Shown in pieces: positions 1 through 64,000 of a stretch of DNA of 64,000 bases. Within the stretch, counting starts at the first letter, position 1. Each line of letters starts with the position of its first letter. Under the pieces are notes generated by a model. It worked only from the letters and a program-made list of their open reading frames with translations. It was not told the DNA's origin and did no database searches. The translations under genes and the position numbers were made by a program. The stretch lies in contig CALSOU010000005.1 in NCBI GenBank assembly GCA_943788055.1, positions 1 to 64,000 on the forward strand, written 5' to 3'. Source of the DNA: an uncultured Saprospiraceae bacterium. Lineage in GTDB: Bacteria; Bacteroidota; Bacteroidia; Chitinophagales; Saprospiraceae.

Positions 1-1296
1 GCGGCTTGTCAGAGCTCAGAATCAATTAACAGTTTGGATGCAACCTTAAATGGAGCAAAAACAGACACAAAACTGATAGTGGAAGGGCCAGGATACTCAA
101 AAGACTTCACAATCGTAGAGGGTGTAATAAAGGATACATTTATAATCCAAAGGAGTGGACTTTATTCTTTCATTTATCAAAGAAATAGATTGCAAGCATT
201 CCTTGAGCCTGGACAGGCGATAAAGTTTGAAGGCGACGCAAAGGACCTCCAAACTAGCGCTGAATTTGAGCCTCCGCATCAGAAAGTATGGGATTATTAT
301 AAAGCGAAGAAAGATATTACGAGTAAGTATTTATCACAACGGCGCCTTTTTGGGCTCGAGCCAAACGAGTTTTTAGCATCTTTGGAAGCAGGATCAAAAT
401 TAGTTGATAGTCTACTTGCAGTGGGTGACCTTCCATCAGAATTGGTTTCATTGGAAAAAGAACGAATTCAAATAGATGAAAAGAAGAACACATATATTTA
501 CCCATTGGCAGCGGACAAAAAAATCGATGATTTATCGGAGCAATTTCAAGATCCATTAGCAGGAGTAGATCTAACAGATGAAGAAAAATTCATAGAAAAC
601 CCTTCATATGCGGAATTGGTGAGTACACATTTTAACATTGAGATGAATCAGGATACTTCAGCTGGATATGAAGATGTTTTTCTAAAAAGAGTGTCCGCGC
701 TACCTGAAGGAAATATCAGAAATAGCATATTGTATGGAACGATGCAATATTTACTAACACCAAATGAGCGATTAGATGAGTTTTTCACTTTTTTCAATGA
801 GCATTCAACAAATGCAAAAGATATTAAAAAAATGAAAGAACAATATGGTCTTTTTCAAAGCTTAACAAATGGGAATTTGTCACCTCAATTTGAGTACGAA
901 AATTATAATGGTGGAACATCTGCTTTGTCGGATTACAGAGGAAAATATGTTTACATTGATGTATGGGCTACATGGTGTGGACCCTGTATAGGCGAAATAC
1001 CATCACTTAAGGAGAAGGAAGCAAAGTACCATGATTCGAATGTAGAATTTGTAAGTATTTCTATTGATGAATCGAAAGCATACGATACGTGGAGAAACAT
1101 GGTAAAAGATAAGGAGTTAGGCGGCTCTCAACTGATGGCGGATAATGCTTGGCAGTCTAAATTTGTCCAAGATTATCAAATTAAAGGCATACCTAGGTTT
1201 ATTCTTGTCGATCCAGAAGGTATGATTGTTTCAGCTGATGCTCCAAGACCGTCTAGCGATAAACTAGATGAGAAATTCGATGAATTAGGCCTGTAA
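1..1296 (+). CDS. TlpA-like thioredoxin-fold lipoprotein (5' end outside window)
   Basis: The frame is open from base 1 and reads Ala-Ala-Cys-Gln-Ser-Ser, which looks like the end of a lipobox, with the lipidated Cys at bases 7-9. The protein is therefore a lipoprotein whose start and signal peptide lie upstream of the window; the TTG at 34 is not the start. The first roughly 300 residues resemble the helical N-terminal region of Bacteroidota TlpA/DUF4369-type proteins. The C-terminal part is a thioredoxin domain with the redox motif WCGPC at bases 973-987, followed by VSISIDES and a cis-Pro region GIPRFILVDPEG. The likely role is periplasmic thiol-disulfide exchange; the substrate cannot be told. 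Confidence 0.9.
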   Translation, partial: AACQSSESINSLDATLNGAKTDTKLIVEGPGYSKDFTIVEGVIKDTFIIQRSGLYSFIYQRNRLQAFLEPGQAIKFEGDAKDLQTSAEFEPPHQKVWDYYKAKKDITSKYLSQRRLFGLEPNEFLASLEAGSKLVDSLLAVGDLPSELVSLEKERIQIDEKKNTYIYPLAADKKIDDLSEQFQDPLAGVDLTDEEKFIENPSYAELVSTHFNIEMNQDTSAGYEDVFLKRVSALPEGNIRNSILYGTMQYLLTPNERLDEFFTFFNEHSTNAKDIKKMKEQYGLFQSLTNGNLSPQFEYENYNGGTSALSDYRGKYVYIDVWATWCGPCIGEIPSLKEKEAKYHDSNVEFVSISIDESKAYDTWRNMVKDKELGGSQLMADNAWQSKFVQDYQIKGIPRFILVDPEGMIVSADAPRPSSDKLDEKFDELGL

Positions 1297-1396
1297 TTCA
1301 ATACATGAGAATGAGTTCTTATTGACCATGAGAAAGGTAAAGGAATTTCAGTGCGTTTTTTGTTATTGGTCCGAAATCTTGCTGTCTTTTAGACGA

Positions 1397-4273
1397 TTAA
1401 AAGTTCATCATGTATTCATTCAGATTTGTTTCTGTTTCAAGGGCTAGTTTTTTACGAAGCCTATATCGGCTAATTTCTACACCTCGAATGGAAATATTAA
1501 GTAAAGGTGCAATTTCTTTTGTTGTCAAGTTCATCCGAAGGTAAGCGGCTAGTTTTAGATCTTTAGAACTTAATTCAGGAAACTTTTTACTTGAGCCTTT
1601 TAAGAAAGTTTGTATGTACTTGGTCAAAGTACATTGCAAAGTTTTCCCATTCTCCTTCAAGGCGATCATTGTCGTTGATAAGAGTGATGGCTTTTCGCAG
1701 TTCTCGACGAATTTTTGCATCCTTCACTTTCTGATAAATACCGTCTAATTCCTGTTTGATTTTCGTAATAGTTTCATTTTTCTGTACTAGGTGCATAGTA
1801 GAACTAGCTAACTCCTTGTTTCTATACTGTAACTCTGATTCTAATTTTTCATTTTTTAAACGTTCAATTTCTTCTTGTGATAGCTTTTGTTCTTCTTTTA
1901 GAACAATGGCTTCATTTCTGTATCGTTTTTGTACAAAAATTGAAAAGACAAGCAACCCAAATAATGCAAATATTGAGTAGAGTATGAATGCAAGTTTGCT
2001 TTCGTACCAATTTGGTTTGACCGTAAATGAATAACTACCAATTTCACTTTTTCCATGTGTATCATTACGTGCTTGGATATGAAAAGTGTACTGTCCAGTT
2101 CGTAATCCGGTGTAATCTTTGTATTGATCAACATTCCATGAACTCCAATTATTCTCTATACCCTCTAACCAAAATCTAAATTCCGTAGGTTGGTATGGGT
2201 TGACCATATTTGAGCTATATGTGAACTGAATAGTATTTTGATTGGTTCAAGTTTTAGGCCTTGTTGTACAGTTCCAAATCCATTGTATACTTCTGTGATT
2301 GTGTCTTCAACTATCTTTATATTGTTAAAGCGGACGGATAGGATTTTCTCGGATTTTCTATTACCAAGGGAGTGAATTATAACACCCTTGTCAGATGCTA
2401 GAAAGAAGCTTTCTTCGTTCATCGGGTAAATAAATTCAAACCCCTTTACTAAAGACTCGGCATGTTGTGTCCACTTCTGAAGTAATATGGCAGGATCTCC
2501 TATTTGGGATGATTGTAATAGTTTGCCAATGTGCGTAGCTGTTGAATAGATTACTTGATTGTCGTCTAAAGGAAATAGTCGACGGACGTTGGTCTTTGTA
2601 CCTATTAGCTTTGTCCACTCTTGTTTTTTAACAAAACTGTCTAGCTTTTCTTCGTAGCTATATATGCCAACTTCACTTGTTACGATTATTCCCTCTTGAT
2701 ATTGGAAAACATAATTAAGATAGTCAGAGTATAGACCTTGTCCCTTTCCATACTTTCTAATTTCTAGCCGGAGACTTGGAGTCACATTTATTTTATATAC
2801 GCCCCTATATGGATGTGAAACCCAAATTTGCATGTTGTGATCGACCTCAATAATTCTAGAGGATTCTTTGAACTCTTGTGAGTTTGCAATGAACTTTAGG
2901 TCGTCATTTTTATTTGTATAAAAATCTAAACCAAAATAAGTACCAGCTACAAGAATACTATCATTGAGTTTTTCGAATTTCCAGGTTCCTGAGTTTGTGG
3001 GAGAAATTTTAACGGCGTTGTCACCTTTAATCACAAAAGCTCCTTCGATATGTCCCATAAGCAATTGACCATCTATAGTGTCAACACCCCAGACTTGACC
3101 CATGCTATTTTTTACTAATTGAAAGCTACCTTTTTGGAAAGCATCATATTGATCTTTTTTTTCTAAAAAGTATAAACCGTTACCCGTCGCAAAGTAGTAT
3201 TTCCCTTTAAATTCTAAAATGTCATAAATAGACCCCTGTTCTTCTCCATCGGGATAGAAAACTTGTGTTCCATCCTGCAAAAGAATTTGATCAATACCGT
3301 TGCCTGTTCCTACCCAAATTGATCCGGCATGATCTTCGTGAACTGTACGCACAATGTTATTCTGCAAGCCTTTAATTTTGTTAATATGGTGGACTGCTTG
3401 AAGAGAAGAATTGGCAATAACAACGCCATTGCGTTCAGTTGCGATCACAATCTTTTTTTGATTGGTTTCGTATACTTGTAGTATTCGCGATTCAAGTAGA
3501 AAACTTTGGTAGTCGACTTTTAATGGCTTGATCTTATCATTTGAATAGTGAAAAAGACCATCTTTTAAAGTGCCTAGTAGCAATCCATTTTCGTACGAGC
3601 ACATACTTGTTATCGTAATATCAGATATGTTGGAATCAGCACACCTACTTACTTTACCGTTTTGAACTTTGAACAAGCCCTCATTGAACACAGCAAAATA
3701 TACAATTTCATCAACTTTCGACAAGTTTGTTATGGTTGGAAATGACGCTACAGAATAGATTGAATCCTTTCGATTATCAAAGAATATTTTTTCGTTTGAT
3801 CTGAAGTATTGGTTTTTACCTTCAGAAACAAAATTCCAGATATCGTCTATTGGGAGATCCTTTTTTTGGATTCGCTCTCTAATGGAAGAATAGTGTAATT
3901 CACCATTTTTATCGGGTGAGAAAAACCCGACCTCATCTTGTCCACCAACATAGATTCTAGAATCTTGAGAAATTGAAATAGATCTGCATATCGTTTTTTT
4001 GGGTAAACGGTGTGTTTTCCAGGTTGAGCCGTCGAAAACAAGCAAACCATCATTGTTTGCAAAGACGATATTGCCATTTTCAAGAATAGAGGATTCCCAA
4101 GATTGGGTTCCTCCGTGATATGTGGTTTTTTCATAATGAAATATTGGTGGGATACCAATATTGGGAGTTTGTGCTAATATCAACAGTGGGGATGTAGTGC
4201 CAAAAACGAGAATTGTCCATAGTATAATTATACCAAACTGTTTATAAACTGTTGAAAAACAATTGTTTAGCAA
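1397..4273 (-). pseudogene. triple-Y / LuxR-type sensor-regulator broken by two frameshifts
   Basis: Three overlapping minus-strand frames together make one recognisable protein of about 955 residues. The first (4273 to about 2245, TTG start, signal-like N-terminus) carries two-component-regulator-type beta-propeller repeats. The second (about 2245 to 1590) carries the triple-Y domain (EFRFWLEGIENNWSSW), a transmembrane helix and a coiled coil. The third (about 1590 to 1397) is a GerE/LuxR helix-turn-helix (LTTKEIAPLLNISIRGVEIS). The first break fits loss of one A near 2243, because restoring it gives LEPNQNTIQFTYSSNMVNPY. The second is a net one-base shift near 1584-1592, just before KFPELSSKDLKL. 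Intact relatives are membrane-spanning one-component sensors. Decay or sequencing indels could both explain the breaks. Confidence 0.85.
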
Positions 4274-4402
4274 GTTTTTTTATTTATGGCCGATGCATTT
4301 AAATTCTTAGCATTTTCTTTTTGATGTAGCCTTGATGTAGTGTTTTACCAGTACAAAACTACAAATATGTATTAACTATGTCAAAAATATAAATTGACAG
4401 CG

Positions 4403-4410
4403 TACCTTTG
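4403..4410 (+). promoter_or_regulatory. Bacteroidota -7 promoter element (TAnnTTTG)
   Basis: TACCTTTG lies 51 bases before the ATG of the T9SS repeat protein at 4462 and matches the TAnnTTTG -7 consensus exactly. No clear TTG sits at the usual -33 distance, so the upstream half is weak. The position in a divergent intergenic region supports a real promoter. Confidence 0.5.
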
Positions 4411-4461
4411 CGGTGTAATTTTATTTGTTTTATTAACTACGTTTTAACCTAATATTTTATT

Positions 4462-6153
4462 ATGAAAACACATTTACTACTTTTATTTTTTGCTTTAACT
4501 TTTGGTGCTGCTCTACAGGCCCAAGTAATTTTTGATTGGGAGACTCCAGAAACTTCAGGTACTTATCAGTATTTTGGAAGTACTCTAGATGGTTCACAAG
4601 CAAGTGCAATTGCTAATCCAAACCCAACTGGTGTCAATACATCATCAATGGTTCTAGAATTTACAAAGCCAGCTGGCGCACAGGTTTGGGCTGGTGCATT
4701 TGCTGCTGGTGATGGTCCGGGAGAAATCGACTGCACAACAGGAGGTCAGATCTGTGTGGATGTTCACATGAGCAACCTTGGAAACTTAGGTCTCAAATTG
4801 GAAAATGCTACAACTGGAGGAGCTAATTGGATTACTACTCAGAGTAACACTGTTACTGGAGAGTGGGAAACGTTATGTTTTGATCTTTCAGCAGATGGAT
4901 TAGAGGATGACATGACAAATGCTGTTGGTGATATTTTCACACAATTAGTATTATTTGCTGATTTTGGAACTCCTGGTGGAGATGAAGATCAAATCTACTA
5001 CTTTGATAATATCGTTTTGGAAAAACCAACTGTAAGCACAGGATGTTTTCTTGATTGGGAAACACCAGAGACTTCTACAGAATATCAATATTTTGGTAGT
5101 TCATTAGATGGTACAATAGGTAACATAATTGATAATCCAAACCCTACTGGAATCAATACTTCTTCAACGGTTTTGGAACACGTGAAGCCTGCAGGGGCAT
5201 TAACATATGCTGGAGCTTTCGCATTGAACCCAGGAACTGGAGATATTGACTGTACTAATGGCGGTCAAATCTGTGTAGATGTACATATGGATCACTTAGG
5301 AAGTCTTTCAGTAAAGTTGGAGAATGCAACTACTGGAGGTGCTAATTGGATTACTACTCAAAACAATACAGTTGTTAACGACTGGGAAACATTATGCTTT
5401 GACCTTGCTGAAGATGGATTAGAGGATGACATGACAAATGCTGTTGGTGATATTTTCACACAATTAGTTTTATTTGTTGATTTTGGAATGGAAGGAACTG
5501 CCGTAGATGTAACATCTTACATTGATAATATTTGTCTTGAGGCTGGTATGGCACCTCAGAAATACATGGCGACTTTCAATGTAAATATGAACGGAGAAAC
5601 TGTTGATGGCGGTGTGTTTTTATCAGGAGGTTTAATTAATAATTGGTCACCAGATGCTACGCCGATGGATGATTCTGATGGAGATGGAATATATTCTGTT
5701 ACTGTTGAATTAGCGCCTGCGATGGTTGAGTACAAATTTGTAAATGGTGCAACTTATGAAGAATTGGAAGAAGGAGATTGTACTATTACTGATCCTTCAG
5801 GACAATTTATTAATCGTTTGTTGACAATGGAAGCTAAAGATACAATCGTTGATGCATATGTTTTTGAATCATGTGATCTTATGATTGTTAATGTTGATCA
5901 GACTACTTTTGATTCAAATCTATTTACAATTGCTCCAAATCCAGCAATGGATCAGGTTTCTGTTACATGTGATGTGAAAGAAGAAAAGCTTGTCACAATA
6001 CTTGATATTAATGGATCGGTTATTCAACAGTTTACAATGGCTGCAAGTCAGTCAAGCATGAATGTAATGTTGAATGATTTTGCATCTGGAATGTACATAA
6101 TGACTGTAACTTCAGACAAAACTAGAAGTGCACAGAAATTTATCAAACAATAA
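4462..6153 (+). CDS. secreted T9SS protein with duplicated beta domain and CBM-like domain
   Basis: The 563-residue product starts with a signal peptide (about residues 1-20, ending QAQ). Two tandem copies of a roughly 165-residue domain follow (about 22-188 and 196-360), each opening with DWETPETS and containing GGQICVDVHM, LENATTGGANWITTQ and DGLEDDMTNAVGDIFTQLVL. The pattern suggests a jelly-roll carbohydrate-binding fold, which is inference. Residues about 369-470 look like a starch-binding/CBM48-type E-set domain (GVFLSGGLINNWSPDA, YKFVNG). A type A sorting domain (APNPAMDQVSV to SAQKFIKQ) ends the protein, so export by T9SS and surface attachment are expected. No catalytic domain is visible; glycan binding or adhesion is plausible. 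A strong terminator follows. Confidence 0.85.
   Translation: MKTHLLLLFFALTFGAALQAQVIFDWETPETSGTYQYFGSTLDGSQASAIANPNPTGVNTSSMVLEFTKPAGAQVWAGAFAAGDGPGEIDCTTGGQICVDVHMSNLGNLGLKLENATTGGANWITTQSNTVTGEWETLCFDLSADGLEDDMTNAVGDIFTQLVLFADFGTPGGDEDQIYYFDNIVLEKPTVSTGCFLDWETPETSTEYQYFGSSLDGTIGNIIDNPNPTGINTSSTVLEHVKPAGALTYAGAFALNPGTGDIDCTNGGQICVDVHMDHLGSLSVKLENATTGGANWITTQNNTVVNDWETLCFDLAEDGLEDDMTNAVGDIFTQLVLFVDFGMEGTAVDVTSYIDNICLEAGMAPQKYMATFNVNMNGETVDGGVFLSGGLINNWSPDATPMDDSDGDGIYSVTVELAPAMVEYKFVNGATYEELEEGDCTITDPSGQFINRLLTMEAKDTIVDAYVFESCDLMIVNVDQTTFDSNLFTIAPNPAMDQVSVTCDVKEEKLVTILDINGSVIQQFTMAASQSSMNVMLNDFASGMYIMTVTSDKTRSAQKFIKQ
4893..5468 (+). repeat. tandem intragenic repeat with a 57-base identical block
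   Basis: The two copies of the duplicated domain share a block of 57 identical bases, 4893-4949 and 5412-5468, although the flanking parts of the copies have diverged in sequence. The offset is 519 bases, one repeat unit. Recent gene conversion or a strongly constrained core would both give this. Confidence 0.8.
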
Positions 6154-6165
6154 AGGTTACGTAGT

Positions 6166-6205
6166 AGAGGCCTCTTGTGAGTGTTCACAAGGGGTCTCTT
6201 TTTTT
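6166..6205 (+). terminator. rho-independent terminator after the T9SS repeat protein
   Basis: An inverted repeat with arms at 6166-6180 (AGAGGCCTCTTGTGA) and 6185-6199 (TCACAAGGGGTCTCT) encloses a four-base loop and is followed at once by a T run to 6205. It lies 13 bases after the stop codon at 6153. Confidence 0.85.
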
Positions 6206-6462
6206 ATATACTTCCGTTCTGTATATTCCTTTTTCCTTCAAAAGACTAGCTGGTCAAGTTTAGCCTTTCCTCATAGTCTAGTGCTTAACCAGAGTCCTTT
6301 TTGGCGAAAGCCACCGAAAGTTTTCCAACTAGCTAATTCAAAAAATACTATTTACTTCAAATCCTAACTATCTCGATTATTTTGTAATTTATCGATACTT
6401 ATCAGAAAGGTAGCAATTACATGTGATGTTCACTCTTAATATAGAACAGATAATATAGATCG

Positions 6463-7643
6463 ATGAAGTTTATTAGCTATATAGTTTTTCTTATTTTATA
6501 TTCAATCTCAGTCAGTGCTCAGCAAGATGTTAGGCAATTTATTTTTGGTTATAGCTTATTAGACCATAGACCACCAGCCGTTCCAACACCTAGTGATGAG
6601 ACAATGATTCCTCATTGGTTATACTTACTTGCCGACCAAGGAAACCATGGTTATGGAGCGACTGGGCGGTATGGTTTTTTGCAACAGCATATAAACCTTC
6701 CATCTTTTGCTCAATGTTGATATGACATTGTTCCAGCAGTATGGGATTCAGATAATGAGACCTTCGATGAAGCTGATTTTAACAGTGTCTTGATAACTGC
6801 TGGAAACTTTATGCAGTGGCAAGGAGATTCAATTCCGTACTTTAATGACCCAAATGGTACTAGCCCGACTTCAGCGACTAGGACGATCTCTGATTGGTTG
6901 CAAATACAAGAAGTTAGTATAAGAAAATATATTTATGAGAATTGGCCGGATATGGCTCCCTACCTTGCAAGTTTTCCACCCACACCCACAGAATTAGCTG
7001 ATTATCATGATTACACTTTAGGTGACTTTCATGACTGGTGGATTGAATACCACGACTTTTTGCTTATACAGAGACCAGACCACGAAATTAAAATGATTCC
7101 GGTTGGACCTATATTGGCTGAATTGATGTTAGAAACAGAAGTAGGAAACATCTTGGTTACTAATCTATATGAGGATGATGCACCGCATGGTAGAGCAAGC
7201 TTATACTTTTTAGCGAGCTTAATTAGCAATATGTCTATCTATGAGGAACAAGCACCGGCAACGTTTGTAGTTCCGCCTATTATCGATCCGATAACTATCA
7301 AATGATAGTAGATTTCGTTTGGCAGCGCTTACTTTATTTTGATACAGAAAGTGGAGATAGCCGTGTGTTTTTTGAAAACGCACTATCTTCTACCGATGTT
7401 GATTTAAATCCACTGAGCATTGTTGCATATCTAAATCCGTCATCGGGTATTTTTCGAATAAAAGGAAATACGGAGGATTTCATTATTGGTGTGCTTGACA
7501 ATGCTGGGCAGGTTTTTCAAACTTACGTCAACGAAAGAGAGATCACCATAGATCTTAGCAGTCTTCTTTCAGGATTGTTTTTTGTTAGAATTTAGAATAT
7601 TGCTGAGGAACAAATCATGTTTCAAAAGATCATTAAGAATTAA
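6463..7643 (+). pseudogene. decayed secreted T9SS protein (two stops and a frameshift)
   Basis: A signal peptide (MKFISYIVFLILYSISVSAQ) opens a frame that hits TGA at 6718-6720 and continues in the same frame as YDIVPAVWDSDNETFDEADF to 7305; the TGA probably replaces a Trp codon. Near 7300 the frame shifts by one base and continues as VDFVWQRLLYFDTESGDS into a type A sorting domain (LNPSSGIFRI). A TAG at 7593-7595 then interrupts the sorting domain, whose remaining residues NIAEEQIMFQKIIKN follow in frame to TAA at 7641-7643. The start GYSLLDHRPP and the ITAGNF block suggest an SGNH-like esterase fold, but this is uncertain. Three independent lesions make a true pseudogene far likelier than sequencing error. 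Confidence 0.88.
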
Positions 7644-7956
7644 TTATTGTCAGGGGTTTTATATTAGACAATTCATTGAGCGAGTTGTGTTAAAGAGCCA
7701 AACTGATTACGCTCGAGGAGTTGTATTTCATTAATAAGATAATTTTGCTTACGAAGTGCTGTATTAATTTTCTGTCGTAATAGTGATTTAACGGATTTCA
7801 CAGCTTACCTAAATCAGTAGGGTTTGTAGGATTTCTATATCTTTATGCTTAGTCACGATTTCTATTAAGCAGAAGAGTCCGAAGATATTCCAAAATTAGA
7901 TTTTGCTCCTTGTTAACATAGAAGTAATTGAAACATCGAATAAACAGTAATCATAC
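7644..7956. other. intergenic stretch, no gene seen
   Basis: About 310 AT-rich bases between the dead T9SS gene and the methyltransferase-like gene. I see no open frame with a recognisable product, no strong hairpin and no tRNA. It may be further pseudogene debris or the leader of the next gene. Confidence 0.5.
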
Positions 7957-8730
7957 ATGTACAGAAAAGAGGCTCCGGATCCTACCCTAAAGAAATTACA
8001 AGCATCAAATTGGGACAATTATATTGTAGGGACTTTTCTCAAGGACTCCAATACATTGGAGGAAAGTCAGCAGAATACTCTAGAAAGAATTGAACGTTTA
8101 TTTCCAAAAATTAAAAAATCAAATAAGATACTAGTTTTATCGGACGGGAATTCTTTTGTTCCCATCTATTTATCTTCAAAATATCAATGTAAGATCACCA
8201 TACTTTGTGAGACAAAAGAAGCATTGGATATGATGGAAAGTGATGTTGAAAAGTATGAGCAACAAGATTACATAAGTTGTCTGCAGCGGGATTTTGATCA
8301 GACACAGCTTGACTACGATTACTATGATATGGTTTATTCGATGAATTCGATTAGCAGTCATAAGGAAGTAGATCGAGTTTTAGCTGAAGTGCGAAGAACT
8401 CTTGTTCCACAAGGAAGATTTATTCTTCTTGAAAAATCCTACAACGGTGATGTTTCATCTGATTTTGATTTTTATGAAACGGATGATTTTTTGAGAAAAG
8501 CTCTGCGGGCAGACTTTGAAAAAGTATATTTTAAGGAGTTTTCAAAAGAGACGCAAGATCATTATGTGGCAGTTCGAAAGAAGCTTGATAAGGAGAAGAA
8601 GAGTGTGATTAAAGTGGATGGAGAAAAGGGATATAAGTCAGCAATAGAAGCAGTTGATAAGTTAATAGAATTGTCAGCAGAGAACAAGATGAGTTGGAAG
8701 TTTATACAGCTTCAAAAAAGAAATGCATAG
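7957..8730 (+). CDS. class I SAM-dependent methyltransferase-like protein
   Basis: The 257-residue cytoplasmic protein has the order of elements of a Rossmann-type methyltransferase: strand 1 KILVLSDGNSFVPIYLS, an acidic strand-2 region (ITILCETKEALDMME), a DYYDMVYSMNSISSH motif matching the post-IV region, and RRTLVPQGRFILLEKSY, which is the usual LkPGG-strand 5 block. The glycine-rich motif I is degenerate, having DGNS where DxGxGxG is expected, so cofactor binding is uncertain. It stands alone between a pseudogene and a lipoprotein remnant, and its substrate cannot be inferred. Confidence 0.65.
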   Translation: MYRKEAPDPTLKKLQASNWDNYIVGTFLKDSNTLEESQQNTLERIERLFPKIKKSNKILVLSDGNSFVPIYLSSKYQCKITILCETKEALDMMESDVEKYEQQDYISCLQRDFDQTQLDYDYYDMVYSMNSISSHKEVDRVLAEVRRTLVPQGRFILLEKSYNGDVSSDFDFYETDDFLRKALRADFEKVYFKEFSKETQDHYVAVRKKLDKEKKSVIKVDGEKGYKSAIEAVDKLIELSAENKMSWKFIQLQKRNA

Positions 8731-8731
8731 G

Positions 8732-8853
8732 ATGAGAATTGCGCATAGTTTATTTTTGTTGATTCTGATATTTTTATGTCCTGTAATCAAGTAAAGAAGC
8801 TAGCATCAGAGCCAACACTTACTCTAGAAGAAGAAAAAGCAGAAAGTAGATAA
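8732..8853 (+). pseudogene. possible remnant of a small lipoprotein
   Basis: An ATG at 8732 begins a hydrophobic stretch, MRIAHSLFLLILIFL, that stops after 21 codons. A one-base change of frame near 8777 turns the following codons into SCNQVKKLASEPTLTLEEEKAESR and a stop at 8853, which would make a normal lipobox with Cys after the hydrophobic core. This reads as a frameshifted lipoprotein start whose body has been lost, but the segment is short. Confidence 0.35.
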
Positions 8854-8911
8854 TCCAATGAGATTTATTCACATTTTGAATTGATCAAGTATTTGAGATG
8901 AGTATCTACTA

Positions 8912-11095
8912 TTATTCGCTTTCTACAAGAGATAACTCGATCTGTCTACGATCTAGATCAGCACTGATTATTTTCACTCGCAGTACATCACCCATTTTGT
9001 AAACTTCACCATTTCGTTTTCCAGTAGCTTTAAATCGTCCTTGTAATTCAAACTGATCTTGAAACTGGTCAAAAGTAATCATACCCTCAACTAGGGAGTC
9101 TTTGACCGTTACAAAAAGGCCTCTATCAATCATTCCGCTAATGGAAGCTTCAAATTCTTGATCTACATGTCTTTTTGCCCATTGTACTTGTTTATACTTA
9201 ATTGACTCTCGCTCCGCTGTTACGGCTTTTCGTTCTTGTAGCGATATATGCTTACATCTAGCTTCAAGTTTACCTTTGTCCTGTCGGTTTGTACCTTTTA
9301 GGTTTTTCTCCAAGATTCGATGGACTAACACATCTGCATATCGACGAATAGGAGATGTGAAGTGTGCGTAGTTTTCGAAACCTAGACCATAGTGGCCAAT
9401 ATTGTTGGTACTATACTCTGCTTTTGACATTGTACGAATAGCCAATGGTTCTAGTACTTTCAGGGGATCATTTGTTTCCGCTTGTTCAGCCAAATTATTA
9501 AAAGATTCTGCAATGTGTTTAGGACTATCTAGTTTCATCTGTAAGCCCATTTCTTTGGCAAAACTGGCAAAGTCAGCTAGTTTTTCTGGATCTGGTTCAT
9601 CGTGTATTCGATATACAAAAGGGATCTCTTGGCCTTTAGCCTTTTTATTGATGAAGATCGCGACTTCCTTATTGGCAAGAAGCATAAAATCCTCAACTAA
9701 TTTATGTGCATCAAAAGACTCTTTCACATATACTTCAACTGGATCTGCATTTTCATCTAACAAGAACTTAAGTTCAGGAGATTGAAAGGATATAGAGCCA
9801 TTCTTGAATCTGTAGGTACGGAGTTTTTTTGCAATTGTGTCAAGTACACGGATCTCTTTAGCAAAATCACCATCACTACCTTCGATGCGTTCTTGAGCTT
9901 CTTCGTATGTAAAACGGCGATCACTATGAATAATGCTTTTTCCAAACCACCGATCTTTCAACTTATGTGCCTTATTAAAGGTAAAAACTGCACTAAAGCA
10001 AAATTTATCTTCGTGAGGATTTAATGAGCACAAGTCATTTGATAACATTTCAGGTAACATGGGAGCAACACGATCCACTAAATAAACAGAAGTGGCTCGT
10101 TCGGCAGCTTCGCGATCAAGCTCTGTGCCTGCTTGCATATAATGTGTTACATCAGCTATATGAACACCTACTTCGATATCTCCATTTTTGAGAACTTGAT
10201 ATGATAATGCATCATCAAAGTCTTTTGCCGTGTCGGGATCAATCGTAATTGTAAAGATTCCTCTAAAATCTCGTCGTTCTGCTAAGGCTTGTTCATCTAT
10301 AACCATGTGCAAGTTCTTAGCTTCATCTTCCACGATTTTAGGAAATTCCTGAGCAAAACCATTGTTGTATAAAATTTCAGTCATGACAACATCATTATTG
10401 CCAGATGGTCCGAGATCAACAATGTTCTTTCCTCGAAAGCTTCGTCTTAAACTATCTCTTCCCCAACTACTAATGCACAATTTTACGGCATGTCCATGCG
10501 GAATTTCTTCCGCTTCAGCACCATTGATATCAACTTGGAAAAGTAGTCCTTTGTGATTTACCTCTACAAAACTTTCATTTTTGAATTTAAATAGTTTTCC
10601 AATAAACTTTGATTGGCCTCTTTCTACGATCTCGATCACTTTGCCCGACATCCTTCTATCACCAGATATATTAGAACTAGTTAATTTGACGGTATCTCCA
10701 TCTAGAGCTCCAAGTAGGTTTTTCTCAGCGACGAAAATATCTTGCTCCATATCTGGAATTACAATAAAGGCAGAACCTGATCTAGTCATGTCGACTTTTC
10801 CTGTGTAGGTTCGTTTTGAACCGCTATTGCTTTTCTTGCCTAGTTTCACGCCGTCCATGGCAGCTTTGTTCAACTTGTATCTACCTTCACTAATTGAAAT
10901 TAGTTGGTTCTTTTTGGCAAGTTCTTTTAAGGCTAGATTCACTGAATCTCGATTATTATTAAGCTTAGCCTTTTGAATGAGTTGTTTTGCGTTGTAACGT
11001 TTTTTGGGATTAATAATAAATTGCTTGAGCACCCTACTCTGAAGAGCAGCTGGACTCAGTTTTTTGGTTTTGTTTCTATTTCTTTTATGTTTCAT
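8912..11095 (-). CDS. rnr: ribonuclease R
   Basis: The 727-residue product has the full RNase R layout: an N-terminal winged-helix region (about 10-80), cold-shock domain (TYTGKVDMTRSGSAFIVIP), RNB catalytic domain with the metal-binding motif IDPDTAKDFDDAL, the signature HFTSPIRRYADVLVHR, and a C-terminal S1 domain (about 645-725). It is a processive 3'-5' exoribonuclease that degrades structured RNA, including rRNA fragments and mRNA, in the cytoplasm. The ATG overlaps the stop of the upstream 168-residue gene in an ATGA arrangement, implying translational coupling. All four catalytic Asp positions of the RNB motif appear conserved. Confidence 0.96.
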   Translation of the reverse strand: MKHKRNRNKTKKLSPAALQSRVLKQFIINPKKRYNAKQLIQKAKLNNNRDSVNLALKELAKKNQLISISEGRYKLNKAAMDGVKLGKKSNSGSKRTYTGKVDMTRSGSAFIVIPDMEQDIFVAEKNLLGALDGDTVKLTSSNISGDRRMSGKVIEIVERGQSKFIGKLFKFKNESFVEVNHKGLLFQVDINGAEAEEIPHGHAVKLCISSWGRDSLRRSFRGKNIVDLGPSGNNDVVMTEILYNNGFAQEFPKIVEDEAKNLHMVIDEQALAERRDFRGIFTITIDPDTAKDFDDALSYQVLKNGDIEVGVHIADVTHYMQAGTELDREAAERATSVYLVDRVAPMLPEMLSNDLCSLNPHEDKFCFSAVFTFNKAHKLKDRWFGKSIIHSDRRFTYEEAQERIEGSDGDFAKEIRVLDTIAKKLRTYRFKNGSISFQSPELKFLLDENADPVEVYVKESFDAHKLVEDFMLLANKEVAIFINKKAKGQEIPFVYRIHDEPDPEKLADFASFAKEMGLQMKLDSPKHIAESFNNLAEQAETNDPLKVLEPLAIRTMSKAEYSTNNIGHYGLGFENYAHFTSPIRRYADVLVHRILEKNLKGTNRQDKGKLEARCKHISLQERKAVTAERESIKYKQVQWAKRHVDQEFEASISGMIDRGLFVTVKDSLVEGMITFDQFQDQFELQGRFKATGKRNGEVYKMGDVLRVKIISADLDRRQIELSLVESE

Positions 11096-11598
11096 AATTT
11101 ATCTTCATTTAGAGAGAAAATAATTTCTCCTGTAGCTAGCATTTCCAAGTTAAAAGCCTTGCTGGCAGTATTTGGACTACGGCTATCTAGTTTTTGTTCA
11201 CCAACAACAGAGTGTATTATCCAGTCTGGATCTATAGTTGCTACCGTACGAACGATAGATTCTCCGTTGGTGATTGTTGCGGCGATGACTTTACCATCTA
11301 TTAATTCCGCATTTTTGTCGTAAGTAATGAGTTTGTATTCATAGTTCAGAACTCCAGCTTTCCAATAAACAATAGCATGGATATTTCCTGTATCTGGCAA
11401 TCGAAAACAAGGAACGTATTCAGTGAGTTCATCGTGTTCAGCTTCGTGAGGAATAATAAACTGATCGATTGCTTCTAGAGGAATTGCTTTATTTATGGCG
11501 CTGAAATTAACAGCACTTTCTTCTGTAAGTGTAACTGGCAATTCTACTTCTGGAAAAAATTCCAAGAAATCGGAAAAGCGGATATTTTTTTGTTTCAT
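11092..11598 (-). CDS. conserved-looking hypothetical protein coupled to RNase R
   Basis: I do not recognise this 168-residue protein. It has no signal peptide or membrane segment. It contains a beta-rich central part (IHAIVYWKAGVLNYEYKLITYDKNAELIDGKVIA) and a motif IDPDWIIHSVVGEQ near the C-terminus. The gene lies upstream of rnr on the same strand and its TGA overlaps the rnr ATG by four bases, so the two are almost certainly co-transcribed and coupled. A cytoplasmic accessory role is possible but is only inferred from position. Confidence 0.75.
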   Translation of the reverse strand: MKQKNIRFSDFLEFFPEVELPVTLTEESAVNFSAINKAIPLEAIDQFIIPHEAEHDELTEYVPCFRLPDTGNIHAIVYWKAGVLNYEYKLITYDKNAELIDGKVIAATITNGESIVRTVATIDPDWIIHSVVGEQKLDSRSPNTASKAFNLEMLATGEIIFSLNEDKL

Positions 11599-11868
11599 TA
11601 TAGAATATAATCATAGGGAAAAACAAGCTATTTGCTTGCTTGTGAAAAAGCTTAATGGTGATTGGAAAGCTGCTTTCACGTAACGAATAAAAGGCGAGTG
11701 CACATTTTATGGATAGATTTTCCCTACAAAGTAGGAAACATAAAACGTTCATATTAACACAAAGATATATATATTATTGACAATATACAGTGTGATGTAT
11801 TACTGATATGTTAACACTAAGGTTTGAGAATGGTTCCCATAGCACAAGTTATGTTTCAACTAGGAGGT

Positions 11869-13551
11869 TTACCAGCTACCGCCGCCTCCACCACCGAAAC
11901 CACCTCCACTTGATCCTCCGCCACTAAATGATCCACCTCCAGAACCTGATGAAGCAGGGTAGGAGCTGAATGCAGATGATATTTCAGTTGGTTGAAATGA
12001 CTCTGAAAAGTTGGAGAATGGTGTTGAATGACCATATCCGTAATAAGGATGTATATACCATAAGGGAGCTTGTTCAATATAAGGAGAGCAAGATTCCATC
12101 CATTTTTCATCTAAGTCAAAAGCTACAGCAAAAGGCAACATACGTTCAAAGTAATTGGGGTTATCATTAAGAAGTTGTTGGACCTTATCTGCTGGTGGGT
12201 CCGAAAGAAATGCTTTTAGTCCAAGGAGCTTTTGTCTCAATAGATAGCCATTTTCATTTAGCGGAGTATGCATGGCATTGAAGACAAGTGCAACCAAGCC
12301 AGCAACGATCAAACCGATACCAAGCACAATTTTTAGAAAGAAGATCATTATTGCCGTACCTCCTAGTACAAGCAATAGACTCAAAAGCGACCAATACCAT
12401 TTCTTAAAAATTGAGGCATAAGCTTCATCGTAATAGTCATGTTCACGGATTTCTTTGCTCAGCTTTCTCTTTAACTTATGTAGCGTATTGTAGAACTTTT
12501 CTTTGAATGACTCCAAACTAACCATATTGCCAGACTTAAAAAGTGCGGCAAAAAACTCGTGCTCGTGGTCAGGAAAATCAGCAGGGAGGTCTTTGATTTT
12601 TTCAAGCTTAATATCTCCTTCTACGTCATGCATGTATAGAAAACCTTCGGTCCCCCAAAAGGGAATTAAGCTGATCAAATCACGTGTATCTACTTTTCGA
12701 TCTATTAGACTACCGGCATGTGCAGAAGTAATGCCAACCGGGGCGTCGTATTCAAAGCTAACTTCTTCAGTTGGATAAGTAGGTTTTCGTTTTCGGTTCC
12801 AAAACGAAAACAAAAAAGAAATAAGTCCAGCAGGAATAATAGCACCAAGAGGTCCGTCTAGTCCAGGTCTTTTAAACCAAGGAATTACTACTTTGGAAGT
12901 AGCGTTGGGAATATAACCTACAGGAAACTTTAGCGCAATTGTCATTCCTTCACCAATTCTTAAAGTGGTATTTACCTCACCTGTGACAGTCGTGTCGTTA
13001 GATTGAGCCAAATTACTGACATTAACTCTACTTCCTTTTACTCCAGTATATGCTTTTATTTCATCAGCAGAAAAAGCCCTTGCTTTTGGTAAATTTACTG
13101 TCACACTTGCTTTTTCAATACTTGTTGGCCACTCATTACCAGTAACATTCCAATAAAGCTCTTCCCAGTTTTCGTACCTAAGGAATGCATTTTCAACCTT
13201 ATAGTTAATGGTATATTGTTGTTGGCCATCGATAAAAATGTCCTTGTCACCAATTCTTACCTCAACCATACCATTCCTTCTAGTGACCTTGAATTTATTA
13301 TTGTCAACAGAGATGTTTTTTATTTCCGTGGTATGTCGTTTGCCATCGATTTTATACTTGTAAGGTATTGTGCGGAAAATACCTCGTCGCTTTTGATTAA
13401 AGAATACGTCAATATTCTCGGTAATATTTAAGTCTCCATTTTCATTAAGAGTAATCTCTACATCAATATTTTCAATAACGAAATCTTGGGCGTTTAAGTT
13501 GGAAAAGATTCCGAAAAGGAAAAAGAGGGAGTATAGTAAGAGCTGTTTCAT
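11869..13551 (-). CDS. DUF2207 family membrane protein
   Basis: The 560-residue product has a signal peptide (MKQLLLYSLFFLFGIFSNLNAQ), then an extracytoplasmic beta-rich DUF2207 domain (VEITLNENGDLNITENIDVFF, RGIFRTIPY). A membrane segment lies near 240 (GAIIPAGLISFLFSFW), followed by a cytoplasmic part and a pair of helices near 400-440 (WSLLSLLLVLGGTAIMIFFL). The tail is a Gly/Ser low-complexity stretch ending GGGGGGSW, which is normal for this family. Its function is unknown. The gene stands alone, downstream of a dead RAYT whose reading frame runs into it without a stop. Confidence 0.88.
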   Translation of the reverse strand: MKQLLLYSLFFLFGIFSNLNAQDFVIENIDVEITLNENGDLNITENIDVFFNQKRRGIFRTIPYKYKIDGKRHTTEIKNISVDNNKFKVTRRNGMVEVRIGDKDIFIDGQQQYTINYKVENAFLRYENWEELYWNVTGNEWPTSIEKASVTVNLPKARAFSADEIKAYTGVKGSRVNVSNLAQSNDTTVTGEVNTTLRIGEGMTIALKFPVGYIPNATSKVVIPWFKRPGLDGPLGAIIPAGLISFLFSFWNRKRKPTYPTEEVSFEYDAPVGITSAHAGSLIDRKVDTRDLISLIPFWGTEGFLYMHDVEGDIKLEKIKDLPADFPDHEHEFFAALFKSGNMVSLESFKEKFYNTLHKLKRKLSKEIREHDYYDEAYASIFKKWYWSLLSLLLVLGGTAIMIFFLKIVLGIGLIVAGLVALVFNAMHTPLNENGYLLRQKLLGLKAFLSDPPADKVQQLLNDNPNYFERMLPFAVAFDLDEKWMESCSPYIEQAPLWYIHPYYGYGHSTPFSNFSESFQPTEISSAFSSYPASSGSGGGSFSGGGSSGGGFGGGGGGSW

Positions 13552-13597
13552 AAAAGTTTTATTTGGAGATATTTTCTGATTGGTCGGAGTTGCAAGT

Positions 13598-13615
13598 GCC
13601 GCACTGCAGTGCGGC
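13598..13615. repeat. REP-like palindrome, copy 1
   Basis: GCCGCACTGCAGTGCGGC is a perfect 18-base palindrome followed on the plus strand by a run of T. An identical copy lies at 13912. It sits at the 3' end of the dead RAYT frame and could also end transcription of plus-strand reads. Confidence 0.75.
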
Positions 13616-14232
13616 TTTTTTGAGCCTTTCTTGATTGATCGGAGTATTTGTTTTTTGTGCCAGTTGGAAGGATTATGGATGATGTATTTGGAGATGTTAT
13701 TGTAAGCTCGTTCATCGCGAATGATTATATCGTGATAGCGTGGTTGCCATTTGAATTCAGGATTGATTTATCGAGCCTTTATTGTTATTGCTGTTTTGAT
13801 TCCGCCGATAATTGAAGGTATATTTTTTAATTGTGGTCTGAAGCGGTTTTTAGAGCCTTATCGCAATGCGGCTGTTTCAGCGTGTTTTAATTGATCAGAT
13901 TCGCAAGTTTTGCCGCACTGCAGTGCGGCAGTGTCAATGTTATGATATTGGTTTTTATCTATGGTGATGATTCATTGAATATTGTTGGGCACTACGACGA
14001 AGGCTTCCAATTGAATATTCATGTTTGGTCGCGTGATTGGTCTTTTAAGCCATTCGCGGTGTGCGATTGATTCGATTTCGTTTAGGCACATTATGCCATT
14101 TGGGATTTCTCCAAAATAGGGCACGTGATGTGTAGTATTGAAGGTAAGAAAGTAAGCTGCATTCCAACGGTAATCCCAAAATGATGCTCGAATCGAACCT
14201 GTGCGATATTTCCATATGTTGGTTCCCATCAA
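13600..14232 (-). pseudogene. REP-associated tyrosine transposase (RAYT, IS200-like), dead
   Basis: The minus-strand frame starting at 14232 encodes a recognisable RAYT: YRTGSIRASFWDYRWNAAYF, LEAFVVVPNN, then, past a stop, IITIDKNQYH, IPSIIGGIKTAITIKAR and WQPRYHDIIIRDERAYNNI. The same frame holds three stops, at 13972-13974, 13858-13860 and 13768-13770. The HUH motif normally read MPNHIHGI is here VPNNIQ-stop, so both metal-binding His residues are lost. Intact relatives are single-strand transposases thought to mobilise REP palindromes; two matching palindromes lie within and at the end of this frame. The 3' boundary is approximate because the frame stays open into the DUF2207 gene. Confidence 0.88.
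13912..13929. repeat. REP-like palindrome, copy 2
   Basis: This is an exact second copy of the 18-base palindrome seen at 13598. It lies inside the RAYT reading frame, where it encodes part of a low-complexity AALQCG stretch. Confidence 0.75.
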
Positions 14233-14279
14233 TTAGTATTTCAAGACCATATTGATTCTAAATATAAGAATTATTGTGT

Positions 14280-14420
14280 GACTATTCTAAGAGCTGCCTG
14301 CGATAGGAACCCAGAAGGCAGCGACGCAGGAGGTGGTCTGAAATGATAGTGAGGACGGAGCAAAGCGAACCCAGCAGGACTCCTACATTCCACACATACT
14401 TGGTGAGTGTGGAATGGATC
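14280..14420. other. structured intergenic element
   Basis: This GC-richer stretch between the RAYT and the DUF3108 gene has base composition unlike its surroundings and carries an inverted repeat, CATTCCACAC at 14386-14395 and GTGTGGAATG at 14407-14416. Runs such as GACGGAGCAAAGCGAACCC resemble dispersed intergenic repeats. It is not followed by a T run, so it is not an obvious terminator. No product was recognised. Confidence 0.45.
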
Positions 14421-14497
14421 GCCCTCTAATTAGCCGTACTTAAGGGATACTTTTTCACATATTTTTCGTTATATCATTGAACGATACCTGCTCAATC

Positions 14498-15316
14498 ATG
14501 AAACAAAAGTCTTATTTCTATACTATAGTGTTGATTGCACTTCTATTTGTGAGCTCTTCTTACACACTGGGAGGTCCGCCTATAGATCCATGTAATTCTA
14601 TCAATAAATCATTTGTAGACGGTGAACATGTCGTTTATAAGATTTACTATAATTGGAATTTTGTGTGGTTAAGTGCGGGAGAAGTAAACTTCTATGTTAC
14701 GGAAACAGAAGACCATTATATCATTGAAGCGACAGGTAAAACTTATAGATCATACGAAGTCTTCTTTAGAGTTAATGACTACTACAAAACTAAAATTCGG
14801 AAATCTGATTTATTGCCTGTTGAGTTTGAAAGAAATATAGAGGAAGGTGGATATAGGTTCTATAATCGGATTGAGTTTGACCAAGAAGGAGGGACGGCCT
14901 TGTCTTTTTCTGGAAGAACCAAAGAAATGGTAGTTGCCCAGGAGTACCCTTTGGAAACATGCATGCATGATATGCTTTCTACCGTGTATTTTCTGCGAAA
15001 TATGAGCTTTGATGCCCTCGAAGAAAGCCAGCGGTTTCCAATTGAGATGTTTATTGATGACAAAGTATATCCAATCGATATCGCCTATGAGGGGATAGAT
15101 TCGAAGAAAATCAGAGGCTACGGCAAAATCGATGCTGTCAAGATTTCTCCGGAAGTAGTAGCGGGCGTCGTTTTTAGTACAGATGCCAAAATGAATATTT
15201 GGGTATCTGATGATGAAAACAAAGTTCCGATTGTGATTGAATCACCAATTAGTGTAGGTTCTATCCAAGCAATTTTAAAATCACATTCAGGCCTTAAGTA
15301 TCCCCTTGGGTCTTAA
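14498..15316 (+). CDS. DUF3108 domain-containing secreted protein
   Basis: I start this gene at the ATG at 14498 rather than the in-frame TTG at 14477, because MKQKSYFYTIVLIALLFVSSS then forms a normal signal peptide. The mature part opens with the family hallmark GEHVVYKIYYNWNFVWLSAGEVNF and matches DUF3108 over nearly all its roughly 240 residues, expected to be a beta-rich envelope protein. The function of the family is not established. The DUF4230 gene follows after nine bases, so the pair is probably one operon. Confidence 0.85.
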   Translation: MKQKSYFYTIVLIALLFVSSSYTLGGPPIDPCNSINKSFVDGEHVVYKIYYNWNFVWLSAGEVNFYVTETEDHYIIEATGKTYRSYEVFFRVNDYYKTKIRKSDLLPVEFERNIEEGGYRFYNRIEFDQEGGTALSFSGRTKEMVVAQEYPLETCMHDMLSTVYFLRNMSFDALEESQRFPIEMFIDDKVYPIDIAYEGIDSKKIRGYGKIDAVKISPEVVAGVVFSTDAKMNIWVSDDENKVPIVIESPISVGSIQAILKSHSGLKYPLGS

Positions 15317-15325
15317 AAACATTTT

Positions 15326-15931
15326 ATGAAATACTTAAGAAGTCTTCTTATTTCGATATTGCTTGCGGCGCTTCTAGCGGCTGGTGTTTACATCTACGTA
15401 AAAGATTACCTGCTTCCCAAAAGATATGTTGTAGAGGACTCTACAGTGGTCATGGAGCAGGTCCAAAAAGTGCTTAAGTTGGTAACTGTTGAAGGACAGT
15501 TTAGTGAAATTCACAAGCATTCTGAGTATTATGGTTACGACATCTCGCCGCTTAGGAAAAAAGCTCTCATTAGAGTCAATGCAAAGGTCCTAGTTGGCTA
15601 CGACTTAGAGAAGATGAATATGCAGATAGACGAAAAAGCAAGAACACTATATTTGGACGCTTTTCCCGAGCCAGAAATACTTTCCGTTGATGACGACATA
15701 GAGTATTATGATGTTTCAGAAGGCTTATTTACCTCTTTTAGCACGAGTGACTATAATGCGTTGCAAAAAATAGCAAAAGCAAAAATAGTGGAGGTAGCTG
15801 AATCGAGTGGCTTATTTGAGAAGGCTGCAGAACAGAAATCAGATATGCTCGATTTACTGGAATTGACTTTAGAAAGCATTGGCTGGGAGTTAAAAGTAAA
15901 GCGACAGCCAGTTCTTACTAGTTTGGATTAG
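15326..15931 (+). CDS. DUF4230 domain-containing membrane-anchored protein
   Basis: The 201-residue product has one N-terminal membrane helix (SLLISILLAALLAAGVYIYV) and an extracytoplasmic DUF4230 domain (about 40-195) with the family pattern VQKVLKLVTVEGQFSEI and KKALIRVNAKVLVGYDL. The function is unknown. It follows the DUF3108 gene after nine bases, suggesting joint expression in the envelope. Its last 14 bases overlap the convergent start-less frame at 15918. Confidence 0.85.
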   Translation: MKYLRSLLISILLAALLAAGVYIYVKDYLLPKRYVVEDSTVVMEQVQKVLKLVTVEGQFSEIHKHSEYYGYDISPLRKKALIRVNAKVLVGYDLEKMNMQIDEKARTLYLDAFPEPEILSVDDDIEYYDVSEGLFTSFSTSDYNALQKIAKAKIVEVAESSGLFEKAAEQKSDMLDLLELTLESIGWELKVKRQPVLTSLD

Positions 15932-16355
15932 TAAGATTTATCAAGGCCTTGAAAACAGACTTCGTAAAACGCACATATTCTTTGTCATTTAGGTCATAAC
16001 CAATCCATTCATATTGATTCCCATATGGACAAAGTGTTGCGTCACACGCTTTTCCCGATCGAAGTTCATAGCGATGAGGTGCTAATGTGTACATTTTCTT
16101 GGTTAGCTTTCTCACGAAATCTCTTTGTAAGTAACTTGACAACTTTGACAGACTAAATTCGTTGTCTTTTGTTTGTAATTTAATACCAGATAAGTGTTTG
16201 TTTGCGTAGTCTTGAATCCACCCAACTTGCTCATTAGCCTGGTTTACATCTATATTTTCATTTTTTGCAGCTTCATAGAACTTATCCTCGTATTCAGTGC
16301 GACCCCAGCAATTTGGGCATAGACCCTCAGGAGCTTTCTGATCAGTCTTTGTACT
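15918..16355 (-). pseudogene. cysteine-motif protein frame lacking any start codon
   Basis: The minus strand is open for 145 codons from 16355 to 15918 and reads STKTDQKAPEGLCPNCWGR, then GWIQDYANKHLSGIKL, KLAPHRYELRSG-like sequence and CPYGNQYEWIGYDL. It is bounded upstream by TAA at 16356-16358, and no in-frame ATG or GTG exists. The only standard alternative is a TTG at 16140-16142, which would drop the CPNC part. The conserved look of the whole frame suggests a real gene whose ATG directly before STK has been lost. The CPNC motif may bind metal; I do not recognise the family. Confidence 0.6.
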
Positions 16356-16489
16356 TTACAGAAATTAGATAATTGATTGTGCGATGTTCATAATATTGTA
16401 TTTTGGAGTTAGTCAAATAGATAATGTATTACAAAGCTACTGCAATTGGGAGGTTGGCGGGATGGCAATATTTCCCTAGGAGATAACAA

Positions 16490-16510
16490 TTTGGGCTCGG
16501 AGGCCCAAAA
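16490..16510. repeat. GGGCT/GCCCAAAA palindromic element
   Basis: TTTGGGC and GCCCAAA arms flank a short spacer in the gap upstream of the permease gene. Related elements with the same core occur at 29588, 40316 and 49405. No other feature was seen in the 16356-16622 gap. Confidence 0.55.
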
Positions 16511-16622
16511 GGCATTTCTTTGCCGTAAAACTATACCTACTTAGTTAGAGAGATTATCTAAGGCTTGGTCTAGTCAGTCGAAAAAAAGATAGATTATAAA
16601 TGAATTACTATAATTTCACCCT

Positions 16623-17864
16623 GTGAATTGGTTTGAAAACATACGTGTAGCCTTTCGCTCAATAAGAGCAAACCTCTTGAGGTCAATATTGACCCTAAGT
16701 ATCATCGCACTTGGCCTAATGAGTCTTGTGGGTATACTTACGGCTATTGATGCATTGCTGCAGTCGATTAGCAATAATTTTAATCGTCTTGGCGCAAATT
16801 CATTTAATGTAGAGCGTATCGATGAGCGTATAAATACAAAAACGCAGGGTAGACGGCGAAGAACAGGTGAGGCTATCGTCTATTCTGATGCAAAAAATTT
16901 TAAGGATCGTTTTGAATATGGTGGAGCAGAAGTTTCAATGGAGTTGTATGCTGGAGGAGGCAAAACGGTTGAATACCGCGAAGAAGAAACGAATCCCAAT
17001 ATTAGATTAACTGGAATTGACGAGGAGTATTTGGAAGTGAGTGCGTTTGAATTGGAAGTTGGAAGACCATTTTCCAGACACGATATTGAAAATGCGACTC
17101 CCTATATAATTGTGGGAATGGGAATCGTGAATAAGTTATTTGATGGAAAGGTCAGAAAGGCTTTGGATAAGAAAGTATTGGTAGACGGAACACGCTATAA
17201 GATAATTGGAGTTACCAAATCAAAAGGGTCAACCTTTGGAGATTCCAACGATCGAAGAGTTTTTGTTCCGATCACAAAAGCGCGGCTTTTATATGCTTCG
17301 AGCCGCAGTAATTACAACATTACCGTTGCTGTTGCCAATCAATTAGATCTTGAAGACGCGATTTCACGAGCTATTGGAATTATGCGTGGAATAAGGGGAT
17401 TACGACCTGTGGAGGAGAATGATTTTCAGATTCAGAGGAGCTCATCAGTCATGAGCACAATTAAGGATTTAACAAAGACGCTAAGACTAGCTACAGTTGC
17501 CATCGGCTTTATGACATTAGTTGGAGCCGCGATTGGCTTGATGAATATCATGTTGGTGACGGTTACAGAACGAACAAAAGAAATAGGAGTTACGAAAGCG
17601 CTAGGAGCTACAAGGCGCAGTATACTGATACAGTTTTTGACGGAAGCTGTGGCAATCACGATGATTGGTGGCATTCTAGGAATTATTTTTGGAGTAATAA
17701 TTGGAAATGTGGTGTCATACGTGGTGGGAGAAACATTTATTTTCCCGGTTTTGTGGGTATTGTTGGGACTGATTGTCTGTTTCGTGACAGGAGTTTTGTC
17801 AGGGCTGTATCCAGCGTTGAAAGCAAGCGCCCTTGATCCTATTGAGGCGTTGAGGTATGAGTAG
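16623..17864 (+). CDS. MacB-like ABC transporter permease (FtsX family)
   Basis: The 413-residue protein starts at GTG and has the MacB/FtsX plan: a first membrane helix (SILTLSIIALGLMSLVGILTAI), a large periplasmic MacB core domain (about 50-265), then three helices. The signature ERTKEIGVTKALGATRRSILIQF precedes the second-last pair, and LSGLYPALKASALDPIEALRYE ends the protein as in the family. No ATPase gene lies next to it in this window. It probably works with an ATPase encoded elsewhere, in envelope export or mechanotransmission; the substrate is unknown. Confidence 0.92.
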   Translation: MNWFENIRVAFRSIRANLLRSILTLSIIALGLMSLVGILTAIDALLQSISNNFNRLGANSFNVERIDERINTKTQGRRRRTGEAIVYSDAKNFKDRFEYGGAEVSMELYAGGGKTVEYREEETNPNIRLTGIDEEYLEVSAFELEVGRPFSRHDIENATPYIIVGMGIVNKLFDGKVRKALDKKVLVDGTRYKIIGVTKSKGSTFGDSNDRRVFVPITKARLLYASSRSNYNITVAVANQLDLEDAISRAIGIMRGIRGLRPVEENDFQIQRSSSVMSTIKDLTKTLRLATVAIGFMTLVGAAIGLMNIMLVTVTERTKEIGVTKALGATRRSILIQFLTEAVAITMIGGILGIIFGVIIGNVVSYVVGETFIFPVLWVLLGLIVCFVTGVLSGLYPALKASALDPIEALRYE

Positions 17865-17867
17865 TTC

Positions 17868-17940
17868 TTCGACTACGCTTAGTGCGAGAACTTCGACCGA
17901 GCACAGTAGCCGGGAGACCTTCCTCTCGGGATAAATTCAA
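17868..17940. other. intergenic hairpin and repeat-like sequence
   Basis: Between the permease and manC lies CTTCGACTACGCTTAG-like sequence, similar to dispersed intergenic repeats of this phylum, followed by a seven-pair hairpin (CCGGGAG at 17910-17916 with CTCTCGG at 17923-17929, one G-T pair). It separates convergent genes and may act as a weak bidirectional terminator, though no T run follows. Confidence 0.4.
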
Positions 17941-17978
17941 TTCTTGGATGTGTGGAATATTTTCGAGCATTATATGAA

Positions 17979-19043
17979 TTACTTACTAATTGATTGAACG
18001 ACTGCTTTAATCTCTTGCTCGTCGCTTTTTGGAAAAATCAAAAGGCCTCCAGGTTCGTCAACGACGATGTAGTTGTCTAGTCCTTTGATGACGACAACTT
18101 TGCTACTGTCCGTTCGAATGATAGATCGGTGCGTATCGATAAGGTGTGTATTTGCACCCAAGCTAACTGTGTCATTTCCATCTTTGTCGAGATACGAATG
18201 TAGTGAATTCCAAGTTCCTAGATCACTCCAGCCAATATCTGAAGGGATGGTGTAGACATTGTCTGCTTTTTCTAGAATCGCATAATCGACGGATATGTTA
18301 GGTGTTTGTGGATAGACTTGATCGATATAGGTTTGTTCTTCAGATGTGTTGTATTTCGAACTATCCTGAGTCAGTATTCGAATGATCTCTGGGGCGTTTT
18401 TGCGAAAGGATTCTATCATGCTTGAAGCTTTCCAAATGAAAATTCCTGCATTCCAAAAATAGTTACCCGCATCAAGATAAGACTGAGCCGTTTCGTGATT
18501 TGGTTTTTCTCTAAACTGCTGGACTTTCAGCACCTCGCCGGATGCATTTTGATCAACTTCAATATATCCATAGCCTGTATCAGGCCTGGTCGGTTGAATT
18601 CCCAAAGTGACAATGCCATCGTTTTTCTCGACATGTTCTAATGCTTGTTTGATCTTCTCAACAAATACATCGACATACATAATGACCGCGTCAGAAGGCG
18701 CTGTAACAAAGACAGCATCCTTATTTTCTGCAAAAAGCCTTAAAGCAGTATATGCAACACATGGTCCTGTATTATTTCGGCTTGGTTCGCACAGGATATT
18801 TTGTTCTGGAATCATAGGTAGATGATCCATCACTTGCTGTTTGTATCGCTGATTGGTCAGAATAAGGATACGATCAGCGGGAACAATTTTTAGAAAGCGA
18901 TCAGTAGTTAGCTGCAATAGCGACTTCCCTACACCAAGGATATCAAGAAATTGTTTGGGCGTTGCTTCAGTAGAAGAAGGCCAAAATCTGGATCCGACGC
19001 CTCCAGCCATGATCGTAATATAGTGATTATTGTTTGTGTTCAT
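17979..19043 (-). CDS. manC: mannose-1-phosphate guanylyltransferase
   Basis: The 354-residue enzyme makes GDP-mannose from mannose 1-phosphate and GTP in the cytoplasm. It shows the nucleotidyltransferase signature GGVGSRFWPSS with PKQFL, then YGYIEV, FREKPN and FWNAGIFIWKAS. The length matches the monofunctional form, without the C-terminal phosphomannose isomerase domain of bifunctional ManC. It is the last gene of the minus-strand polysaccharide locus and supplies an activated mannose, and perhaps fucose or rhamnose derivatives, for the surface glycan. Confidence 0.93.
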   Translation of the reverse strand: MNTNNNHYITIMAGGVGSRFWPSSTEATPKQFLDILGVGKSLLQLTTDRFLKIVPADRILILTNQRYKQQVMDHLPMIPEQNILCEPSRNNTGPCVAYTALRLFAENKDAVFVTAPSDAVIMYVDVFVEKIKQALEHVEKNDGIVTLGIQPTRPDTGYGYIEVDQNASGEVLKVQQFREKPNHETAQSYLDAGNYFWNAGIFIWKASSMIESFRKNAPEIIRILTQDSSKYNTSEEQTYIDQVYPQTPNISVDYAILEKADNVYTIPSDIGWSDLGTWNSLHSYLDKDGNDTVSLGANTHLIDTHRSIIRTDSSKVVVIKGLDNYIVVDEPGGLLIFPKSDEQEIKAVVQSISK

Positions 19044-19093
19044 TCAATACTAGTTGTTTGTTATTCTGTTTGCGAAGTATGAAAATAAGACTG

Positions 19094-20188
19094 CTATAGT
19101 TTGGCAATTATTTCGACAATTCTTCCTGCTGTTTTACCATCCCAGAGTTTTGGAATTCCACCTGTTTTCCATTCGCCGCGCACTAATTTCTTGAGGTAAG
19201 GAACGATATTATTGGGATCAGTTCCTACTATTTCATTTGTTCCCATCGTAACTGTTTCTGGTCTTTCCGTACTATTTCTCAAGGTCATACATGGCACTCC
19301 CATGACCGTTGTTTCTTCCGTGATTCCTCCAGAGTCAGTAACAACACCTAATGCATTTTTTACTAGATAATTGAATTGTAGATAAGGCATGGGTCCGGTA
19401 ATAATTAGATTTTCAAATTGAATACCCAATTGATCAAACATTTTCTTTGTCCTAGGATGCATCGGAAATACGACCTTGCGATCGCCGACATTATCGTTGA
19501 TAAGCGATAGAAGGGTACGTAGATTCTCGTAGCCATCGACATTGGATGGGCGGTGGAGTGTCATGACAATATACTTGCCCGATTCAAGACCTTCTTTGTC
19601 GTAAAATTCTGGAGCTGTAAAGCGATCCATATTGCCAAGTAAGGAATCGATCATCGTATTTCCTACGAAGAATATTTTTTCCTCACCATGACCTAGATCT
19701 TTAAGGTTATCATTTGCGATAGCTGAGGTAGTGAAGAAATAATCGGTTATGCTATCCGTAGCCATCCGATTGATTTCTTCAGGCATTTTCTCATCTCCAG
19801 ATCGTATTCCACCTTCGACGTGTGCCACTTTGACCCATTCTTTCTTGGCAGTAATTGCACAAGCCATAGTAGAGGTCACATCTCCGACGACGATACACAG
19901 ATCTGGTGTCCAAGTCTTGATAGCTTCTTCGTATTTGAGCATTATCTGTCCAGTTTGATAAGCCTGTGTTCCAGATCCTACTCCTAGGTTCAGATCAGGT
20001 TGAGGAATATTCAGTTGTTCGAAGAAAGCTTCACTCATTTTCTTATCGTAGTGCTGACCAGTATGGATGAGTCTGTATTCAATCGGTTGGTCAGGATGAT
20101 TATCATTATGCTTTTTGAGCGCATGCATGATCGGACCGATTTTCATAAAATTGGGCCTTGCACCGGCAATGATGTCTATTTTGTTCAT
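19094..20188 (-). CDS. UDP-GlcNAc 2-epimerase family (WecB/WbpI type)
   Basis: The 364-residue protein belongs to the non-hydrolysing UDP-GlcNAc 2-epimerase family: GARPNFMKIGPI at the N-terminus, HTGQHYDKKMSEAFF, GDVTSTMA, HVEGGIRSGDEKMPEE and DSGGITEE. Either it makes UDP-ManNAc (WecB), or it acts last in UDP-ManNAc3NAcA synthesis (WbpI). The locus carries candidates for all the other Wbp steps, which favours the second, but sequence alone does not decide. It lies 50 bases upstream of manC on the same strand. Confidence 0.88.
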   Translation of the reverse strand: MNKIDIIAGARPNFMKIGPIMHALKKHNDNHPDQPIEYRLIHTGQHYDKKMSEAFFEQLNIPQPDLNLGVGSGTQAYQTGQIMLKYEEAIKTWTPDLCIVVGDVTSTMACAITAKKEWVKVAHVEGGIRSGDEKMPEEINRMATDSITDYFFTTSAIANDNLKDLGHGEEKIFFVGNTMIDSLLGNMDRFTAPEFYDKEGLESGKYIVMTLHRPSNVDGYENLRTLLSLINDNVGDRKVVFPMHPRTKKMFDQLGIQFENLIITGPMPYLQFNYLVKNALGVVTDSGGITEETTVMGVPCMTLRNSTERPETVTMGTNEIVGTDPNNIVPYLKKLVRGEWKTGGIPKLWDGKTAGRIVEIIAKL

Positions 20189-20298
20189 GTGGCACGGTTA
20201 TGTACTATAGATCTAATTAGTAGGTCTAGTTATCAGAATCCTCCAGGTTACACCTTTAAGGATTCTTCTTAGGTGTGACTCTTTCATTTTCTCCGCCA

Positions 20299-21552
20299 TT
20301 ATATAATCATTCCAGCTCCCACAGTATTGTTGGTAGCTTCATCAATAAATATGACACTACCCGTGATGCGATTGGTTCGGTATGCGTCGACATGAAGCGG
20401 CTTGGTGGTGCGGATTGTAATGCGCGCAATATCATTCATATTGATGGTTTTATCATCCTGTATTCTATGTAGCGTTTCGATGTTCAACTTGTATTGAATG
20501 TCCTTTACAATACAGCGCGCCTCTTGTGTTGTATGTTGAATCACATATTTTCCGCGTTGTTGTAATGCTTTTTCACTATCAAACCAGCAAATCATAAGAT
20601 CAATATCTTGTGTTGAATTTGGTTTGTTTTTTTCACGTACTATCATGTCACCTCTGCTGAGATCTAGTTTATCTTCCAATAGTATAGTGACACTTTGTGG
20701 AGGAAAAGCTTGGCCTGTTTCACCTGCTGGTCCTTTAATGGATGCTATTTTGCTCGTGAAACCACTAGGAAGTAGTAAAACATCGTCGCCTTTTTTGAGA
20801 ATTCCTCCTGCAATGCGACCACTGTAGCCGCGATAATCATGGAATTCATCAGAATATGGTCTTATGACATATTGGACAGGGAAACGCACATCAATTAGGT
20901 TGTGATCACTAGCAATGTGTACGTTTTCAAGATAGTACATGAGGGTCATACCTTGGTACCAAGACATATTTTTTGATCTGTTCACAACATTGTCTCCGTG
21001 TAGTGCTGAAATAGGAATAAAATCAACATCACGTACATCTAATTTGGACGCAAAATCTGAGAAAGAATCTTTGATTTCGTCGTATCGTTCTTGTTTGTAG
21101 TTAACGAGATCCATTTTATTGATGCAGACTACGATATGAGGAATTTGCAATAAAGATGCAATAATTGCATGCCTTCTGGTTTGTTCGATCACACCATGTC
21201 GTGCGTCAATGAGTATCAGAGCTACATTTGCTGTAGATGCTCCTGTAACCATATTTCTGGTATACTGAATATGGCCAGGAGTATCTGCTATGATGAATTT
21301 ACGTTTGGGTGTCGAAAAGTATCGGTATGCAACATCGATGGTTATACCCTGTTCCCGTTCGCTTTTGAGCCCATCTGTCAGAAGTGCTAGGTTTACTTGT
21401 TCTTCTCCTCGTTTATTGGAAACACGTTCGATCGCCTCGTACTGATCTTGATGGATGGACTTGCTATCATACAGTAAACGACCGATCAGTGTTGATTTTC
21501 CATCATCCACAGAACCTGCTGTTGTGAATCTTAGTAGTTCGGTGTTGCTCAT
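20299..21552 (-). CDS. cysN: sulfate adenylyltransferase subunit 1 (GTPase)
   Basis: The 417-residue product is the regulatory GTPase of ATP sulfurylase. It has the EF-Tu-like G motifs AGSVDDGKSTLIGRLLYD (about 12-29), EREQGITID, DTPGHIQYTRNM (90-101) and NKMD (145-148), then two beta-barrel domains. With CysD it activates sulfate to APS. No APS kinase domain is fused; cysC is a separate gene in the same locus. Unusually, cysN is separated from cysD by eight polysaccharide genes, all on the same strand, instead of being adjacent. This placement suggests dedicated sulfate activation for glycan sulfation. Confidence 0.95.
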   Translation of the reverse strand: MSNTELLRFTTAGSVDDGKSTLIGRLLYDSKSIHQDQYEAIERVSNKRGEEQVNLALLTDGLKSEREQGITIDVAYRYFSTPKRKFIIADTPGHIQYTRNMVTGASTANVALILIDARHGVIEQTRRHAIIASLLQIPHIVVCINKMDLVNYKQERYDEIKDSFSDFASKLDVRDVDFIPISALHGDNVVNRSKNMSWYQGMTLMYYLENVHIASDHNLIDVRFPVQYVIRPYSDEFHDYRGYSGRIAGGILKKGDDVLLLPSGFTSKIASIKGPAGETGQAFPPQSVTILLEDKLDLSRGDMIVREKNKPNSTQDIDLMICWFDSEKALQQRGKYVIQHTTQEARCIVKDIQYKLNIETLHRIQDDKTINMNDIARITIRTTKPLHVDAYRTNRITGSVIFIDEATNNTVGAGMII

Positions 21553-21655
21553 GTTATTGTGCGTTATTATTTCGTTTGAATTTGTCCAAAAACATTTACA
21601 GCATTAAGCAGAAAAGTAGTGGAACCAAGCAGAAATGTCAAGGACTTAATCGGTG

Positions 21656-22960
21656 TTATATTTTAATAAACCAAAGGTTTAGATAATAAAAGAAAGCAAA
21701 AGAACAAAGAATGATAGCTATATCGGTTAGTACTATCTTAACTAAGTTAGCTTTCAAAATATAAAACACTAATAAATTAGTGATAAAGTAGCCGATGAGA
21801 TTACCTACACTAAAGTATAAAACGGCTGTTAATGGATCTTCAGTTAATACGCCAAAATATATGCTTATAGTTCTGCTAACTGCCAGAGTAATATTTATCC
21901 AAAGCGTGTATTGTTCGTTTCGAGTTATCGAAAAAATCTTGGAGAGTGGCGACGAAATTACTCTATAGATGTAGTAGATACTCAATAGAGATGCGAATTT
22001 TCCAGCAAGGGCCCATTCAGTTCCAAAGACAAAAGAAAATAGAAATTCTCCAAAAGCAAAAATTACTCCAAAAACGATGGAACCTACAATTAACATCTTT
22101 AGATGTAAATTAATCGTAAATTCGGAAAGAGTCGATGGGTTTTCTAAATGAATCTGAGCAGCTTTATGATAAAATACAGAGGCAAGCGAATTTCCTATAA
22201 TTTTAAATGGCACATTAAGTAGAGTCAATGCGAAACTGAATCCACCAGTAATTGATGCTGAAAAATATAAGGCCAAAAAATATAGAGGTAAGTCACTCGT
22301 GAATTTATTGATAAAATTCGCTGGCATTACGAAAAGAGGATATTTGATATACTCTCTACATGTATGAAATACCTGCTTTAGGGGTAATTGCAATGCTGCT
22401 TTGAATTCTGTGAACATTCTTTTTTGATACAAGAATGAAATGCCGACAGATAAACTAACAAGGTAGGAATAGATTAAACTTCCGGGACTAGGTGCATATA
22501 CTGTACCAGTAAAGATATTCAAAACACGTTCTGATAATTTCATGGAAACGTTAGAACTAGCATTCTTGTTAAATTTAGCGTTTCGAACATTCCAATTTTG
22601 AATAATCTTAAAAGACTCCGAAAAGATGATTCCGATAGGAAGCAACCATATGTAGGTTTGAATATTTCCTAGATTAAAGCTTCTCACAAAGGTCTCCTTA
22701 AATAATAAGATTGCTATACAAACGACAGTAGTTGTAATAAGCATTCCGAATATTGAAGCTTTCAATAATTTTAGAAAATCAACCTTAAATTTTGGAATAA
22801 CGAATGCAGTTGGGTAAAATGCAGTAGCAAACATGCCGACAAGTGAAGTCACACTAACAAATACTGCATAAACACCAAAGTCATCTTTATCGAAAATCCG
22901 ACTAATAATTGGCATTGTTCCTAGAGCCACTAAAGTAGAAATCATGGCACCAGATGCCAT
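21656..22960 (-). CDS. Wzx-like polysaccharide flippase
   Basis: The 434-residue product is a multi-helix membrane protein of the MATE/oligosaccharide flippase type (LGTMPIISRIFDKDDFGVYAVF at the N-terminus, about 12 hydrophobic segments). It would move lipid-linked repeat units across the inner membrane. The ATG at 22960 is probably not the true start. The frame continues upstream for 25 codons with typical family sequence (KFFGEKGSFKRNSGV) but has no ATG, GTG or TTG before a stop at 23036-23038. An ATG in another frame at 23063 suggests an N-terminal frameshift. Confidence 0.85.
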   Translation of the reverse strand: MASGAMISTLVALGTMPIISRIFDKDDFGVYAVFVSVTSLVGMFATAFYPTAFVIPKFKVDFLKLLKASIFGMLITTTVVCIAILLFKETFVRSFNLGNIQTYIWLLPIGIIFSESFKIIQNWNVRNAKFNKNASSNVSMKLSERVLNIFTGTVYAPSPGSLIYSYLVSLSVGISFLYQKRMFTEFKAALQLPLKQVFHTCREYIKYPLFVMPANFINKFTSDLPLYFLALYFSASITGGFSFALTLLNVPFKIIGNSLASVFYHKAAQIHLENPSTLSEFTINLHLKMLIVGSIVFGVIFAFGEFLFSFVFGTEWALAGKFASLLSIYYIYRVISSPLSKIFSITRNEQYTLWINITLAVSRTISIYFGVLTEDPLTAVLYFSVGNLIGYFITNLLVFYILKANLVKIVLTDIAIILCSFAFFYYLNLWFIKI

Positions 22961-23100
22961 GACACCACTGTTTCTTTTGAAAGAGCCTTTCTCACCAAAA
23001 AACTTATCTACTAGAAAGTTAATTGAGTAGTAATTTTATCGATGTAGGATGGGGTTTTATCATTTCTAGAGTCTTTTTTAGTATCAAAAAGATAATTATA

Positions 23101-23811
23101 TTAAGAATTGAAATTGCTGATGTAATTCAACACGTTTTCTGAAATAAACTTGTGTCCCTTTTCATTGTAATGAATGCCATCTGGAAAATATTCTTCGGAT
23201 TCAAGGTTTGAAACATCTAGAAATGAAAGTCCGAATTGATCGGCAATATTCTTAAGCTCGACATTATACTCTTGATACTTGCGAAGTGTCCCTGGTAATT
23301 GGCGCTCTATTCGCATATTTCCAGAATTAATCCCTAGAATTAGGATTCTACTATTTGTATCTTTTTGGATACATTCTATCAATTGTTTGATATTTCTAGT
23401 GAATTCACTTTTCGAGATCCATGATTTTTTCAACCTCAAATAAGTAAATAGCTTTCTATATTTTGAAATGAAAGCATAGTATACTTTATAAAGGATATTA
23501 TAAAAGATTGATTTGCGTCGATTGTAAAGGATATCAGAATACCAAAATGGAATTTCGCGTGATGGAGCATCTACTGCACCGATATTTATGATGTATAAAT
23601 CTGCATATTCACGAATATATAAATCTCTGGAAGATAGAACTTCTCTTGACGTATATCGTCCACAAGATTGATTAGTAACTTGAAGATGTAAGTTGTTGTG
23701 TTCTGCGCCATTAAGTATTTGCCCGTAATTTAGGATTTCACTAGTCGGCCTGGCTCTTAGTCCTACAGAAGAGCCTATAATACAGATTTTATATGTTTTT
23801 TTAGATACCAA
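23101..23811 (-). CDS. SGNH/GDSL-type hydrolase
   Basis: The 236-residue protein shows the SGNH block I as IIGSSVGLR (Ser around residue 15) and block V as FPDGIHYNEKGH, giving the Asp211/His214 pair. The middle reads ILILGINSGN, in the place of block III. No signal peptide is seen, so it probably acts in the cytoplasm or at the membrane. Proteins of this fold in glycan loci are usually O-acetyl esterases or acyltransferases. The start is taken as TTG, overlapping the end of the sulfotransferase gene by 11 bases, which implies coupling. Confidence 0.75.
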   Translation of the reverse strand: MVSKKTYKICIIGSSVGLRARPTSEILNYGQILNGAEHNNLHLQVTNQSCGRYTSREVLSSRDLYIREYADLYIINIGAVDAPSREIPFWYSDILYNRRKSIFYNILYKVYYAFISKYRKLFTYLRLKKSWISKSEFTRNIKQLIECIQKDTNSRILILGINSGNMRIERQLPGTLRKYQEYNVELKNIADQFGLSFLDVSNLESEEYFPDGIHYNEKGHKFISENVLNYISNFNS

Positions 23812-25030
23812 AATCAGTAATATACTTTTTAGCTATTTCTTTCATTTCTTTGCTCCAATCCTCTGTTGTTAGCTTCTTGTAGAAAGCTTGATTGTACTTT
23901 TTAACTTCCAATTCTTCAGGTGTTAAGCCGATGAATTCTTGTATATACTTTGATTTAGAAGACAACTCTTTCAAGTGAACTGTTATAAATCGGTCGCTTT
24001 CTAGCTCTCGGAGCTGTTTTTGAATTAGCTTATTCCAAAATCTCCAATACCAGCAATTTCGTTCAAAAGCAGTCATAGACTTCCACGCTTCTTCGGATAC
24101 TTCACCTGTTTTAGATCCATTGATTCGGCAAGCTGCATAGTACTTTGCTGGCTTATGCTTAGGACGTTGGAACTCCACACTATTTGTAGGATATCCAAAT
24201 TCAGAATTGTTGAACCAACCTCTGGGATAGGCACTATTGACAAAGTCTTCAAGGTTTCTGATAAGCCAAACAAACTTTGCATTTGGAAATATTTGAGCTA
24301 GCTCTGAAATTAAAGCACCCAACTTCTGATCAGATTGCACATGGTTGGGCTTATTGATATAGCTAAGACCATCATAGGTATCATGAAGAGTCTGCCGGAG
24401 CTCATTGGATTCAACACGACCGTACAACTTATCAATCGCGTACCTTCCAAATTGTAAGTATGAATCATGTATAGCATGAACTTCACTATGTTGATTAAGC
24501 AGACTTGCAATTGCTTTGGAGCCTGACCTTCCAGTACTTAGAACAAAAACTAGATTTCCGGGAAGGTTCATATTTGTGTAGAAACTAGTACTAGTTGTTT
24601 GTTTATCAAATTCTGCAGAATTTGTAGAGTTTTCAGTATTTGACTTAATAATGGTCTTTGAAGGTATCTTACTTCCTTTAGCAATATTAACTCCAGGGTG
24701 GATAATGCTATTTGCTCCTATTCTCGAATTTGCACCGATGATTATCGGTTGATAAGATTTTAGAGAAGAGTTGCTCAAGAGCTGCACTCCATTTTCAAGA
24801 GTTACATTATCCTGAATGCAAATTCCTCCGTCTGAAGAGAGCTTGCAGGAAGCTTCTATTTGAACATTAGAACCTAGCTGAATAGCACTCGGATTATTTA
24901 TCTTGCATGGCGCTTCAATAGCAATTGCGTTACCTTTAATAGGTATCTCCTGTAATTGCAAAGAAGGATTCCTTGAATACTTCCACTTCTTATAAGTCCT
25001 ATTAAGTTTGCGTTTAATTTTAGAAATCAC
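23801..25030 (-). CDS. hexapeptide-repeat / sulfotransferase fusion protein
   Basis: The 409-residue product (GTG start) has two parts. Residues about 30-130 form a left-handed beta-helix of hexapeptide repeats (AIQLGSNVQIEASCKL, PIIIGANSRIGANSIIHPG), as in acetyltransferases. Residues about 155-400 form a PAPS-dependent sulfotransferase: the 5'-phosphosulfate loop VLSTGRSGSKA (about 163-173) and the 3'-phosphate motif WLIRNLEDFVNSAYPRGW (Arg258, Ser266). It would transfer sulfate from PAPS to a sugar of the surface glycan. The fusion may be a bifunctional modifying enzyme or the helix may serve as a trimerisation scaffold. Its PAPS supply, cysC, cysD and cysN, is in the same locus. Confidence 0.85.
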   Translation of the reverse strand: MISKIKRKLNRTYKKWKYSRNPSLQLQEIPIKGNAIAIEAPCKINNPSAIQLGSNVQIEASCKLSSDGGICIQDNVTLENGVQLLSNSSLKSYQPIIIGANSRIGANSIIHPGVNIAKGSKIPSKTIIKSNTENSTNSAEFDKQTTSTSFYTNMNLPGNLVFVLSTGRSGSKAIASLLNQHSEVHAIHDSYLQFGRYAIDKLYGRVESNELRQTLHDTYDGLSYINKPNHVQSDQKLGALISELAQIFPNAKFVWLIRNLEDFVNSAYPRGWFNNSEFGYPTNSVEFQRPKHKPAKYYAACRINGSKTGEVSEEAWKSMTAFERNCWYWRFWNKLIQKQLRELESDRFITVHLKELSSKSKYIQEFIGLTPEELEVKKYNQAFYKKLTTEDWSKEMKEIAKKYITDFGI

Positions 25031-25085
25031 AATGTCTTGGACTTATAATGTTTGATTTGTTTGTAAAACTAATTTAATTTTCAAT

Positions 25086-26459
25086 TTAAGACGAAAGACT
25101 ATCGAATTTAGAATTTAGAGTTCTTTCATACACAGTATTATACCCTTCCCAGCCCTCTCTTTCATATGACGAATTATGCCACAAATAGACGAACGAACCA
25201 TTATATTGACTAACCGTCGATTTAAGCTTTTCTACCTTTTTAATAGCATCGTTCACTCCCAAATTCTCGTATTGTTTTAGGCTGACTTCCATCATGATTA
25301 ATGGTTGTTCTATGAGATTTAGTTCTTTTCGCTCTTGAAAATCATAAACTGGAAAATCATAACATACACCACATCTAAAACCAGCCATTCCAGCGTAGCC
25401 CAAGGTACTGTCCCATTCCATTTCGCTTTCTTCCCATATTCTCCAGGTTTCTGGTATGGAAAACCGCAAGTAATGCTGTCGGCCTGTTGTAATCTTGTTG
25501 CCAATTGTTTCTTCTAACCTTTGCTTCTCTTCTCTAAAAAGTTGAAGATTGTTATAGGTATCATATGACGGATGTAACCCAATATGATGGCCGCGATTTT
25601 GAATTTGAGCTATTAGCGAAGTAATCTTTTTACTTCCTATTTGATAAGCGGGGTCGTATTTGCTACTTCCTCCTGTCATGAAGAAAAAGGAAGCTTGTAC
25701 ACCCATTATTTCAGCATCACTCATCTGTTTTTCATGATAGTCATAGGGATCTTGACCGCTCAGAAATACCTTTGTTTCAGTACTAGCTTCTTTAAAATGC
25801 ATTTTGCTTAGATGCCAGGCTGTTTTCTTAAAATAGTGGCCAGTACTTTTGAAATAGTAAGGCATATCAACATCGTGTGTGGGGACGATGTGTGCAGTCC
25901 TTTTTTTTCGAGCTTGCTTTATTCCCATTTCCATTAAAATGGCCCACAATAGCTCGGTATATTCGTTTACGATCGGACGATCAAGAAAATTTTCCTTGAC
26001 TGCCAATGCCTCACTTGAGGGAAAACGATCGTGTTGATCTCGAACCTTATTGATACTCTCTTCCCATCGCGTAAGCATAAAGAAGCCATTCGCTAAGATA
26101 TCGTTATCTAAAACCCACTTCTTATCTTGCTGTGCCAATTGATTATTTCCATATATACAGACACTTGGGTGTTTTTTTGAACCTACCTGTAATGAAGACT
26201 TGGTGACTTTCTGTGGAATATCTTTAACGCTATATTCTGGAGTGGCTTTGCGCCAAAAAGCATTTCGAATTGTAAGTTCACGATCTCCAATTGCTAAGGA
26301 AGTATCTTGATCTTGATGGTTTTTAGATATTTGATATGATATTCCCAAAAATATCTCCAAATAGATTCGCAGCATATATTGTATTTCCTTCGATCCATTT
26401 GTTGGAATAGAAACTATCAATGCATTAGAGTTACTGGACAAATTTTCTTGAAGAATCAA
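25086..26459 (-). CDS. polysaccharide deacetylase family protein (DUF7033-type N-terminus)
   Basis: The 457-residue protein carries a carbohydrate esterase 4-like fold with the metal-site motifs PTHDVDMPYYFKS and GHHIGLHPSYDTY, and a later conserved block RFSIPETWRIWEESEMEWDSTLGYAG. The N-terminal roughly 130 residues resemble the DUF7033-type domain paired with such deacetylases in Bacteroidota glycan loci. It probably removes N-acetyl groups from an intermediate or the polymer, or is a glycan-locus protein of related fold. No signal peptide is visible. The start is TTG at 26459; no ATG lies nearby. Confidence 0.8.
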   Translation of the reverse strand: MILQENLSSNSNALIVSIPTNGSKEIQYMLRIYLEIFLGISYQISKNHQDQDTSLAIGDRELTIRNAFWRKATPEYSVKDIPQKVTKSSLQVGSKKHPSVCIYGNNQLAQQDKKWVLDNDILANGFFMLTRWEESINKVRDQHDRFPSSEALAVKENFLDRPIVNEYTELLWAILMEMGIKQARKKRTAHIVPTHDVDMPYYFKSTGHYFKKTAWHLSKMHFKEASTETKVFLSGQDPYDYHEKQMSDAEIMGVQASFFFMTGGSSKYDPAYQIGSKKITSLIAQIQNRGHHIGLHPSYDTYNNLQLFREEKQRLEETIGNKITTGRQHYLRFSIPETWRIWEESEMEWDSTLGYAGMAGFRCGVCYDFPVYDFQERKELNLIEQPLIMMEVSLKQYENLGVNDAIKKVEKLKSTVSQYNGSFVYLWHNSSYEREGWEGYNTVYERTLNSKFDSLSS

Positions 26460-26490
26460 AAGCTTAGCTAGGTAATACTTGTGTTATTAT

Positions 26491-27456
26491 TTAAAGTTTG
26501 AATGGATGCTTTGAGAGCGGAAGTTTAGCAAAGGGGTGATAATTCCCTTTTAGTCCAATCGGTTCAGCATGTCTGATTTGGTGTACTATTTCGATAGCTT
26601 TTTTGGATTCTGAAATACGAAACCCTTGACCATCTAAGATTGCCTGATAGCTTTTGGTATGTAGTTCGGTGAAACCTTTGCTAAATTCCAATTCTTCACC
26701 ATCTACAGTGATAGAACGGTAAGTACGCATTCCTTTTGCCTTTATTTCTTCGGGAAGTACATCATAATTTATACTGAGAAACCATCGAACTCGAGCTCTT
26801 TCAAATTCGAGATAACCCGCCGCTCGATCATGTGTGTGCACATGGACGGTATTTTGACGTAAGTCACCAAATATCCATCCAAGCATATCAAAAAAGTGCA
26901 CACCTATATTTGTTGCGATTCCACCTGATTTCTCTTCATTTCCCTTCCAACTGGTATAATACCAACTTCCTCGAGAGGTCAGGTAGCTTAAATCGAACTC
27001 AAAGACTTTATCTGGAGGAGCAGCATCAACTTTCTTTTTAAGGTCAATAATCGCAGAGTGTAAACGCAATTGAAGAATATTGTAGATATGCTGACCAGTT
27101 TCCTCCTCAATCTGTTGAAGTGAATCTATATTCCAAGGGTTTAGGACAATTGGTTTTTCGCAAATGACATCGGCACCATACCGAAGTCCGAAGCGAATGT
27201 GTGCGTCATGTAGATAATTTGGAGAGCAGACTCCAAAGTAATCTATAGCTGTACTATTTCTTTTGAGTTTTTCGACATGGCGATCAAACCTTTCAAATTC
27301 TGTGAAGAAAGCGGCATTGGGAAAGTAAGAATCGATAATTCCTACGGAATCGTTTTTATCCATTGCTGCTACAAGACTTCCTCCTACGTCTTTGATAGCT
27401 TTCATATGTCGTGGAGCAATGTACCCTGCCGCTCCAATTAATCCAAAAGTATTCAT
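26491..27456 (-). CDS. Gfo/Idh/MocA oxidoreductase, WbpB/WlbA type
   Basis: The 321-residue NAD(P)-dependent enzyme has the N-terminal Rossmann motif GLIGAAGYIAPRHMKAIKD, the catalytic CEKPIVLNP motif and ILQLRLHSAI, which are typical of the WlbA/WbpB branch. That branch oxidises UDP-GlcNAc-uronic acid at C3. The enzymes before and after it in the UDP-ManNAc3NAcA pathway are also candidates in this locus. Its ATG overlaps the stop of the glycosyltransferase gene upstream by four bases (ATGA), so the two are translationally coupled. Confidence 0.88.
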   Translation of the reverse strand: MNTFGLIGAAGYIAPRHMKAIKDVGGSLVAAMDKNDSVGIIDSYFPNAAFFTEFERFDRHVEKLKRNSTAIDYFGVCSPNYLHDAHIRFGLRYGADVICEKPIVLNPWNIDSLQQIEEETGQHIYNILQLRLHSAIIDLKKKVDAAPPDKVFEFDLSYLTSRGSWYYTSWKGNEEKSGGIATNIGVHFFDMLGWIFGDLRQNTVHVHTHDRAAGYLEFERARVRWFLSINYDVLPEEIKAKGMRTYRSITVDGEELEFSKGFTELHTKSYQAILDGQGFRISESKKAIEIVHQIRHAEPIGLKGNYHPFAKLPLSKHPFKL

Positions 27457-28721
27457 TTCATTATATTATTAGCTGCTGTCGTTTTATTTGTCTCAGCAGA
27501 GGTTATTTTTTGTATGATTTGAGCCAGTTTTTCAGTACCAGCTTCTCTAGAGTATTTGTATAGATATTTTTCTGAAGCGATGCTCACTTTGAATTCTTCA
27601 GATTTGGCTTTTGCCTGATAAATGCGGTTTAAGTCATTGATTTTTATTCCTGAATCAGTCAAGATTTCTTCCATTACATCGTTATCTGACGGAAAGAGAA
27701 AAACAGGTTTTTGCATCGAAATGTAGTAGTATATTTTACTGCTTTGATAACCTTGAATTGAACCATATGCAGCCATCAGAAATACGTCTACTTGATTGTT
27801 GAAGACATCCAGATCTTTCTTCTTCATATAGTCAACAAATTCAAGATTAATATTTCCACACAGTTTTTGCATCTTCTTTTTTCGCTGATTTGAAAAGGCG
27901 CCACCTACGAAAGAAACTTTAGTTTTTACCGAGGGATAATTTTTTGCTATCTCAGCGATTTTTACCAAGTTTTGCTCAAAATCTTGCACTTTGTATACGT
28001 TACCCGTGTACGCAAAATGTATTTCTGAATGATTTGAAGGAGTCTTTCTTTCGCGGATTTTATCATATCCATTTTCAATCACATATCCAGGTATTTTGTG
28101 TTTGTGGACTTCTGAAATTCTTTTAGATAAAACTTGTGAAACAGTTGTAAAGCAAGTTGCTTTTGCAATCCACTTCTTTTCTAAAAATGCACTCCATGCT
28201 ATTAACATATTTGATAGGACTGGTATTTTGAAATTGACAAGTTCCCTAGATGACCATTCATCTCGGTAATCAGCAATCCAAGAAATATGTGGGTGTTTTT
28301 TCTTTAATAGAAAACCTACTTTGAACAATGAATAGGGACTTGAGCTTGTAATGAGAACTACCTTTTTATGGCCAGAAATAAATTCGCTTGCGGCATTCAC
28401 CAAGTCTTCTTCACCTTGAAGTAGCCATAAAGGTTCAAGTATTGGGGAAAACTGTTTATAAACCTTCTTGATTCCTGGCGTGATTCCTATTTTTTTAAGT
28501 AATCGATCTTCAATTGAAACTTGTGTAATGAGGTCTTTTTCTGGAAGCTGCTCAATAGACCCCCAGTTTTTACATACAACTCGGATATTATTTGTCTTAT
28601 TCTGTAGATGTTTTAACCAGTAGTACGTTCGGTCGCTGGCGGTACTATTGGATGGCGGAAAATAATGCGCCAAGATCAGAACTTGAGTGTCAAGGTCTAT
28701 AAAAGGAGGCTTTTTAGGCAT
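27453..28721 (-). CDS. glycosyltransferase family 4 protein
   Basis: The 422-residue protein has a GT-B fold with an N-terminal acceptor domain opening VLILAHYFPPSNSTASDRTYYWLKHL, a linker, and a donor-binding domain (HFAYTGNVYKVQDFE, VDVFLMAAYGSIQGYQSSKIYYYISMQKPVFLFP with shorter motifs around the nucleotide site). It is the only clear glycosyltransferase inside the locus and probably adds a sugar to the lipid-linked unit. Donor and acceptor cannot be told from sequence. Confidence 0.82.
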   Translation of the reverse strand: MPKKPPFIDLDTQVLILAHYFPPSNSTASDRTYYWLKHLQNKTNNIRVVCKNWGSIEQLPEKDLITQVSIEDRLLKKIGITPGIKKVYKQFSPILEPLWLLQGEEDLVNAASEFISGHKKVVLITSSSPYSLFKVGFLLKKKHPHISWIADYRDEWSSRELVNFKIPVLSNMLIAWSAFLEKKWIAKATCFTTVSQVLSKRISEVHKHKIPGYVIENGYDKIRERKTPSNHSEIHFAYTGNVYKVQDFEQNLVKIAEIAKNYPSVKTKVSFVGGAFSNQRKKKMQKLCGNINLEFVDYMKKKDLDVFNNQVDVFLMAAYGSIQGYQSSKIYYYISMQKPVFLFPSDNDVMEEILTDSGIKINDLNRIYQAKAKSEEFKVSIASEKYLYKYSREAGTEKLAQIIQKITSAETNKTTAANNIMK

Positions 28722-28760
28722 ATCCGTTATCGAATCCTGAAGTTTGATTTACAATGAAAA

Positions 28761-29897
28761 TCAAGAGAAATCGAATTTCTTAATTGTTTCTATAATAAAG
28801 TCTTGAGTCTCGCTAGGCATCTCCGTATGTATCGGCAATGAAAGCACTTCGTGACTAAGCTGTTCAGAAACAGGCAGATCGAAGTCCGACTCTAAAATCG
28901 ATTGAAAAGCGACTTGCTTATATAATGGCAGCGGGTAATAAATCATCGAGGGGACACCATGATCAGCTAAAAATGCTTTGAGGTCATTTCGTTTCCCATT
29001 TAATACGCGCAAGGTATATTGATGATAAACATGCGTGCTGTTTTCCGCCACGGTTGGAGTAATAAGTCCATCTATTCCTGCTAGATTATTATCGTAGTAT
29101 TTTGCTACTTCTTGTCGAGCATCCGAGTATTTGTTAAGGTGTTTTAATTTAATTTCCAGGACGGCAGCTTGAATGGTGTCAAGTCTGGAATTACAGCCAA
29201 TGACTTGATGATGATATTTTTTTGATTGTCCGTGATTGGCAATCATTTGCATTTTGAGCGCAAAACCATGATCTCTTGTCGTCATGGCGCCGCCATCACC
29301 ATAGCAACCTAGGTTTTTGGATGGAAAGAATGAGGTCGTCCCCATATCTCCCATGCAACCTGTAAAATCGGACGAACCATCTCGAAACGTGTATTTTGCC
29401 CCGATAGCTTGGGCATTATCTTCGATGACGGCTATTCCTCTATCTTTTGCTAGGATCAATATATCTTCCATATCTGTAGACTGTCCAAATAAATGAACGG
29501 GAATAATCGCTTTTGTCCGATCTGTTAGTTTGGGCTTAATCAGTTCGGCGGTCGTGTTGAAAGTATAAGGATCCACATCTACCATAATGGGCTTTAGGCC
29601 CAAAAGACCAATCACTTCGGCCGTTGCTACATAGGTAAAAGCAGGAACGATAACTTCGTCATCTTGTTTGAGATCAAGAGCCATCAGAGCAATCTGAAGT
29701 GCATCTGTCCCATTGGCGCAAGGAATAACATATGCATTGTCGAGATAGTCCGAAAGTGCCGAAGTAAATGACTTAACAGCTTGTCCGTTAATGAATTGTG
29801 TAGACCGTACCACATCAAGTATGGCTTGGTCCATTTCTGGTTGGACCTTCTCATACTGAGTATACAAATCAACCATTTGTATTTGTTCAGGGGTCAT
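28761..29897 (-). CDS. DegT/DnrJ/EryC1-family sugar aminotransferase, WbpE type
   Basis: The 378-residue PLP enzyme matches the WbpE/DegT family along its full length: VDLYTQYEKVQPEMDQAI, FINGQAVKSF, CANGTDALQIALMAL, IPVHLFGQSTDM, EDNAQAIGAKY and the PLP-Lys motif SFFPSKNLGCYGDGGA. In the UDP-ManNAc3NAcA pathway the family installs the 3-amino group on the 3-keto uronic acid made by the WbpB-like enzyme. The neighbours support this role over a general nucleotide-sugar aminotransferase. Confidence 0.9.
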   Translation of the reverse strand: MTPEQIQMVDLYTQYEKVQPEMDQAILDVVRSTQFINGQAVKSFTSALSDYLDNAYVIPCANGTDALQIALMALDLKQDDEVIVPAFTYVATAEVIGLLGLKPIMVDVDPYTFNTTAELIKPKLTDRTKAIIPVHLFGQSTDMEDILILAKDRGIAVIEDNAQAIGAKYTFRDGSSDFTGCMGDMGTTSFFPSKNLGCYGDGGAMTTRDHGFALKMQMIANHGQSKKYHHQVIGCNSRLDTIQAAVLEIKLKHLNKYSDARQEVAKYYDNNLAGIDGLITPTVAENSTHVYHQYTLRVLNGKRNDLKAFLADHGVPSMIYYPLPLYKQVAFQSILESDFDLPVSEQLSHEVLSLPIHTEMPSETQDFIIETIKKFDFS

Positions 29898-29951
29898 ATT
29901 ATACTGCTATTTTTCTCTATGAGTATTCTCAACATTTGAATTAGTGAATAA

Positions 29952-30854
29952 CTAAAAATATCCTAGTTTTTTACGGTCTTCCATGCTTGTTTCAGATCGT
30001 TTGTCGTCAGCTCTACCACCGCGTTCAGTCATTCTTGTGGTAGCAACTTCTTGAATAATTTCTTCGATTGTTGAAGCTTCAGATCGCCAGACGCCCGTAC
30101 AAGTCATATCACCTATTGTACGACATCTTACAAGCTCTTCGGTGACTTTTTCGTCGTCATACTTTTCTATATAATCGCAATCCGCAAGCAGAATGCCATC
30201 ACGTTCTAGGATATTTCGCTTATGCGCAAAATATAAACTAGGCAACGGGACGTTTTCTTTAGCAAGATATTGCCACACATCTAGTTCTGTCCAATTGGAA
30301 ATAGGAAAAACGCGGAAGTGTTCGCCCAGGTGTTTTCTTCCATTGAATAGATTCCAAAGTTCGGGACGTTGATTTTTGGGATCCCATTGACCAAAATCGT
30401 CACGATGTGAAAAGAAACGTTCTTTAGCTCTTGCTTTTTCCTCATCACGTCTTGCGCCTCCTAGTGCAGCATCATACTTGCCGTTTTCTAGAGATTCCAA
30501 AAGCACATGTGTCTGTAGTCCATTTCTGCTGGCATTTTTACCTTTTTCTTCAGTGAGCGCTCCCTGGTCAATTGCATCTTGAACCGAGCCGACAATTAAT
30601 TTTGCTCCAAACTTTTCTACTAGACTATCGCGATATTCCAAAGTTTCTGGAAAATTATGCCCAGTGTCAATGTGTAACAAAGGGAATGGTATACGTGCCG
30701 GATAGAATGCTTTATAGGCAAGATAAACCATCAAAATCGAGTCTTTTCCACCGGAGAAAAGCAGGACTGGGTTTTCAAATTGCGCGGCGACTTCACGAAG
30801 AATGAAGATAGATTCTGCTTCTAATTCGTCTAAATGTGATACTTTATAATTCAT
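29952..30854 (-). CDS. cysD: sulfate adenylyltransferase subunit 2
   Basis: The 300-residue product is the catalytic subunit of ATP sulfurylase. The PP-loop SGGKDS lies at residues 34-39, and LLHIDTGHNFPETLEYRD, GARRDEEKARAKERFFSHRD, PLPSLYFAH and RCRTIGDMTCTG are all as in CysD. It forms APS from sulfate and ATP with CysN. Position is the unusual point: it sits between a sugar aminotransferase and a sugar dehydrogenase gene rather than next to cysN or any reductase gene. That suggests its product feeds PAPS for sulfation. Confidence 0.96.
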   Translation of the reverse strand: MNYKVSHLDELEAESIFILREVAAQFENPVLLFSGGKDSILMVYLAYKAFYPARIPFPLLHIDTGHNFPETLEYRDSLVEKFGAKLIVGSVQDAIDQGALTEEKGKNASRNGLQTHVLLESLENGKYDAALGGARRDEEKARAKERFFSHRDDFGQWDPKNQRPELWNLFNGRKHLGEHFRVFPISNWTELDVWQYLAKENVPLPSLYFAHKRNILERDGILLADCDYIEKYDDEKVTEELVRCRTIGDMTCTGVWRSEASTIEEIIQEVATTRMTERGGRADDKRSETSMEDRKKLGYF

Positions 30855-30898
30855 ATATTATTTATAGGAGAGGCCAAAATGGTGACTAGATTCGTTCA

Positions 30899-32203
30899 TT
30901 ATAACCTCCAATATTTCATTTTTTTACCCATTGCTTCTGGATCATAAATAGACTTGATATCTATCAAAATAGGACTCTTTGAAGTCATTTTCGATAAGAA
31001 GTAGTTCTCATCATGCTCTTTATATTCCTTATGGGCAACAGCAACGACGACTGCATCGTAGTCCGTCGAAGCTTGATCAACTAACGTTAATTTATATTCA
31101 TGAGCTACTTCATTGGCAGAGGCATGAGCGTCTGTAACGTGCACTACAACAGAAAAATCCATTAATGCCTTTATTAGATCCACTACTTTTGAATTCCGGA
31201 TATCCGCAACATCTTCTTTGAAGGTAATTCCTTTTACTAATACTTTACAATCGCCAGGGTTTTTTCCAGATTCAATTAGCATTTGTACCAAGCGAGTTGC
31301 GATGAAAGTCGGCATGCTATCGTTGATACGTCGTCCTGCAGCGATCACCTGCGGATCAATACCCAAGCCTTTTGCTTTGTGCATAAGATAGTAAGGATCA
31401 ACTCCGATACAGTGGCCACCAACAAGTCCTGGATGAAACTTTAAGAAGTTCCACTTTGTTCCTGCTGCTTTCAAAACTTCTTGGGTGTCAATACCCATTC
31501 TATCAAAAATGATTGATAACTCATTCATTAATGAGATGTTTAAGTCGCGCTGTGTATTTTCAATGACTTTTGCAGCTTCAGCAACTCTAATAGATGAAGC
31601 TTCATGAATTCCCGCTTCGATGATGTGGCCGTAAACTTTAGATATTTCTTTCAGTGATTCTGGACTGTCTCCAGATACGATTTTTGTTATTTTAGTGAGT
31701 GTTCGGACTTTGTCTCCGGGCACAATTCGCTCGGGACTATAACCAACACTAAAATCTTTTCCTCGCGTTAATCCACTTAGCTTTTCAATAACTGGAAGGC
31801 AATCCTCCTCCGTACACCCAGGATATACGGTAGATTCGAAAACAACATAGTCACCTTTTTTGATTACTTGTCCGACTGTTTTTGAAGCGCCGAGTAAGGG
31901 AGTTAGATCAGGAACCTTGTTATCATTGATATCCGTTGGAACGGCAACAATATAGAAGTTTGCTTCTCGCAAAACATCCAGATCTGCAGTAAAAGTGATG
32001 TTTTTATTATCAAAAGCAGAATAGTCAAGCTCTTTGGAAGGATCTTTTCCTTCTTGCATCATTTCAACACGTTGCTCGTTGATATCAAATCCAATTACTT
32101 CGAAATCTTTAGCAAATTCAAGAGCAATAGGAAGACCAACATAGCCTAGGCCGATTAGTGCAATTTTCTTTTCCCCTGATTTCAGCTCATTGTAGATGCT
32201 CAT
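30899..32203 (-). CDS. UDP-N-acetylglucosamine 6-dehydrogenase-like (WbpA/TviB type)
   Basis: The 434-residue enzyme has the UDP-sugar dehydrogenase plan: Rossmann motif IALIGLGYVGLPIALEFA, STVYPGCTEE, SPERIVPGD, and the catalytic Cys in HPGLVGGHCIGVDPYYLMHK. The GGHCIG form is typical of the branch acting on UDP-HexNAc sugars, in contrast to the GGSCFP form of the second dehydrogenase in this locus. It would make UDP-GlcNAcA, the first step toward UDP-ManNAc3NAcA. Confidence 0.9.
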   Translation of the reverse strand: MSIYNELKSGEKKIALIGLGYVGLPIALEFAKDFEVIGFDINEQRVEMMQEGKDPSKELDYSAFDNKNITFTADLDVLREANFYIVAVPTDINDNKVPDLTPLLGASKTVGQVIKKGDYVVFESTVYPGCTEEDCLPVIEKLSGLTRGKDFSVGYSPERIVPGDKVRTLTKITKIVSGDSPESLKEISKVYGHIIEAGIHEASSIRVAEAAKVIENTQRDLNISLMNELSIIFDRMGIDTQEVLKAAGTKWNFLKFHPGLVGGHCIGVDPYYLMHKAKGLGIDPQVIAAGRRINDSMPTFIATRLVQMLIESGKNPGDCKVLVKGITFKEDVADIRNSKVVDLIKALMDFSVVVHVTDAHASANEVAHEYKLTLVDQASTDYDAVVVAVAHKEYKEHDENYFLSKMTSKSPILIDIKSIYDPEAMGKKMKYWRL

Positions 32204-32275
32204 TATGTTAGGTTTAGCTCATTTCGATAAGTAATTACTTTTGCAATTAACTTACCAAGAATTATTATGCAGATT

Positions 32276-32378
32276 TTATTTGCTCCGCGAAACAAAATTA
32301 TTTTCTAATTGATATTCTTGACCACTTTCCGGACATAGTGCTTTGCCAGCGTCATCGAAATGTAGTCGATGTCCGTAT
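32276..32378 (-). other. out-of-frame conserved tail of the acetyltransferase gene
   Basis: Directly after the end of the acetyltransferase frame, the next frame on the same strand encodes [13 protein letters not shown], then CPESGQEYQL and a TAA at 32276-32278. This is the normal C-terminal tail of WbpD/WlbB proteins. The join is at about 32396, where deleting one base restores [13 protein letters not shown]. Confidence 0.8.
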
Positions 32379-32864
32379 TCACCTACCCATCCGATCTTGT
32401 CTAGCTGGATTTCCTACCATTAATGCGTATGGAGGAACAGTCTTTGTTACAACAGTCCCTGCTCCGATAAAGCAGTATTTTCCAAGTTCGATGCCACACA
32501 CAATAGTGGCGTTAGCACCGATGCTTACTCCTTGTCGTACTACTGTTGGTGCATATTCGCTTTTTCGATTTACAGCACTTCTAGGGTTTATTACATTGGT
32601 AAAAACCATAGATGGACCTAGGAAAACATCATTTTCACAAGTAACACCTTTGTACACTGAGACATTGTTTTGAATCTTCACATTGTCTCCGAGTTTAACG
32701 CCATTAGCGATGAATACATTTTGCCCAAGACTACATCCTTCTCCCATTTTACTTCCAGACATGACATGTGCAAAGTGCCAGATCGAACTTCCTTTTCCGA
32801 TGATTGCGCCATCGTCTATGATCGCTGAAGGGTGCTTGAAGTAGTTTGTCTGTGTTTGTTCCAT
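32379..32864 (-). CDS. UDP-sugar N-acetyltransferase, WbpD/WlbB type (frameshifted end)
   Basis: This left-handed beta-helix acyltransferase ([40 protein letters not shown] shorter blocks, [23 protein letters not shown]) would acetylate the 3-amino group, giving UDP-GlcNAc3NAcA. All helix coils and the usual catalytic His/Asn surroundings appear present. The frame ends early at 161 residues with DRMGR, because an extra base near 32396 shifts it away from the conserved tail. Relatives are about 190-195 residues. The catalytic core may still work, or the base may be a sequencing error. Confidence 0.88.
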
Positions 32865-32866
32865 GA

Positions 32867-33466
32867 TTATAGTGAGACTTGAGTTTTCATATAATTTAGC
32901 AATATGCTAGCTGAAACCTCTAAGCTTTGATTTTCTGTGTCGATTTTCAGAGCAGGTTTAGTCGGTTGTTCGTAGGGAGAATCAATGCCAGTAAATCCGG
33001 AGATTTCACCAGCACGGGCTTTCTTGTAAAGGCCTTTTGTATCTCTTTTTTCACAAGCTTCAAGTGAAGTACTTATCCATACTTCATGGAAGTCTTGCTC
33101 TCCGATGATCGATTTTGCAAGCATACGGCTTTCTGTTGTTGGACTTACAAAAGCATTGATGCAGATAACTCCAGATTCAACGTATAATTTTGAAAGTTCT
33201 GCAATTCGTCGGATGTTTTCCTTGCGATCTTCAAGCGAAAAACTAAGGTCTTGACACAAGCCGTTTCTCACATTATCCCCGTCGAGAACTTGGATAAAAA
33301 AGCCTTCAGAAAAGAGCTGTCTTTCAACGAAAGAAGCGATCGTGCTTTTCCCAGAACCAGATAACCCAGTCAACCAAAAGATACCTGCTTTTTGATTTAG
33401 AAAAGACGCTCTTTCGCTTCTTTGGACTAATTTGTCATGAATTGGAAATATGTGCTTCTTATCCAT
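32867..33466 (-). CDS. cysC: adenylylsulfate kinase
   Basis: The 199-residue enzyme phosphorylates APS to PAPS. The Walker A motif GLSGSGKS lies at residues 34-41, followed by [39 protein letters not shown] and [26 protein letters not shown], all typical of CysC. It stands two bases from the acetyltransferase gene and overlaps ugd by eight bases, so it is firmly inside the polysaccharide operon. With CysD and CysN it completes PAPS synthesis; no PAPS reductase gene is present in the window. Confidence 0.96.
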
Positions 33467-34775
33467 TTATAACTTTTCTTCCAATACTATAGTACTGGAT
33501 ATCCTCTTCTTCCATCTGTTCGAGAGTGAAAAGATTTCGACCATCAAAAATGACAGGCTGCTTCAGTTTCTTCTTAATTGTTTTGAAATCAGGAGTACGG
33601 AACACAGACCATTCAGTGACAATGCATAAACAATCAGTATTATCAAGTGTGTCGTACATGGATTCAGCCAAGCTTATTTTGTCACCATAGAGTTCCTTGA
33701 CATGAGCCATTGCCTCAGGGTCATAGGCGCAGATTTCGGCTCCAGCTTCCAAGAGCTTATCGATAGTATATAATGCTGGGGCTTCTCGGATATCATCGGT
33801 ATTTGGTTTAAAGGCTAGGCCCCAAAGTGCTATTTTCTTGCCCTCTAGATTACCATTGTAGTGTTTTATGATTTTATCTACAAGGATTTCTCTTTGCCGC
33901 GAATTTACCTGTAGGACCGATTTCAGAATTGAAAATTCATAACCATTTTGGTCAGCAACGTAATCTACAGCTTGCACGTCTTTTGGAAAGCATGAACCGC
34001 CAAAGCCAACTCCTGGAAAAAGGAACCTTTTTCCGATTCTCGTGTCGCTCCCCATTCCTTTTCTCACTAAATTCACATCCGCGCCCAGCAGTTCACATAG
34101 GTTTGCTATTTCATTCATAAAGCTAATTCGGGTAGCTAGATACGAGTTTGCAGCATATTTTGTCAATTCACTTGAGCGAACATCCATAAAATATATCGGG
34201 TTTCCTTGTCGTACAAATGGCTCATAGAGCCTTCTCATTGTTTTCTTTGCCATTTCGCTACTTGTTCCAATTACCACTCGATCTGGCTTCATGAAGTCAT
34301 CTACGGCAGCGCCCTCTCTCAAGAATTCAGGATTACTTACTACGTCGAAAAGGTCAGTGGATAGTTTCTTCTCTAGGATTGCATGTACCTTATCAGCTGT
34401 GCCCACAGGCACGGTACTTTTGTTTACGATCACTTTGTAATCGGTGATTAAATCTCCGAGTTCGTTTCCTACCTTTAGAACATACCGTAAATCTGCCTGA
34501 CCGTCAGCACCCGGTGGAGTAGGTAGCGCAAGAAAAATGATCTCTGCATCCTTAATACCTTCTTCTAGTGAAGTTGTAAAATGAAGTCGACCTTGCTTTA
34601 TATTTCTTTCAAATATAACTTCAAGGCCAGGTTCATAAATTACCACTTCGCCAGCTTTAAAACGACGCACTTTCTCAGCATCGATATCGACGCAAACTAC
34701 GCGATTTCCAGTTTCTGCAAAACAAGTTCCGGAAACCAAGCCAACATATCCAGTTCCAACTACGCAAATATTCAC
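33459..34775 (-). CDS. ugd: UDP-glucose 6-dehydrogenase
   Basis: The 438-residue enzyme oxidises UDP-glucose to UDP-glucuronate. It has the NAD motif ICVVGTGYVGLVSGTCFAE, NKSTVPVGTAD, NPEFLREGAAV and the active-site block FPGVGFGGSCFPKDVQA with the catalytic Cys, then AFKPNTDDIREAPA. The start is GTG at 34775, giving the usual N-terminus for the family. It is the first metabolic gene of the locus and implies glucuronate, or a sugar derived from it, in the product. Confidence 0.94.
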   Translation of the reverse strand: MNICVVGTGYVGLVSGTCFAETGNRVVCVDIDAEKVRRFKAGEVVIYEPGLEVIFERNIKQGRLHFTTSLEEGIKDAEIIFLALPTPPGADGQADLRYVLKVGNELGDLITDYKVIVNKSTVPVGTADKVHAILEKKLSTDLFDVVSNPEFLREGAAVDDFMKPDRVVIGTSSEMAKKTMRRLYEPFVRQGNPIYFMDVRSSELTKYAANSYLATRISFMNEIANLCELLGADVNLVRKGMGSDTRIGKRFLFPGVGFGGSCFPKDVQAVDYVADQNGYEFSILKSVLQVNSRQREILVDKIIKHYNGNLEGKKIALWGLAFKPNTDDIREAPALYTIDKLLEAGAEICAYDPEAMAHVKELYGDKISLAESMYDTLDNTDCLCIVTEWSVFRTPDFKTIKKKLKQPVIFDGRNLFTLEQMEEEDIQYYSIGRKVING

Positions 34776-34879
34776 AAATTATTTGTTTTGATGAGAGGCT
34801 CTGCCCATTAAGAGTCGCAGCAAAAGCGACTACAATTAACTAATAATCAACACTTTATAAGTAGTGTGTTACAACTACT

Positions 34880-35467
34880 TTAATCTTTTTGGCCAATGCT
34901 TGATGATCTGCGAGTAGGTTGTAAAAACGCTTTCGCAATGTTCAATTCGAGTGAATAACCAATATTATCCAAAGCAACGACAAAGAATTTTTTGTTTTGC
35001 TGCTTGATTATTTTTCCTTTTAACCCAGTCAAGTTTCCTCCAATTACCTCTACTTCTGTTCCCTTACTGAGTTTTCCTTCATGTGCCTTTTCTACAACAT
35101 TTTCACCAACGATCCTTTTCATCAACTCCATCTCATCTTCAGGTATCGATATTAGCTTACCATGTAATTTCAGGAATCGGACAACATGTTCTGTTTGCAG
35201 CACTTTTACATATTCAGATTCGGAGATTCTTACAAAGACGTAACAGCTTATGAGTGGAATTTCAACATGTTTAATCTTACGCTCATACCGCTTAGTATAT
35301 TTCAATAGTGGTACGTAAGCTTCTATGCCTTTTTTAGTCAACTTATCGAGAATATATTTTTCAGACTTAAAGCGGGTATATACCGCAAACCATCTTTTGT
35401 CCGTCTGTGAGAGACCATTATTGCTTGGATTGTTGCCCTGAGAATTAAGATTTCTATCCTTCATCAT
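34880..35467 (-). CDS. UpxY-type NusG-like transcription antiterminator
   Basis: The 195-residue protein has an N-terminal NGN domain (KRWFAVYTRFKSEKYILDKL, EAYVPLLKYTKRYERK, IPLISCYVFVRI) and a C-terminal KOW region (EGKLSKGTEVEVIGGNLTGLKGKIIK). Specialised NusG paralogues of this kind in Bacteroidota allow RNA polymerase to read through long capsule operons from a leader site. Its place ahead of all the biosynthetic genes fits this. It overlaps the regulator upstream by 14 bases. Confidence 0.9.
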   Translation of the reverse strand: MMKDRNLNSQGNNPSNNGLSQTDKRWFAVYTRFKSEKYILDKLTKKGIEAYVPLLKYTKRYERKIKHVEIPLISCYVFVRISESEYVKVLQTEHVVRFLKLHGKLISIPEDEMELMKRIVGENVVEKAHEGKLSKGTEVEVIGGNLTGLKGKIIKQQNKKFFVVALDNIGYSLELNIAKAFLQPTRRSSSIGQKD

Positions 35468-35996
35468 TGTCGATTTTAGACCATAATAATAGGCAGTCAG
35501 GGTATTGCTGTAAAACTTCTTCTATTTCTTCAGGTTCATAAACAAGATATCTGATTTTTCGGGACAAGTGTGCTTCAACACGATCAATCAAGCGAACCAA
35601 ATATTCTTTATCTACATGGCCAAAGATTAGTAAATCGATAACCTGTACATCAATTCCTTTGCTTAGAGACCCAACTAGATAGACGAATTCTACGTCACCG
35701 AGCTGATGCACTACCTTTTCGATAATTTTATCAACACCAATGTACTTCCGAATAATATTATGCACCTCTGAAAATAGTGGATGAGTAGTATTGGCAGTAA
35801 AGTACTTACGATTACCGTTGGCTGATGACTTAAGCATTCCTGCTTTCTCAAACCGGTTGAGCTCTAGACGTATCGAATTAGAGGACTCTCCAAACTCTTG
35901 CTCAAGACCTCTCAAATAACCTTCTGTTTTGCTATTGAGGAAGAACTTCAAAAGCAATTTTACGCGTGTTTTGGAAGATACTAGTGTTTCAAGCAT
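35454..35996 (-). CDS. winged-helix regulator with nucleotidyltransferase-like domain
   Basis: I start the gene at the ATG at 35996 (MLETLVSSKTRVKLLLKFFL) rather than the TTG at 36020, since that N-terminus is the usual one for this family. Residues about 1-85 form a winged helix (YLRGLEQEFGESSNSIRLEL). Residues about 95-175 contain VYLVGSLSKGIDVQVIDLLIFG, like a minimal nucleotidyltransferase domain but with changed catalytic positions. Such proteins head Bacteroidota capsule loci. The perfect inverted repeat just upstream is a likely operator. Confidence 0.8.
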   Translation of the reverse strand: MLETLVSSKTRVKLLLKFFLNSKTEGYLRGLEQEFGESSNSIRLELNRFEKAGMLKSSANGNRKYFTANTTHPLFSEVHNIIRKYIGVDKIIEKVVHQLGDVEFVYLVGSLSKGIDVQVIDLLIFGHVDKEYLVRLIDRVEAHLSRKIRYLVYEPEEIEEVLQQYPDCLLLWSKIDNDEG

Positions 35997-35999
35997 AAA

Positions 36000-36020
36000 T
36001 TGAGTAAAAAAATTACTCAA
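36000..36020. promoter_or_regulatory. perfect inverted repeat, candidate operator or leader hairpin
   Basis: TTGAGTAA (36000-36007) and TTACTCAA (36013-36020) are perfect eight-base arms around five A bases. The element ends four bases upstream of the regulator's ATG on the minus strand, so it could be the binding site of the winged-helix protein or a hairpin in the leader used by the UpxY protein. Confidence 0.6.
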
Positions 36021-36066
36021 ATATATGTTTTTCTATGCGAACAATGAAGAATATATAACCTTTTTC

Positions 36067-37206
36067 CTAGGTCTTGATGGGTTTTGAAATAGCGAATATT
36101 GTCTGTAGGGTTTGCCACACTTCTTGGAAGCTACTTATTTCGATTTTCTCGAGCGAATCCTCGATAAATACTTTATTTTGATTCTGGCTCAAAATAGCAT
36201 TGGTGGTTTCGATTGATAATTTGCTTTGTTCTATAGAGTGAAAGCCTATAATATCGATTGTTCTTGCTAGGTATTCTTGTTCGGTTTGACCAGGGGTTGG
36301 CACCAATATTACTTTTGAAAGACCCAAGCGATAGAAGTCCATCAAGGAGCTATAGCCAGACCTAGCAATCACCCATTCAGATTGGCTAAGAGCAGTAAGA
36401 ATTTGTTCTGAGTCCGCAAGGGAATATATATTTACAAATGAGGGAATACTTGAGTTAACAACTGAGTTAGTACCTCTTATGAGCGTGAAGGACTCATTTG
36501 GATTTCGTTGATGTCTATTTTTGAATAGTTCCAAAACTTGATTTTCGAAACGAGTTCTAGCAGGTTCTGGTCCTGATAAGATCGCTATAAATTTATAGGT
36601 TGTAGCACTGCTTTTAGTTAGGGTTTCGAATCTGCTTTGGATACCGATAAAATATCTTTTGAAAACAGAGTTATCGACACTTAGTTTTTTAGATAGTTTG
36701 ATATTTTCATCATCTGGAATGAGCATAGCATCAAATTTCCGAATGAATCGCTGGTTAATTTTGGACGGAAGTCCCAACTTTCTTCCTTTCGAACCTAGGA
36801 TATTCCATTGGTGACCAATGAAGAAGCAGGGAACACTAGAAACTAGACAACCATAACGGTTATCTGAGAAGCAAGCAACAGGCCTATGTTTAGAAACTAG
36901 TTGCTTGAAGGTACGCTTTTCTTTTCGATAAGCATTGTAAATGGTAGGAATTTGCGTTGTGATATTCCATACCATAGAATCAGACTTGTAACTGATATTG
37001 TAAGGGGGTAGATACTCGTAATTGAGGTCGTGATTCGCTTTCAGTTCCTTTTCAAGAAATGTAACAACCGGACCATTCGTGCAGACCACTACATTGTAAC
37101 CTTCATCTAGAAGTAGCTTAATAATAGGAATAGAGCGTGATGCGTGCCCTAGTCCCCAATATAGGATAGCGAATAATATAGTAGGCTTATCATGTTGAAT
37201 AACCAT
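36067..37206 (-). CDS. GT-B glycosyltransferase, MurG/UGT-like
   Basis: The 379-residue protein has the N-terminal motif ILFAILYWGLGHASRSIPII and a C-terminal donor site WVIARSGYSSLMDFYRLG with VPTPGQTEQEYLAR, which places it near the GT1/GT28-like transferases. The protein has no signal peptide. It lies just upstream of the polysaccharide regulator on the same strand but before the operator-like repeat, so it may be a separate unit; a role in the same glycan or in a glycolipid are both possible. Confidence 0.8.
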   Translation of the reverse strand: MVIQHDKPTILFAILYWGLGHASRSIPIIKLLLDEGYNVVVCTNGPVVTFLEKELKANHDLNYEYLPPYNISYKSDSMVWNITTQIPTIYNAYRKEKRTFKQLVSKHRPVACFSDNRYGCLVSSVPCFFIGHQWNILGSKGRKLGLPSKINQRFIRKFDAMLIPDDENIKLSKKLSVDNSVFKRYFIGIQSRFETLTKSSATTYKFIAILSGPEPARTRFENQVLELFKNRHQRNPNESFTLIRGTNSVVNSSIPSFVNIYSLADSEQILTALSQSEWVIARSGYSSLMDFYRLGLSKVILVPTPGQTEQEYLARTIDIIGFHSIEQSKLSIETTNAILSQNQNKVFIEDSLEKIEISSFQEVWQTLQTIFAISKPIKT

Positions 37207-37254
37207 TCATTAGATTATGCCTTAAAAATAGTGTAATCTAAAAGATTTTTGAGC

Positions 37255-40167
37255 CTATCGGGTAAGTGTAAGATTACCTTGTATGACTTTTTCAATGCCT
37301 AAGGTTTCCACTACAGCAAAGTAAACATAAACACCTTGTTGAGCAGATTGTCCTCGATGAGTACCATCCCATCCCCATTCTGACAATGGGCTTCCGTTAT
37401 CAACATTGTCGATTTGATAAACTTTGCTTCCCCAGCGATCGTAAATCTTAAATTCTTTAATCTCACCTGGAAGGTCTTGAGAAAAGAAACCAAAATAATC
37501 GTTAACTCCATCTTGGTTGGGAGTGAAAGCTGTCGGAAGATAGTAATCAAAATCTTCATCTAAGACAATCGGAATAGTTCGTATGACGATACAGCCATTT
37601 TCATCGATAACTTCCAACGTTATAATATCATTTTCAAGTAGCGTGAAACTCAGGTTATCACCCGTTCCGATTAGTTCATTTTCTTGATTATACCAATTGA
37701 TTTCAGAGATAATCACTGTACTTGTGATGCTAGCTGTAAAGTCTACAAGTTCGTTATATGTGGCATTTGAAGGACCATTTATTATCGCATCAAATTCACC
37801 AGGTGCAATAAGCTCGACCTTTTGTTTAACTTCACATCCATTTGCATCTACAGCTAATATCTCGTATTCAGCAGGTTTCAGATTTTCAATCATTTCAGAT
37901 GTTAGTTCGCCATTTAGATAATAGCTGAAAGGACCAACACCTCCTTCTACCTCAAGAATGTCTATTTGTCCATCATTTATTCCAAAGCATAACGGAGACT
38001 GCGCATCTAATTCAATAGCAGTTGGAACCGCTGAATTTGCGATTACTTCTATTGTATCAAGACCAACACAACCTGTTGTATTATCAATTACTTCCACAAC
38101 ATATTGTCCTACAGAACCAACGTCAATTGTAGATAAATCTGTATCACTAAGAATTAGTCCATCATTTGTGGTCCAACTAAGAGAATAATTGTCACTTTGA
38201 TCGTATTCAACCTCAATTGTTATTTCTTCTGTGTTGCAAGCCCATTCATCTGCTGGAACTTTTGTGACTTCTGGATCTTCAAAATTCCCTAGTATTTCAA
38301 AAATTTCTTTGTAGTCACATCCTGAAGTCGCAAATAATGTCAAGGTGTATATACCGGGAACTGAAGTTGTTGGATTAGGGCTATCATCTTCGAAATCTTG
38401 AGCACCTGTCCACAGGATCGAATCTACGGTAACTTGAGCTAGGAAAGACAAGGTTGTTTGAGCAACATTACAATCTAGGTCATTCCAAGAGATATTTACC
38501 TCAACCGGTGGAAAATCAGACTCTACCTCCTGGGTTTGAATGCTTGTACATCCATTTGAACCTGTCACAGTAACAGAATATGTTCCCTCTTTCGTTGCTT
38601 GGACGGTTACTAGGTCATTTTGCAATAAGGCTGAGTCTGAAGGTCCATCCCACTCGTAAGCAATTATGCTGTCAGTCGAAACAACAGAAAGATCAACTAT
38701 TTGATCAGAGCAAGTTAAAATCTCGCTTGTAGTCGTGAAGTCTGGTGTGCTGAAGTCGCTTGAAATATTAAAAAACACCGTGTCGCCACAGATTCCATTA
38801 AAATCTTCCGATGAAACAACAAAGTAGTAATTACCGATTGCATCAATATCAGCAGAAAGTGTAGTTGAAATCTCGACGTCTGCCGAATTATAATATGAAA
38901 AAGCAAGATCACCAGAATAATTGGTTACAATTGAATGTTGAACCTTGACGGTATTATTGAGGCAGGTAATTTCTGGATAATTGTCAGCAGTAATTGTGAG
39001 ACTGAAGTCCTTAATACTAAACTCAAGTGTTTTAGAACAGTCCAAAGCACTTATAATAGAGTAGTCAATTCGATCACAGTATTCGACACCTTCTAGCGTA
39101 AAGCATTCCCCAGGACACAAGTAGATATTACCAAGTTCTTCAATTTCTCCTCCGCCAATCTTTACTGTATCAATTGTAAGCACGCATGCAACTTCGTCCA
39201 AACAAGAATATACACCTTCTGTACCAACTAGATTACCGCATATTTCAATGAACTCTCCTGGACAAAGAAATGTAGTTTCGATAAGTGTATCGATGAAATC
39301 TATCGCAATACTTATTGGTTCTGGGTCTTCGCACATTCCGTCTGCACATGCGAGTAAGAATGGGTGTATATGTCGTTCGACTGAGATTGTGTACGCACCT
39401 TCAGCTAGAAATTGTATATCAACGTAGGGGCCATCACTAGCACCCAAAAATTGGAATGTATTCGGTTCAATCGTCCATTCATAACAAGTCCAGCCATTTT
39501 CGTAAAGATCATCCAAGTCACCTGAAATAGAACTTATATCGCAATCAGAAACTTCATATGAGTAGACTACATCTGGTTGATTACAGAAATCTCCGGTGGG
39601 TCCAGAAATAGCATTGTCTGTTGGATTTTCAGTATCTAATGTGAATTCATCATTGCAAATTCCTGAAATTACATTTATTTCAAAGTCACAGATACTACCC
39701 CCATACCCGTCGACGATGAGATAATAAATATTTCCAGGAATAAAAGAGTCAAATGATAGATTGATGTCTTGATCCGAACCATCATCGAAACAAGCAACAC
39801 TTTCCCCCTCCATACACTCGGAATACATGGCGACTTGAAGACCCATAAAGTTGTTTACACCAGGTTGACAATTGCTAGGAATTATGGTAATAGAAGCAAT
39901 AGTCTCGCAAGGAATGAAGCTAAACCAAACTGGATTTTCTATCGTTCCACCGCTTGCACATAGATTTGCAAACTGAGGTGCTGGATTTGTAAGAGGTAGA
40001 GTTCCCACATATCCATCAATTAGATCATTACATAGATATAACGAAGACTCACAAGACAAGCCATCAATAACATCTGGAAAATCACATTGCGCGTTTACGT
40101 ATGTACCCATAGTACAGACAGAAAGCAATAATGCTACAAAGTAGTTTCTTGAGAGTAATCTCGACAT
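37255..40167 (-). CDS. large secreted protein with T9SS type B (gliding-associated) C-terminus
   Basis: I start at the ATG at 40167, because MSRLLSRNYFVALLLSVCTMG then forms a signal peptide ending in NAQ; the longer frame to 40260 adds a non-signal extension. The 970-residue product is rich in Cys-containing and immunoglobulin-like beta domains (TFLCPGEFIEICGNL, QSPLCFGINDGQIDILEVEG). It ends with the gliding-motility-associated C-terminal domain YYLPTAFTPNQDGVND, IYDRWGSKVYQ, GVYVYFAVVE. This marks it for T9SS export and surface attachment. An adhesin or surface-layer role is likely. Confidence 0.88.
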   Translation of the reverse strand: MSRLLSRNYFVALLLSVCTMGTYVNAQCDFPDVIDGLSCESSLYLCNDLIDGYVGTLPLTNPAPQFANLCASGGTIENPVWFSFIPCETIASITIIPSNCQPGVNNFMGLQVAMYSECMEGESVACFDDGSDQDINLSFDSFIPGNIYYLIVDGYGGSICDFEINVISGICNDEFTLDTENPTDNAISGPTGDFCNQPDVVYSYEVSDCDISSISGDLDDLYENGWTCYEWTIEPNTFQFLGASDGPYVDIQFLAEGAYTISVERHIHPFLLACADGMCEDPEPISIAIDFIDTLIETTFLCPGEFIEICGNLVGTEGVYSCLDEVACVLTIDTVKIGGGEIEELGNIYLCPGECFTLEGVEYCDRIDYSIISALDCSKTLEFSIKDFSLTITADNYPEITCLNNTVKVQHSIVTNYSGDLAFSYYNSADVEISTTLSADIDAIGNYYFVVSSEDFNGICGDTVFFNISSDFSTPDFTTTSEILTCSDQIVDLSVVSTDSIIAYEWDGPSDSALLQNDLVTVQATKEGTYSVTVTGSNGCTSIQTQEVESDFPPVEVNISWNDLDCNVAQTTLSFLAQVTVDSILWTGAQDFEDDSPNPTTSVPGIYTLTLFATSGCDYKEIFEILGNFEDPEVTKVPADEWACNTEEITIEVEYDQSDNYSLSWTTNDGLILSDTDLSTIDVGSVGQYVVEVIDNTTGCVGLDTIEVIANSAVPTAIELDAQSPLCFGINDGQIDILEVEGGVGPFSYYLNGELTSEMIENLKPAEYEILAVDANGCEVKQKVELIAPGEFDAIINGPSNATYNELVDFTASITSTVIISEINWYNQENELIGTGDNLSFTLLENDIITLEVIDENGCIVIRTIPIVLDEDFDYYLPTAFTPNQDGVNDYFGFFSQDLPGEIKEFKIYDRWGSKVYQIDNVDNGSPLSEWGWDGTHRGQSAQQGVYVYFAVVETLGIEKVIQGNLTLTR

Positions 40168-40315
40168 AAAGTTGGGTATACGTTCATTACAGGGATTCGT
40201 CGTACAGTTTGACGTAACCTGAGAAAATAACGCTGCGTTGCTCACAATAGTATGATTCATCTAGTTTCTTATTCGTATTTTCGGTTTAAAAGGAAATGCA
40301 TCCTAGTTCTCATTT

Positions 40316-40335
40316 TTTTGGGCTGGGGCCCAAAA
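40316..40335. repeat. GGGCT/GCCCAAAA palindromic element
   Basis: TTTTGGGC and GCCCAAAA form perfect eight-base arms around a four-base loop, between two minus-strand genes. The sequence is related to copies at 16490, 29588 and 49405. On the minus strand it is followed by A, not T, so it is not a standard terminator for trhO. Confidence 0.6.
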
Positions 40336-40386
40336 GCAGTACTATTGGTTTTAACTATTTTTTTATAATTCTATACTTACTTCTTA

Positions 40387-41433
40387 TTATTCAACCACCA
40401 AGGGTTCATCTTTTCGATGTGCCTTATATCTACCTTTACCAAATTTTGTGCCATTGAATTCAATCTTTCCTTTCAAAGCGTCAATTTTCTCTTGAGGCAA
40501 GGAATTGAAATCAGAGCATTTCTTTGAACAGCATGCATTGTACTTCTCTGCGCAAGAAGGACATTGTATAAATAATATATGGCAAGCATCATTGGCACAG
40601 TTGGTATGGTCATCACATTCAGAACCACATTGATGACACCGTGCAATTACCTCTTCACTAATACGCTCACCAAGACGTTCGTCAAATACAAAGTTTTTCC
40701 CTACAAACTTATTAGTCAAGCCTTCTTCATTCACTTGTCTTGCATATTCTATGATTCCACCTTCTACTTGATATACTTTCTTGAACCCCTTGTGCTTCAT
40801 ATAAGCAGAAGCCTTTTCGCAACGTATACCACCGGTGCAATACATAATCACGTCCTTATCTTTATCCTCTTCGAGTATGTCTGCTACGATTGGTAGAGAT
40901 TCGCGAAATGTTTCAACATCTGGAAGGATCGCTCCTTTAAAATGTCCCACTTCACTTTCGTAGTGATTTCTCATATCAACTACAATTGTATCTTCTTGGT
41001 CTGTGAGCTCGTTAAACTCTCTAGCGCTCAGGTGTTTACCTTTATCGGTGACATTAAAACTTTTGTCGTCAAGACCATCTGCCACTATCTTTGCTCTAAC
41101 TTTGATTGTTAAAGTAAAGAAAGATTTTCCATCATCATCAATTGCGACATTGAGACGGATTTCCTCTAAGAAGTCAATGGAGTTGATTGCGCTTTTAAAA
41201 TCTTCAAGTCTAGAATCAGGTACGGAGATTTGACCATTGATGCCTTCTTCAGCTACATAGATCCGTCCGAAGACTTCACATTCTGCTAGAATCACAAAAA
41301 GATGATCTCTAAATAAACTCGGGTTGGTGATTTGAGCGTATTGGTAGAAAGATAAAGTTATTCTTTTTTCAGTACTTTCTACTAATTTCTGTTTAAGTAG
41401 ACGACGGTCCACTTTGTTGTATAATGCTTTCAT
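40387..41433 (-). CDS. trhO: tRNA uridine(34) hydroxylase (rhodanese family)
   Basis: The start is the ATG at 41433 (MKALYNKVDRRLLKQKL), not the TTG at 41448. The 348-residue protein has the N-terminal acylphosphatase-like region with EEGINGQISVP, the rhodanese domain with active-site Cys in MYCTGGIRCEKASAYMKHKG, and a Cys-rich C-terminus (CHQCGSECDDHTNC, CPSCAEKYNACCSKKC) probably binding metal. TrhO (YceA) uses oxygen to hydroxylate uridine 34 of certain tRNAs. It is a stand-alone housekeeping gene. Confidence 0.93.
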   Translation of the reverse strand: MKALYNKVDRRLLKQKLVESTEKRITLSFYQYAQITNPSLFRDHLFVILAECEVFGRIYVAEEGINGQISVPDSRLEDFKSAINSIDFLEEIRLNVAIDDDGKSFFTLTIKVRAKIVADGLDDKSFNVTDKGKHLSAREFNELTDQEDTIVVDMRNHYESEVGHFKGAILPDVETFRESLPIVADILEEDKDKDVIMYCTGGIRCEKASAYMKHKGFKKVYQVEGGIIEYARQVNEEGLTNKFVGKNFVFDERLGERISEEVIARCHQCGSECDDHTNCANDACHILFIQCPSCAEKYNACCSKKCSDFNSLPQEKIDALKGKIEFNGTKFGKGRYKAHRKDEPLVVE

Positions 41434-41554
41434 TGTTTTTCGATCCAATTGCAGGTTAGACGAATAATACTTTTCACCAGAAAAGCGACCGCAAAATTAA
41501 GACTTTTTCAATGGGTTTATCTATAAAATTAATGATTTTGTACACAACAAAAGC

Positions 41555-41581
41555 TTGATGTGGATCATTATACTATTTTTG
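41555..41581 (+). promoter_or_regulatory. promoter of lspA
   Basis: TTG at 41555-41557 and TATTTTTG at 41574-41581 are 16 bases apart and match the Bacteroidota TTG / TAnnTTTG consensus. The -7 element ends 23 bases before the lspA start. Confidence 0.55.
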
Positions 41582-41604
41582 TTCTGTAACAATTTTTATA
41601 TACC

Positions 41605-42270
41605 GTGAAACGTACTACACTCGCAATCTTGGTGATCTTTGGTGTTTTAATCATTGATCAAGCTCTAAAGGTATACATAAAAACAAATTTTTACTACGGT
41701 GAAGCAGTTCATATTTTTGGATTTGATTGGGCGCAATTGAAGTTTGTTGAAAACGAAGGAATGGCATTTGGTTTTTCTTACGGCGGTGTTACGGGGAAAT
41801 ACGTACTTAGTATTTTTCGAGTATTGATGGCGGGATTTCTAGTATATTTTCTATCGCAATTAATAAGAAGTAAGGAGCCAAAAGGCTTTATTGCCAGTTT
41901 CTCATTAATCATAGCTGGAGCAATTGGTAATATACTAGACTCGCTCTATTTTGGAATTATCTTTGGAGCGAGCAATTATCATACAAGGAATGTAGCGGAA
42001 TTTTTGCCTGAAGGTGGCGGATATTCTGGGTTTTTGCAGGGAAATGTTGTCGATATGTTTTACTTCCCGATGATTAAGTCGCATTTCCCCGAGTACTTTC
42101 CAATTTGGGGTGGTGAATATTTCGAGTTCTTTAGACCGATATTTAATGTTGCTGATGCCGCAATCTCTGTAGGTGTAGTTCTTATTTTAATCTTTTTTAG
42201 AAAGTACTTTACAAAGAAAAATACTGATCCAAAAAGTACTGTCAAAGAACCTTCAGCGGAGCAAGCGTAG
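41605..42270 (+). CDS. lspA: lipoprotein signal peptidase (signal peptidase II)
   Basis: The 221-residue inner-membrane aspartic protease cleaves signal peptides of lipoproteins. It has four predicted helices and the conserved blocks IIDQALKVYIKTN, FVENEGMAFGF, GAIGNILDSLYFG (first catalytic Asp region) and FNVADAAISVGV (second catalytic Asp). Bacteroidota forms are longer than the E. coli enzyme because of the loop between 120 and 165, as here. The start is GTG. The promoter at 41555 precedes it. Confidence 0.95.
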   Translation: MKRTTLAILVIFGVLIIDQALKVYIKTNFYYGEAVHIFGFDWAQLKFVENEGMAFGFSYGGVTGKYVLSIFRVLMAGFLVYFLSQLIRSKEPKGFIASFSLIIAGAIGNILDSLYFGIIFGASNYHTRNVAEFLPEGGGYSGFLQGNVVDMFYFPMIKSHFPEYFPIWGGEYFEFFRPIFNVADAAISVGVVLILIFFRKYFTKKNTDPKSTVKEPSAEQA

Positions 42271-42363
42271 TGCTTTCAATTTGAGCTGTAATTAATAGCA
42301 ACCGCGGATTACTGGAAAGAGTGACAATCTTTTTGTGCGTAAGCCCGATTATCGTAAGCGTTA

Positions 42364-42855
42364 TTATTTGTTGGAGGGAACTATATTTCTATCAAAGCGC
42401 TTTCCAAAGTGTTGAACCCAATAGATACCTGCTTTTGCCACAGCAACTTCTTCAACTTCTGGGTTCATCAACATCATACAGTGAGTTTTACTTTCAATCC
42501 AGTTTCGCATTACTTCGTCAAACGTACGTTGTCCTGAACCTAAGTTTTCTCCGCAATAAGACCAAGAATATCCTACTGCGTCAATTCGGTCTCCAATATC
42601 TTTTCCAGTTGGCGAATAATGAGAGAAATAGTCTTTCTCTTTCATATCCTCTGCATGGTATAACGCAGATGTCATTAACGTTGAACTCCACTCTAATGGA
42701 GCGACTGGTGGCATAAAACGATCTTGACAAACGCAACCCTTACTACGCAACTTATTGATCTTTTTGAGCATAACTTCTTGTCGAGTACTTTGAGCAGGGA
42801 GCTCTGTACTTGTCGCGTAGCTTACTAACAAAAAAAGAAAAATGAACCGTTTCAT
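42364..42855 (-). CDS. CAP-domain (SCP/PR-1-like) secreted protein
   Basis: I start at ATG 42855, since the frame upstream begins only with TTG. The 163-residue product has a signal peptide (MKRFIFLFLLVSYATSTELPAQS) and one CAP domain: LEWSSTLMTSALYHAEDM, DYFSHYSPTGKDIGDRI, SWSYCGENLGSG, WIESKTHCMMLMNPEVEEV and GIYWVQHFGK. Bacterial CAP proteins are exported and of unclear function. Two Cys pairs could form disulfides. It is convergent with lspA. Confidence 0.88.
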   Translation of the reverse strand: MKRFIFLFLLVSYATSTELPAQSTRQEVMLKKINKLRSKGCVCQDRFMPPVAPLEWSSTLMTSALYHAEDMKEKDYFSHYSPTGKDIGDRIDAVGYSWSYCGENLGSGQRTFDEVMRNWIESKTHCMMLMNPEVEEVAVAKAGIYWVQHFGKRFDRNIVPSNK

Positions 42856-42974
42856 AAGTATCAATTCTAAAGGCTTATTGCCATAAACTTAAGACATTGA
42901 ACTTTTGTTGCGAAAAGTAACAGAGAAGAAAGTTGATATCAAGGTATTTAACTATCAATTAACAACTTGAAGTC

Positions 42975-43002
42975 TTGTGAAGGATTTTATTCCGTAAATT
43001 TG
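42975..43002 (+). promoter_or_regulatory. promoter of the mgsA-uvrC unit
   Basis: TTG at 42975-42977 and TAAATTTG at 42995-43002 are 17 bases apart, a good match to the Bacteroidota consensus. The -7 element lies about 88 bases before the mgsA ATG, leaving a moderately long leader. Confidence 0.55.
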
Positions 43003-43089
43003 TCTGCGACAAAGTGTTGTTATTTAAGTACAGAAGTTGATTCACAAAGTATCAAATAACACTGAAAACCAACTAAGTAAAAACATACA

Positions 43090-43464
43090 ATGAAACGAAT
43101 TGCCTTGATTGCGCACGATGGAAAGAAGGCTGAATTAATTAACTTCATTCTTCAGAACAATGCCTATCTCAAAGATGCAGATCTTTTTGCAACAGGTACT
43201 ACTGGTAATCATATAGAAGAGGCTGGTTTTGAAGTTACGAAGTATATGTCTGGACCTTTAGGTGGAGATGCGCAGATAGCTGCACTCGTAGCTACGGGAG
43301 AAATGGATATGGTTTTTTTCTTTAGAGATCCACTTGATAAGCATCCACATGAGCCAGACGTACAAATGTTAATGCGCCAATGTGATGTGCATAATGTTCC
43401 TCTAGCTACAAATATGGCAAGCGCTAAATTAATGATTTTGGGCATGCAGTATAGGGAAAGTTAG
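43090..43464 (+). CDS. mgsA: methylglyoxal synthase
   Basis: The 124-residue enzyme converts dihydroxyacetone phosphate to methylglyoxal and phosphate, a bypass of lower glycolysis. Signature blocks are IALIAHDGKKAELINFI, ATGTTGNHIEE, SGPLGGDAQIAA with the catalytic Asp, and HPHEPDVQMLMRQCDVHNVPLATN. It is compact, without N- or C-terminal extensions. uvrC follows after 33 bases on the same strand and is probably co-transcribed. Confidence 0.94.
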   Translation: MKRIALIAHDGKKAELINFILQNNAYLKDADLFATGTTGNHIEEAGFEVTKYMSGPLGGDAQIAALVATGEMDMVFFFRDPLDKHPHEPDVQMLMRQCDVHNVPLATNMASAKLMILGMQYRES

Positions 43465-43497
43465 TACAGATTAACTTGACAAACAAAACAGCTATAC

Positions 43498-45294
43498 TTG
43501 ACGGATAAAGATTACAAACAAATAAGTGATACGATACCAAAACAGCCAGGAGTCTACCGATTCTTGGATGAGGATGGCACTATTTTGTATGTAGGAAAAG
43601 CGAAAGTGCTAAAAAACCGCCTTTCATCTTACTTTGGAAGCAAGAAGAATATGGCTTACAAAACTCGAACAATGGTCAGAAATGCTGATCATATTGAGTT
43701 TACAATTGTCGATACTGAACAAGATGCATTGCTACTCGAGAATACATTAATCAAGAAATTTCAACCTCGGTATAATGTGATGTTGAAAGATGGCAAAAAC
43801 TACAGTTATATATGTATTAAGAAAGAGCCATTTCCCAGAGTTTTCTTTACGAGAAAATTGATCAGAGATGGTTCTACATATTTTGGACCTTATACTTCAA
43901 AACACCGTATCAATATTATTCTTGATTTAATCAAGAAATTGTTTCAGCTACGAACTTGCTGGTTACCCTTGAATGAAAAGAATATTGAAGCGGGGAAGTT
44001 TAAGATTTGTCTAGAATATCACATAAAGAATTGCGCAGGACCATGTGAGGGATTAGAGTCTGAAGAAGACTATAATAATAAGATCGATCAAATAAAGAAT
44101 ATTTTGAATGGGAGCTTTGGAACAGTAAAGCAATTCATCCAGAACGAAATGCAAAAACATGCGGAGGCGATGGAATTTGAAGAAGCTCAAATTCTAAAGT
44201 CCAAGCTAGAGGCATTCGAAGATTACCAAGCAAAGTCTACCGTGGTCAGCACCTCAGTGAAAGATCTTGATGTATTTAGTTTTGTGGACGATGATAAGCA
44301 TGCTTATGTGAATTATCTAAAAATCATGAATGGCGCAATTATCAACACAGATACAGTTGAGTTGACAAAAAACTTGAATGAAGAGAAAGAAGATATATTG
44401 CTATATGGAATTGAGAAATTAAGAGAGAAATTCAAAAGCTTTGCTCCCGAGATAGTTGTTCCGTTTGACCTTGGATGGTTGATTGAAGATGTGAAAATCA
44501 CGGTTCCTCAAATAGGGGACAAGAAGAAGTTGTTGGATCTATCTCAAAAAAACGTTACATATTTCCGATTGCAAATGAAGAAAGATGCAATAAATAGGGC
44601 TAAAAAGGTGACGAGTAGTGAGCGCATCCTAAAGACAATGCAAGAAGATTTACATATGGATGTGGTGCCATTCCATATTGAGTGTTTTGATAACTCCAAT
44701 ATACAGGGGACAAACCCTGTTTCAAGCTGTGTAGTTTTCAAAAACGCAAAACCTTCCAAAAGAGATTATCGTAAATTCAATATCAAAACTGTTGTTGGTC
44801 CAGATGATTTTGCTTCAATGAAAGAGGTTGTTTACCGGAGGTATAAACGGTTAAAGGAAGAGGGTGATGACTTGCCTCAGCTGGTCATCATAGATGGTGG
44901 AAAAGGTCAACTTTCAGCTGCATATGAAATTCTAAAAGACCTTGATCTTCATGAAAAGATCTTAATGATTGGAATTGCTAAGAGGCTGGAGGAAATCTTT
45001 TTTCCTGAAGATCCGATTCCACTATATATTAATAAGAAAAGTGAGACTCTTAAGATAATTCAACATGCAAGAAATGAAGCGCACCGATTTGCGATTACAT
45101 TTCATCGTGATCAACGATCTAGAAATGCTTTTGGAACGGAGCTTTCAGAAATTAAAGGGATAGGAGAAAAGACAGCAAATAAGCTTTTGATTCACTATGG
45201 ATCTGTTTCGAAAATCAAACGATCAACTCGTGGTGAGTTAGAGAATGTGATTGGCAAGGCTTACGCCAAAATTGTGTGCGAGCACTACAAGTAA
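43498..45294 (+). CDS. uvrC: excinuclease ABC subunit C
   Basis: The 598-residue nuclease makes both incisions in nucleotide excision repair. It has the GIY-YIG domain (GVYRFLDEDGTILYVGKAK, about 18-36), a Cys cluster (RTCWLP, CLEYHIKNCAGPCEG), the UVR domain that contacts UvrB (about 205-240), the RNase H-like nuclease domain (FDNSNIQGTNPVSSCVVF, IDGGKGQLSAA) and C-terminal helix-hairpin-helix motifs (IKGIGEKTANKLLIHYGS). The start is TTG at 43498, the only in-frame start that gives the full GIY-YIG domain. Confidence 0.96.
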   Translation: MTDKDYKQISDTIPKQPGVYRFLDEDGTILYVGKAKVLKNRLSSYFGSKKNMAYKTRTMVRNADHIEFTIVDTEQDALLLENTLIKKFQPRYNVMLKDGKNYSYICIKKEPFPRVFFTRKLIRDGSTYFGPYTSKHRINIILDLIKKLFQLRTCWLPLNEKNIEAGKFKICLEYHIKNCAGPCEGLESEEDYNNKIDQIKNILNGSFGTVKQFIQNEMQKHAEAMEFEEAQILKSKLEAFEDYQAKSTVVSTSVKDLDVFSFVDDDKHAYVNYLKIMNGAIINTDTVELTKNLNEEKEDILLYGIEKLREKFKSFAPEIVVPFDLGWLIEDVKITVPQIGDKKKLLDLSQKNVTYFRLQMKKDAINRAKKVTSSERILKTMQEDLHMDVVPFHIECFDNSNIQGTNPVSSCVVFKNAKPSKRDYRKFNIKTVVGPDDFASMKEVVYRRYKRLKEEGDDLPQLVIIDGGKGQLSAAYEILKDLDLHEKILMIGIAKRLEEIFFPEDPIPLYINKKSETLKIIQHARNEAHRFAITFHRDQRSRNAFGTELSEIKGIGEKTANKLLIHYGSVSKIKRSTRGELENVIGKAYAKIVCEHYK

Positions 45295-45320
45295 GCACTA
45301 GAAAACCCTGAAGATCAGTC

Positions 45321-46202
45321 TTAATTTCGACTATCTAATCCCCAATTTAGCTTTTTACGAATCGTGTTGATGAATGTTATGTCATCAAGTAATACAATGT
45401 TTGCAACAAAGTGATTCTTTTGCACGCGTAATTCTACTTTGGAAGTGACTTTTTCCGATCGAGCATCCAAAGTACACATGTAGTTCTTACTTCTGCCCTC
45501 GATATGGAATTCTATTTTGGAGTCATCAGAAACAACTAATGGTCGCACATTCAAATTGTGTGGAGCAACAGGCGTAATTACAAAATTGGAAGACGAAGGA
45601 AAAACGATCGGTCCACCGCAACTCAGAGAGTATCCTGTTGAACCTGTCGGAGTACTAACTACTAAACCATCTGCCCAATATGAATTGATAAAATCTCCAT
45701 TGATGTACGTATGAATTATCATCATGGAGGAAGTGTCTCGCTTATGTAGTGTAAAGTCGTTTAGAGCAAAAGGCAATCCTTTAAAGAGTGATTTGTTTGA
45801 ATTCAAACTGAGCATACTTCTTGGTTCAACTCTATATTCTTTCGAAAGTAACTTATCGATTGCATCTTCGATCCTCGTCTTTTCAATGGTTGCCATAAAT
45901 CCTAGACCTCCAAGGTTGATTCCACATATCGGAATTTCAGCTTCTTGCACAAGCGTTACAGCATTCAAGATGGTACCATCACCACCTAAACTAAAGACAA
46001 AATCAAAATCACCTTTTTCTACCTTGTCACCGTCATTTTTTGTCTCAAAATCTGCATACTCTGGATACTTTTTGAGTAGCATCGCATGGTATGGCGCATA
46101 AAAACCAAAGGTGATATTCTCTTGCTTTAATTTATTCAGTACTGTTTCAATGTAAAGCTTGTCAGCCGTTTTAAAACGTTGTGAATAAATAAGTACATGC
46201 AT
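45321..46202 (-). CDS. nadK: NAD kinase
   Basis: The 293-residue enzyme phosphorylates NAD to NADP in the cytoplasm. It has the nucleotide motif FSLGGDGTILNAV (GGDG at 73-76), GINLGGLGFMAT, and STPTGSTGYSLSCGGPIVFP with the conserved NE/TPTGS region, then SPVAPHNLNVRP-type sequence. The length and domain order are standard. It is convergent with uvrC at a 26-base gap and lies downstream of carB. Confidence 0.95.
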   Translation of the reverse strand: MHVLIYSQRFKTADKLYIETVLNKLKQENITFGFYAPYHAMLLKKYPEYADFETKNDGDKVEKGDFDFVFSLGGDGTILNAVTLVQEAEIPICGINLGGLGFMATIEKTRIEDAIDKLLSKEYRVEPRSMLSLNSNKSLFKGLPFALNDFTLHKRDTSSMMIIHTYINGDFINSYWADGLVVSTPTGSTGYSLSCGGPIVFPSSSNFVITPVAPHNLNVRPLVVSDDSKIEFHIEGRSKNYMCTLDARSEKVTSKVELRVQKNHFVANIVLLDDITFINTIRKKLNWGLDSRN

Positions 46203-46311
46203 AAGTTACGATTGTATACACGAATATACGGTGAAGCTATGATACTTTCACATCATCAACCAATTTTACTATTTCATTAAACTGAAATAGTCGACCAGCT
46301 CGAAATCTGGA

Positions 46312-49128
46312 TTATCTAGATAAGTACATAGAACGATCACGATCAAGTTGTCTAAAATATGGATCTTGCAAGTCCTTAATAAATCGGATCATTTCTCCAG
46401 TAGACTTCATCTCTGGTCCCAATTGCTTATCAACATTAGGGAATTTATCAAAAGAGAAAACAGGCACTTTAATTGCATATCCTTCCAAATCTCGCTTGAC
46501 ATCAAAATCCTTCAGCTTTTTCGTTCCCATCATCACATGCGTTGCGATATTAAGGAATGGTGTTTTGTAAGCTTTAGCAATAAATGGTGTCGTTCTTGAA
46601 GCTCGTGGATTTGCTTCGATCACAAATACCTTTTCATCTTTGATTGCGAATTGAATATTTATCAAGCCTCTGATGTCAAGTGCCTTTGCAAGCTTTAATG
46701 TATAATCTCGCATAGTTTGCACACTTTCTTCAGATAAACTGTAGGTCGGCAGTACTGCCGAACTATCTCCCGAGTGTATACCTGCAGGTTCGATATGTTC
46801 CATAATTCCCATGATCATTAGCTCCTCACCGTCAAAAATAGCGTCTACTTCAGCTTCTTTTGCTCGTTCTAAGAATTGATCAATTAGAACTTTATTATCT
46901 GGAAGGTGCTTATAGATCGAAAGTACATGCTTTTCTAGCTCTTTATCATTGATTACGATCCGCATTCGTTGTCCTCCAAGAACATAAGAAGGTCTTACAA
47001 GAACGGGGTATGAAACACGATTTGCTATTTCTAATGCCTGATCGATATCATGAGCAACTCCGTAGTCAGGATAAGGAATGTCCAAGTCTTTCAACAAGTC
47101 GGAGAAACTACCTCTATCTTCAGCAAGGTCTAAGCTCTTGAAGCTTGATCCGATAATCGGAATACCTTCTTTGTGGAATCTTTCTGCTAGTTTCAATGCA
47201 GTTTGCCCTCCTAATTGAACAATTATACCTTCAGGTTTTTCAAGGTCAATGATTTCTTTGATATGCTCCCAATAAACTGGCTCAAAATATAACTTGTCGG
47301 CCATGTCAAAGTCCGTACTTACAGTCTCAGGATTACAATTAATCATAATTGCTTCGTAACCAGCTTCTTTAATTGCAAGAAGGCCGTGAACGCAGCAGTA
47401 ATCAAATTCGATTCCTTGACCTATTCTATTTGGGCCTGAACCCAAGACAATTATCTTCTTATTATCAGTTGGAATCGATTCATTTTCTTGGTCAAAAGTA
47501 GAGTAGAAATAAGGTGTCTTTGCTTCAAATTCTGCAGCACAAGTATCTACCATTTTATATGTTCTTCTGATTCCAAGGGCAAGACGCTGTTTAGTTACCG
47601 CGTCTTCATTTACGCGAATTACCCAGGCAATCTGAGCATCAGAATATCCTACTTCCTTAAGTTCACGGAAGAACGTTTCTGGAATATCTTCAGGAACGTT
47701 GAAGCGCATAAGTTGCTCTTCGTATTTTACAAGTCGCTTGATCTGCTTGATAAACCAAGGGTCGATTTTTGTTAAGTTGTGGACAGTTGAATTAGGAACT
47801 CCTAGACGCAAAGCATCCTTCAGTCTAAATAATCTATCGTCACTTGCTTTTTCAAGTCTTTCAAGAATATCTTGAGTACGAATCCACTCCTTTTTATCAG
47901 CACCTAGACCGTTTCTATTATTCTCTAATGATTGACATGCTTTTTGAAGAGCTTCGAGGAAAGTTCTTCCGATCGCCATAACTTCTCCAACAGACTTCAT
48001 CTGTAAACCAAGCGTGTTATCAGAACCATGGAACTTATCAAAATTCCATCTTGGCATTTTGACTATTACATAATCTAAGGTAGGTTCGAAATATGCTGAA
48101 GTCGTTTTAGTAATTTGGTTTTTTAACTCATCTAGCGTATACCCAATTGCTAGTTTAGCAGCGATCTTCGCAATTGGATAACCTGTTGCTTTACTTGCCA
48201 ACGCCGATGAACGTGAAACTCTAGGGTTTATCTCAATTGGAATCAATTTCTCCGTTTCTGGATCTATAGCAAACTGTACATTACAACCTCCAGCAAAATT
48301 ACCTAGCGAACGCATCATTAATATTGCGTCATCTCGCATTTGTTGAAAAGCAGTATCTGAAAGCGTCATTGCAGGAGCTACAGTAATCGAGTCTCCAGTA
48401 TGAATCCCCATAGGGTCAAAATTCTCGACGGTACATATTATAACTACGTTGTCATTTGCATCTCTCAGTAGTTCAAGCTCATATTCTTTCCATCCGAAAA
48501 TTGCTTTTTCTACAAGAACTTCGTGTGTCGGTGATGCATCAAGACCTCTTCGTAATGCAGTTGGGTATTCCTCTTCTGTCATTACAAATCCACCTCCTGT
48601 TCCCCCTAGGGTATATGAAGGCCTAATTACCAGTGGGAAACCGATTTTTTGCGCAGCTTCCATTCCTTCGAGAAAGCTATTTGCGATAAACGAAGGAGCG
48701 ACTTCCATTCCCAGTTTTACAACATGCTGCTTAAAAGCATCACGATTTTCAGTCAGCTCGATGGCATCTAAGTCAACACCAATTAGTTTGATGTCATATT
48801 TTTCCCATAAACCTTGATTTCCTGCTTCGATTGCTAAATTTAGAGCAGTCTGTCCTCCCATTGTTGGTAAAACAGCATCAATATGTTGTTCTTGAAGGAT
48901 GTGTTCGAGGCATTCTACCGTCAATGGAAGTAAGTAAATATTATCGGCAGTCACTTCATCCGTCATAATCGTCGCCGGATTAGAATTGATGAGACTAACT
49001 TCTATTCCTTCTTCGCGCAATGATCTTGATGCTTGAGATCCAGAATAATCAAACTCACAAGCTTGACCAATAACGATAGGGCCGCTCCCAATAATCAGGA
49101 CGGACTTGATAGATAAATCTTTAGGCAT
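46312..49128 (-). CDS. carB: carbamoyl-phosphate synthase large subunit
   Basis: The 938-residue enzyme makes carbamoyl phosphate for pyrimidine and arginine synthesis. Both ATP-grasp halves are present: N-terminal (VLIIGSGPIVIGQACEFDYS, FPLVIRPSYTLGGTGGGF, IEINPRVSRSSALASKATGY) and C-terminal (IIVLGSGPNRIGQGIEFDYC, YPVLVRPSYVLGGQRM, EANPRASRTTPFIAKAY). It ends about 130 residues short of the E. coli protein, with no MGS-like allosteric domain. This shorter form is, to my knowledge, usual in Bacteroidota, so it is probably not a truncation. No carA is in the window. Confidence 0.95.
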   Translation of the reverse strand: MPKDLSIKSVLIIGSGPIVIGQACEFDYSGSQASRSLREEGIEVSLINSNPATIMTDEVTADNIYLLPLTVECLEHILQEQHIDAVLPTMGGQTALNLAIEAGNQGLWEKYDIKLIGVDLDAIELTENRDAFKQHVVKLGMEVAPSFIANSFLEGMEAAQKIGFPLVIRPSYTLGGTGGGFVMTEEEYPTALRRGLDASPTHEVLVEKAIFGWKEYELELLRDANDNVVIICTVENFDPMGIHTGDSITVAPAMTLSDTAFQQMRDDAILMMRSLGNFAGGCNVQFAIDPETEKLIPIEINPRVSRSSALASKATGYPIAKIAAKLAIGYTLDELKNQITKTTSAYFEPTLDYVIVKMPRWNFDKFHGSDNTLGLQMKSVGEVMAIGRTFLEALQKACQSLENNRNGLGADKKEWIRTQDILERLEKASDDRLFRLKDALRLGVPNSTVHNLTKIDPWFIKQIKRLVKYEEQLMRFNVPEDIPETFFRELKEVGYSDAQIAWVIRVNEDAVTKQRLALGIRRTYKMVDTCAAEFEAKTPYFYSTFDQENESIPTDNKKIIVLGSGPNRIGQGIEFDYCCVHGLLAIKEAGYEAIMINCNPETVSTDFDMADKLYFEPVYWEHIKEIIDLEKPEGIIVQLGGQTALKLAERFHKEGIPIIGSSFKSLDLAEDRGSFSDLLKDLDIPYPDYGVAHDIDQALEIANRVSYPVLVRPSYVLGGQRMRIVINDKELEKHVLSIYKHLPDNKVLIDQFLERAKEAEVDAIFDGEELMIMGIMEHIEPAGIHSGDSSAVLPTYSLSEESVQTMRDYTLKLAKALDIRGLINIQFAIKDEKVFVIEANPRASRTTPFIAKAYKTPFLNIATHVMMGTKKLKDFDVKRDLEGYAIKVPVFSFDKFPNVDKQLGPEMKSTGEMIRFIKDLQDPYFRQLDRDRSMYLSR

Positions 49129-49153
49129 GGAAGTGGCTTTTTTGAAATTCGGG

Positions 49154-49161
49154 CAAATATA
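49154..49161 (-). promoter_or_regulatory. -7 promoter element for carB
   Basis: On the minus strand this reads TATATTTG, matching TAnnTTTG, 26 bases before the carB ATG. No clear TTG is seen at the -33 distance. Confidence 0.45.
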
Positions 49162-49206
49162 TATAGTTATGAAATAGTAAAGAAATACGTATAAGTTAAT
49201 ATTATA

Positions 49207-49214
49207 TATTTTTG
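49207..49214 (+). promoter_or_regulatory. -7 promoter element abutting a start codon
   Basis: TATTTTTG matches TAnnTTTG and ends only four bases before the ATG at 49219. If it is used, transcription would begin at or almost at the start codon, giving a leaderless message. The -33 half is weak. Confidence 0.4.
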
Positions 49215-49218
49215 CCCA

Positions 49219-50175
49219 ATGACTCAGAAACCCCTTGTATTAGTTACGGATGACGTACATAGTATGTTACTTGAAGGCCTTCAGCAACTAGGCTTCAAAG
49301 TTGATTACAAGCCCAATATGCCTTATCAAGATGTTTTTTCTTTAGTTCATCAGTATTCGGGCATAGTAATTAATAGCAAGATGAAAATGACTAAAGAGTT
49401 GATGGGGCTTGCGCCCAAAATGCAATTTATCGCTCGATTGGGGTCAGGGTTGGAAATTATCGATTTGATAGCGGCAAAGCAACTAGGCATTTCCGTATTC
49501 AGTGCTCCAGAAGGAAATCGGAATGCTGTAGCAGAACACGCACTTGGTCAACTTTTGGCCTTAGCTAATAATCTTGTATTGGCTGACGGTGAAGTTCGAA
49601 ACCGCGAGTGGAATAGAGAGAAAATGCGAGGATGGGAGCTCGAGGGCAAAACCGTTGGTATTATTGGATTTGGAAATAATGGTTCGGCTTTCGCCAAAAA
49701 ACTATCCGGTTTTGATGTGCAGGTTCTTGCATATGATAAGTACAATGTAGATTATGCTAGGGATTACAGTTTTGTTGAAGAATGTACAAGCATTGATCGC
49801 CTACAAGACATTTGTGACGTTATCAGCTTACATGTCCCCTTGGATGACTCAACGCACTATTTAGTTGATTCCGAATTTGTAAAAAAATGTAAGGACGGAG
49901 TAATAATAATAAATTCGGCACGAGGAAAAGTAGTCGACACAGAAGCCTTGATTAGTGGATTATCATCAGGTAAGATTGGAGGTGCATGCTTGGATGTTTT
50001 TGAAAACGAAAAACCTTTTACTTTTACTGATAATGAATCGCTTATGTATCAAAAATTGTATGATTTTGATCAAGTTATTTTAAGCCCACATGTCGCTGGT
50101 TGGACGGTTGAATCAAAGTATAAAATTGCGTCTTCCTTACTTGGACAAATTTCAAATTTGGCGACAAGACACTAA
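49219..50175 (+). CDS. D-2-hydroxyacid dehydrogenase (SerA-like)
   Basis: The 318-residue NAD-dependent enzyme has the family's catalytic domain (ITKELM-like MTKELMGLAPKMQFIARLGSG), the nucleotide motif VGIIGFGNNGSAFAKKLSGF, and the catalytic triad: Arg in INSARGKVVDTEAL, Glu in LDVFENEKPF, His in LSPHVAGWT. Length fits the short forms lacking an ACT regulatory domain. The substrate could be 3-phosphoglycerate, lactate, glycerate or another 2-hydroxyacid; no serine-pathway genes are adjacent to decide. Confidence 0.88.
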   Translation: MTQKPLVLVTDDVHSMLLEGLQQLGFKVDYKPNMPYQDVFSLVHQYSGIVINSKMKMTKELMGLAPKMQFIARLGSGLEIIDLIAAKQLGISVFSAPEGNRNAVAEHALGQLLALANNLVLADGEVRNREWNREKMRGWELEGKTVGIIGFGNNGSAFAKKLSGFDVQVLAYDKYNVDYARDYSFVEECTSIDRLQDICDVISLHVPLDDSTHYLVDSEFVKKCKDGVIIINSARGKVVDTEALISGLSSGKIGGACLDVFENEKPFTFTDNESLMYQKLYDFDQVILSPHVAGWTVESKYKIASSLLGQISNLATRH

Positions 50176-50192
50176 AAATTCATTCCTTATCT

Positions 50193-50200
50193 TATATTTG
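50193..50200 (+). promoter_or_regulatory. -7 promoter element upstream of the TonB-dependent receptor
   Basis: TATATTTG matches TAnnTTTG and lies about 175 bases before the receptor's ATG, so the leader would be long. The -33 half is not clear. Confidence 0.35.
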
Positions 50201-50374
50201 TCGAGTCTAAGACTTGCAGTCGGTGATCATTTTTGTTTACGGCTTTAATTCTTTAAACTTGTGGTCTGCTGGGCATCTAAATCGAATGAAAAGACTCTCA
50301 CTAATTCAATTCTTTGATTTTCAGGCCTTTAGGCTAGTGCATAATTTTTTGCTTATTACACTTAACTAGTTCAT

Positions 50375-53300
50375 ATGACTAAGAAACTTACATTTCTCAC
50401 ATTCCTTATGTGTATTTTCTCTTTGTCTGCTTACGCCCAAACTGTTTTACAGGGTCAAGTTGCAGATGAGGATGGACCCGTAATCGGTGCCGCAGTCTAT
50501 TTGTATCAAAATGATGTAGAGAAAAAGGCGGTAGTTTCGGATTTTGATGGTAATTACATATTTACCAATATTAATCCAGGTACTTATGATGTACAAGTCA
50601 GCTCCTTAGGACTTGCAACACAGCGTGTAAACGGCGTGGTTGTAAATGACAACAGTACAACAAAGTATGATTTCACAATGGAAGTTGAAGGCGAGTTGAT
50701 AGATAACGTCGTTATCACAGACTATCGTGTTCCGCTTATTGATTTTGATCAGACGTCATCTGTGAAGACTGTAACCGCGGAAGCGATTGCAAATTCACCT
50801 CTAAAGAACGTTCAGGGTTTGGCTGCAACATCAGCTGGATTATCTGCAGATGGTGATGGTAATATTTCTATTCGTGGTGCGCGTTCCAATGCAACCAATT
50901 ACTACGTTGATGGTATACGTGTAACGAATGCAGGTCTGATTCCAGCTTCTGAGATTGAACAACTTCAGGTAATTACAGGAGGACTAGCAGCAAGGTATGG
51001 TGATGTAACAGGTGGAGTTATCTCCTTAACATCAAAAGGACCCTCTGAAAGATTTTCTGGTGGATTTGAAGCAGAGACTTCGGAATTCCTAGATGATTAT
51101 GGTTTCAATTTTTTAAATGGTAACATTAGTGGACCAATCCTGAAGAAGAATGGAAAATCAGTAGTTGGATTCCGTGCAAACTTTCAGTATGTAGGTCAAA
51201 GAGATGATAGACCTTCAGCTGTTGGTGTTTATAGAATGCCTGAGGAGACGATTCGCGATTTGGAAGCTAATCCAGTATATCAATTAAGTGGTGTTGATTT
51301 TCCACGAGCTGAATTATTGGGTGCTAGTGACCTTCCAGAACCGATAGCTACAAGACCAAATGAAGAGCGTTTTGATCTTGACATTACTGCTAAAATTGAT
51401 GCTCGATTAAGCGAAAATATTGATGTGTCTATATCTGGTATCTTAGGACAAGATCAAAATCGTTTCACTCCAGGTGGAGGTTTTGGAATGTTCAACTGGA
51501 CAAGAAATCCTTACAATTATGGAGATAACTATCGTATAAACGGTCGATGGAGACACAAAATTGGTAAGCAAGGCTTACCAGAATCTAAAGATGAGTTAGG
51601 TGGAGCAACAGTTCTACGTAATGCGTCTTATATCCTACAAGTTGGTATTGAAAACACACAACAATTAACAGAAGATTTTATCCACCAGGACAGATTTTTT
51701 GACTACGGTCTCTATGGAACCAAAGAGGTTAGTTCTACACCGCAAGGTGGTTTCGTCGCAGAAGATTGGAGTGGAGCGGGTAAAATTGAAGTTTTTCCTG
51801 GAACATTCATTGATCACGTAACATTCTCTCAGAATGAAACAGCTTTCTCTCCATTCCTAGATGAAGCTCAATCAGTGCTAAGTCCTAACCCGGTTTTAGC
51901 GCAGTATCAATCAATCAATGGTCGATTAGTTGGTGCGAGCGTAAATGTATGGAATAGTAATTTTTTCAACAATGTTGGCCGTGTTTACAACAACTACAGT
52001 AAATTTGACTTTACAAGAAATACTATAAACTTCGATGCTCAGTTGGATTTATTACCTGGAGGTTCTATCAAAAACCGCCACAATATCCAGTTTGGAGGTA
52101 ATATTGAAATTAGAAATAACAGAAGATGGAGTATAAATCCGCGTGAATTGTGGACAATGGCGATCGATGCTGCGAATTCGCATTTTGTAGCAGGTGTCGA
52201 TACAACTGTATTTACGGGAGGTGTATTTGATGGCCCTCCACCATTTGGTGAAATTCCACTTCAGGAATATGGTCGTTTGATTGAGATCGACCCGGATAAG
52301 AAGTTCTACCAAGAGATTAGAAACCTTTACGGTTTGTCTCTTAATGATTTCGTCAATATAGAAGGAGTTGGTATTGATAAAAACCTATCATTGGATCTTT
52401 TCTCTGCAAGTGAGCTTATCAACTGGAGACAGTTGAATTTAGATTACTATGGATACGATTACCTAGGTAATGCTATTTCAGGAGTAACTTTCGATGACTT
52501 CTTTACTGCAACTGATGATGCAGGAAGAAGAACATTCCCAGTAGCACCATTGCAGCCAGTATATTTTGCAGGGTACATCCAAGATAAGTTTACTTACGAA
52601 GATATTATCTTAAGAGTTGGCGTCCGAGCTGATTATTTCGATGCTAACACTAAAGTATTAAGAGACCCTTACTCACTTTATAGAATTGAAACTGCCGACG
52701 AGTTTTCTAGAAGAAGAGATGTTCAGATTCCTGGTTCTGTAGATCCAGAGGCCGCGGTTTATATTACAGGTGACGATAGAGACAATGATGGAATTAAGGC
52801 GTTTAGAATGGGTGACGACTGGTTTGCACCTGATGGTACAAAAACAGATCCTAGATTGATATTCGGTACTGATCCGGTATCGCCTTCTTATTCATTCTCA
52901 GATGCTGAAAACAATATTCAGTCAAGAGAATTTAAAACGGATAACAGTTTTATTGATTATAATCCGTCGTTCAAATTGACACCACGTATTAGTTTGTCAT
53001 TTCCTATCTCTGAGGAAGCTGGTTTCTTTGCGCACTATGATCAATTAGTTCAAAGACCAACATCAAACACTGAATTTACGGCATTAGATTACTTCTTCTT
53101 CGAAGATATTGCACGTCTTAACCCAGGTGGTGGAGCAGCAAACAATCCTAATCTAAGACCTGAGACGACAATTGATTATGAAGTAGGATTCCAACAAAAA
53201 CTAACAAATTCTTCAGCGATTAAATTGTCAATGTACTACAAGGAGAATCGTGATTTGATTCAGACGCGATACTTGTTAAATGTACCAATTGTAAATAACT

Positions 53301-54037
53301 ACTTGACATTTGATAATATTGACTTTGGTACAGTAAAAGGATTTACTGCATCATACGATCTTCGACGAACTGGTAATCTTGAGCTAAGCGCAAGTTATAC
53401 ATTACAGTATGCTGAAGGTACAGGTTCAAGTGCAAACTCTGGGTTGAGTTCAAGAAATGGAGAGGTAAGAGTACTTGTTCCTCTTTCTTTCGATGAAAGA
53501 CACCGAATTGTTGGTAATGTAGATTACAGATATGCATCTGGAGATAAATACAACGGTCCAACTGTACAAGGATTAGATCTTCTTGCAAATACTGGGCTTA
53601 ACCTGCAGATTGCAGCGGTTTCCGGAAGACCTTACACTAGAGCAAGTAACATTAGTACTCCATTTAGCTCTGCTGGGTTTACGGGAGATATTAACGGTGC
53701 TAGATATCCTTGGAACTTTAATATTGATGCTAGACTCGATAGAAACTTCTTCTTGAAGACTTCAAAAGAAGCAACAAGAGGTTTAAATCTTAATGTGTAC
53801 TTACGTGTAAGTAACTTACTAGATACTAGAAATATTATTGGTGTCTACCGAGTAACGGGTTCACCTGAAGATGATGGTTATTTAAGTTCACAGTTCGGAC
53901 AGGATGCACTTGCTGATGTTGCAAATTCTGGTAAAGATGTACAGTCTTACTTAGCAGCTTATGAGTGGGCATTATTAAATCCTGGATTTTATACACTGCC
54001 GAGAAGAATCAGAATCGGAGGAATTATAAGCTTCTAG
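50375..54037 (+). CDS. TonB-dependent receptor with carboxypeptidase-regulatory-like domain
   Basis: The 1220-residue product has a signal peptide (MTKKLTFLTFLMCIFSLSAYA), a beta-sandwich domain (VLQGQVADEDGPVIGAAVYL to about 105), a plug domain with VKTVTAEAIANSPLKNVQGL and ISIRGARSNATNYYVDGIRV, then a long beta-barrel ending in RRIRIGGIISF with a terminal Phe, as in outer-membrane barrels. Such receptors take up or export large substrates using TonB energy. No SusD partner follows; instead come a 1344-residue secreted protein and a PorV-like protein, an arrangement suggesting a surface or secretion complex. Substrate unknown. Confidence 0.9.
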   Translation: MTKKLTFLTFLMCIFSLSAYAQTVLQGQVADEDGPVIGAAVYLYQNDVEKKAVVSDFDGNYIFTNINPGTYDVQVSSLGLATQRVNGVVVNDNSTTKYDFTMEVEGELIDNVVITDYRVPLIDFDQTSSVKTVTAEAIANSPLKNVQGLAATSAGLSADGDGNISIRGARSNATNYYVDGIRVTNAGLIPASEIEQLQVITGGLAARYGDVTGGVISLTSKGPSERFSGGFEAETSEFLDDYGFNFLNGNISGPILKKNGKSVVGFRANFQYVGQRDDRPSAVGVYRMPEETIRDLEANPVYQLSGVDFPRAELLGASDLPEPIATRPNEERFDLDITAKIDARLSENIDVSISGILGQDQNRFTPGGGFGMFNWTRNPYNYGDNYRINGRWRHKIGKQGLPESKDELGGATVLRNASYILQVGIENTQQLTEDFIHQDRFFDYGLYGTKEVSSTPQGGFVAEDWSGAGKIEVFPGTFIDHVTFSQNETAFSPFLDEAQSVLSPNPVLAQYQSINGRLVGASVNVWNSNFFNNVGRVYNNYSKFDFTRNTINFDAQLDLLPGGSIKNRHNIQFGGNIEIRNNRRWSINPRELWTMAIDAANSHFVAGVDTTVFTGGVFDGPPPFGEIPLQEYGRLIEIDPDKKFYQEIRNLYGLSLNDFVNIEGVGIDKNLSLDLFSASELINWRQLNLDYYGYDYLGNAISGVTFDDFFTATDDAGRRTFPVAPLQPVYFAGYIQDKFTYEDIILRVGVRADYFDANTKVLRDPYSLYRIETADEFSRRRDVQIPGSVDPEAAVYITGDDRDNDGIKAFRMGDDWFAPDGTKTDPRLIFGTDPVSPSYSFSDAENNIQSREFKTDNSFIDYNPSFKLTPRISLSFPISEEAGFFAHYDQLVQRPTSNTEFTALDYFFFEDIARLNPGGGAANNPNLRPETTIDYEVGFQQKLTNSSAIKLSMYYKENRDLIQTRYLLNVPIVNNYLTFDNIDFGTVKGFTASYDLRRTGNLELSASYTLQYAEGTGSSANSGLSSRNGEVRVLVPLSFDERHRIVGNVDYRYASGDKYNGPTVQGLDLLANTGLNLQIAAVSGRPYTRASNISTPFSSAGFTGDINGARYPWNFNIDARLDRNFFLKTSKEATRGLNLNVYLRVSNLLDTRNIIGVYRVTGSPEDDGYLSSQFGQDALADVANSGKDVQSYLAAYEWALLNPGFYTLPRRIRIGGIISF

Positions 54038-54070
54038 AGCTATTTATTTTAAAAGAGAAAACGTTAGATA

Positions 54071-57000
54071 ATGAAGAAAATATTATTCTTATTTCTTGCT
54101 GTTATGGCACATAGTGCAGTGTTTGCATATATTTCACCGAGCAAAAAGAAAACAAAAAGTCCTACCAATATCAATCTTCGAGAAGACTGTTTGGAAGGTA
54201 ATGAAATAGCTACTCAGAATATTAACAATGTTCGAGCTACCTTGCTTTCATCAGGTGATGTTTGGTGGAATTTACAGCAGGGGCAATACTTCGTTCCTAA
54301 TACTCCACCTGAAATTGAAGATGTTTCATCTATATTTGCAGGTGCAGTATGGATTGGTGGTTATGAGCCAGTAGAGGGTGGACAAGATATCTTGAAGATT
54401 GCAGCAACCACTTATCGTACACAAGGTGGAGATTTCTATCCAGGTCCGCTTAATGATGAGACTGGTACAACTGAAAAAGAAGTCTGTGAACAATGGGATA
54501 GATTCTTCCGTGTAACTGGAACAGAAATAGACCAACATAGAGTAAATGTTATCAATTATAGAAACCAAGGAGTCGAGTATCCTAAGGATTCGATGCCTGA
54601 TAATATTAGATATTATCCTGGTCTAGGAAATACTGATTTTGTGTTGAAGTATGGGTTTCCACTTCCAGATGCTGGTCAAGGATTGGCATCTTTTTATGAC
54701 GACCCTAACTCTGCAATTGATGTTTATGATCCGGAGAACGGAGATTATCCAAAAATTGATGTCAGAGGCTGTGAAGAATTCGTTCAATATCCTGATGAAA
54801 TGTACTTCTGGATTTATAATGATCAAGGTGGACCTCACTTAGGTACTCAAGGTCAGGCAATCCAAATGGAGGTACAAGTGCAAGCTTTTGCATATGAATC
54901 AAATGATGAGTTGAACGATATGACCTTCCAACGTTATAAGTTGATCAACAGAGCACAGACAGTAATTAAGGACTGTTACTTTGCAATGTGGGTTGATGGT
55001 GACTTGGGATGTAGTGAAGATGACTATATTGGATGTGATTCTGCGCGATCTATGGCGATTCTTTATAATCAAGATGAGATAGATGGTAATCCAGGTTCTG
55101 ATTGTCCAGGTGGAGTTGCTACCTACGGGGGAAATGTGCCAGTTCTTGGTATTGATTATTTTCGTGGACCATTAAAGCCGCAGATATTTGGTGACGATGG
55201 TGAACTACTTGAACTACCAAACCCATTTGCTGAGGCAGATACTTTTGTGGAAATAGGAATGTCTTCTTTCGTTTATACAAATAGACAAGGAGCAGGAGAA
55301 CATCCTCCGGGAACTTGGGATCCAGAAACTGCTGAAGAGCATTACAGATTGCTTGATGGTCAGTGGAGAGATGGTTTACCTATTACATTTGGTGGGTCAG
55401 GTTATAATATTGGAAGTACAGATACAATTCGTTATGTATTACCTGGAGCACCTGCTCAAGATAATGATTGGTCAATGTGTACAGCTGGTTTAGGATTTGG
55501 TGATAGAAGAACTATTCAGGCTTCAGGTCCATTTGTATTGAAGCAAGGAGCAATCAACGAGCTTATCATTGGAGTTGTTTGGGTACCTAACCAAGTTTAC
55601 CCTTGTCCAGAACTAAACAATTTGAACAAAGCAGATGATTTAGCTCAAGCATTATTTGATAATTGTTTCCAAACGCTTGATGGACCCCAAGGTCCTGATG
55701 TTGACATTGTTGAGCTTGATCGACAAGTTATCATACTTCTTTCAAATGATACAATCTTGTCAAATAATAAATTTGAAGAGTATTCAGAAGTAGATATTTT
55801 CGCTACAGATTCAGTTGCAAAAGCTCTACCAGATGAAGACATCTCTTACAAGTTCGAAGGGTACTTATTATATCAATTGAGGACACCTAACTCGGCAAGT
55901 AATCTGGATGATATAGAAAATGCTAGATTAGTACGACAAGTTGATGTTGTAAATAATGTAACAACAATGTACAATTGGACTTCTCTAGTAAATCCATTAC
56001 CAGGTAATAATGAATTAGTCTACACACCAGAGCTTGAAGTTGTAGGCTCAGATAATGGCATTAGACATAGTTTTAGTTTAACTGAAGATGCCTTTAGCCA
56101 AGGTTCTCCAAGACTGATTAATCATAAAGAGTATTACTACTTTGCAGTGGCCTACGGTTATAATGAGTATGAACCTTTTAACCCGCAAACTGGGGTTGGG
56201 CAACAGCGACCGTTTATTACTGGTCGTCGGACGTTTGGTGTAGTCACAGTAGTTCCAAGACCAATTGTTTACGATGCTCTCAATACTTTTTATGGCGACG
56301 GTCCTATTGTGACGAGAAAGCAAGGAGTTGGTAATCAAGGTCAATTTGTTGAACTAGAAGATGATATGTATGATAAGATCTTAGCCGGTTCAACGAACGG
56401 TGATGTTACTTACAAGGAGGCATCGAGTCCACTACGAATCAATATTGTAAATCCAATTGATGTTCGTGACGGTAAGTTTAGACTTGAAATCAATGGTGAA
56501 TTTGACGATGATGGTAGAATGGAAGCTACGGACGATTCGGATTGGGTTTTAACAGATCTTGAAAATGGAGCTGTTTTTAAATCGTATGGGAATTTAGAGA
56601 GTGTTGATGAAAGAATTTTGAGACAATATGGTTTCTCCATTAATATATCGAGAGAAGAAGACGTTTCTAACGAACCTGAAGATGATCTTCAACCTGGTGA
56701 ATTTGTAGGAGCAACATTGGAATATGCGGATCCTTTAAATAACCAATGGTTGTCTTTTTTACCTAATGGTGGTCCTCAAGGTGCTAATGTACCTTTCTAT
56801 AACTACTTAGACCAAGGTCAAAGCAATGAGTCAGATCCAGCAGGAAGTTTGAGAAATACAAATGGGGTAAATATGTTCCCACTTAAATTGGCTGCTTTTG
56901 GTGGTCAGATTATTACACCTGCGTTTAGACAGAACACCAGTATTGCTGGTAACGTACAATCAAGACTTGATTTAGCTGATTTGAATAATGTTGATATTGT

Positions 57001-58105
57001 ATTTACCTCGGATAAATCTAAGTGGAGTAAATGTATCGTTGTTGAGACTTCTCATGTAGAATTCTACGATGCTGCTTATGATCAAGAAGGAGATGCTGTT
57101 CAGCTTGAAATGAGATCACATCCTTCAGTTTCTAGAGATCAAGTGGATGAAAATGGAGATCCTCAAGAAGAAGGAGACGGAACAGTAGGTTTCGGTTGGT
57201 TCCCTGGTTATGCGGTTGATGTTGAAACTGGAGAACGCTTAAATATTTTCTTCGGTGAGAATTCTACTTACGGAGGAGAATATAGTGACTTAGTTGGAAA
57301 CATTGGTCGTGACATGACTTGGAATCCTAATTCAGTTCTCGCAGTTGAAACTCCTGAAGGAAAAGATTTCTCTATCTGGAATTTCTTAACAGGTGGTCAA
57401 CATACTATCTATGTTACTAGAACTGAATATGATGAATGTCAGGGACTAGTTGAGTTTTATGAGGAAGGTGCAGCAACAAACAAGAAGTTAAGAGGTCATC
57501 GTTGGATTACTTGGACTGGTATACCTTTAGTTAATCCAGGTAATCAATTGCTGTCTTACCAAGACGGATTGATTCCAAACGATGTTACAATCAAATTGAG
57601 AGTAGACAATACGTTTGGAGAAGAGCTTGATTTTGTAGAGGATGACTTTGAGCCAAGAGAAGGATTAAATCCTGTATATGAATTTGAAATTCGCGGAAAA
57701 GAGGCAGTTCCTGTTGACGAAACTACTATTGATGATGCGTTGTCAAATGTAAATGTGGTTCCAAATCCATATTATGGTAATTCAACCTACGAGGTAACTC
57801 AGAATGATGCAAGAGTAAAAATCACTAATGTACCGCAGGTTGCAACTATATCTATTTATTCTTTGGACGGTCGATTTATAGCACAGTTCAAAAGAGACGC
57901 TATGAGACTAGGAATTAACCGAGCAACAGCAAGTGTTAATTTCTCTCAAGAGGAAGCTTCAGTTGTTTGGAACCTTAAGAACAGTGCGGGAATTCCGGTT
58001 TCTAGCGGTGTTTATTTGATTCATGTGTTGGACGAGCAAACAGGTGCTCAAAAAACCATTAAGTGGTTTGGTATCAATCGTAAGTTTGATCCTAGTGGAT
58101 TATAA
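54071..58105 (+). CDS. very large secreted protein with VPNPYY-type C-terminal domain
   Basis: The 1344-residue product has a signal peptide (about 1-20, MKKILFLFLAVMAHSAVFAY) and is rich in Asp, Glu, Gly and aromatic residues, consistent with an exported beta-rich protein. It has repeated tryptophan- and Cys-containing stretches (GDVWWNLQQGQYFVP, CYFAMWVDGDLGCSEDDYI). The end, VNVVPNPYYGNSTYEVTQND and ISIYSLDGRFIAQFKRD with VSSGVYLIHVLDEQ, resembles a T9SS/FlgD-Ig-like C-terminal domain. It lies between the receptor (33-base gap) and the PorV-like gene (26-base gap), so the three are one operon. I do not recognise a function for the body. Confidence 0.8.
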   Translation: MKKILFLFLAVMAHSAVFAYISPSKKKTKSPTNINLREDCLEGNEIATQNINNVRATLLSSGDVWWNLQQGQYFVPNTPPEIEDVSSIFAGAVWIGGYEPVEGGQDILKIAATTYRTQGGDFYPGPLNDETGTTEKEVCEQWDRFFRVTGTEIDQHRVNVINYRNQGVEYPKDSMPDNIRYYPGLGNTDFVLKYGFPLPDAGQGLASFYDDPNSAIDVYDPENGDYPKIDVRGCEEFVQYPDEMYFWIYNDQGGPHLGTQGQAIQMEVQVQAFAYESNDELNDMTFQRYKLINRAQTVIKDCYFAMWVDGDLGCSEDDYIGCDSARSMAILYNQDEIDGNPGSDCPGGVATYGGNVPVLGIDYFRGPLKPQIFGDDGELLELPNPFAEADTFVEIGMSSFVYTNRQGAGEHPPGTWDPETAEEHYRLLDGQWRDGLPITFGGSGYNIGSTDTIRYVLPGAPAQDNDWSMCTAGLGFGDRRTIQASGPFVLKQGAINELIIGVVWVPNQVYPCPELNNLNKADDLAQALFDNCFQTLDGPQGPDVDIVELDRQVIILLSNDTILSNNKFEEYSEVDIFATDSVAKALPDEDISYKFEGYLLYQLRTPNSASNLDDIENARLVRQVDVVNNVTTMYNWTSLVNPLPGNNELVYTPELEVVGSDNGIRHSFSLTEDAFSQGSPRLINHKEYYYFAVAYGYNEYEPFNPQTGVGQQRPFITGRRTFGVVTVVPRPIVYDALNTFYGDGPIVTRKQGVGNQGQFVELEDDMYDKILAGSTNGDVTYKEASSPLRINIVNPIDVRDGKFRLEINGEFDDDGRMEATDDSDWVLTDLENGAVFKSYGNLESVDERILRQYGFSINISREEDVSNEPEDDLQPGEFVGATLEYADPLNNQWLSFLPNGGPQGANVPFYNYLDQGQSNESDPAGSLRNTNGVNMFPLKLAAFGGQIITPAFRQNTSIAGNVQSRLDLADLNNVDIVFTSDKSKWSKCIVVETSHVEFYDAAYDQEGDAVQLEMRSHPSVSRDQVDENGDPQEEGDGTVGFGWFPGYAVDVETGERLNIFFGENSTYGGEYSDLVGNIGRDMTWNPNSVLAVETPEGKDFSIWNFLTGGQHTIYVTRTEYDECQGLVEFYEEGAATNKKLRGHRWITWTGIPLVNPGNQLLSYQDGLIPNDVTIKLRVDNTFGEELDFVEDDFEPREGLNPVYEFEIRGKEAVPVDETTIDDALSNVNVVPNPYYGNSTYEVTQNDARVKITNVPQVATISIYSLDGRFIAQFKRDAMRLGINRATASVNFSQEEASVVWNLKNSAGIPVSSGVYLIHVLDEQTGAQKTIKWFGINRKFDPSGL

Positions 58106-58131
58106 TTTTATCAAAACAAGAAACTTAAACA

Positions 58132-59178
58132 ATGATTAAACATATATTAATAATAATAGCATTTGTTTTACCTGCTCTATCTTGGGCAGGTAATCCAGAT
58201 CGGCAAGGAGAAGCAGGCGCCTATGAGCTTTTATTAAGTCCATGGGGAAATGGTTCTGGAGTTAATCTAATGAACACTTCTTCTATTAGTGGTGTCGAAG
58301 CAATGAGGTTGAACCCTGCTGGATTACATTTTGAAGGTAAGACTCAGTTTGCCGTAGGGCATATGAGGTTATTCCAAGGAGTTGGTGTAAACATGAATTC
58401 TGCTGGATTAGCATTTAAAGTTGGAAAAGCAGGTACACTGGGTTTTAGTCTGTCATCTATGGATTTTGGTGATATTGCAATTACAACAGAAAATCAACCA
58501 GAAGGAAATGGAGGAACCTTCTCTCCAAACTTTGTTCATATTGGTGTTGGCTATAGCCAAAGCTACAAAGACAAAATCTTTGTTGGAGTGCTATTTCGAG
58601 GTATTTCACAGTCTGTTATTGACGTAACGGCAACAGGAATAGGTCTTGATGCAGGCGTTCAATACAGAGGTGGAGCAAATAATCAAGTACGACTTGGAAT
58701 ATCTTTGAGAAATGTTGGTCCTGCAATGAGGTTTAATGGTGAAGGTCTTTCAGAAGAGGTAACCGTTAATCAACCGCAGACTAATCAGTATTTTCTGAGA
58801 AGTTACATTCGTTCTTCAAAATTTGAGTTGCCTACAATACTAAATCTTGGAGCAAGTTATGACTTCCTTTTTGCAGGTGGACGAGATTATTTGAGAACAA
58901 TGGCAAATTTCACATCTAATGCCTTTTCAAGAGATAATCTAGGAGTTGCTGCAGAGTATTCTTTTAAAGAGGTTCTACAGGTAAGAGCAGGATACAAAGT
59001 TGCCCTTGGTTCAGTCGAAGATGGAACTGATGACGTTTATACTGGAATTTCTGCAGGGTTTTCAGCGGGATTCAAAACAAGTAAGAATAGTGATAATCGA
59101 TTAATGATTGATTATGCTTACCGAACAACACAGTATTTTGCTGGTACACACAATATAGGACTTCGATATACTCTATAG
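58132..59178 (+). CDS. PorV/PorQ family outer-membrane protein
   Basis: The 348-residue product has a signal peptide (about 1-19, ending SWAG) and a FadL-like barrel of the PorV/PorQ type: SISGVEAMRLNPAGLHFEGKT near the N-terminus, repeated amphipathic strands (LGFSLSSMDFGDIAIT, VGVLFRGISQSVIDVTATGI, VRAGYKVALGSVEDG), ending NIGLRYTL. PorV shuttles T9SS substrates at the outer membrane; this paralogue is in an operon with a receptor and a giant secreted protein, so it may serve that protein specifically. A terminator follows at 59204. Confidence 0.85.
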   Translation: MIKHILIIIAFVLPALSWAGNPDRQGEAGAYELLLSPWGNGSGVNLMNTSSISGVEAMRLNPAGLHFEGKTQFAVGHMRLFQGVGVNMNSAGLAFKVGKAGTLGFSLSSMDFGDIAITTENQPEGNGGTFSPNFVHIGVGYSQSYKDKIFVGVLFRGISQSVIDVTATGIGLDAGVQYRGGANNQVRLGISLRNVGPAMRFNGEGLSEEVTVNQPQTNQYFLRSYIRSSKFELPTILNLGASYDFLFAGGRDYLRTMANFTSNAFSRDNLGVAAEYSFKEVLQVRAGYKVALGSVEDGTDDVYTGISAGFSAGFKTSKNSDNRLMIDYAYRTTQYFAGTHNIGLRYTL

Positions 59179-59203
59179 AAAGTCTAAAGTCTGGTTAAGA
59201 ATT

Positions 59204-59239
59204 AAAATGCATGCTTCATTTTTGGGGCATGCATTTTTT
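59204..59239 (+). terminator. rho-independent terminator after the PorV-like gene
   Basis: AAAATGCATGC (59204-59214) pairs with GCATGCATTTT (59227-59237) and is followed by further T bases. It ends the receptor, secreted-protein, PorV-like operon. Confidence 0.85.
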
Positions 59240-59480
59240 GTATAGTTGGATAATTGACTAACTAGTAGATTGTAAAGTCTATATACATTATATTTTATTG
59301 TTACTTTTGTAATACTAGCTATTTTGACAATGTTCGTTGATCCTAGGAATTAGGAAAACAGCCGCTAGCTTAGAGCTTTGTGTACTTTCTTGATAGAGCA
59401 AAGCAAAAGTCTATATTCCTATTTACTTTTAAGAGAGATGTCTCGAAAAGAGACATGAATCAAAAAATACATTATTTGTT
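59240..59480. other. intergenic stretch before greA
   Basis: No gene is visible. A TACTTTTG at 59302-59309 matches the -7 consensus but lies far from greA and lacks a good -33 partner; AT-rich leader sequence follows. Confidence 0.4.
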
Positions 59481-59954
59481 ATGAGTGATATATCTTACAT
59501 GACTCAAGAGAGTTACGACAAACTGAGTGAAGTTCTCATGAACTTAAAAACAGTAGAAAGAGCTAAAGCTTCGGCGGCTATTGCTGAAGCTCGTGAAAAG
59601 GGTGACTTATCAGAGAATGCTGAGTATGACGCGGCAAAAGATGCTCAGGGTATGCTTGAAGCGAAAATAAATGCCATGGAGAAGTCGTTAGCTAGTGCAA
59701 GGATAATTGATGAAAGTCAACTAGATACGTCGAAGGTAACAGTTCTTTCCAGAGTTACGATAAAGAATGTTAAGAACGGCAAGGAGATTTCTTACAAGTT
59801 AGTTGCACCATCTGAAGCAGATCTCAAAGAGAAAAAGATTTCTGTTAAATCCCCCATTGGTGAAGGACTTTTGGGAAAAGCGGTCGGCGATTTAGTTCAA
59901 ATTACTACTCCTGCGGCAACTATGGAATTTGAAATAACAAACATAACAATATAG
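59481..59954 (+). CDS. greA: transcription elongation factor GreA
   Basis: The 157-residue factor rescues backtracked RNA polymerase by stimulating cleavage of the transcript. The N-terminal coiled coil carries the acidic tip motif EKGDLSENAEYDAAKDAQ (about 40-57), and the C-terminal FKBP-like domain ends in SPIGEGLLGKAVGD and ATMEFEITNITI. The length is standard. Its TAG overlaps the GTG of the HIT gene by one base, so the two are coupled. Confidence 0.96.
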   Translation: MSDISYMTQESYDKLSEVLMNLKTVERAKASAAIAEAREKGDLSENAEYDAAKDAQGMLEAKINAMEKSLASARIIDESQLDTSKVTVLSRVTIKNVKNGKEISYKLVAPSEADLKEKKISVKSPIGEGLLGKAVGDLVQITTPAATMEFEITNITI

Positions 59955-60346
59955 TGGCAAGTATATTCACAAGAATTATTAATGGAGAGATACCTTGTCA
60001 CTTGATTGGCGAAGATGAAGATAACTTTGCTTTTCTAGATATTTTTCCATTGAGGCCTGGGCACATTTTAGTGGTTCCGAAACAGGAAGTAGACTACATT
60101 TTCGATTTACCAGAGAAACAGTTGGTATCTTTACATGTATTCTCCAAGAAAATAGCTGTAGCGCAGATAAAAGCATTTCCATGCAAAAGAATTGGTACAG
60201 CTGTAATCGGACTTGAAGTTCCGCATGCTCACATCCATTTAGTGCCGATGAATCAAACTAGTGACCTAGATTTCACTCAACCAAAATTGAGTATTTCACA
60301 ATCAGACCTAGAAGAACACGCCAAGGCTATTCGAAGTCATCTTTAA
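59954..60346 (+). CDS. HIT family hydrolase
   Basis: The 130-residue protein has the histidine triad VPHAHIHLVP near residue 95-105 and the usual N-terminal ASIFTRIINGEIPCHLIGED and HILVVPKQEVDYIFDL. HIT proteins hydrolyse dinucleoside polyphosphates or AMP-linked substrates. The start is GTG, overlapping the greA stop (TAGTG). Confidence 0.93.
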   Translation: MASIFTRIINGEIPCHLIGEDEDNFAFLDIFPLRPGHILVVPKQEVDYIFDLPEKQLVSLHVFSKKIAVAQIKAFPCKRIGTAVIGLEVPHAHIHLVPMNQTSDLDFTQPKLSISQSDLEEHAKAIRSHL

Positions 60347-60355
60347 TTGTAGAAT

Positions 60356-61819
60356 TTGAGCAGTTACTTAAAGAAATTAGCAGGTGAGACGGTCATATAT
60401 GGTATAGGAGCAGTCTTGCCAAAAGTTGTTAATTTTCTTTTAGTAGCCTCCTATCTGACTTTTCAAATAGACGAAGATAAGTATGGAATACATGGGATTA
60501 TGTATTCATTTGTGACGCTGGCTTTGGTTTTCTTTACACTTAGAATGGAAACAACTTTTTTTAAATTTTCTTCGGATGCATCTTATGAACCAAAGAAAGT
60601 ATTCAATATTGCAGTTACCGTTGTGCTCGGTTCAGCTGGACTACTGATGACATTGATGTTGCTATTTAGGTCCAGTATTTCAAGCGCCTTGACAAGACCG
60701 GAGGACAGTAGGTTTGTCGTGTATTTTGCTGTTATTTTGTTTCTGGACGCTCTTAGTTCCGTGCCCTTTGCTCAATTACGCATGACCAATCGTCCTGTGA
60801 AGTTTTCTGCGATAAGAATTGTCAATTCATTGATCACGGTAGGTTTGATTGTGTTCTGTTTTAATATATTACCGCATGTGTCAGCTCTTCATTGGATGTA
60901 TGATGAAGTGTATTTTCTTGACTATACATTCTTGGCGAATTTAGTAGGTAGCTTTTTTGTAGTTCTTATGTTATATAAAGAGTTGTCCGCTTATCGTTTT
61001 AGTTGGGATAAAGAACTAGTCAAGAAAATGTTTGCTTTTGCTTGGCCACTGATAATTGTCGGAGTTGCAGGTTCAATAAATCAATTCTCTGATCGAATCT
61101 TTGTATCATATCTGACGGAGTCTGTTGACGGAGACCAAAACTTTTTCAATGCGGGTGTTTTTACTGGTGCTATTAAGATTGCTGTAATTATGAATCTTTT
61201 CGTTACAGCTTTTAATTATGCCGCAGAGCCTTTTTTCTTCAAGAACACATCGAAAGAAGCTAGAACTAAAATTTATGGTCAAGTTGCTCTAGCTTTCACA
61301 ATATGTGGAATGATGATTTTCCTTTTTGTAACCGGATTTTTAGACATTCTGAAGTTCATGATCGATGAGAAATACCACAAGGTTTTATTTGTCGTTCCTA
61401 TTGCCTTACTAGCTAACTTGTTTCTAGGTCTTTACTACAATTTTTCTATTTGGTATAAGATAAGCGGTAAGACTATTTTCGGAGCTTTAATTGCTACTGT
61501 AGGATCTATAATATTTATTTCTTTAAATTTCTTTTTAATTCCAAGAATTGGAATGGTAGGTGCGAATGTAGCAAGCTTAATTTGCTTTGGTGCAATGACA
61601 ACAATTGCATATCTACTAGGACAAAAGTATTATCCGATCAGCTATCCAATAGGAAAGATCCTATTATACCTCATTCTTGGTGTCGCCTTTTACTATGGTG
61701 TTGAAATTCTAGATGTAGAAGAATTTAGCAAACTAATCCTGTCTAGTTTAACAATAGTAGCTTTTGGTTTAATTGCCTATCTGCTAGATTTCCGCAATTT
61801 CCGAAATATACTAAGCTAG
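60356..61819 (+). CDS. MATE/MurJ-like polysaccharide flippase family protein
   Basis: The 487-residue protein has about 12-14 membrane helices and opens with LKKLAGETVIYGIGAVLPKV, a common start for Bacteroidota oligosaccharide or lipid-II-flippase relatives, then YGIHGIMYSFVTLALVFFTLR. The start is TTG at 60356, which gives that N-terminus. It likely flips a lipid-linked saccharide; it is unlinked to the polysaccharide locus and could be a general envelope flippase. Confidence 0.85.
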   Translation: MSSYLKKLAGETVIYGIGAVLPKVVNFLLVASYLTFQIDEDKYGIHGIMYSFVTLALVFFTLRMETTFFKFSSDASYEPKKVFNIAVTVVLGSAGLLMTLMLLFRSSISSALTRPEDSRFVVYFAVILFLDALSSVPFAQLRMTNRPVKFSAIRIVNSLITVGLIVFCFNILPHVSALHWMYDEVYFLDYTFLANLVGSFFVVLMLYKELSAYRFSWDKELVKKMFAFAWPLIIVGVAGSINQFSDRIFVSYLTESVDGDQNFFNAGVFTGAIKIAVIMNLFVTAFNYAAEPFFFKNTSKEARTKIYGQVALAFTICGMMIFLFVTGFLDILKFMIDEKYHKVLFVVPIALLANLFLGLYYNFSIWYKISGKTIFGALIATVGSIIFISLNFFLIPRIGMVGANVASLICFGAMTTIAYLLGQKYYPISYPIGKILLYLILGVAFYYGVEILDVEEFSKLILSSLTIVAFGLIAYLLDFRNFRNILS

Positions 61820-61903
61820 GCTTTTATCTCGTTTTCCGAATGATTCATGCATTTTGTCGTATTATCAACTTGACCTGATTGAAGCGCTAAGAACTAGTGT
61901 TTT

Positions 61904-61917
61904 GGGGCGTAAGCCCC
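61904..61917. repeat. short GGGGC-GTAA-GCCCC palindrome
   Basis: A perfect five-base-pair hairpin in the gap between the flippase and the next membrane protein gene. Similar GGGCGTAAGCCC elements are common in such intergenic regions; a degenerate form, GTGCGTAAGCCC, occurs at about 42337. Confidence 0.45.
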
Positions 61918-61996
61918 TACATCTTCATAAAAGCCGAACAAACAGTTGCTAAATCCATTTATATTATAGATTTTTGTAATATATAAACAAGTGATT

Positions 61997-62779
61997 ATGG
62001 ATTTGCTTAACGGTTCTACTAAGTATCAACGATATCTTGCTCGTATTGATGAGTATAAGAAGATCGTCGATAGAAATGAAGCCTTTTCAGCTATACAGTC
62101 GAGAGTAGATCAGATGTCAATTGAATTGACGACTAAGAAGGACAGGTTATTTTATCAGTACGCTCATCAGGCGATATTAGCGGTATGTTTGGCTATAGGA
62201 ATTCTTGCTGTATACCAATCATATTATTTCTTAGGCTTTCTGCTAATAATAGGTGCTGTGGCTTTGAAGATACTTTATAATCGAACGCTAAAGGGATTAA
62301 TACAATCAACAGAGCATGAGCATGAACTAGAAGCTTCGCAGAAGTCTTTTGATTTACAATTGTTCCATAAGATGCAATATCTAAGACAAGGTGTTGAGGT
62401 TAAGATGGCTAGAATTACCATTGTAAGAAACTGCTACATGGTCCTTTTTCCTTTCATGATGATAGCGGGAAGTTTGTTGCTTGGAGCATTAAGCAGTATG
62501 TTCCTTTTTGCACCAGTAATCGTTGCATTTATGATGGGCACTATCTTTTGGTTCTACTTCTTTAAGGACGATCTTGATGATCTTGACTATGAAGAAATGG
62601 AGCTAGAGACATATATTAATGATTTTCTGAAAGCATCAGAAAATAGATTAACAGAACAAGCAATGAACTATACCCCTGAAAACTTTATCATCGATTTAAA
62701 GGAAGAAACAAATACTTCTGCCTCGGATAAGGCTGAAGATGATAATAAAGACACGATTCAATTAAGTCTAAAAATATAG
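61997..62779 (+). CDS. membrane protein with two helix pairs and coiled coil
   Basis: I prefer the ATG at 61997 to the GTG at 61991. The 260-residue protein starts with a helical stretch rich in Lys/Arg/Glu (KYQRYLARIDEYKKIVDRNEAFSA), then two close membrane segments (AILAVCLAIGILAVY and FLGFLLIIGAVALKIL), a charged linker, two more (CYMVLFPFMMIAGSLLLG and FLFAPVIVAFMMGTIFWFYF) and an acidic C-terminus. I do not recognise the family. It looks like an inner-membrane protein with cytoplasmic ends. Confidence 0.75.
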   Translation: MDLLNGSTKYQRYLARIDEYKKIVDRNEAFSAIQSRVDQMSIELTTKKDRLFYQYAHQAILAVCLAIGILAVYQSYYFLGFLLIIGAVALKILYNRTLKGLIQSTEHEHELEASQKSFDLQLFHKMQYLRQGVEVKMARITIVRNCYMVLFPFMMIAGSLLLGALSSMFLFAPVIVAFMMGTIFWFYFFKDDLDDLDYEEMELETYINDFLKASENRLTEQAMNYTPENFIIDLKEETNTSASDKAEDDNKDTIQLSLKI

Positions 62780-62785
62780 GACGTT

Positions 62786-63181
62786 TTAGAGTTTCATGTC
62801 AATATCTAAAACATCACTCTCGTTCCATTTGGGAAACCAAGCAGTCATTTTCACTTTCGCCTCAGTTCTGATATCAGAATTGATATAACTAGCAATTGTC
62901 ACCAAACCGAAACTCAATATTCCTAGGTCGTCTGTATATCCTAAAATAGGAGTCAAATCTGGCAACATATCTATGGGCGAGATTAGATATCCTAAAGCCC
63001 CGATAATTATATTCTTAGCCCAAATAGGAGTATCTTTTCTTTTGTATGCATAGAATAGTAACAATGCAGTGTAAATTACTTTACTTCCTAATTTTGAGGC
63101 CTGATTCTTGATTACTCTAAATAAACCTTTTTCTGAAAACTTGCTGGTAAAAGTCTTAATTATAGATTCCCAATCTTTCAT
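62786..63181 (-). CDS. YkvA-like DUF1232 membrane protein
   Basis: The 131-residue protein contains the DUF1232 hallmark LGYLISPIDMLPDLTPILGYTDDLGILSFGL, with a hydrophobic N-terminal half of that region suggesting membrane association. The family is widespread and its function is not settled. It is convergent with the preceding membrane gene at a six-base gap. Confidence 0.88.
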   Translation of the reverse strand: MKDWESIIKTFTSKFSEKGLFRVIKNQASKLGSKVIYTALLLFYAYKRKDTPIWAKNIIIGALGYLISPIDMLPDLTPILGYTDDLGILSFGLVTIASYINSDIRTEAKVKMTAWFPKWNESDVLDIDMKL

Positions 63182-63484
63182 AGTAAATTGTATTATAGCT
63201 GCCTTCTATTATCAAGAATACGAAAAATTAGTTTATTTTCCAGCTATTGGACAAGACAACTTAGTTGAACGAACTTCAAAAATAGATATCATTATTACTG
63301 ATTAACAGCGTTTTAGATAGACTGTATACTTTAAAAGATAAAAAATGATTATCTTTGCAGCCCGAAAAGAGTTTTGATCTAGTGTAATAGGTCAAAAGAT
63401 ATTATACTAAGCTTTCGAGCACTGTATTGCTGAAAGTTTATCCAAAAAACTTTGCCTTTACATTTTCACAATGAATCACAATAT
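63182..63484. other. intergenic stretch with promoter, no gene seen
   Basis: AT-rich, about 300 bases, divergent between the DUF1232 gene and the glycogen-synthase-like gene. The only clear signal is the -7 element at 63350. No tRNA or open frame was recognised. Confidence 0.5.
63350..63357 (+). promoter_or_regulatory. -7 promoter element for the glycogen-synthase-like gene
   Basis: TATCTTTG matches TAnnTTTG and is followed by GCAG, as often in this phylum. It lies 127 bases before the ATG at 63485. No clear -33 TTG is seen at the usual spacing. Confidence 0.5.
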
Positions 63485-64000
63485 ATGAGTAATAAGTTAT
63501 TGTATGTCACCCAAGAAATGGATCCTTTCACTACTATATCTGAAATTTCAGATGTGGTTAGACAGCTAGCCCCTTCAATGAAGGATAAGGGTATGGACAT
63601 AAGAATTCTCATGCCAAAATTCGGTACAATTAACGAAAGAAGACATAAGTTGCACGAAGTTGTGCGATTGTCTGGAATGAATATTATTGTTGATGACGAT
63701 GATTTTCCATTGATAATAAAAGTTGCGACTTTAGCACCATATAGATTACAGATCTATTTCCTTGATAACGAAGAGTTCTTTAAGAGGAAAAGCATATTCG
63801 TTGATGATGACGGTAAGGATTTTGAGGACAATGCAGACAGAATGGTTTTCTTCTGTAAAGGTGTACTTGAAACGCTTAAAAAGTTCGGATGGCCACCAGA
63901 CATTATCCACTTACATGGATGGATGACTTCTTTGATACCGCTGTACCTCAAGAAGGTTTACAATAACGAACCAATCTTCCAAGATTCTAAAATTATATAT
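63485..64000 (+). CDS. glycogen/starch synthase-like protein (3' end outside window)
   Basis: The gene starts at ATG 63485 (MSNKLLYVTQEMDPFTTISE) and is cut by the window end after 172 codons. The visible part matches the GT5 starch-synthase catalytic domain of the short Bacteroidota type: MPKFGTINERRHKLHEVVRLSGMN in parts, YRLQIYFLDNEEFF, ADRMVFFCKGVLETLKKFGW and PDIIHLHGWMTSLIPLYLKK. It lacks the KxGGL ADP-glucose motif at the N-terminus (TTISEISDVVRQ instead), as usual for this subfamily, so its activity as a glycogen synthase is uncertain. Confidence 0.88.
   Translation, partial: MSNKLLYVTQEMDPFTTISEISDVVRQLAPSMKDKGMDIRILMPKFGTINERRHKLHEVVRLSGMNIIVDDDDFPLIIKVATLAPYRLQIYFLDNEEFFKRKSIFVDDDGKDFEDNADRMVFFCKGVLETLKKFGWPPDIIHLHGWMTSLIPLYLKKVYNNEPIFQDSKIIY

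Follow-up and report, generated by a model that had tools for sequence, protein, structure and literature searches.

A hexapeptide-repeat domain fused to a PAPS sulfotransferase in an uncultured Saprospiraceae bacterium: a probable glycan sulfotransferase with a pseudo-acetyltransferase scaffold

Closest described systems

Sulfated bacterial glycans are known, with few of their sulfotransferases characterised. The tyrosylprotein sulfotransferases (TPSTs) act on tyrosines of secreted proteins. TPST1 and TPST2 are alike with the sulfotransferase (ST) domain described here in their PAPS-binding motifs and fold, although the likeness in sequence extends no further than roughly its first half. TPSTs also differ in having no hexapeptide-repeat (LbH) domain, whereas the present gene, which has one, lies in a bacterial polysaccharide locus. 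Hexapeptide repeats are shared by this LbH domain and the maltose and galactoside O-acetyltransferases, and galactoside O-acetyltransferases are the best PDB matches of the family profile (3v4e, E 8.4e-21). These enzymes differ from the present protein, which has neither the catalytic His nor the C-terminal coils and is fused to an ST.

Heparan sulfate N-deacetylase/N-sulfotransferase (NDST) resembles the fusion in that an ST is joined to another glycan-modifying module (the ST described here matches 9f6z with Z 12.7), that module being, however, a deacetylase and not an LbH domain. The nearest functional parallel, likened by function, is the rhizobial pair NodL and NodH, an acetyltransferase and a sulfotransferase which, according to PMC5080398, are each able to act on deacetylated chitooligosaccharides; unlike the fusion, they are two separate proteins. 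No description of an LbH-ST fusion was found in the literature searched, outside which most subscription papers lie, and the order may already stand, unremarked, in public architecture tables. PMC3071791 mentions a sulfotransferase and a hexapeptide repeat in unrelated places. According to a 2020 paper, no prokaryotic sulfotransferase acting on glycosaminoglycans was known (PMC7356697).

The fusion gene and its two domains

The window (the whole stretch of 64,000 nucleotides that was analysed) was found to contain an LbH-sulfotransferase fusion gene, the features of which are collected in Table 1. A first-pass annotation of the DNA had placed such a fusion, in one frame, at 23801-25030 without giving a strand. 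Both the coordinates and the single frame were borne out, with the gene on the minus strand; the plus strand of the same interval has many stops. A separate ST translated from the internal start M154 was also considered; no Shine-Dalgarno-like stretch was seen by eye, which makes it less likely.

Table 1. Coordinates of the fusion gene, its parts and neighbouring or related genes (positions in the window unless a locus is named).
Feature	Position	Strand	Basis
LbH-sulfotransferase fusion gene	23801..25030	minus	409 aa, GTG start, single unbroken frame
Hexapeptide-repeat (LbH) domain, residues ~35-128	24647..24928	minus	Pfam Hexapep over cut-off; strand ladder in AlphaFold model
LbH acetyltransferase catalytic-His site, residues 84-95 = LLSNSSLKSYQP, without His	24746..24781	minus	alignment
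Disordered linker, residues 131-155	24566..24640	minus	pLDDT <50 (AlphaFold2)
PAPS sulfotransferase (ST) domain, residues 157-409	23804..24562	minus	Pfam, AlphaFold and fold search
5'-phosphosulfate-binding loop STGRSGS, residues 165-171	24518..24538	minus	motif
3'-phosphate-binding motif R(x7)S = RNLEDFVNS, residues 258-266	24233..24259	minus	motif
SGNH/GDSL-type hydrolase gene	23101..23811	minus	PF13472 over cut-off
VimE-like protein with DUF7033, upstream neighbour	25086..26459	minus	PF23019 over cut-off
CysN, sulfate adenylyltransferase large subunit (PAPS supply)	20299..21552	minus	TIGR02034, 543.6 bits vs 336.1
CysD, sulfate adenylyltransferase small subunit (PAPS supply)	29952..30854	minus	TIGR02039 over cut-off
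CysC, adenylyl-sulfate kinase (PAPS supply)	32867..33466	minus	TIGR00455 and PF01583 over cut-off
VimE-like relatives	L073:10697-12022; L074:6839-8206; L075:6259-7641; L006:13141-14463; L023:9181-10269		

The identification of the C-terminal half as a PAPS sulfotransferase is supported by the STGRSGS and R(x7)S motifs, by the Pfam family Sulfotransfer_3 (PF13469; 36.7 bits against a curated cut-off of 27, E 7.1e-9, residues 160-267) and by its fold. The best fold match of this half is tyrosylprotein sulfotransferase 1 (5wrj; Z 16.4, rmsd 3.4, 211 residues aligned), covering model residues 153-409. A search of viral structures returned the ST part alone. The AlphaFold model of another fused member (L026) has a mean pLDDT of 68.1 with a low-confidence LbH domain, and its ST matches TPST with Z 17.0.

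The N-terminal half had been read as a hexapeptide beta-helix, which agrees with a Pfam Hexapep match over the cut-off (PF00132; 32.0 bits against a curated 27, E 8.6e-8, residues 95-128) and with a ladder of eight short strands within residues 42-116 of the AlphaFold2 model (mean pLDDT 74.6, pTM 0.69, from an 8-row alignment), where 10-residue pLDDT means range from 64 to 86 across residues 31-130. The LbH assignment is thus one by sequence and strand pattern; the ST fills the fold-search lists, so those speak for the ST only.

The aligned acetyltransferase site, which from the literature on maltose and galactoside acetyltransferases we take to be catalytic, reads LLSNSSLKSYQP and has no His, the catalytic column being occupied by S. 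The sole His in residues 35-130, H111, lies in a different column, in which no other His-less fused member has a His. Alignment with His-bearing members indicates that the full C-terminal coils and tail are also missing, from about residue 131 on. Because the catalytic His is missing, the window protein was not filed as an acetyltransferase, and the earlier suggestion that it acetylates and sulfates the same sugar is unsupported for this protein. Use of the helix to trimerise, which had been offered as the alternative, would be the better fit.

Distribution of the fusion

When the same two-domain order was looked for in other genomes, it was found in 13 distinct proteins, the window protein included, from Bacteroidota, Pseudomonadota and one cyanobacterium (12 from profile searches plus L085, with a family-profile score of 28 bits for its ST remnant). 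The first-pass annotation had allowed that homologues might always be two separate genes; the fusion instead recurs, and an order found in one frame in 12 other proteins cannot be put down to coincidence or to an error in the reading frame. Genes for related hexapeptide proteins are also found on their own in the vicinity of other STs. In the window's own genome the fusion gene is the one match. A genome of the same genus (G003) encodes a 393-aa protein that unites both parts in a single frame, and the surrounding locus has in common with the window genes for CysD, CysN, a DegT aminotransferase, a Gfo/Idh oxidoreductase and flippase-like, SGNH and VimE-like proteins. Other carriers include Loktanella atrilutea, Rhodocyclaceae and Gammaproteobacteria MAGs, a Bacteroidia MAG and the cyanobacterium Aphanocapsa lilacina.

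A scan of genome contigs with the window protein alone gave no match, while alignment A1 gave eight loci, namely six fusions and two stand-alone STs. The fusion was found in five of 298 genomes of the window's family (G000, G003, G089, G140 and G216) and, at E 1e-15, in 2/345 Bacteroidota (G000 and G533). Two of 349 Pseudomonadota matched at E 1e-40 (the seed G662, and G983), and the only matches at E 1e-35 among 244 genomes of the cyanobacterial phylum and among 248 of the Loktanella family were the respective seeds. In the class of G661, matches came from three of 219 genomes, namely the seed itself, G672, where the LbH is followed by a decayed ST, and G1741, where the ST is accompanied by TPR repeats and lacks an LbH. 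None of 199 Planctomycetota genomes matched at E 1e-35, an empty answer that by itself shows nothing. As these samples contain the seeds, overlap and were searched at strict cut-offs, the counts describe a rare and scattered fusion and are not an estimate of its frequency. No match was obtained to the window protein in plasmids, phages and viral contigs, to the L026 protein in plasmids at E 1e-30, or to profile A2 in viral contigs.

At E 0.01, Pfam finds no hexapeptide family in the close relatives L006/L022 and L011, and its match is below the cut-off in L013 and L023. The LbH domains of L022 and L011 are nevertheless alike with that of the window protein (phmmer domain E 1.6e-10 and 2.2e-4, respectively), and those of L006/L022 and L011 are also recognised by the family profile, which itself contains them. 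The very long N-terminal parts of L024 and L025 (816 and 878 aa) were taken to be open-frame DNA artefacts, since Pfam at E 0.01 finds only the LbH and ST families in these proteins and since that of L024 overlaps, as judged by eye, a glycosyltransferase-like frame on the opposite strand. Later starts were chosen for both, and one for L028 too.

Survival of the two active sites

The acetyltransferase His is kept in six of the 12 fused rows (L024, L025, L026, L028, L031 and L072) and missing in the other six (the window protein, L022, L011, L012, L013 and L023), which have no common His column in the alignment of the LbH core. Both PAPS motifs are intact in 10/12 rows; the ST loop of L012 reads STGGAGS, and the cyanobacterial L028 has lost both motifs. 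The thirteenth member (L085:1264-2361, minus strand, in G672) keeps the His (YSANHSYE) and has a shortened ST from which the motifs are gone, that is, a pseudo-sulfotransferase. Over all 13 proteins, both sites are intact in five (L024, L025, L026, L031 and L072), the acetyl site alone is lost in five (the window protein, L022, L011, L013 and L023), it is lost together with an altered ST loop in one (L012), and the sulfate site alone is lost in two (L028 and L085, the cyanobacterial and a gammaproteobacterial member).

Judged by these motifs, the five members keeping both sites may acetylate and sulfate one sugar. It is tempting to see here a family of single-chain acetyl-sulfotransferases, acting on one glycan in the cytosol, whose decay took two opposite courses: in several lineages of Bacteroidota (that of the window included) the acetyl site disappeared and the beta-helix stayed on as a scaffold, and in the cyanobacterial and gammaproteobacterial members the sulfate site disappeared and the acetyl site remained; we rate this scenario at slightly less than even odds. 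The family is at any rate wider than the window protein, and would represent an apparently bifunctional enzyme with one or other site lost by lineage. A fused acetyl- and sulfotransferase, if true, would tie both decorations physically to one glycan. Since the opposite losses amount to natural single-site versions, the question of whether a dead domain serves as a scaffold becomes a simple assay.

Phylogeny of the two domains

The ST trees were built from 12 fused rows and 17 or 18 unfused rows; the two weak second frames of L042 and L055 were excluded, as were repeat loci. On account of its later discovery and degenerate ST, L085 was not placed in any tree; L031 ends at a contig end, with the remainder on another contig. 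In the tree of 29 STs, the 12 fused STs and the stand-alone L027 (Aminicenantes) are separated from 16 stand-alone STs by a branch with support 99/97, and the support is again 99/97 for the 14-row set obtained when the TPR-fused L084 is added. The ST of the window protein groups with those of L022 and L011 (100/99). The LbH-free L027 and L084 sit within the fused-ST clade and may have lost the LbH domain secondarily. An exclusive clade of fused STs, without these two, is absent from the best tree, yet was not rejected (p-AU 0.19). L084 (L084:739-2244, minus strand, in G1741) has C-terminal TPR repeats instead of an LbH domain and the phosphosulfate-binding loop GTGQCGM; its neighbours look by eye flagellar-hook-like (flgL/flgK-like), and a flagellar protein is a possible substrate.

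Separate LbH and ST genes were found together in three Bacteroidota genomes. In G600 a His-bearing LbH gene is followed by an ST gene 18 bases away, and in G089 and G174 the order is LbH, methyltransferase-like, ST, VimE-like. All three separate LbH proteins are His-bearing, and their tails resemble the stretch that connects the two domains of the His-bearing fusions (R[DN]xxxY ... [FY]GG). As the STs of these pairs fall outside the fused clade, LbH domains of this type are associated with STs beyond the fusion itself. The LbH tree, with 19/30 generic LbH rows and the three LbH genes paired with STs, has many weak branches and carries the His-less rows on long branches, and so shows no single origin of the fused LbH domains.

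Gene neighbourhood and PAPS supply

The genome, which is 96.85% complete, has CysD as its sole match to PF01507 and the fusion as its sole match to Sulfotransfer_3. No PAPS reductase is therefore seen in this genome, which points to PAPS being made for sulfation. The window region also encodes, over cut-offs, two nucleotide-sugar dehydrogenases and a WecB-type epimerase; below cut-offs, a NeuD-type acetyltransferase and a mannose-1-phosphate guanylyltransferase-like protein; and in addition a DegT aminotransferase, a Gfo/Idh oxidoreductase and a flippase-like protein. Elsewhere, a GT2 gene adjoins the fusion in three proteobacterial loci (L026, L079 and L087), with a flippase-like gene on the opposite side in two, and an ABC-transporter ATPase, its Wzt domain scoring below the cut-off, is the immediate upstream neighbour in L077 and L080.

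The SGNH-type gene overlaps the end of the fusion gene by 11 bases, and in the congener a relative comes immediately after the fusion (L006:10441-11136), with PF13472 below the cut-off there; this gene might encode an acetylesterase or a replacement acetyltransferase. The upstream VimE-like protein scores 207 with the VimE model, for which the cut-off is 440. VimE-like genes, several with DUF7033, were also observed beside or near the fusion or the LbH and ST genes in several Bacteroidota loci (Table 1). A deacetylase beside an ST could provide for N-deacetylation followed by N-sulfation. Two genes upstream of the fusion in L023, a D-glucuronyl C5-epimerase domain was noted (L023:5560-6582; PF06662, 100 bits), hinting at a glycosaminoglycan-like sulfated polymer.

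Proposed function and alternatives

The window protein is best explained as a whole as a PAPS-dependent glycan sulfotransferase with a pseudo-acetyltransferase scaffold, a reading to which we assign a probability of about 0.6. It would be a cytosolic enzyme sulfating the glycan made by this locus, with PAPS supplied by CysN, CysD and CysC of the same locus. PAPS and acetyl-CoA are cytosolic, so that modification before export is the likely setting; sulfation would probably take place on the lipid-linked glycan. The N-terminal domain would have descended from an O-acetyltransferase of the maltose/galactoside type, losing the catalytic His, the C-terminal coils and the tail while keeping the beta-helix core, which most likely serves the ST as a scaffold for trimerisation or glycan docking. 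We infer in this way the activity and substrate of the protein, its trimer and its descent from an active bifunctional ancestor.

Two comparisons bear on the fate of the LbH domain. Mean pairwise identity (15 pairs each) is 0.51 for LbH and 0.38 for ST among the His-bearing rows, against 0.25 and 0.35 among the His-less rows, which indicates that loss of the His is followed by faster evolution of the LbH domain than of the ST. Core columns were taken to be the 24 in which L/I/V occurs in at least five of six His-bearing rows. There, 109 of 129 cells of the His-less rows hold L/I/V/M/F, compared with 71/419 elsewhere, and for the window protein the counts are 20/23 and 7/73; as the alignment itself favours hydrophobic matches, this is support and not proof of a conserved core.

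That the window frame is a misread junction of two genes, as the separate neighbouring LbH and ST genes of G600, G089 and G174 might suggest, has a negligible probability and was ruled out by the recurring fusion, found in three phyla and in a congener with a matching locus. The same gene pairs, lying side by side in three genomes, make it plausible that the two activities serve one glycan and, with the five members having both active sites, lend something to the idea that the window protein is itself bifunctional, its LbH domain acetylating through another residue the glycan that the ST sulfates. This we consider very unlikely for a protein without a His at the site and without the C-terminal coils and tail, and no common His is found elsewhere among the His-less rows.

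A rather stronger rival, though still an unlikely one, is that the LbH domain is a passive remnant without function, the acetyl site having been lost and the rest wearing away. Its faster evolution relative to the ST among the His-less rows, their long branches in the LbH tree, the Pfam hexapeptide matches lacking at E 0.01 in L022 and L011 and falling below the cut-off in L013, and the two LbH-free members within the ST clade all speak for it. Against it, the hydrophobic core is kept in all six His-less rows and the repeats of the window protein still score over the Pfam cut-off. The placement of L027 and L084 in ST phylogeny suggests, moreover, that loss of the LbH domain is survivable; because the core survives and the domain has been kept although its loss looks survivable, a retained scaffold is favoured over a passive remnant.

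At its N-terminus, the congener protein (L006:9263-10444) is strongly hydrophobic over residues 1-30 (RLFFFVGKILFWLFPGF), which suggests membrane association; the corresponding stretch of the window protein is basic.
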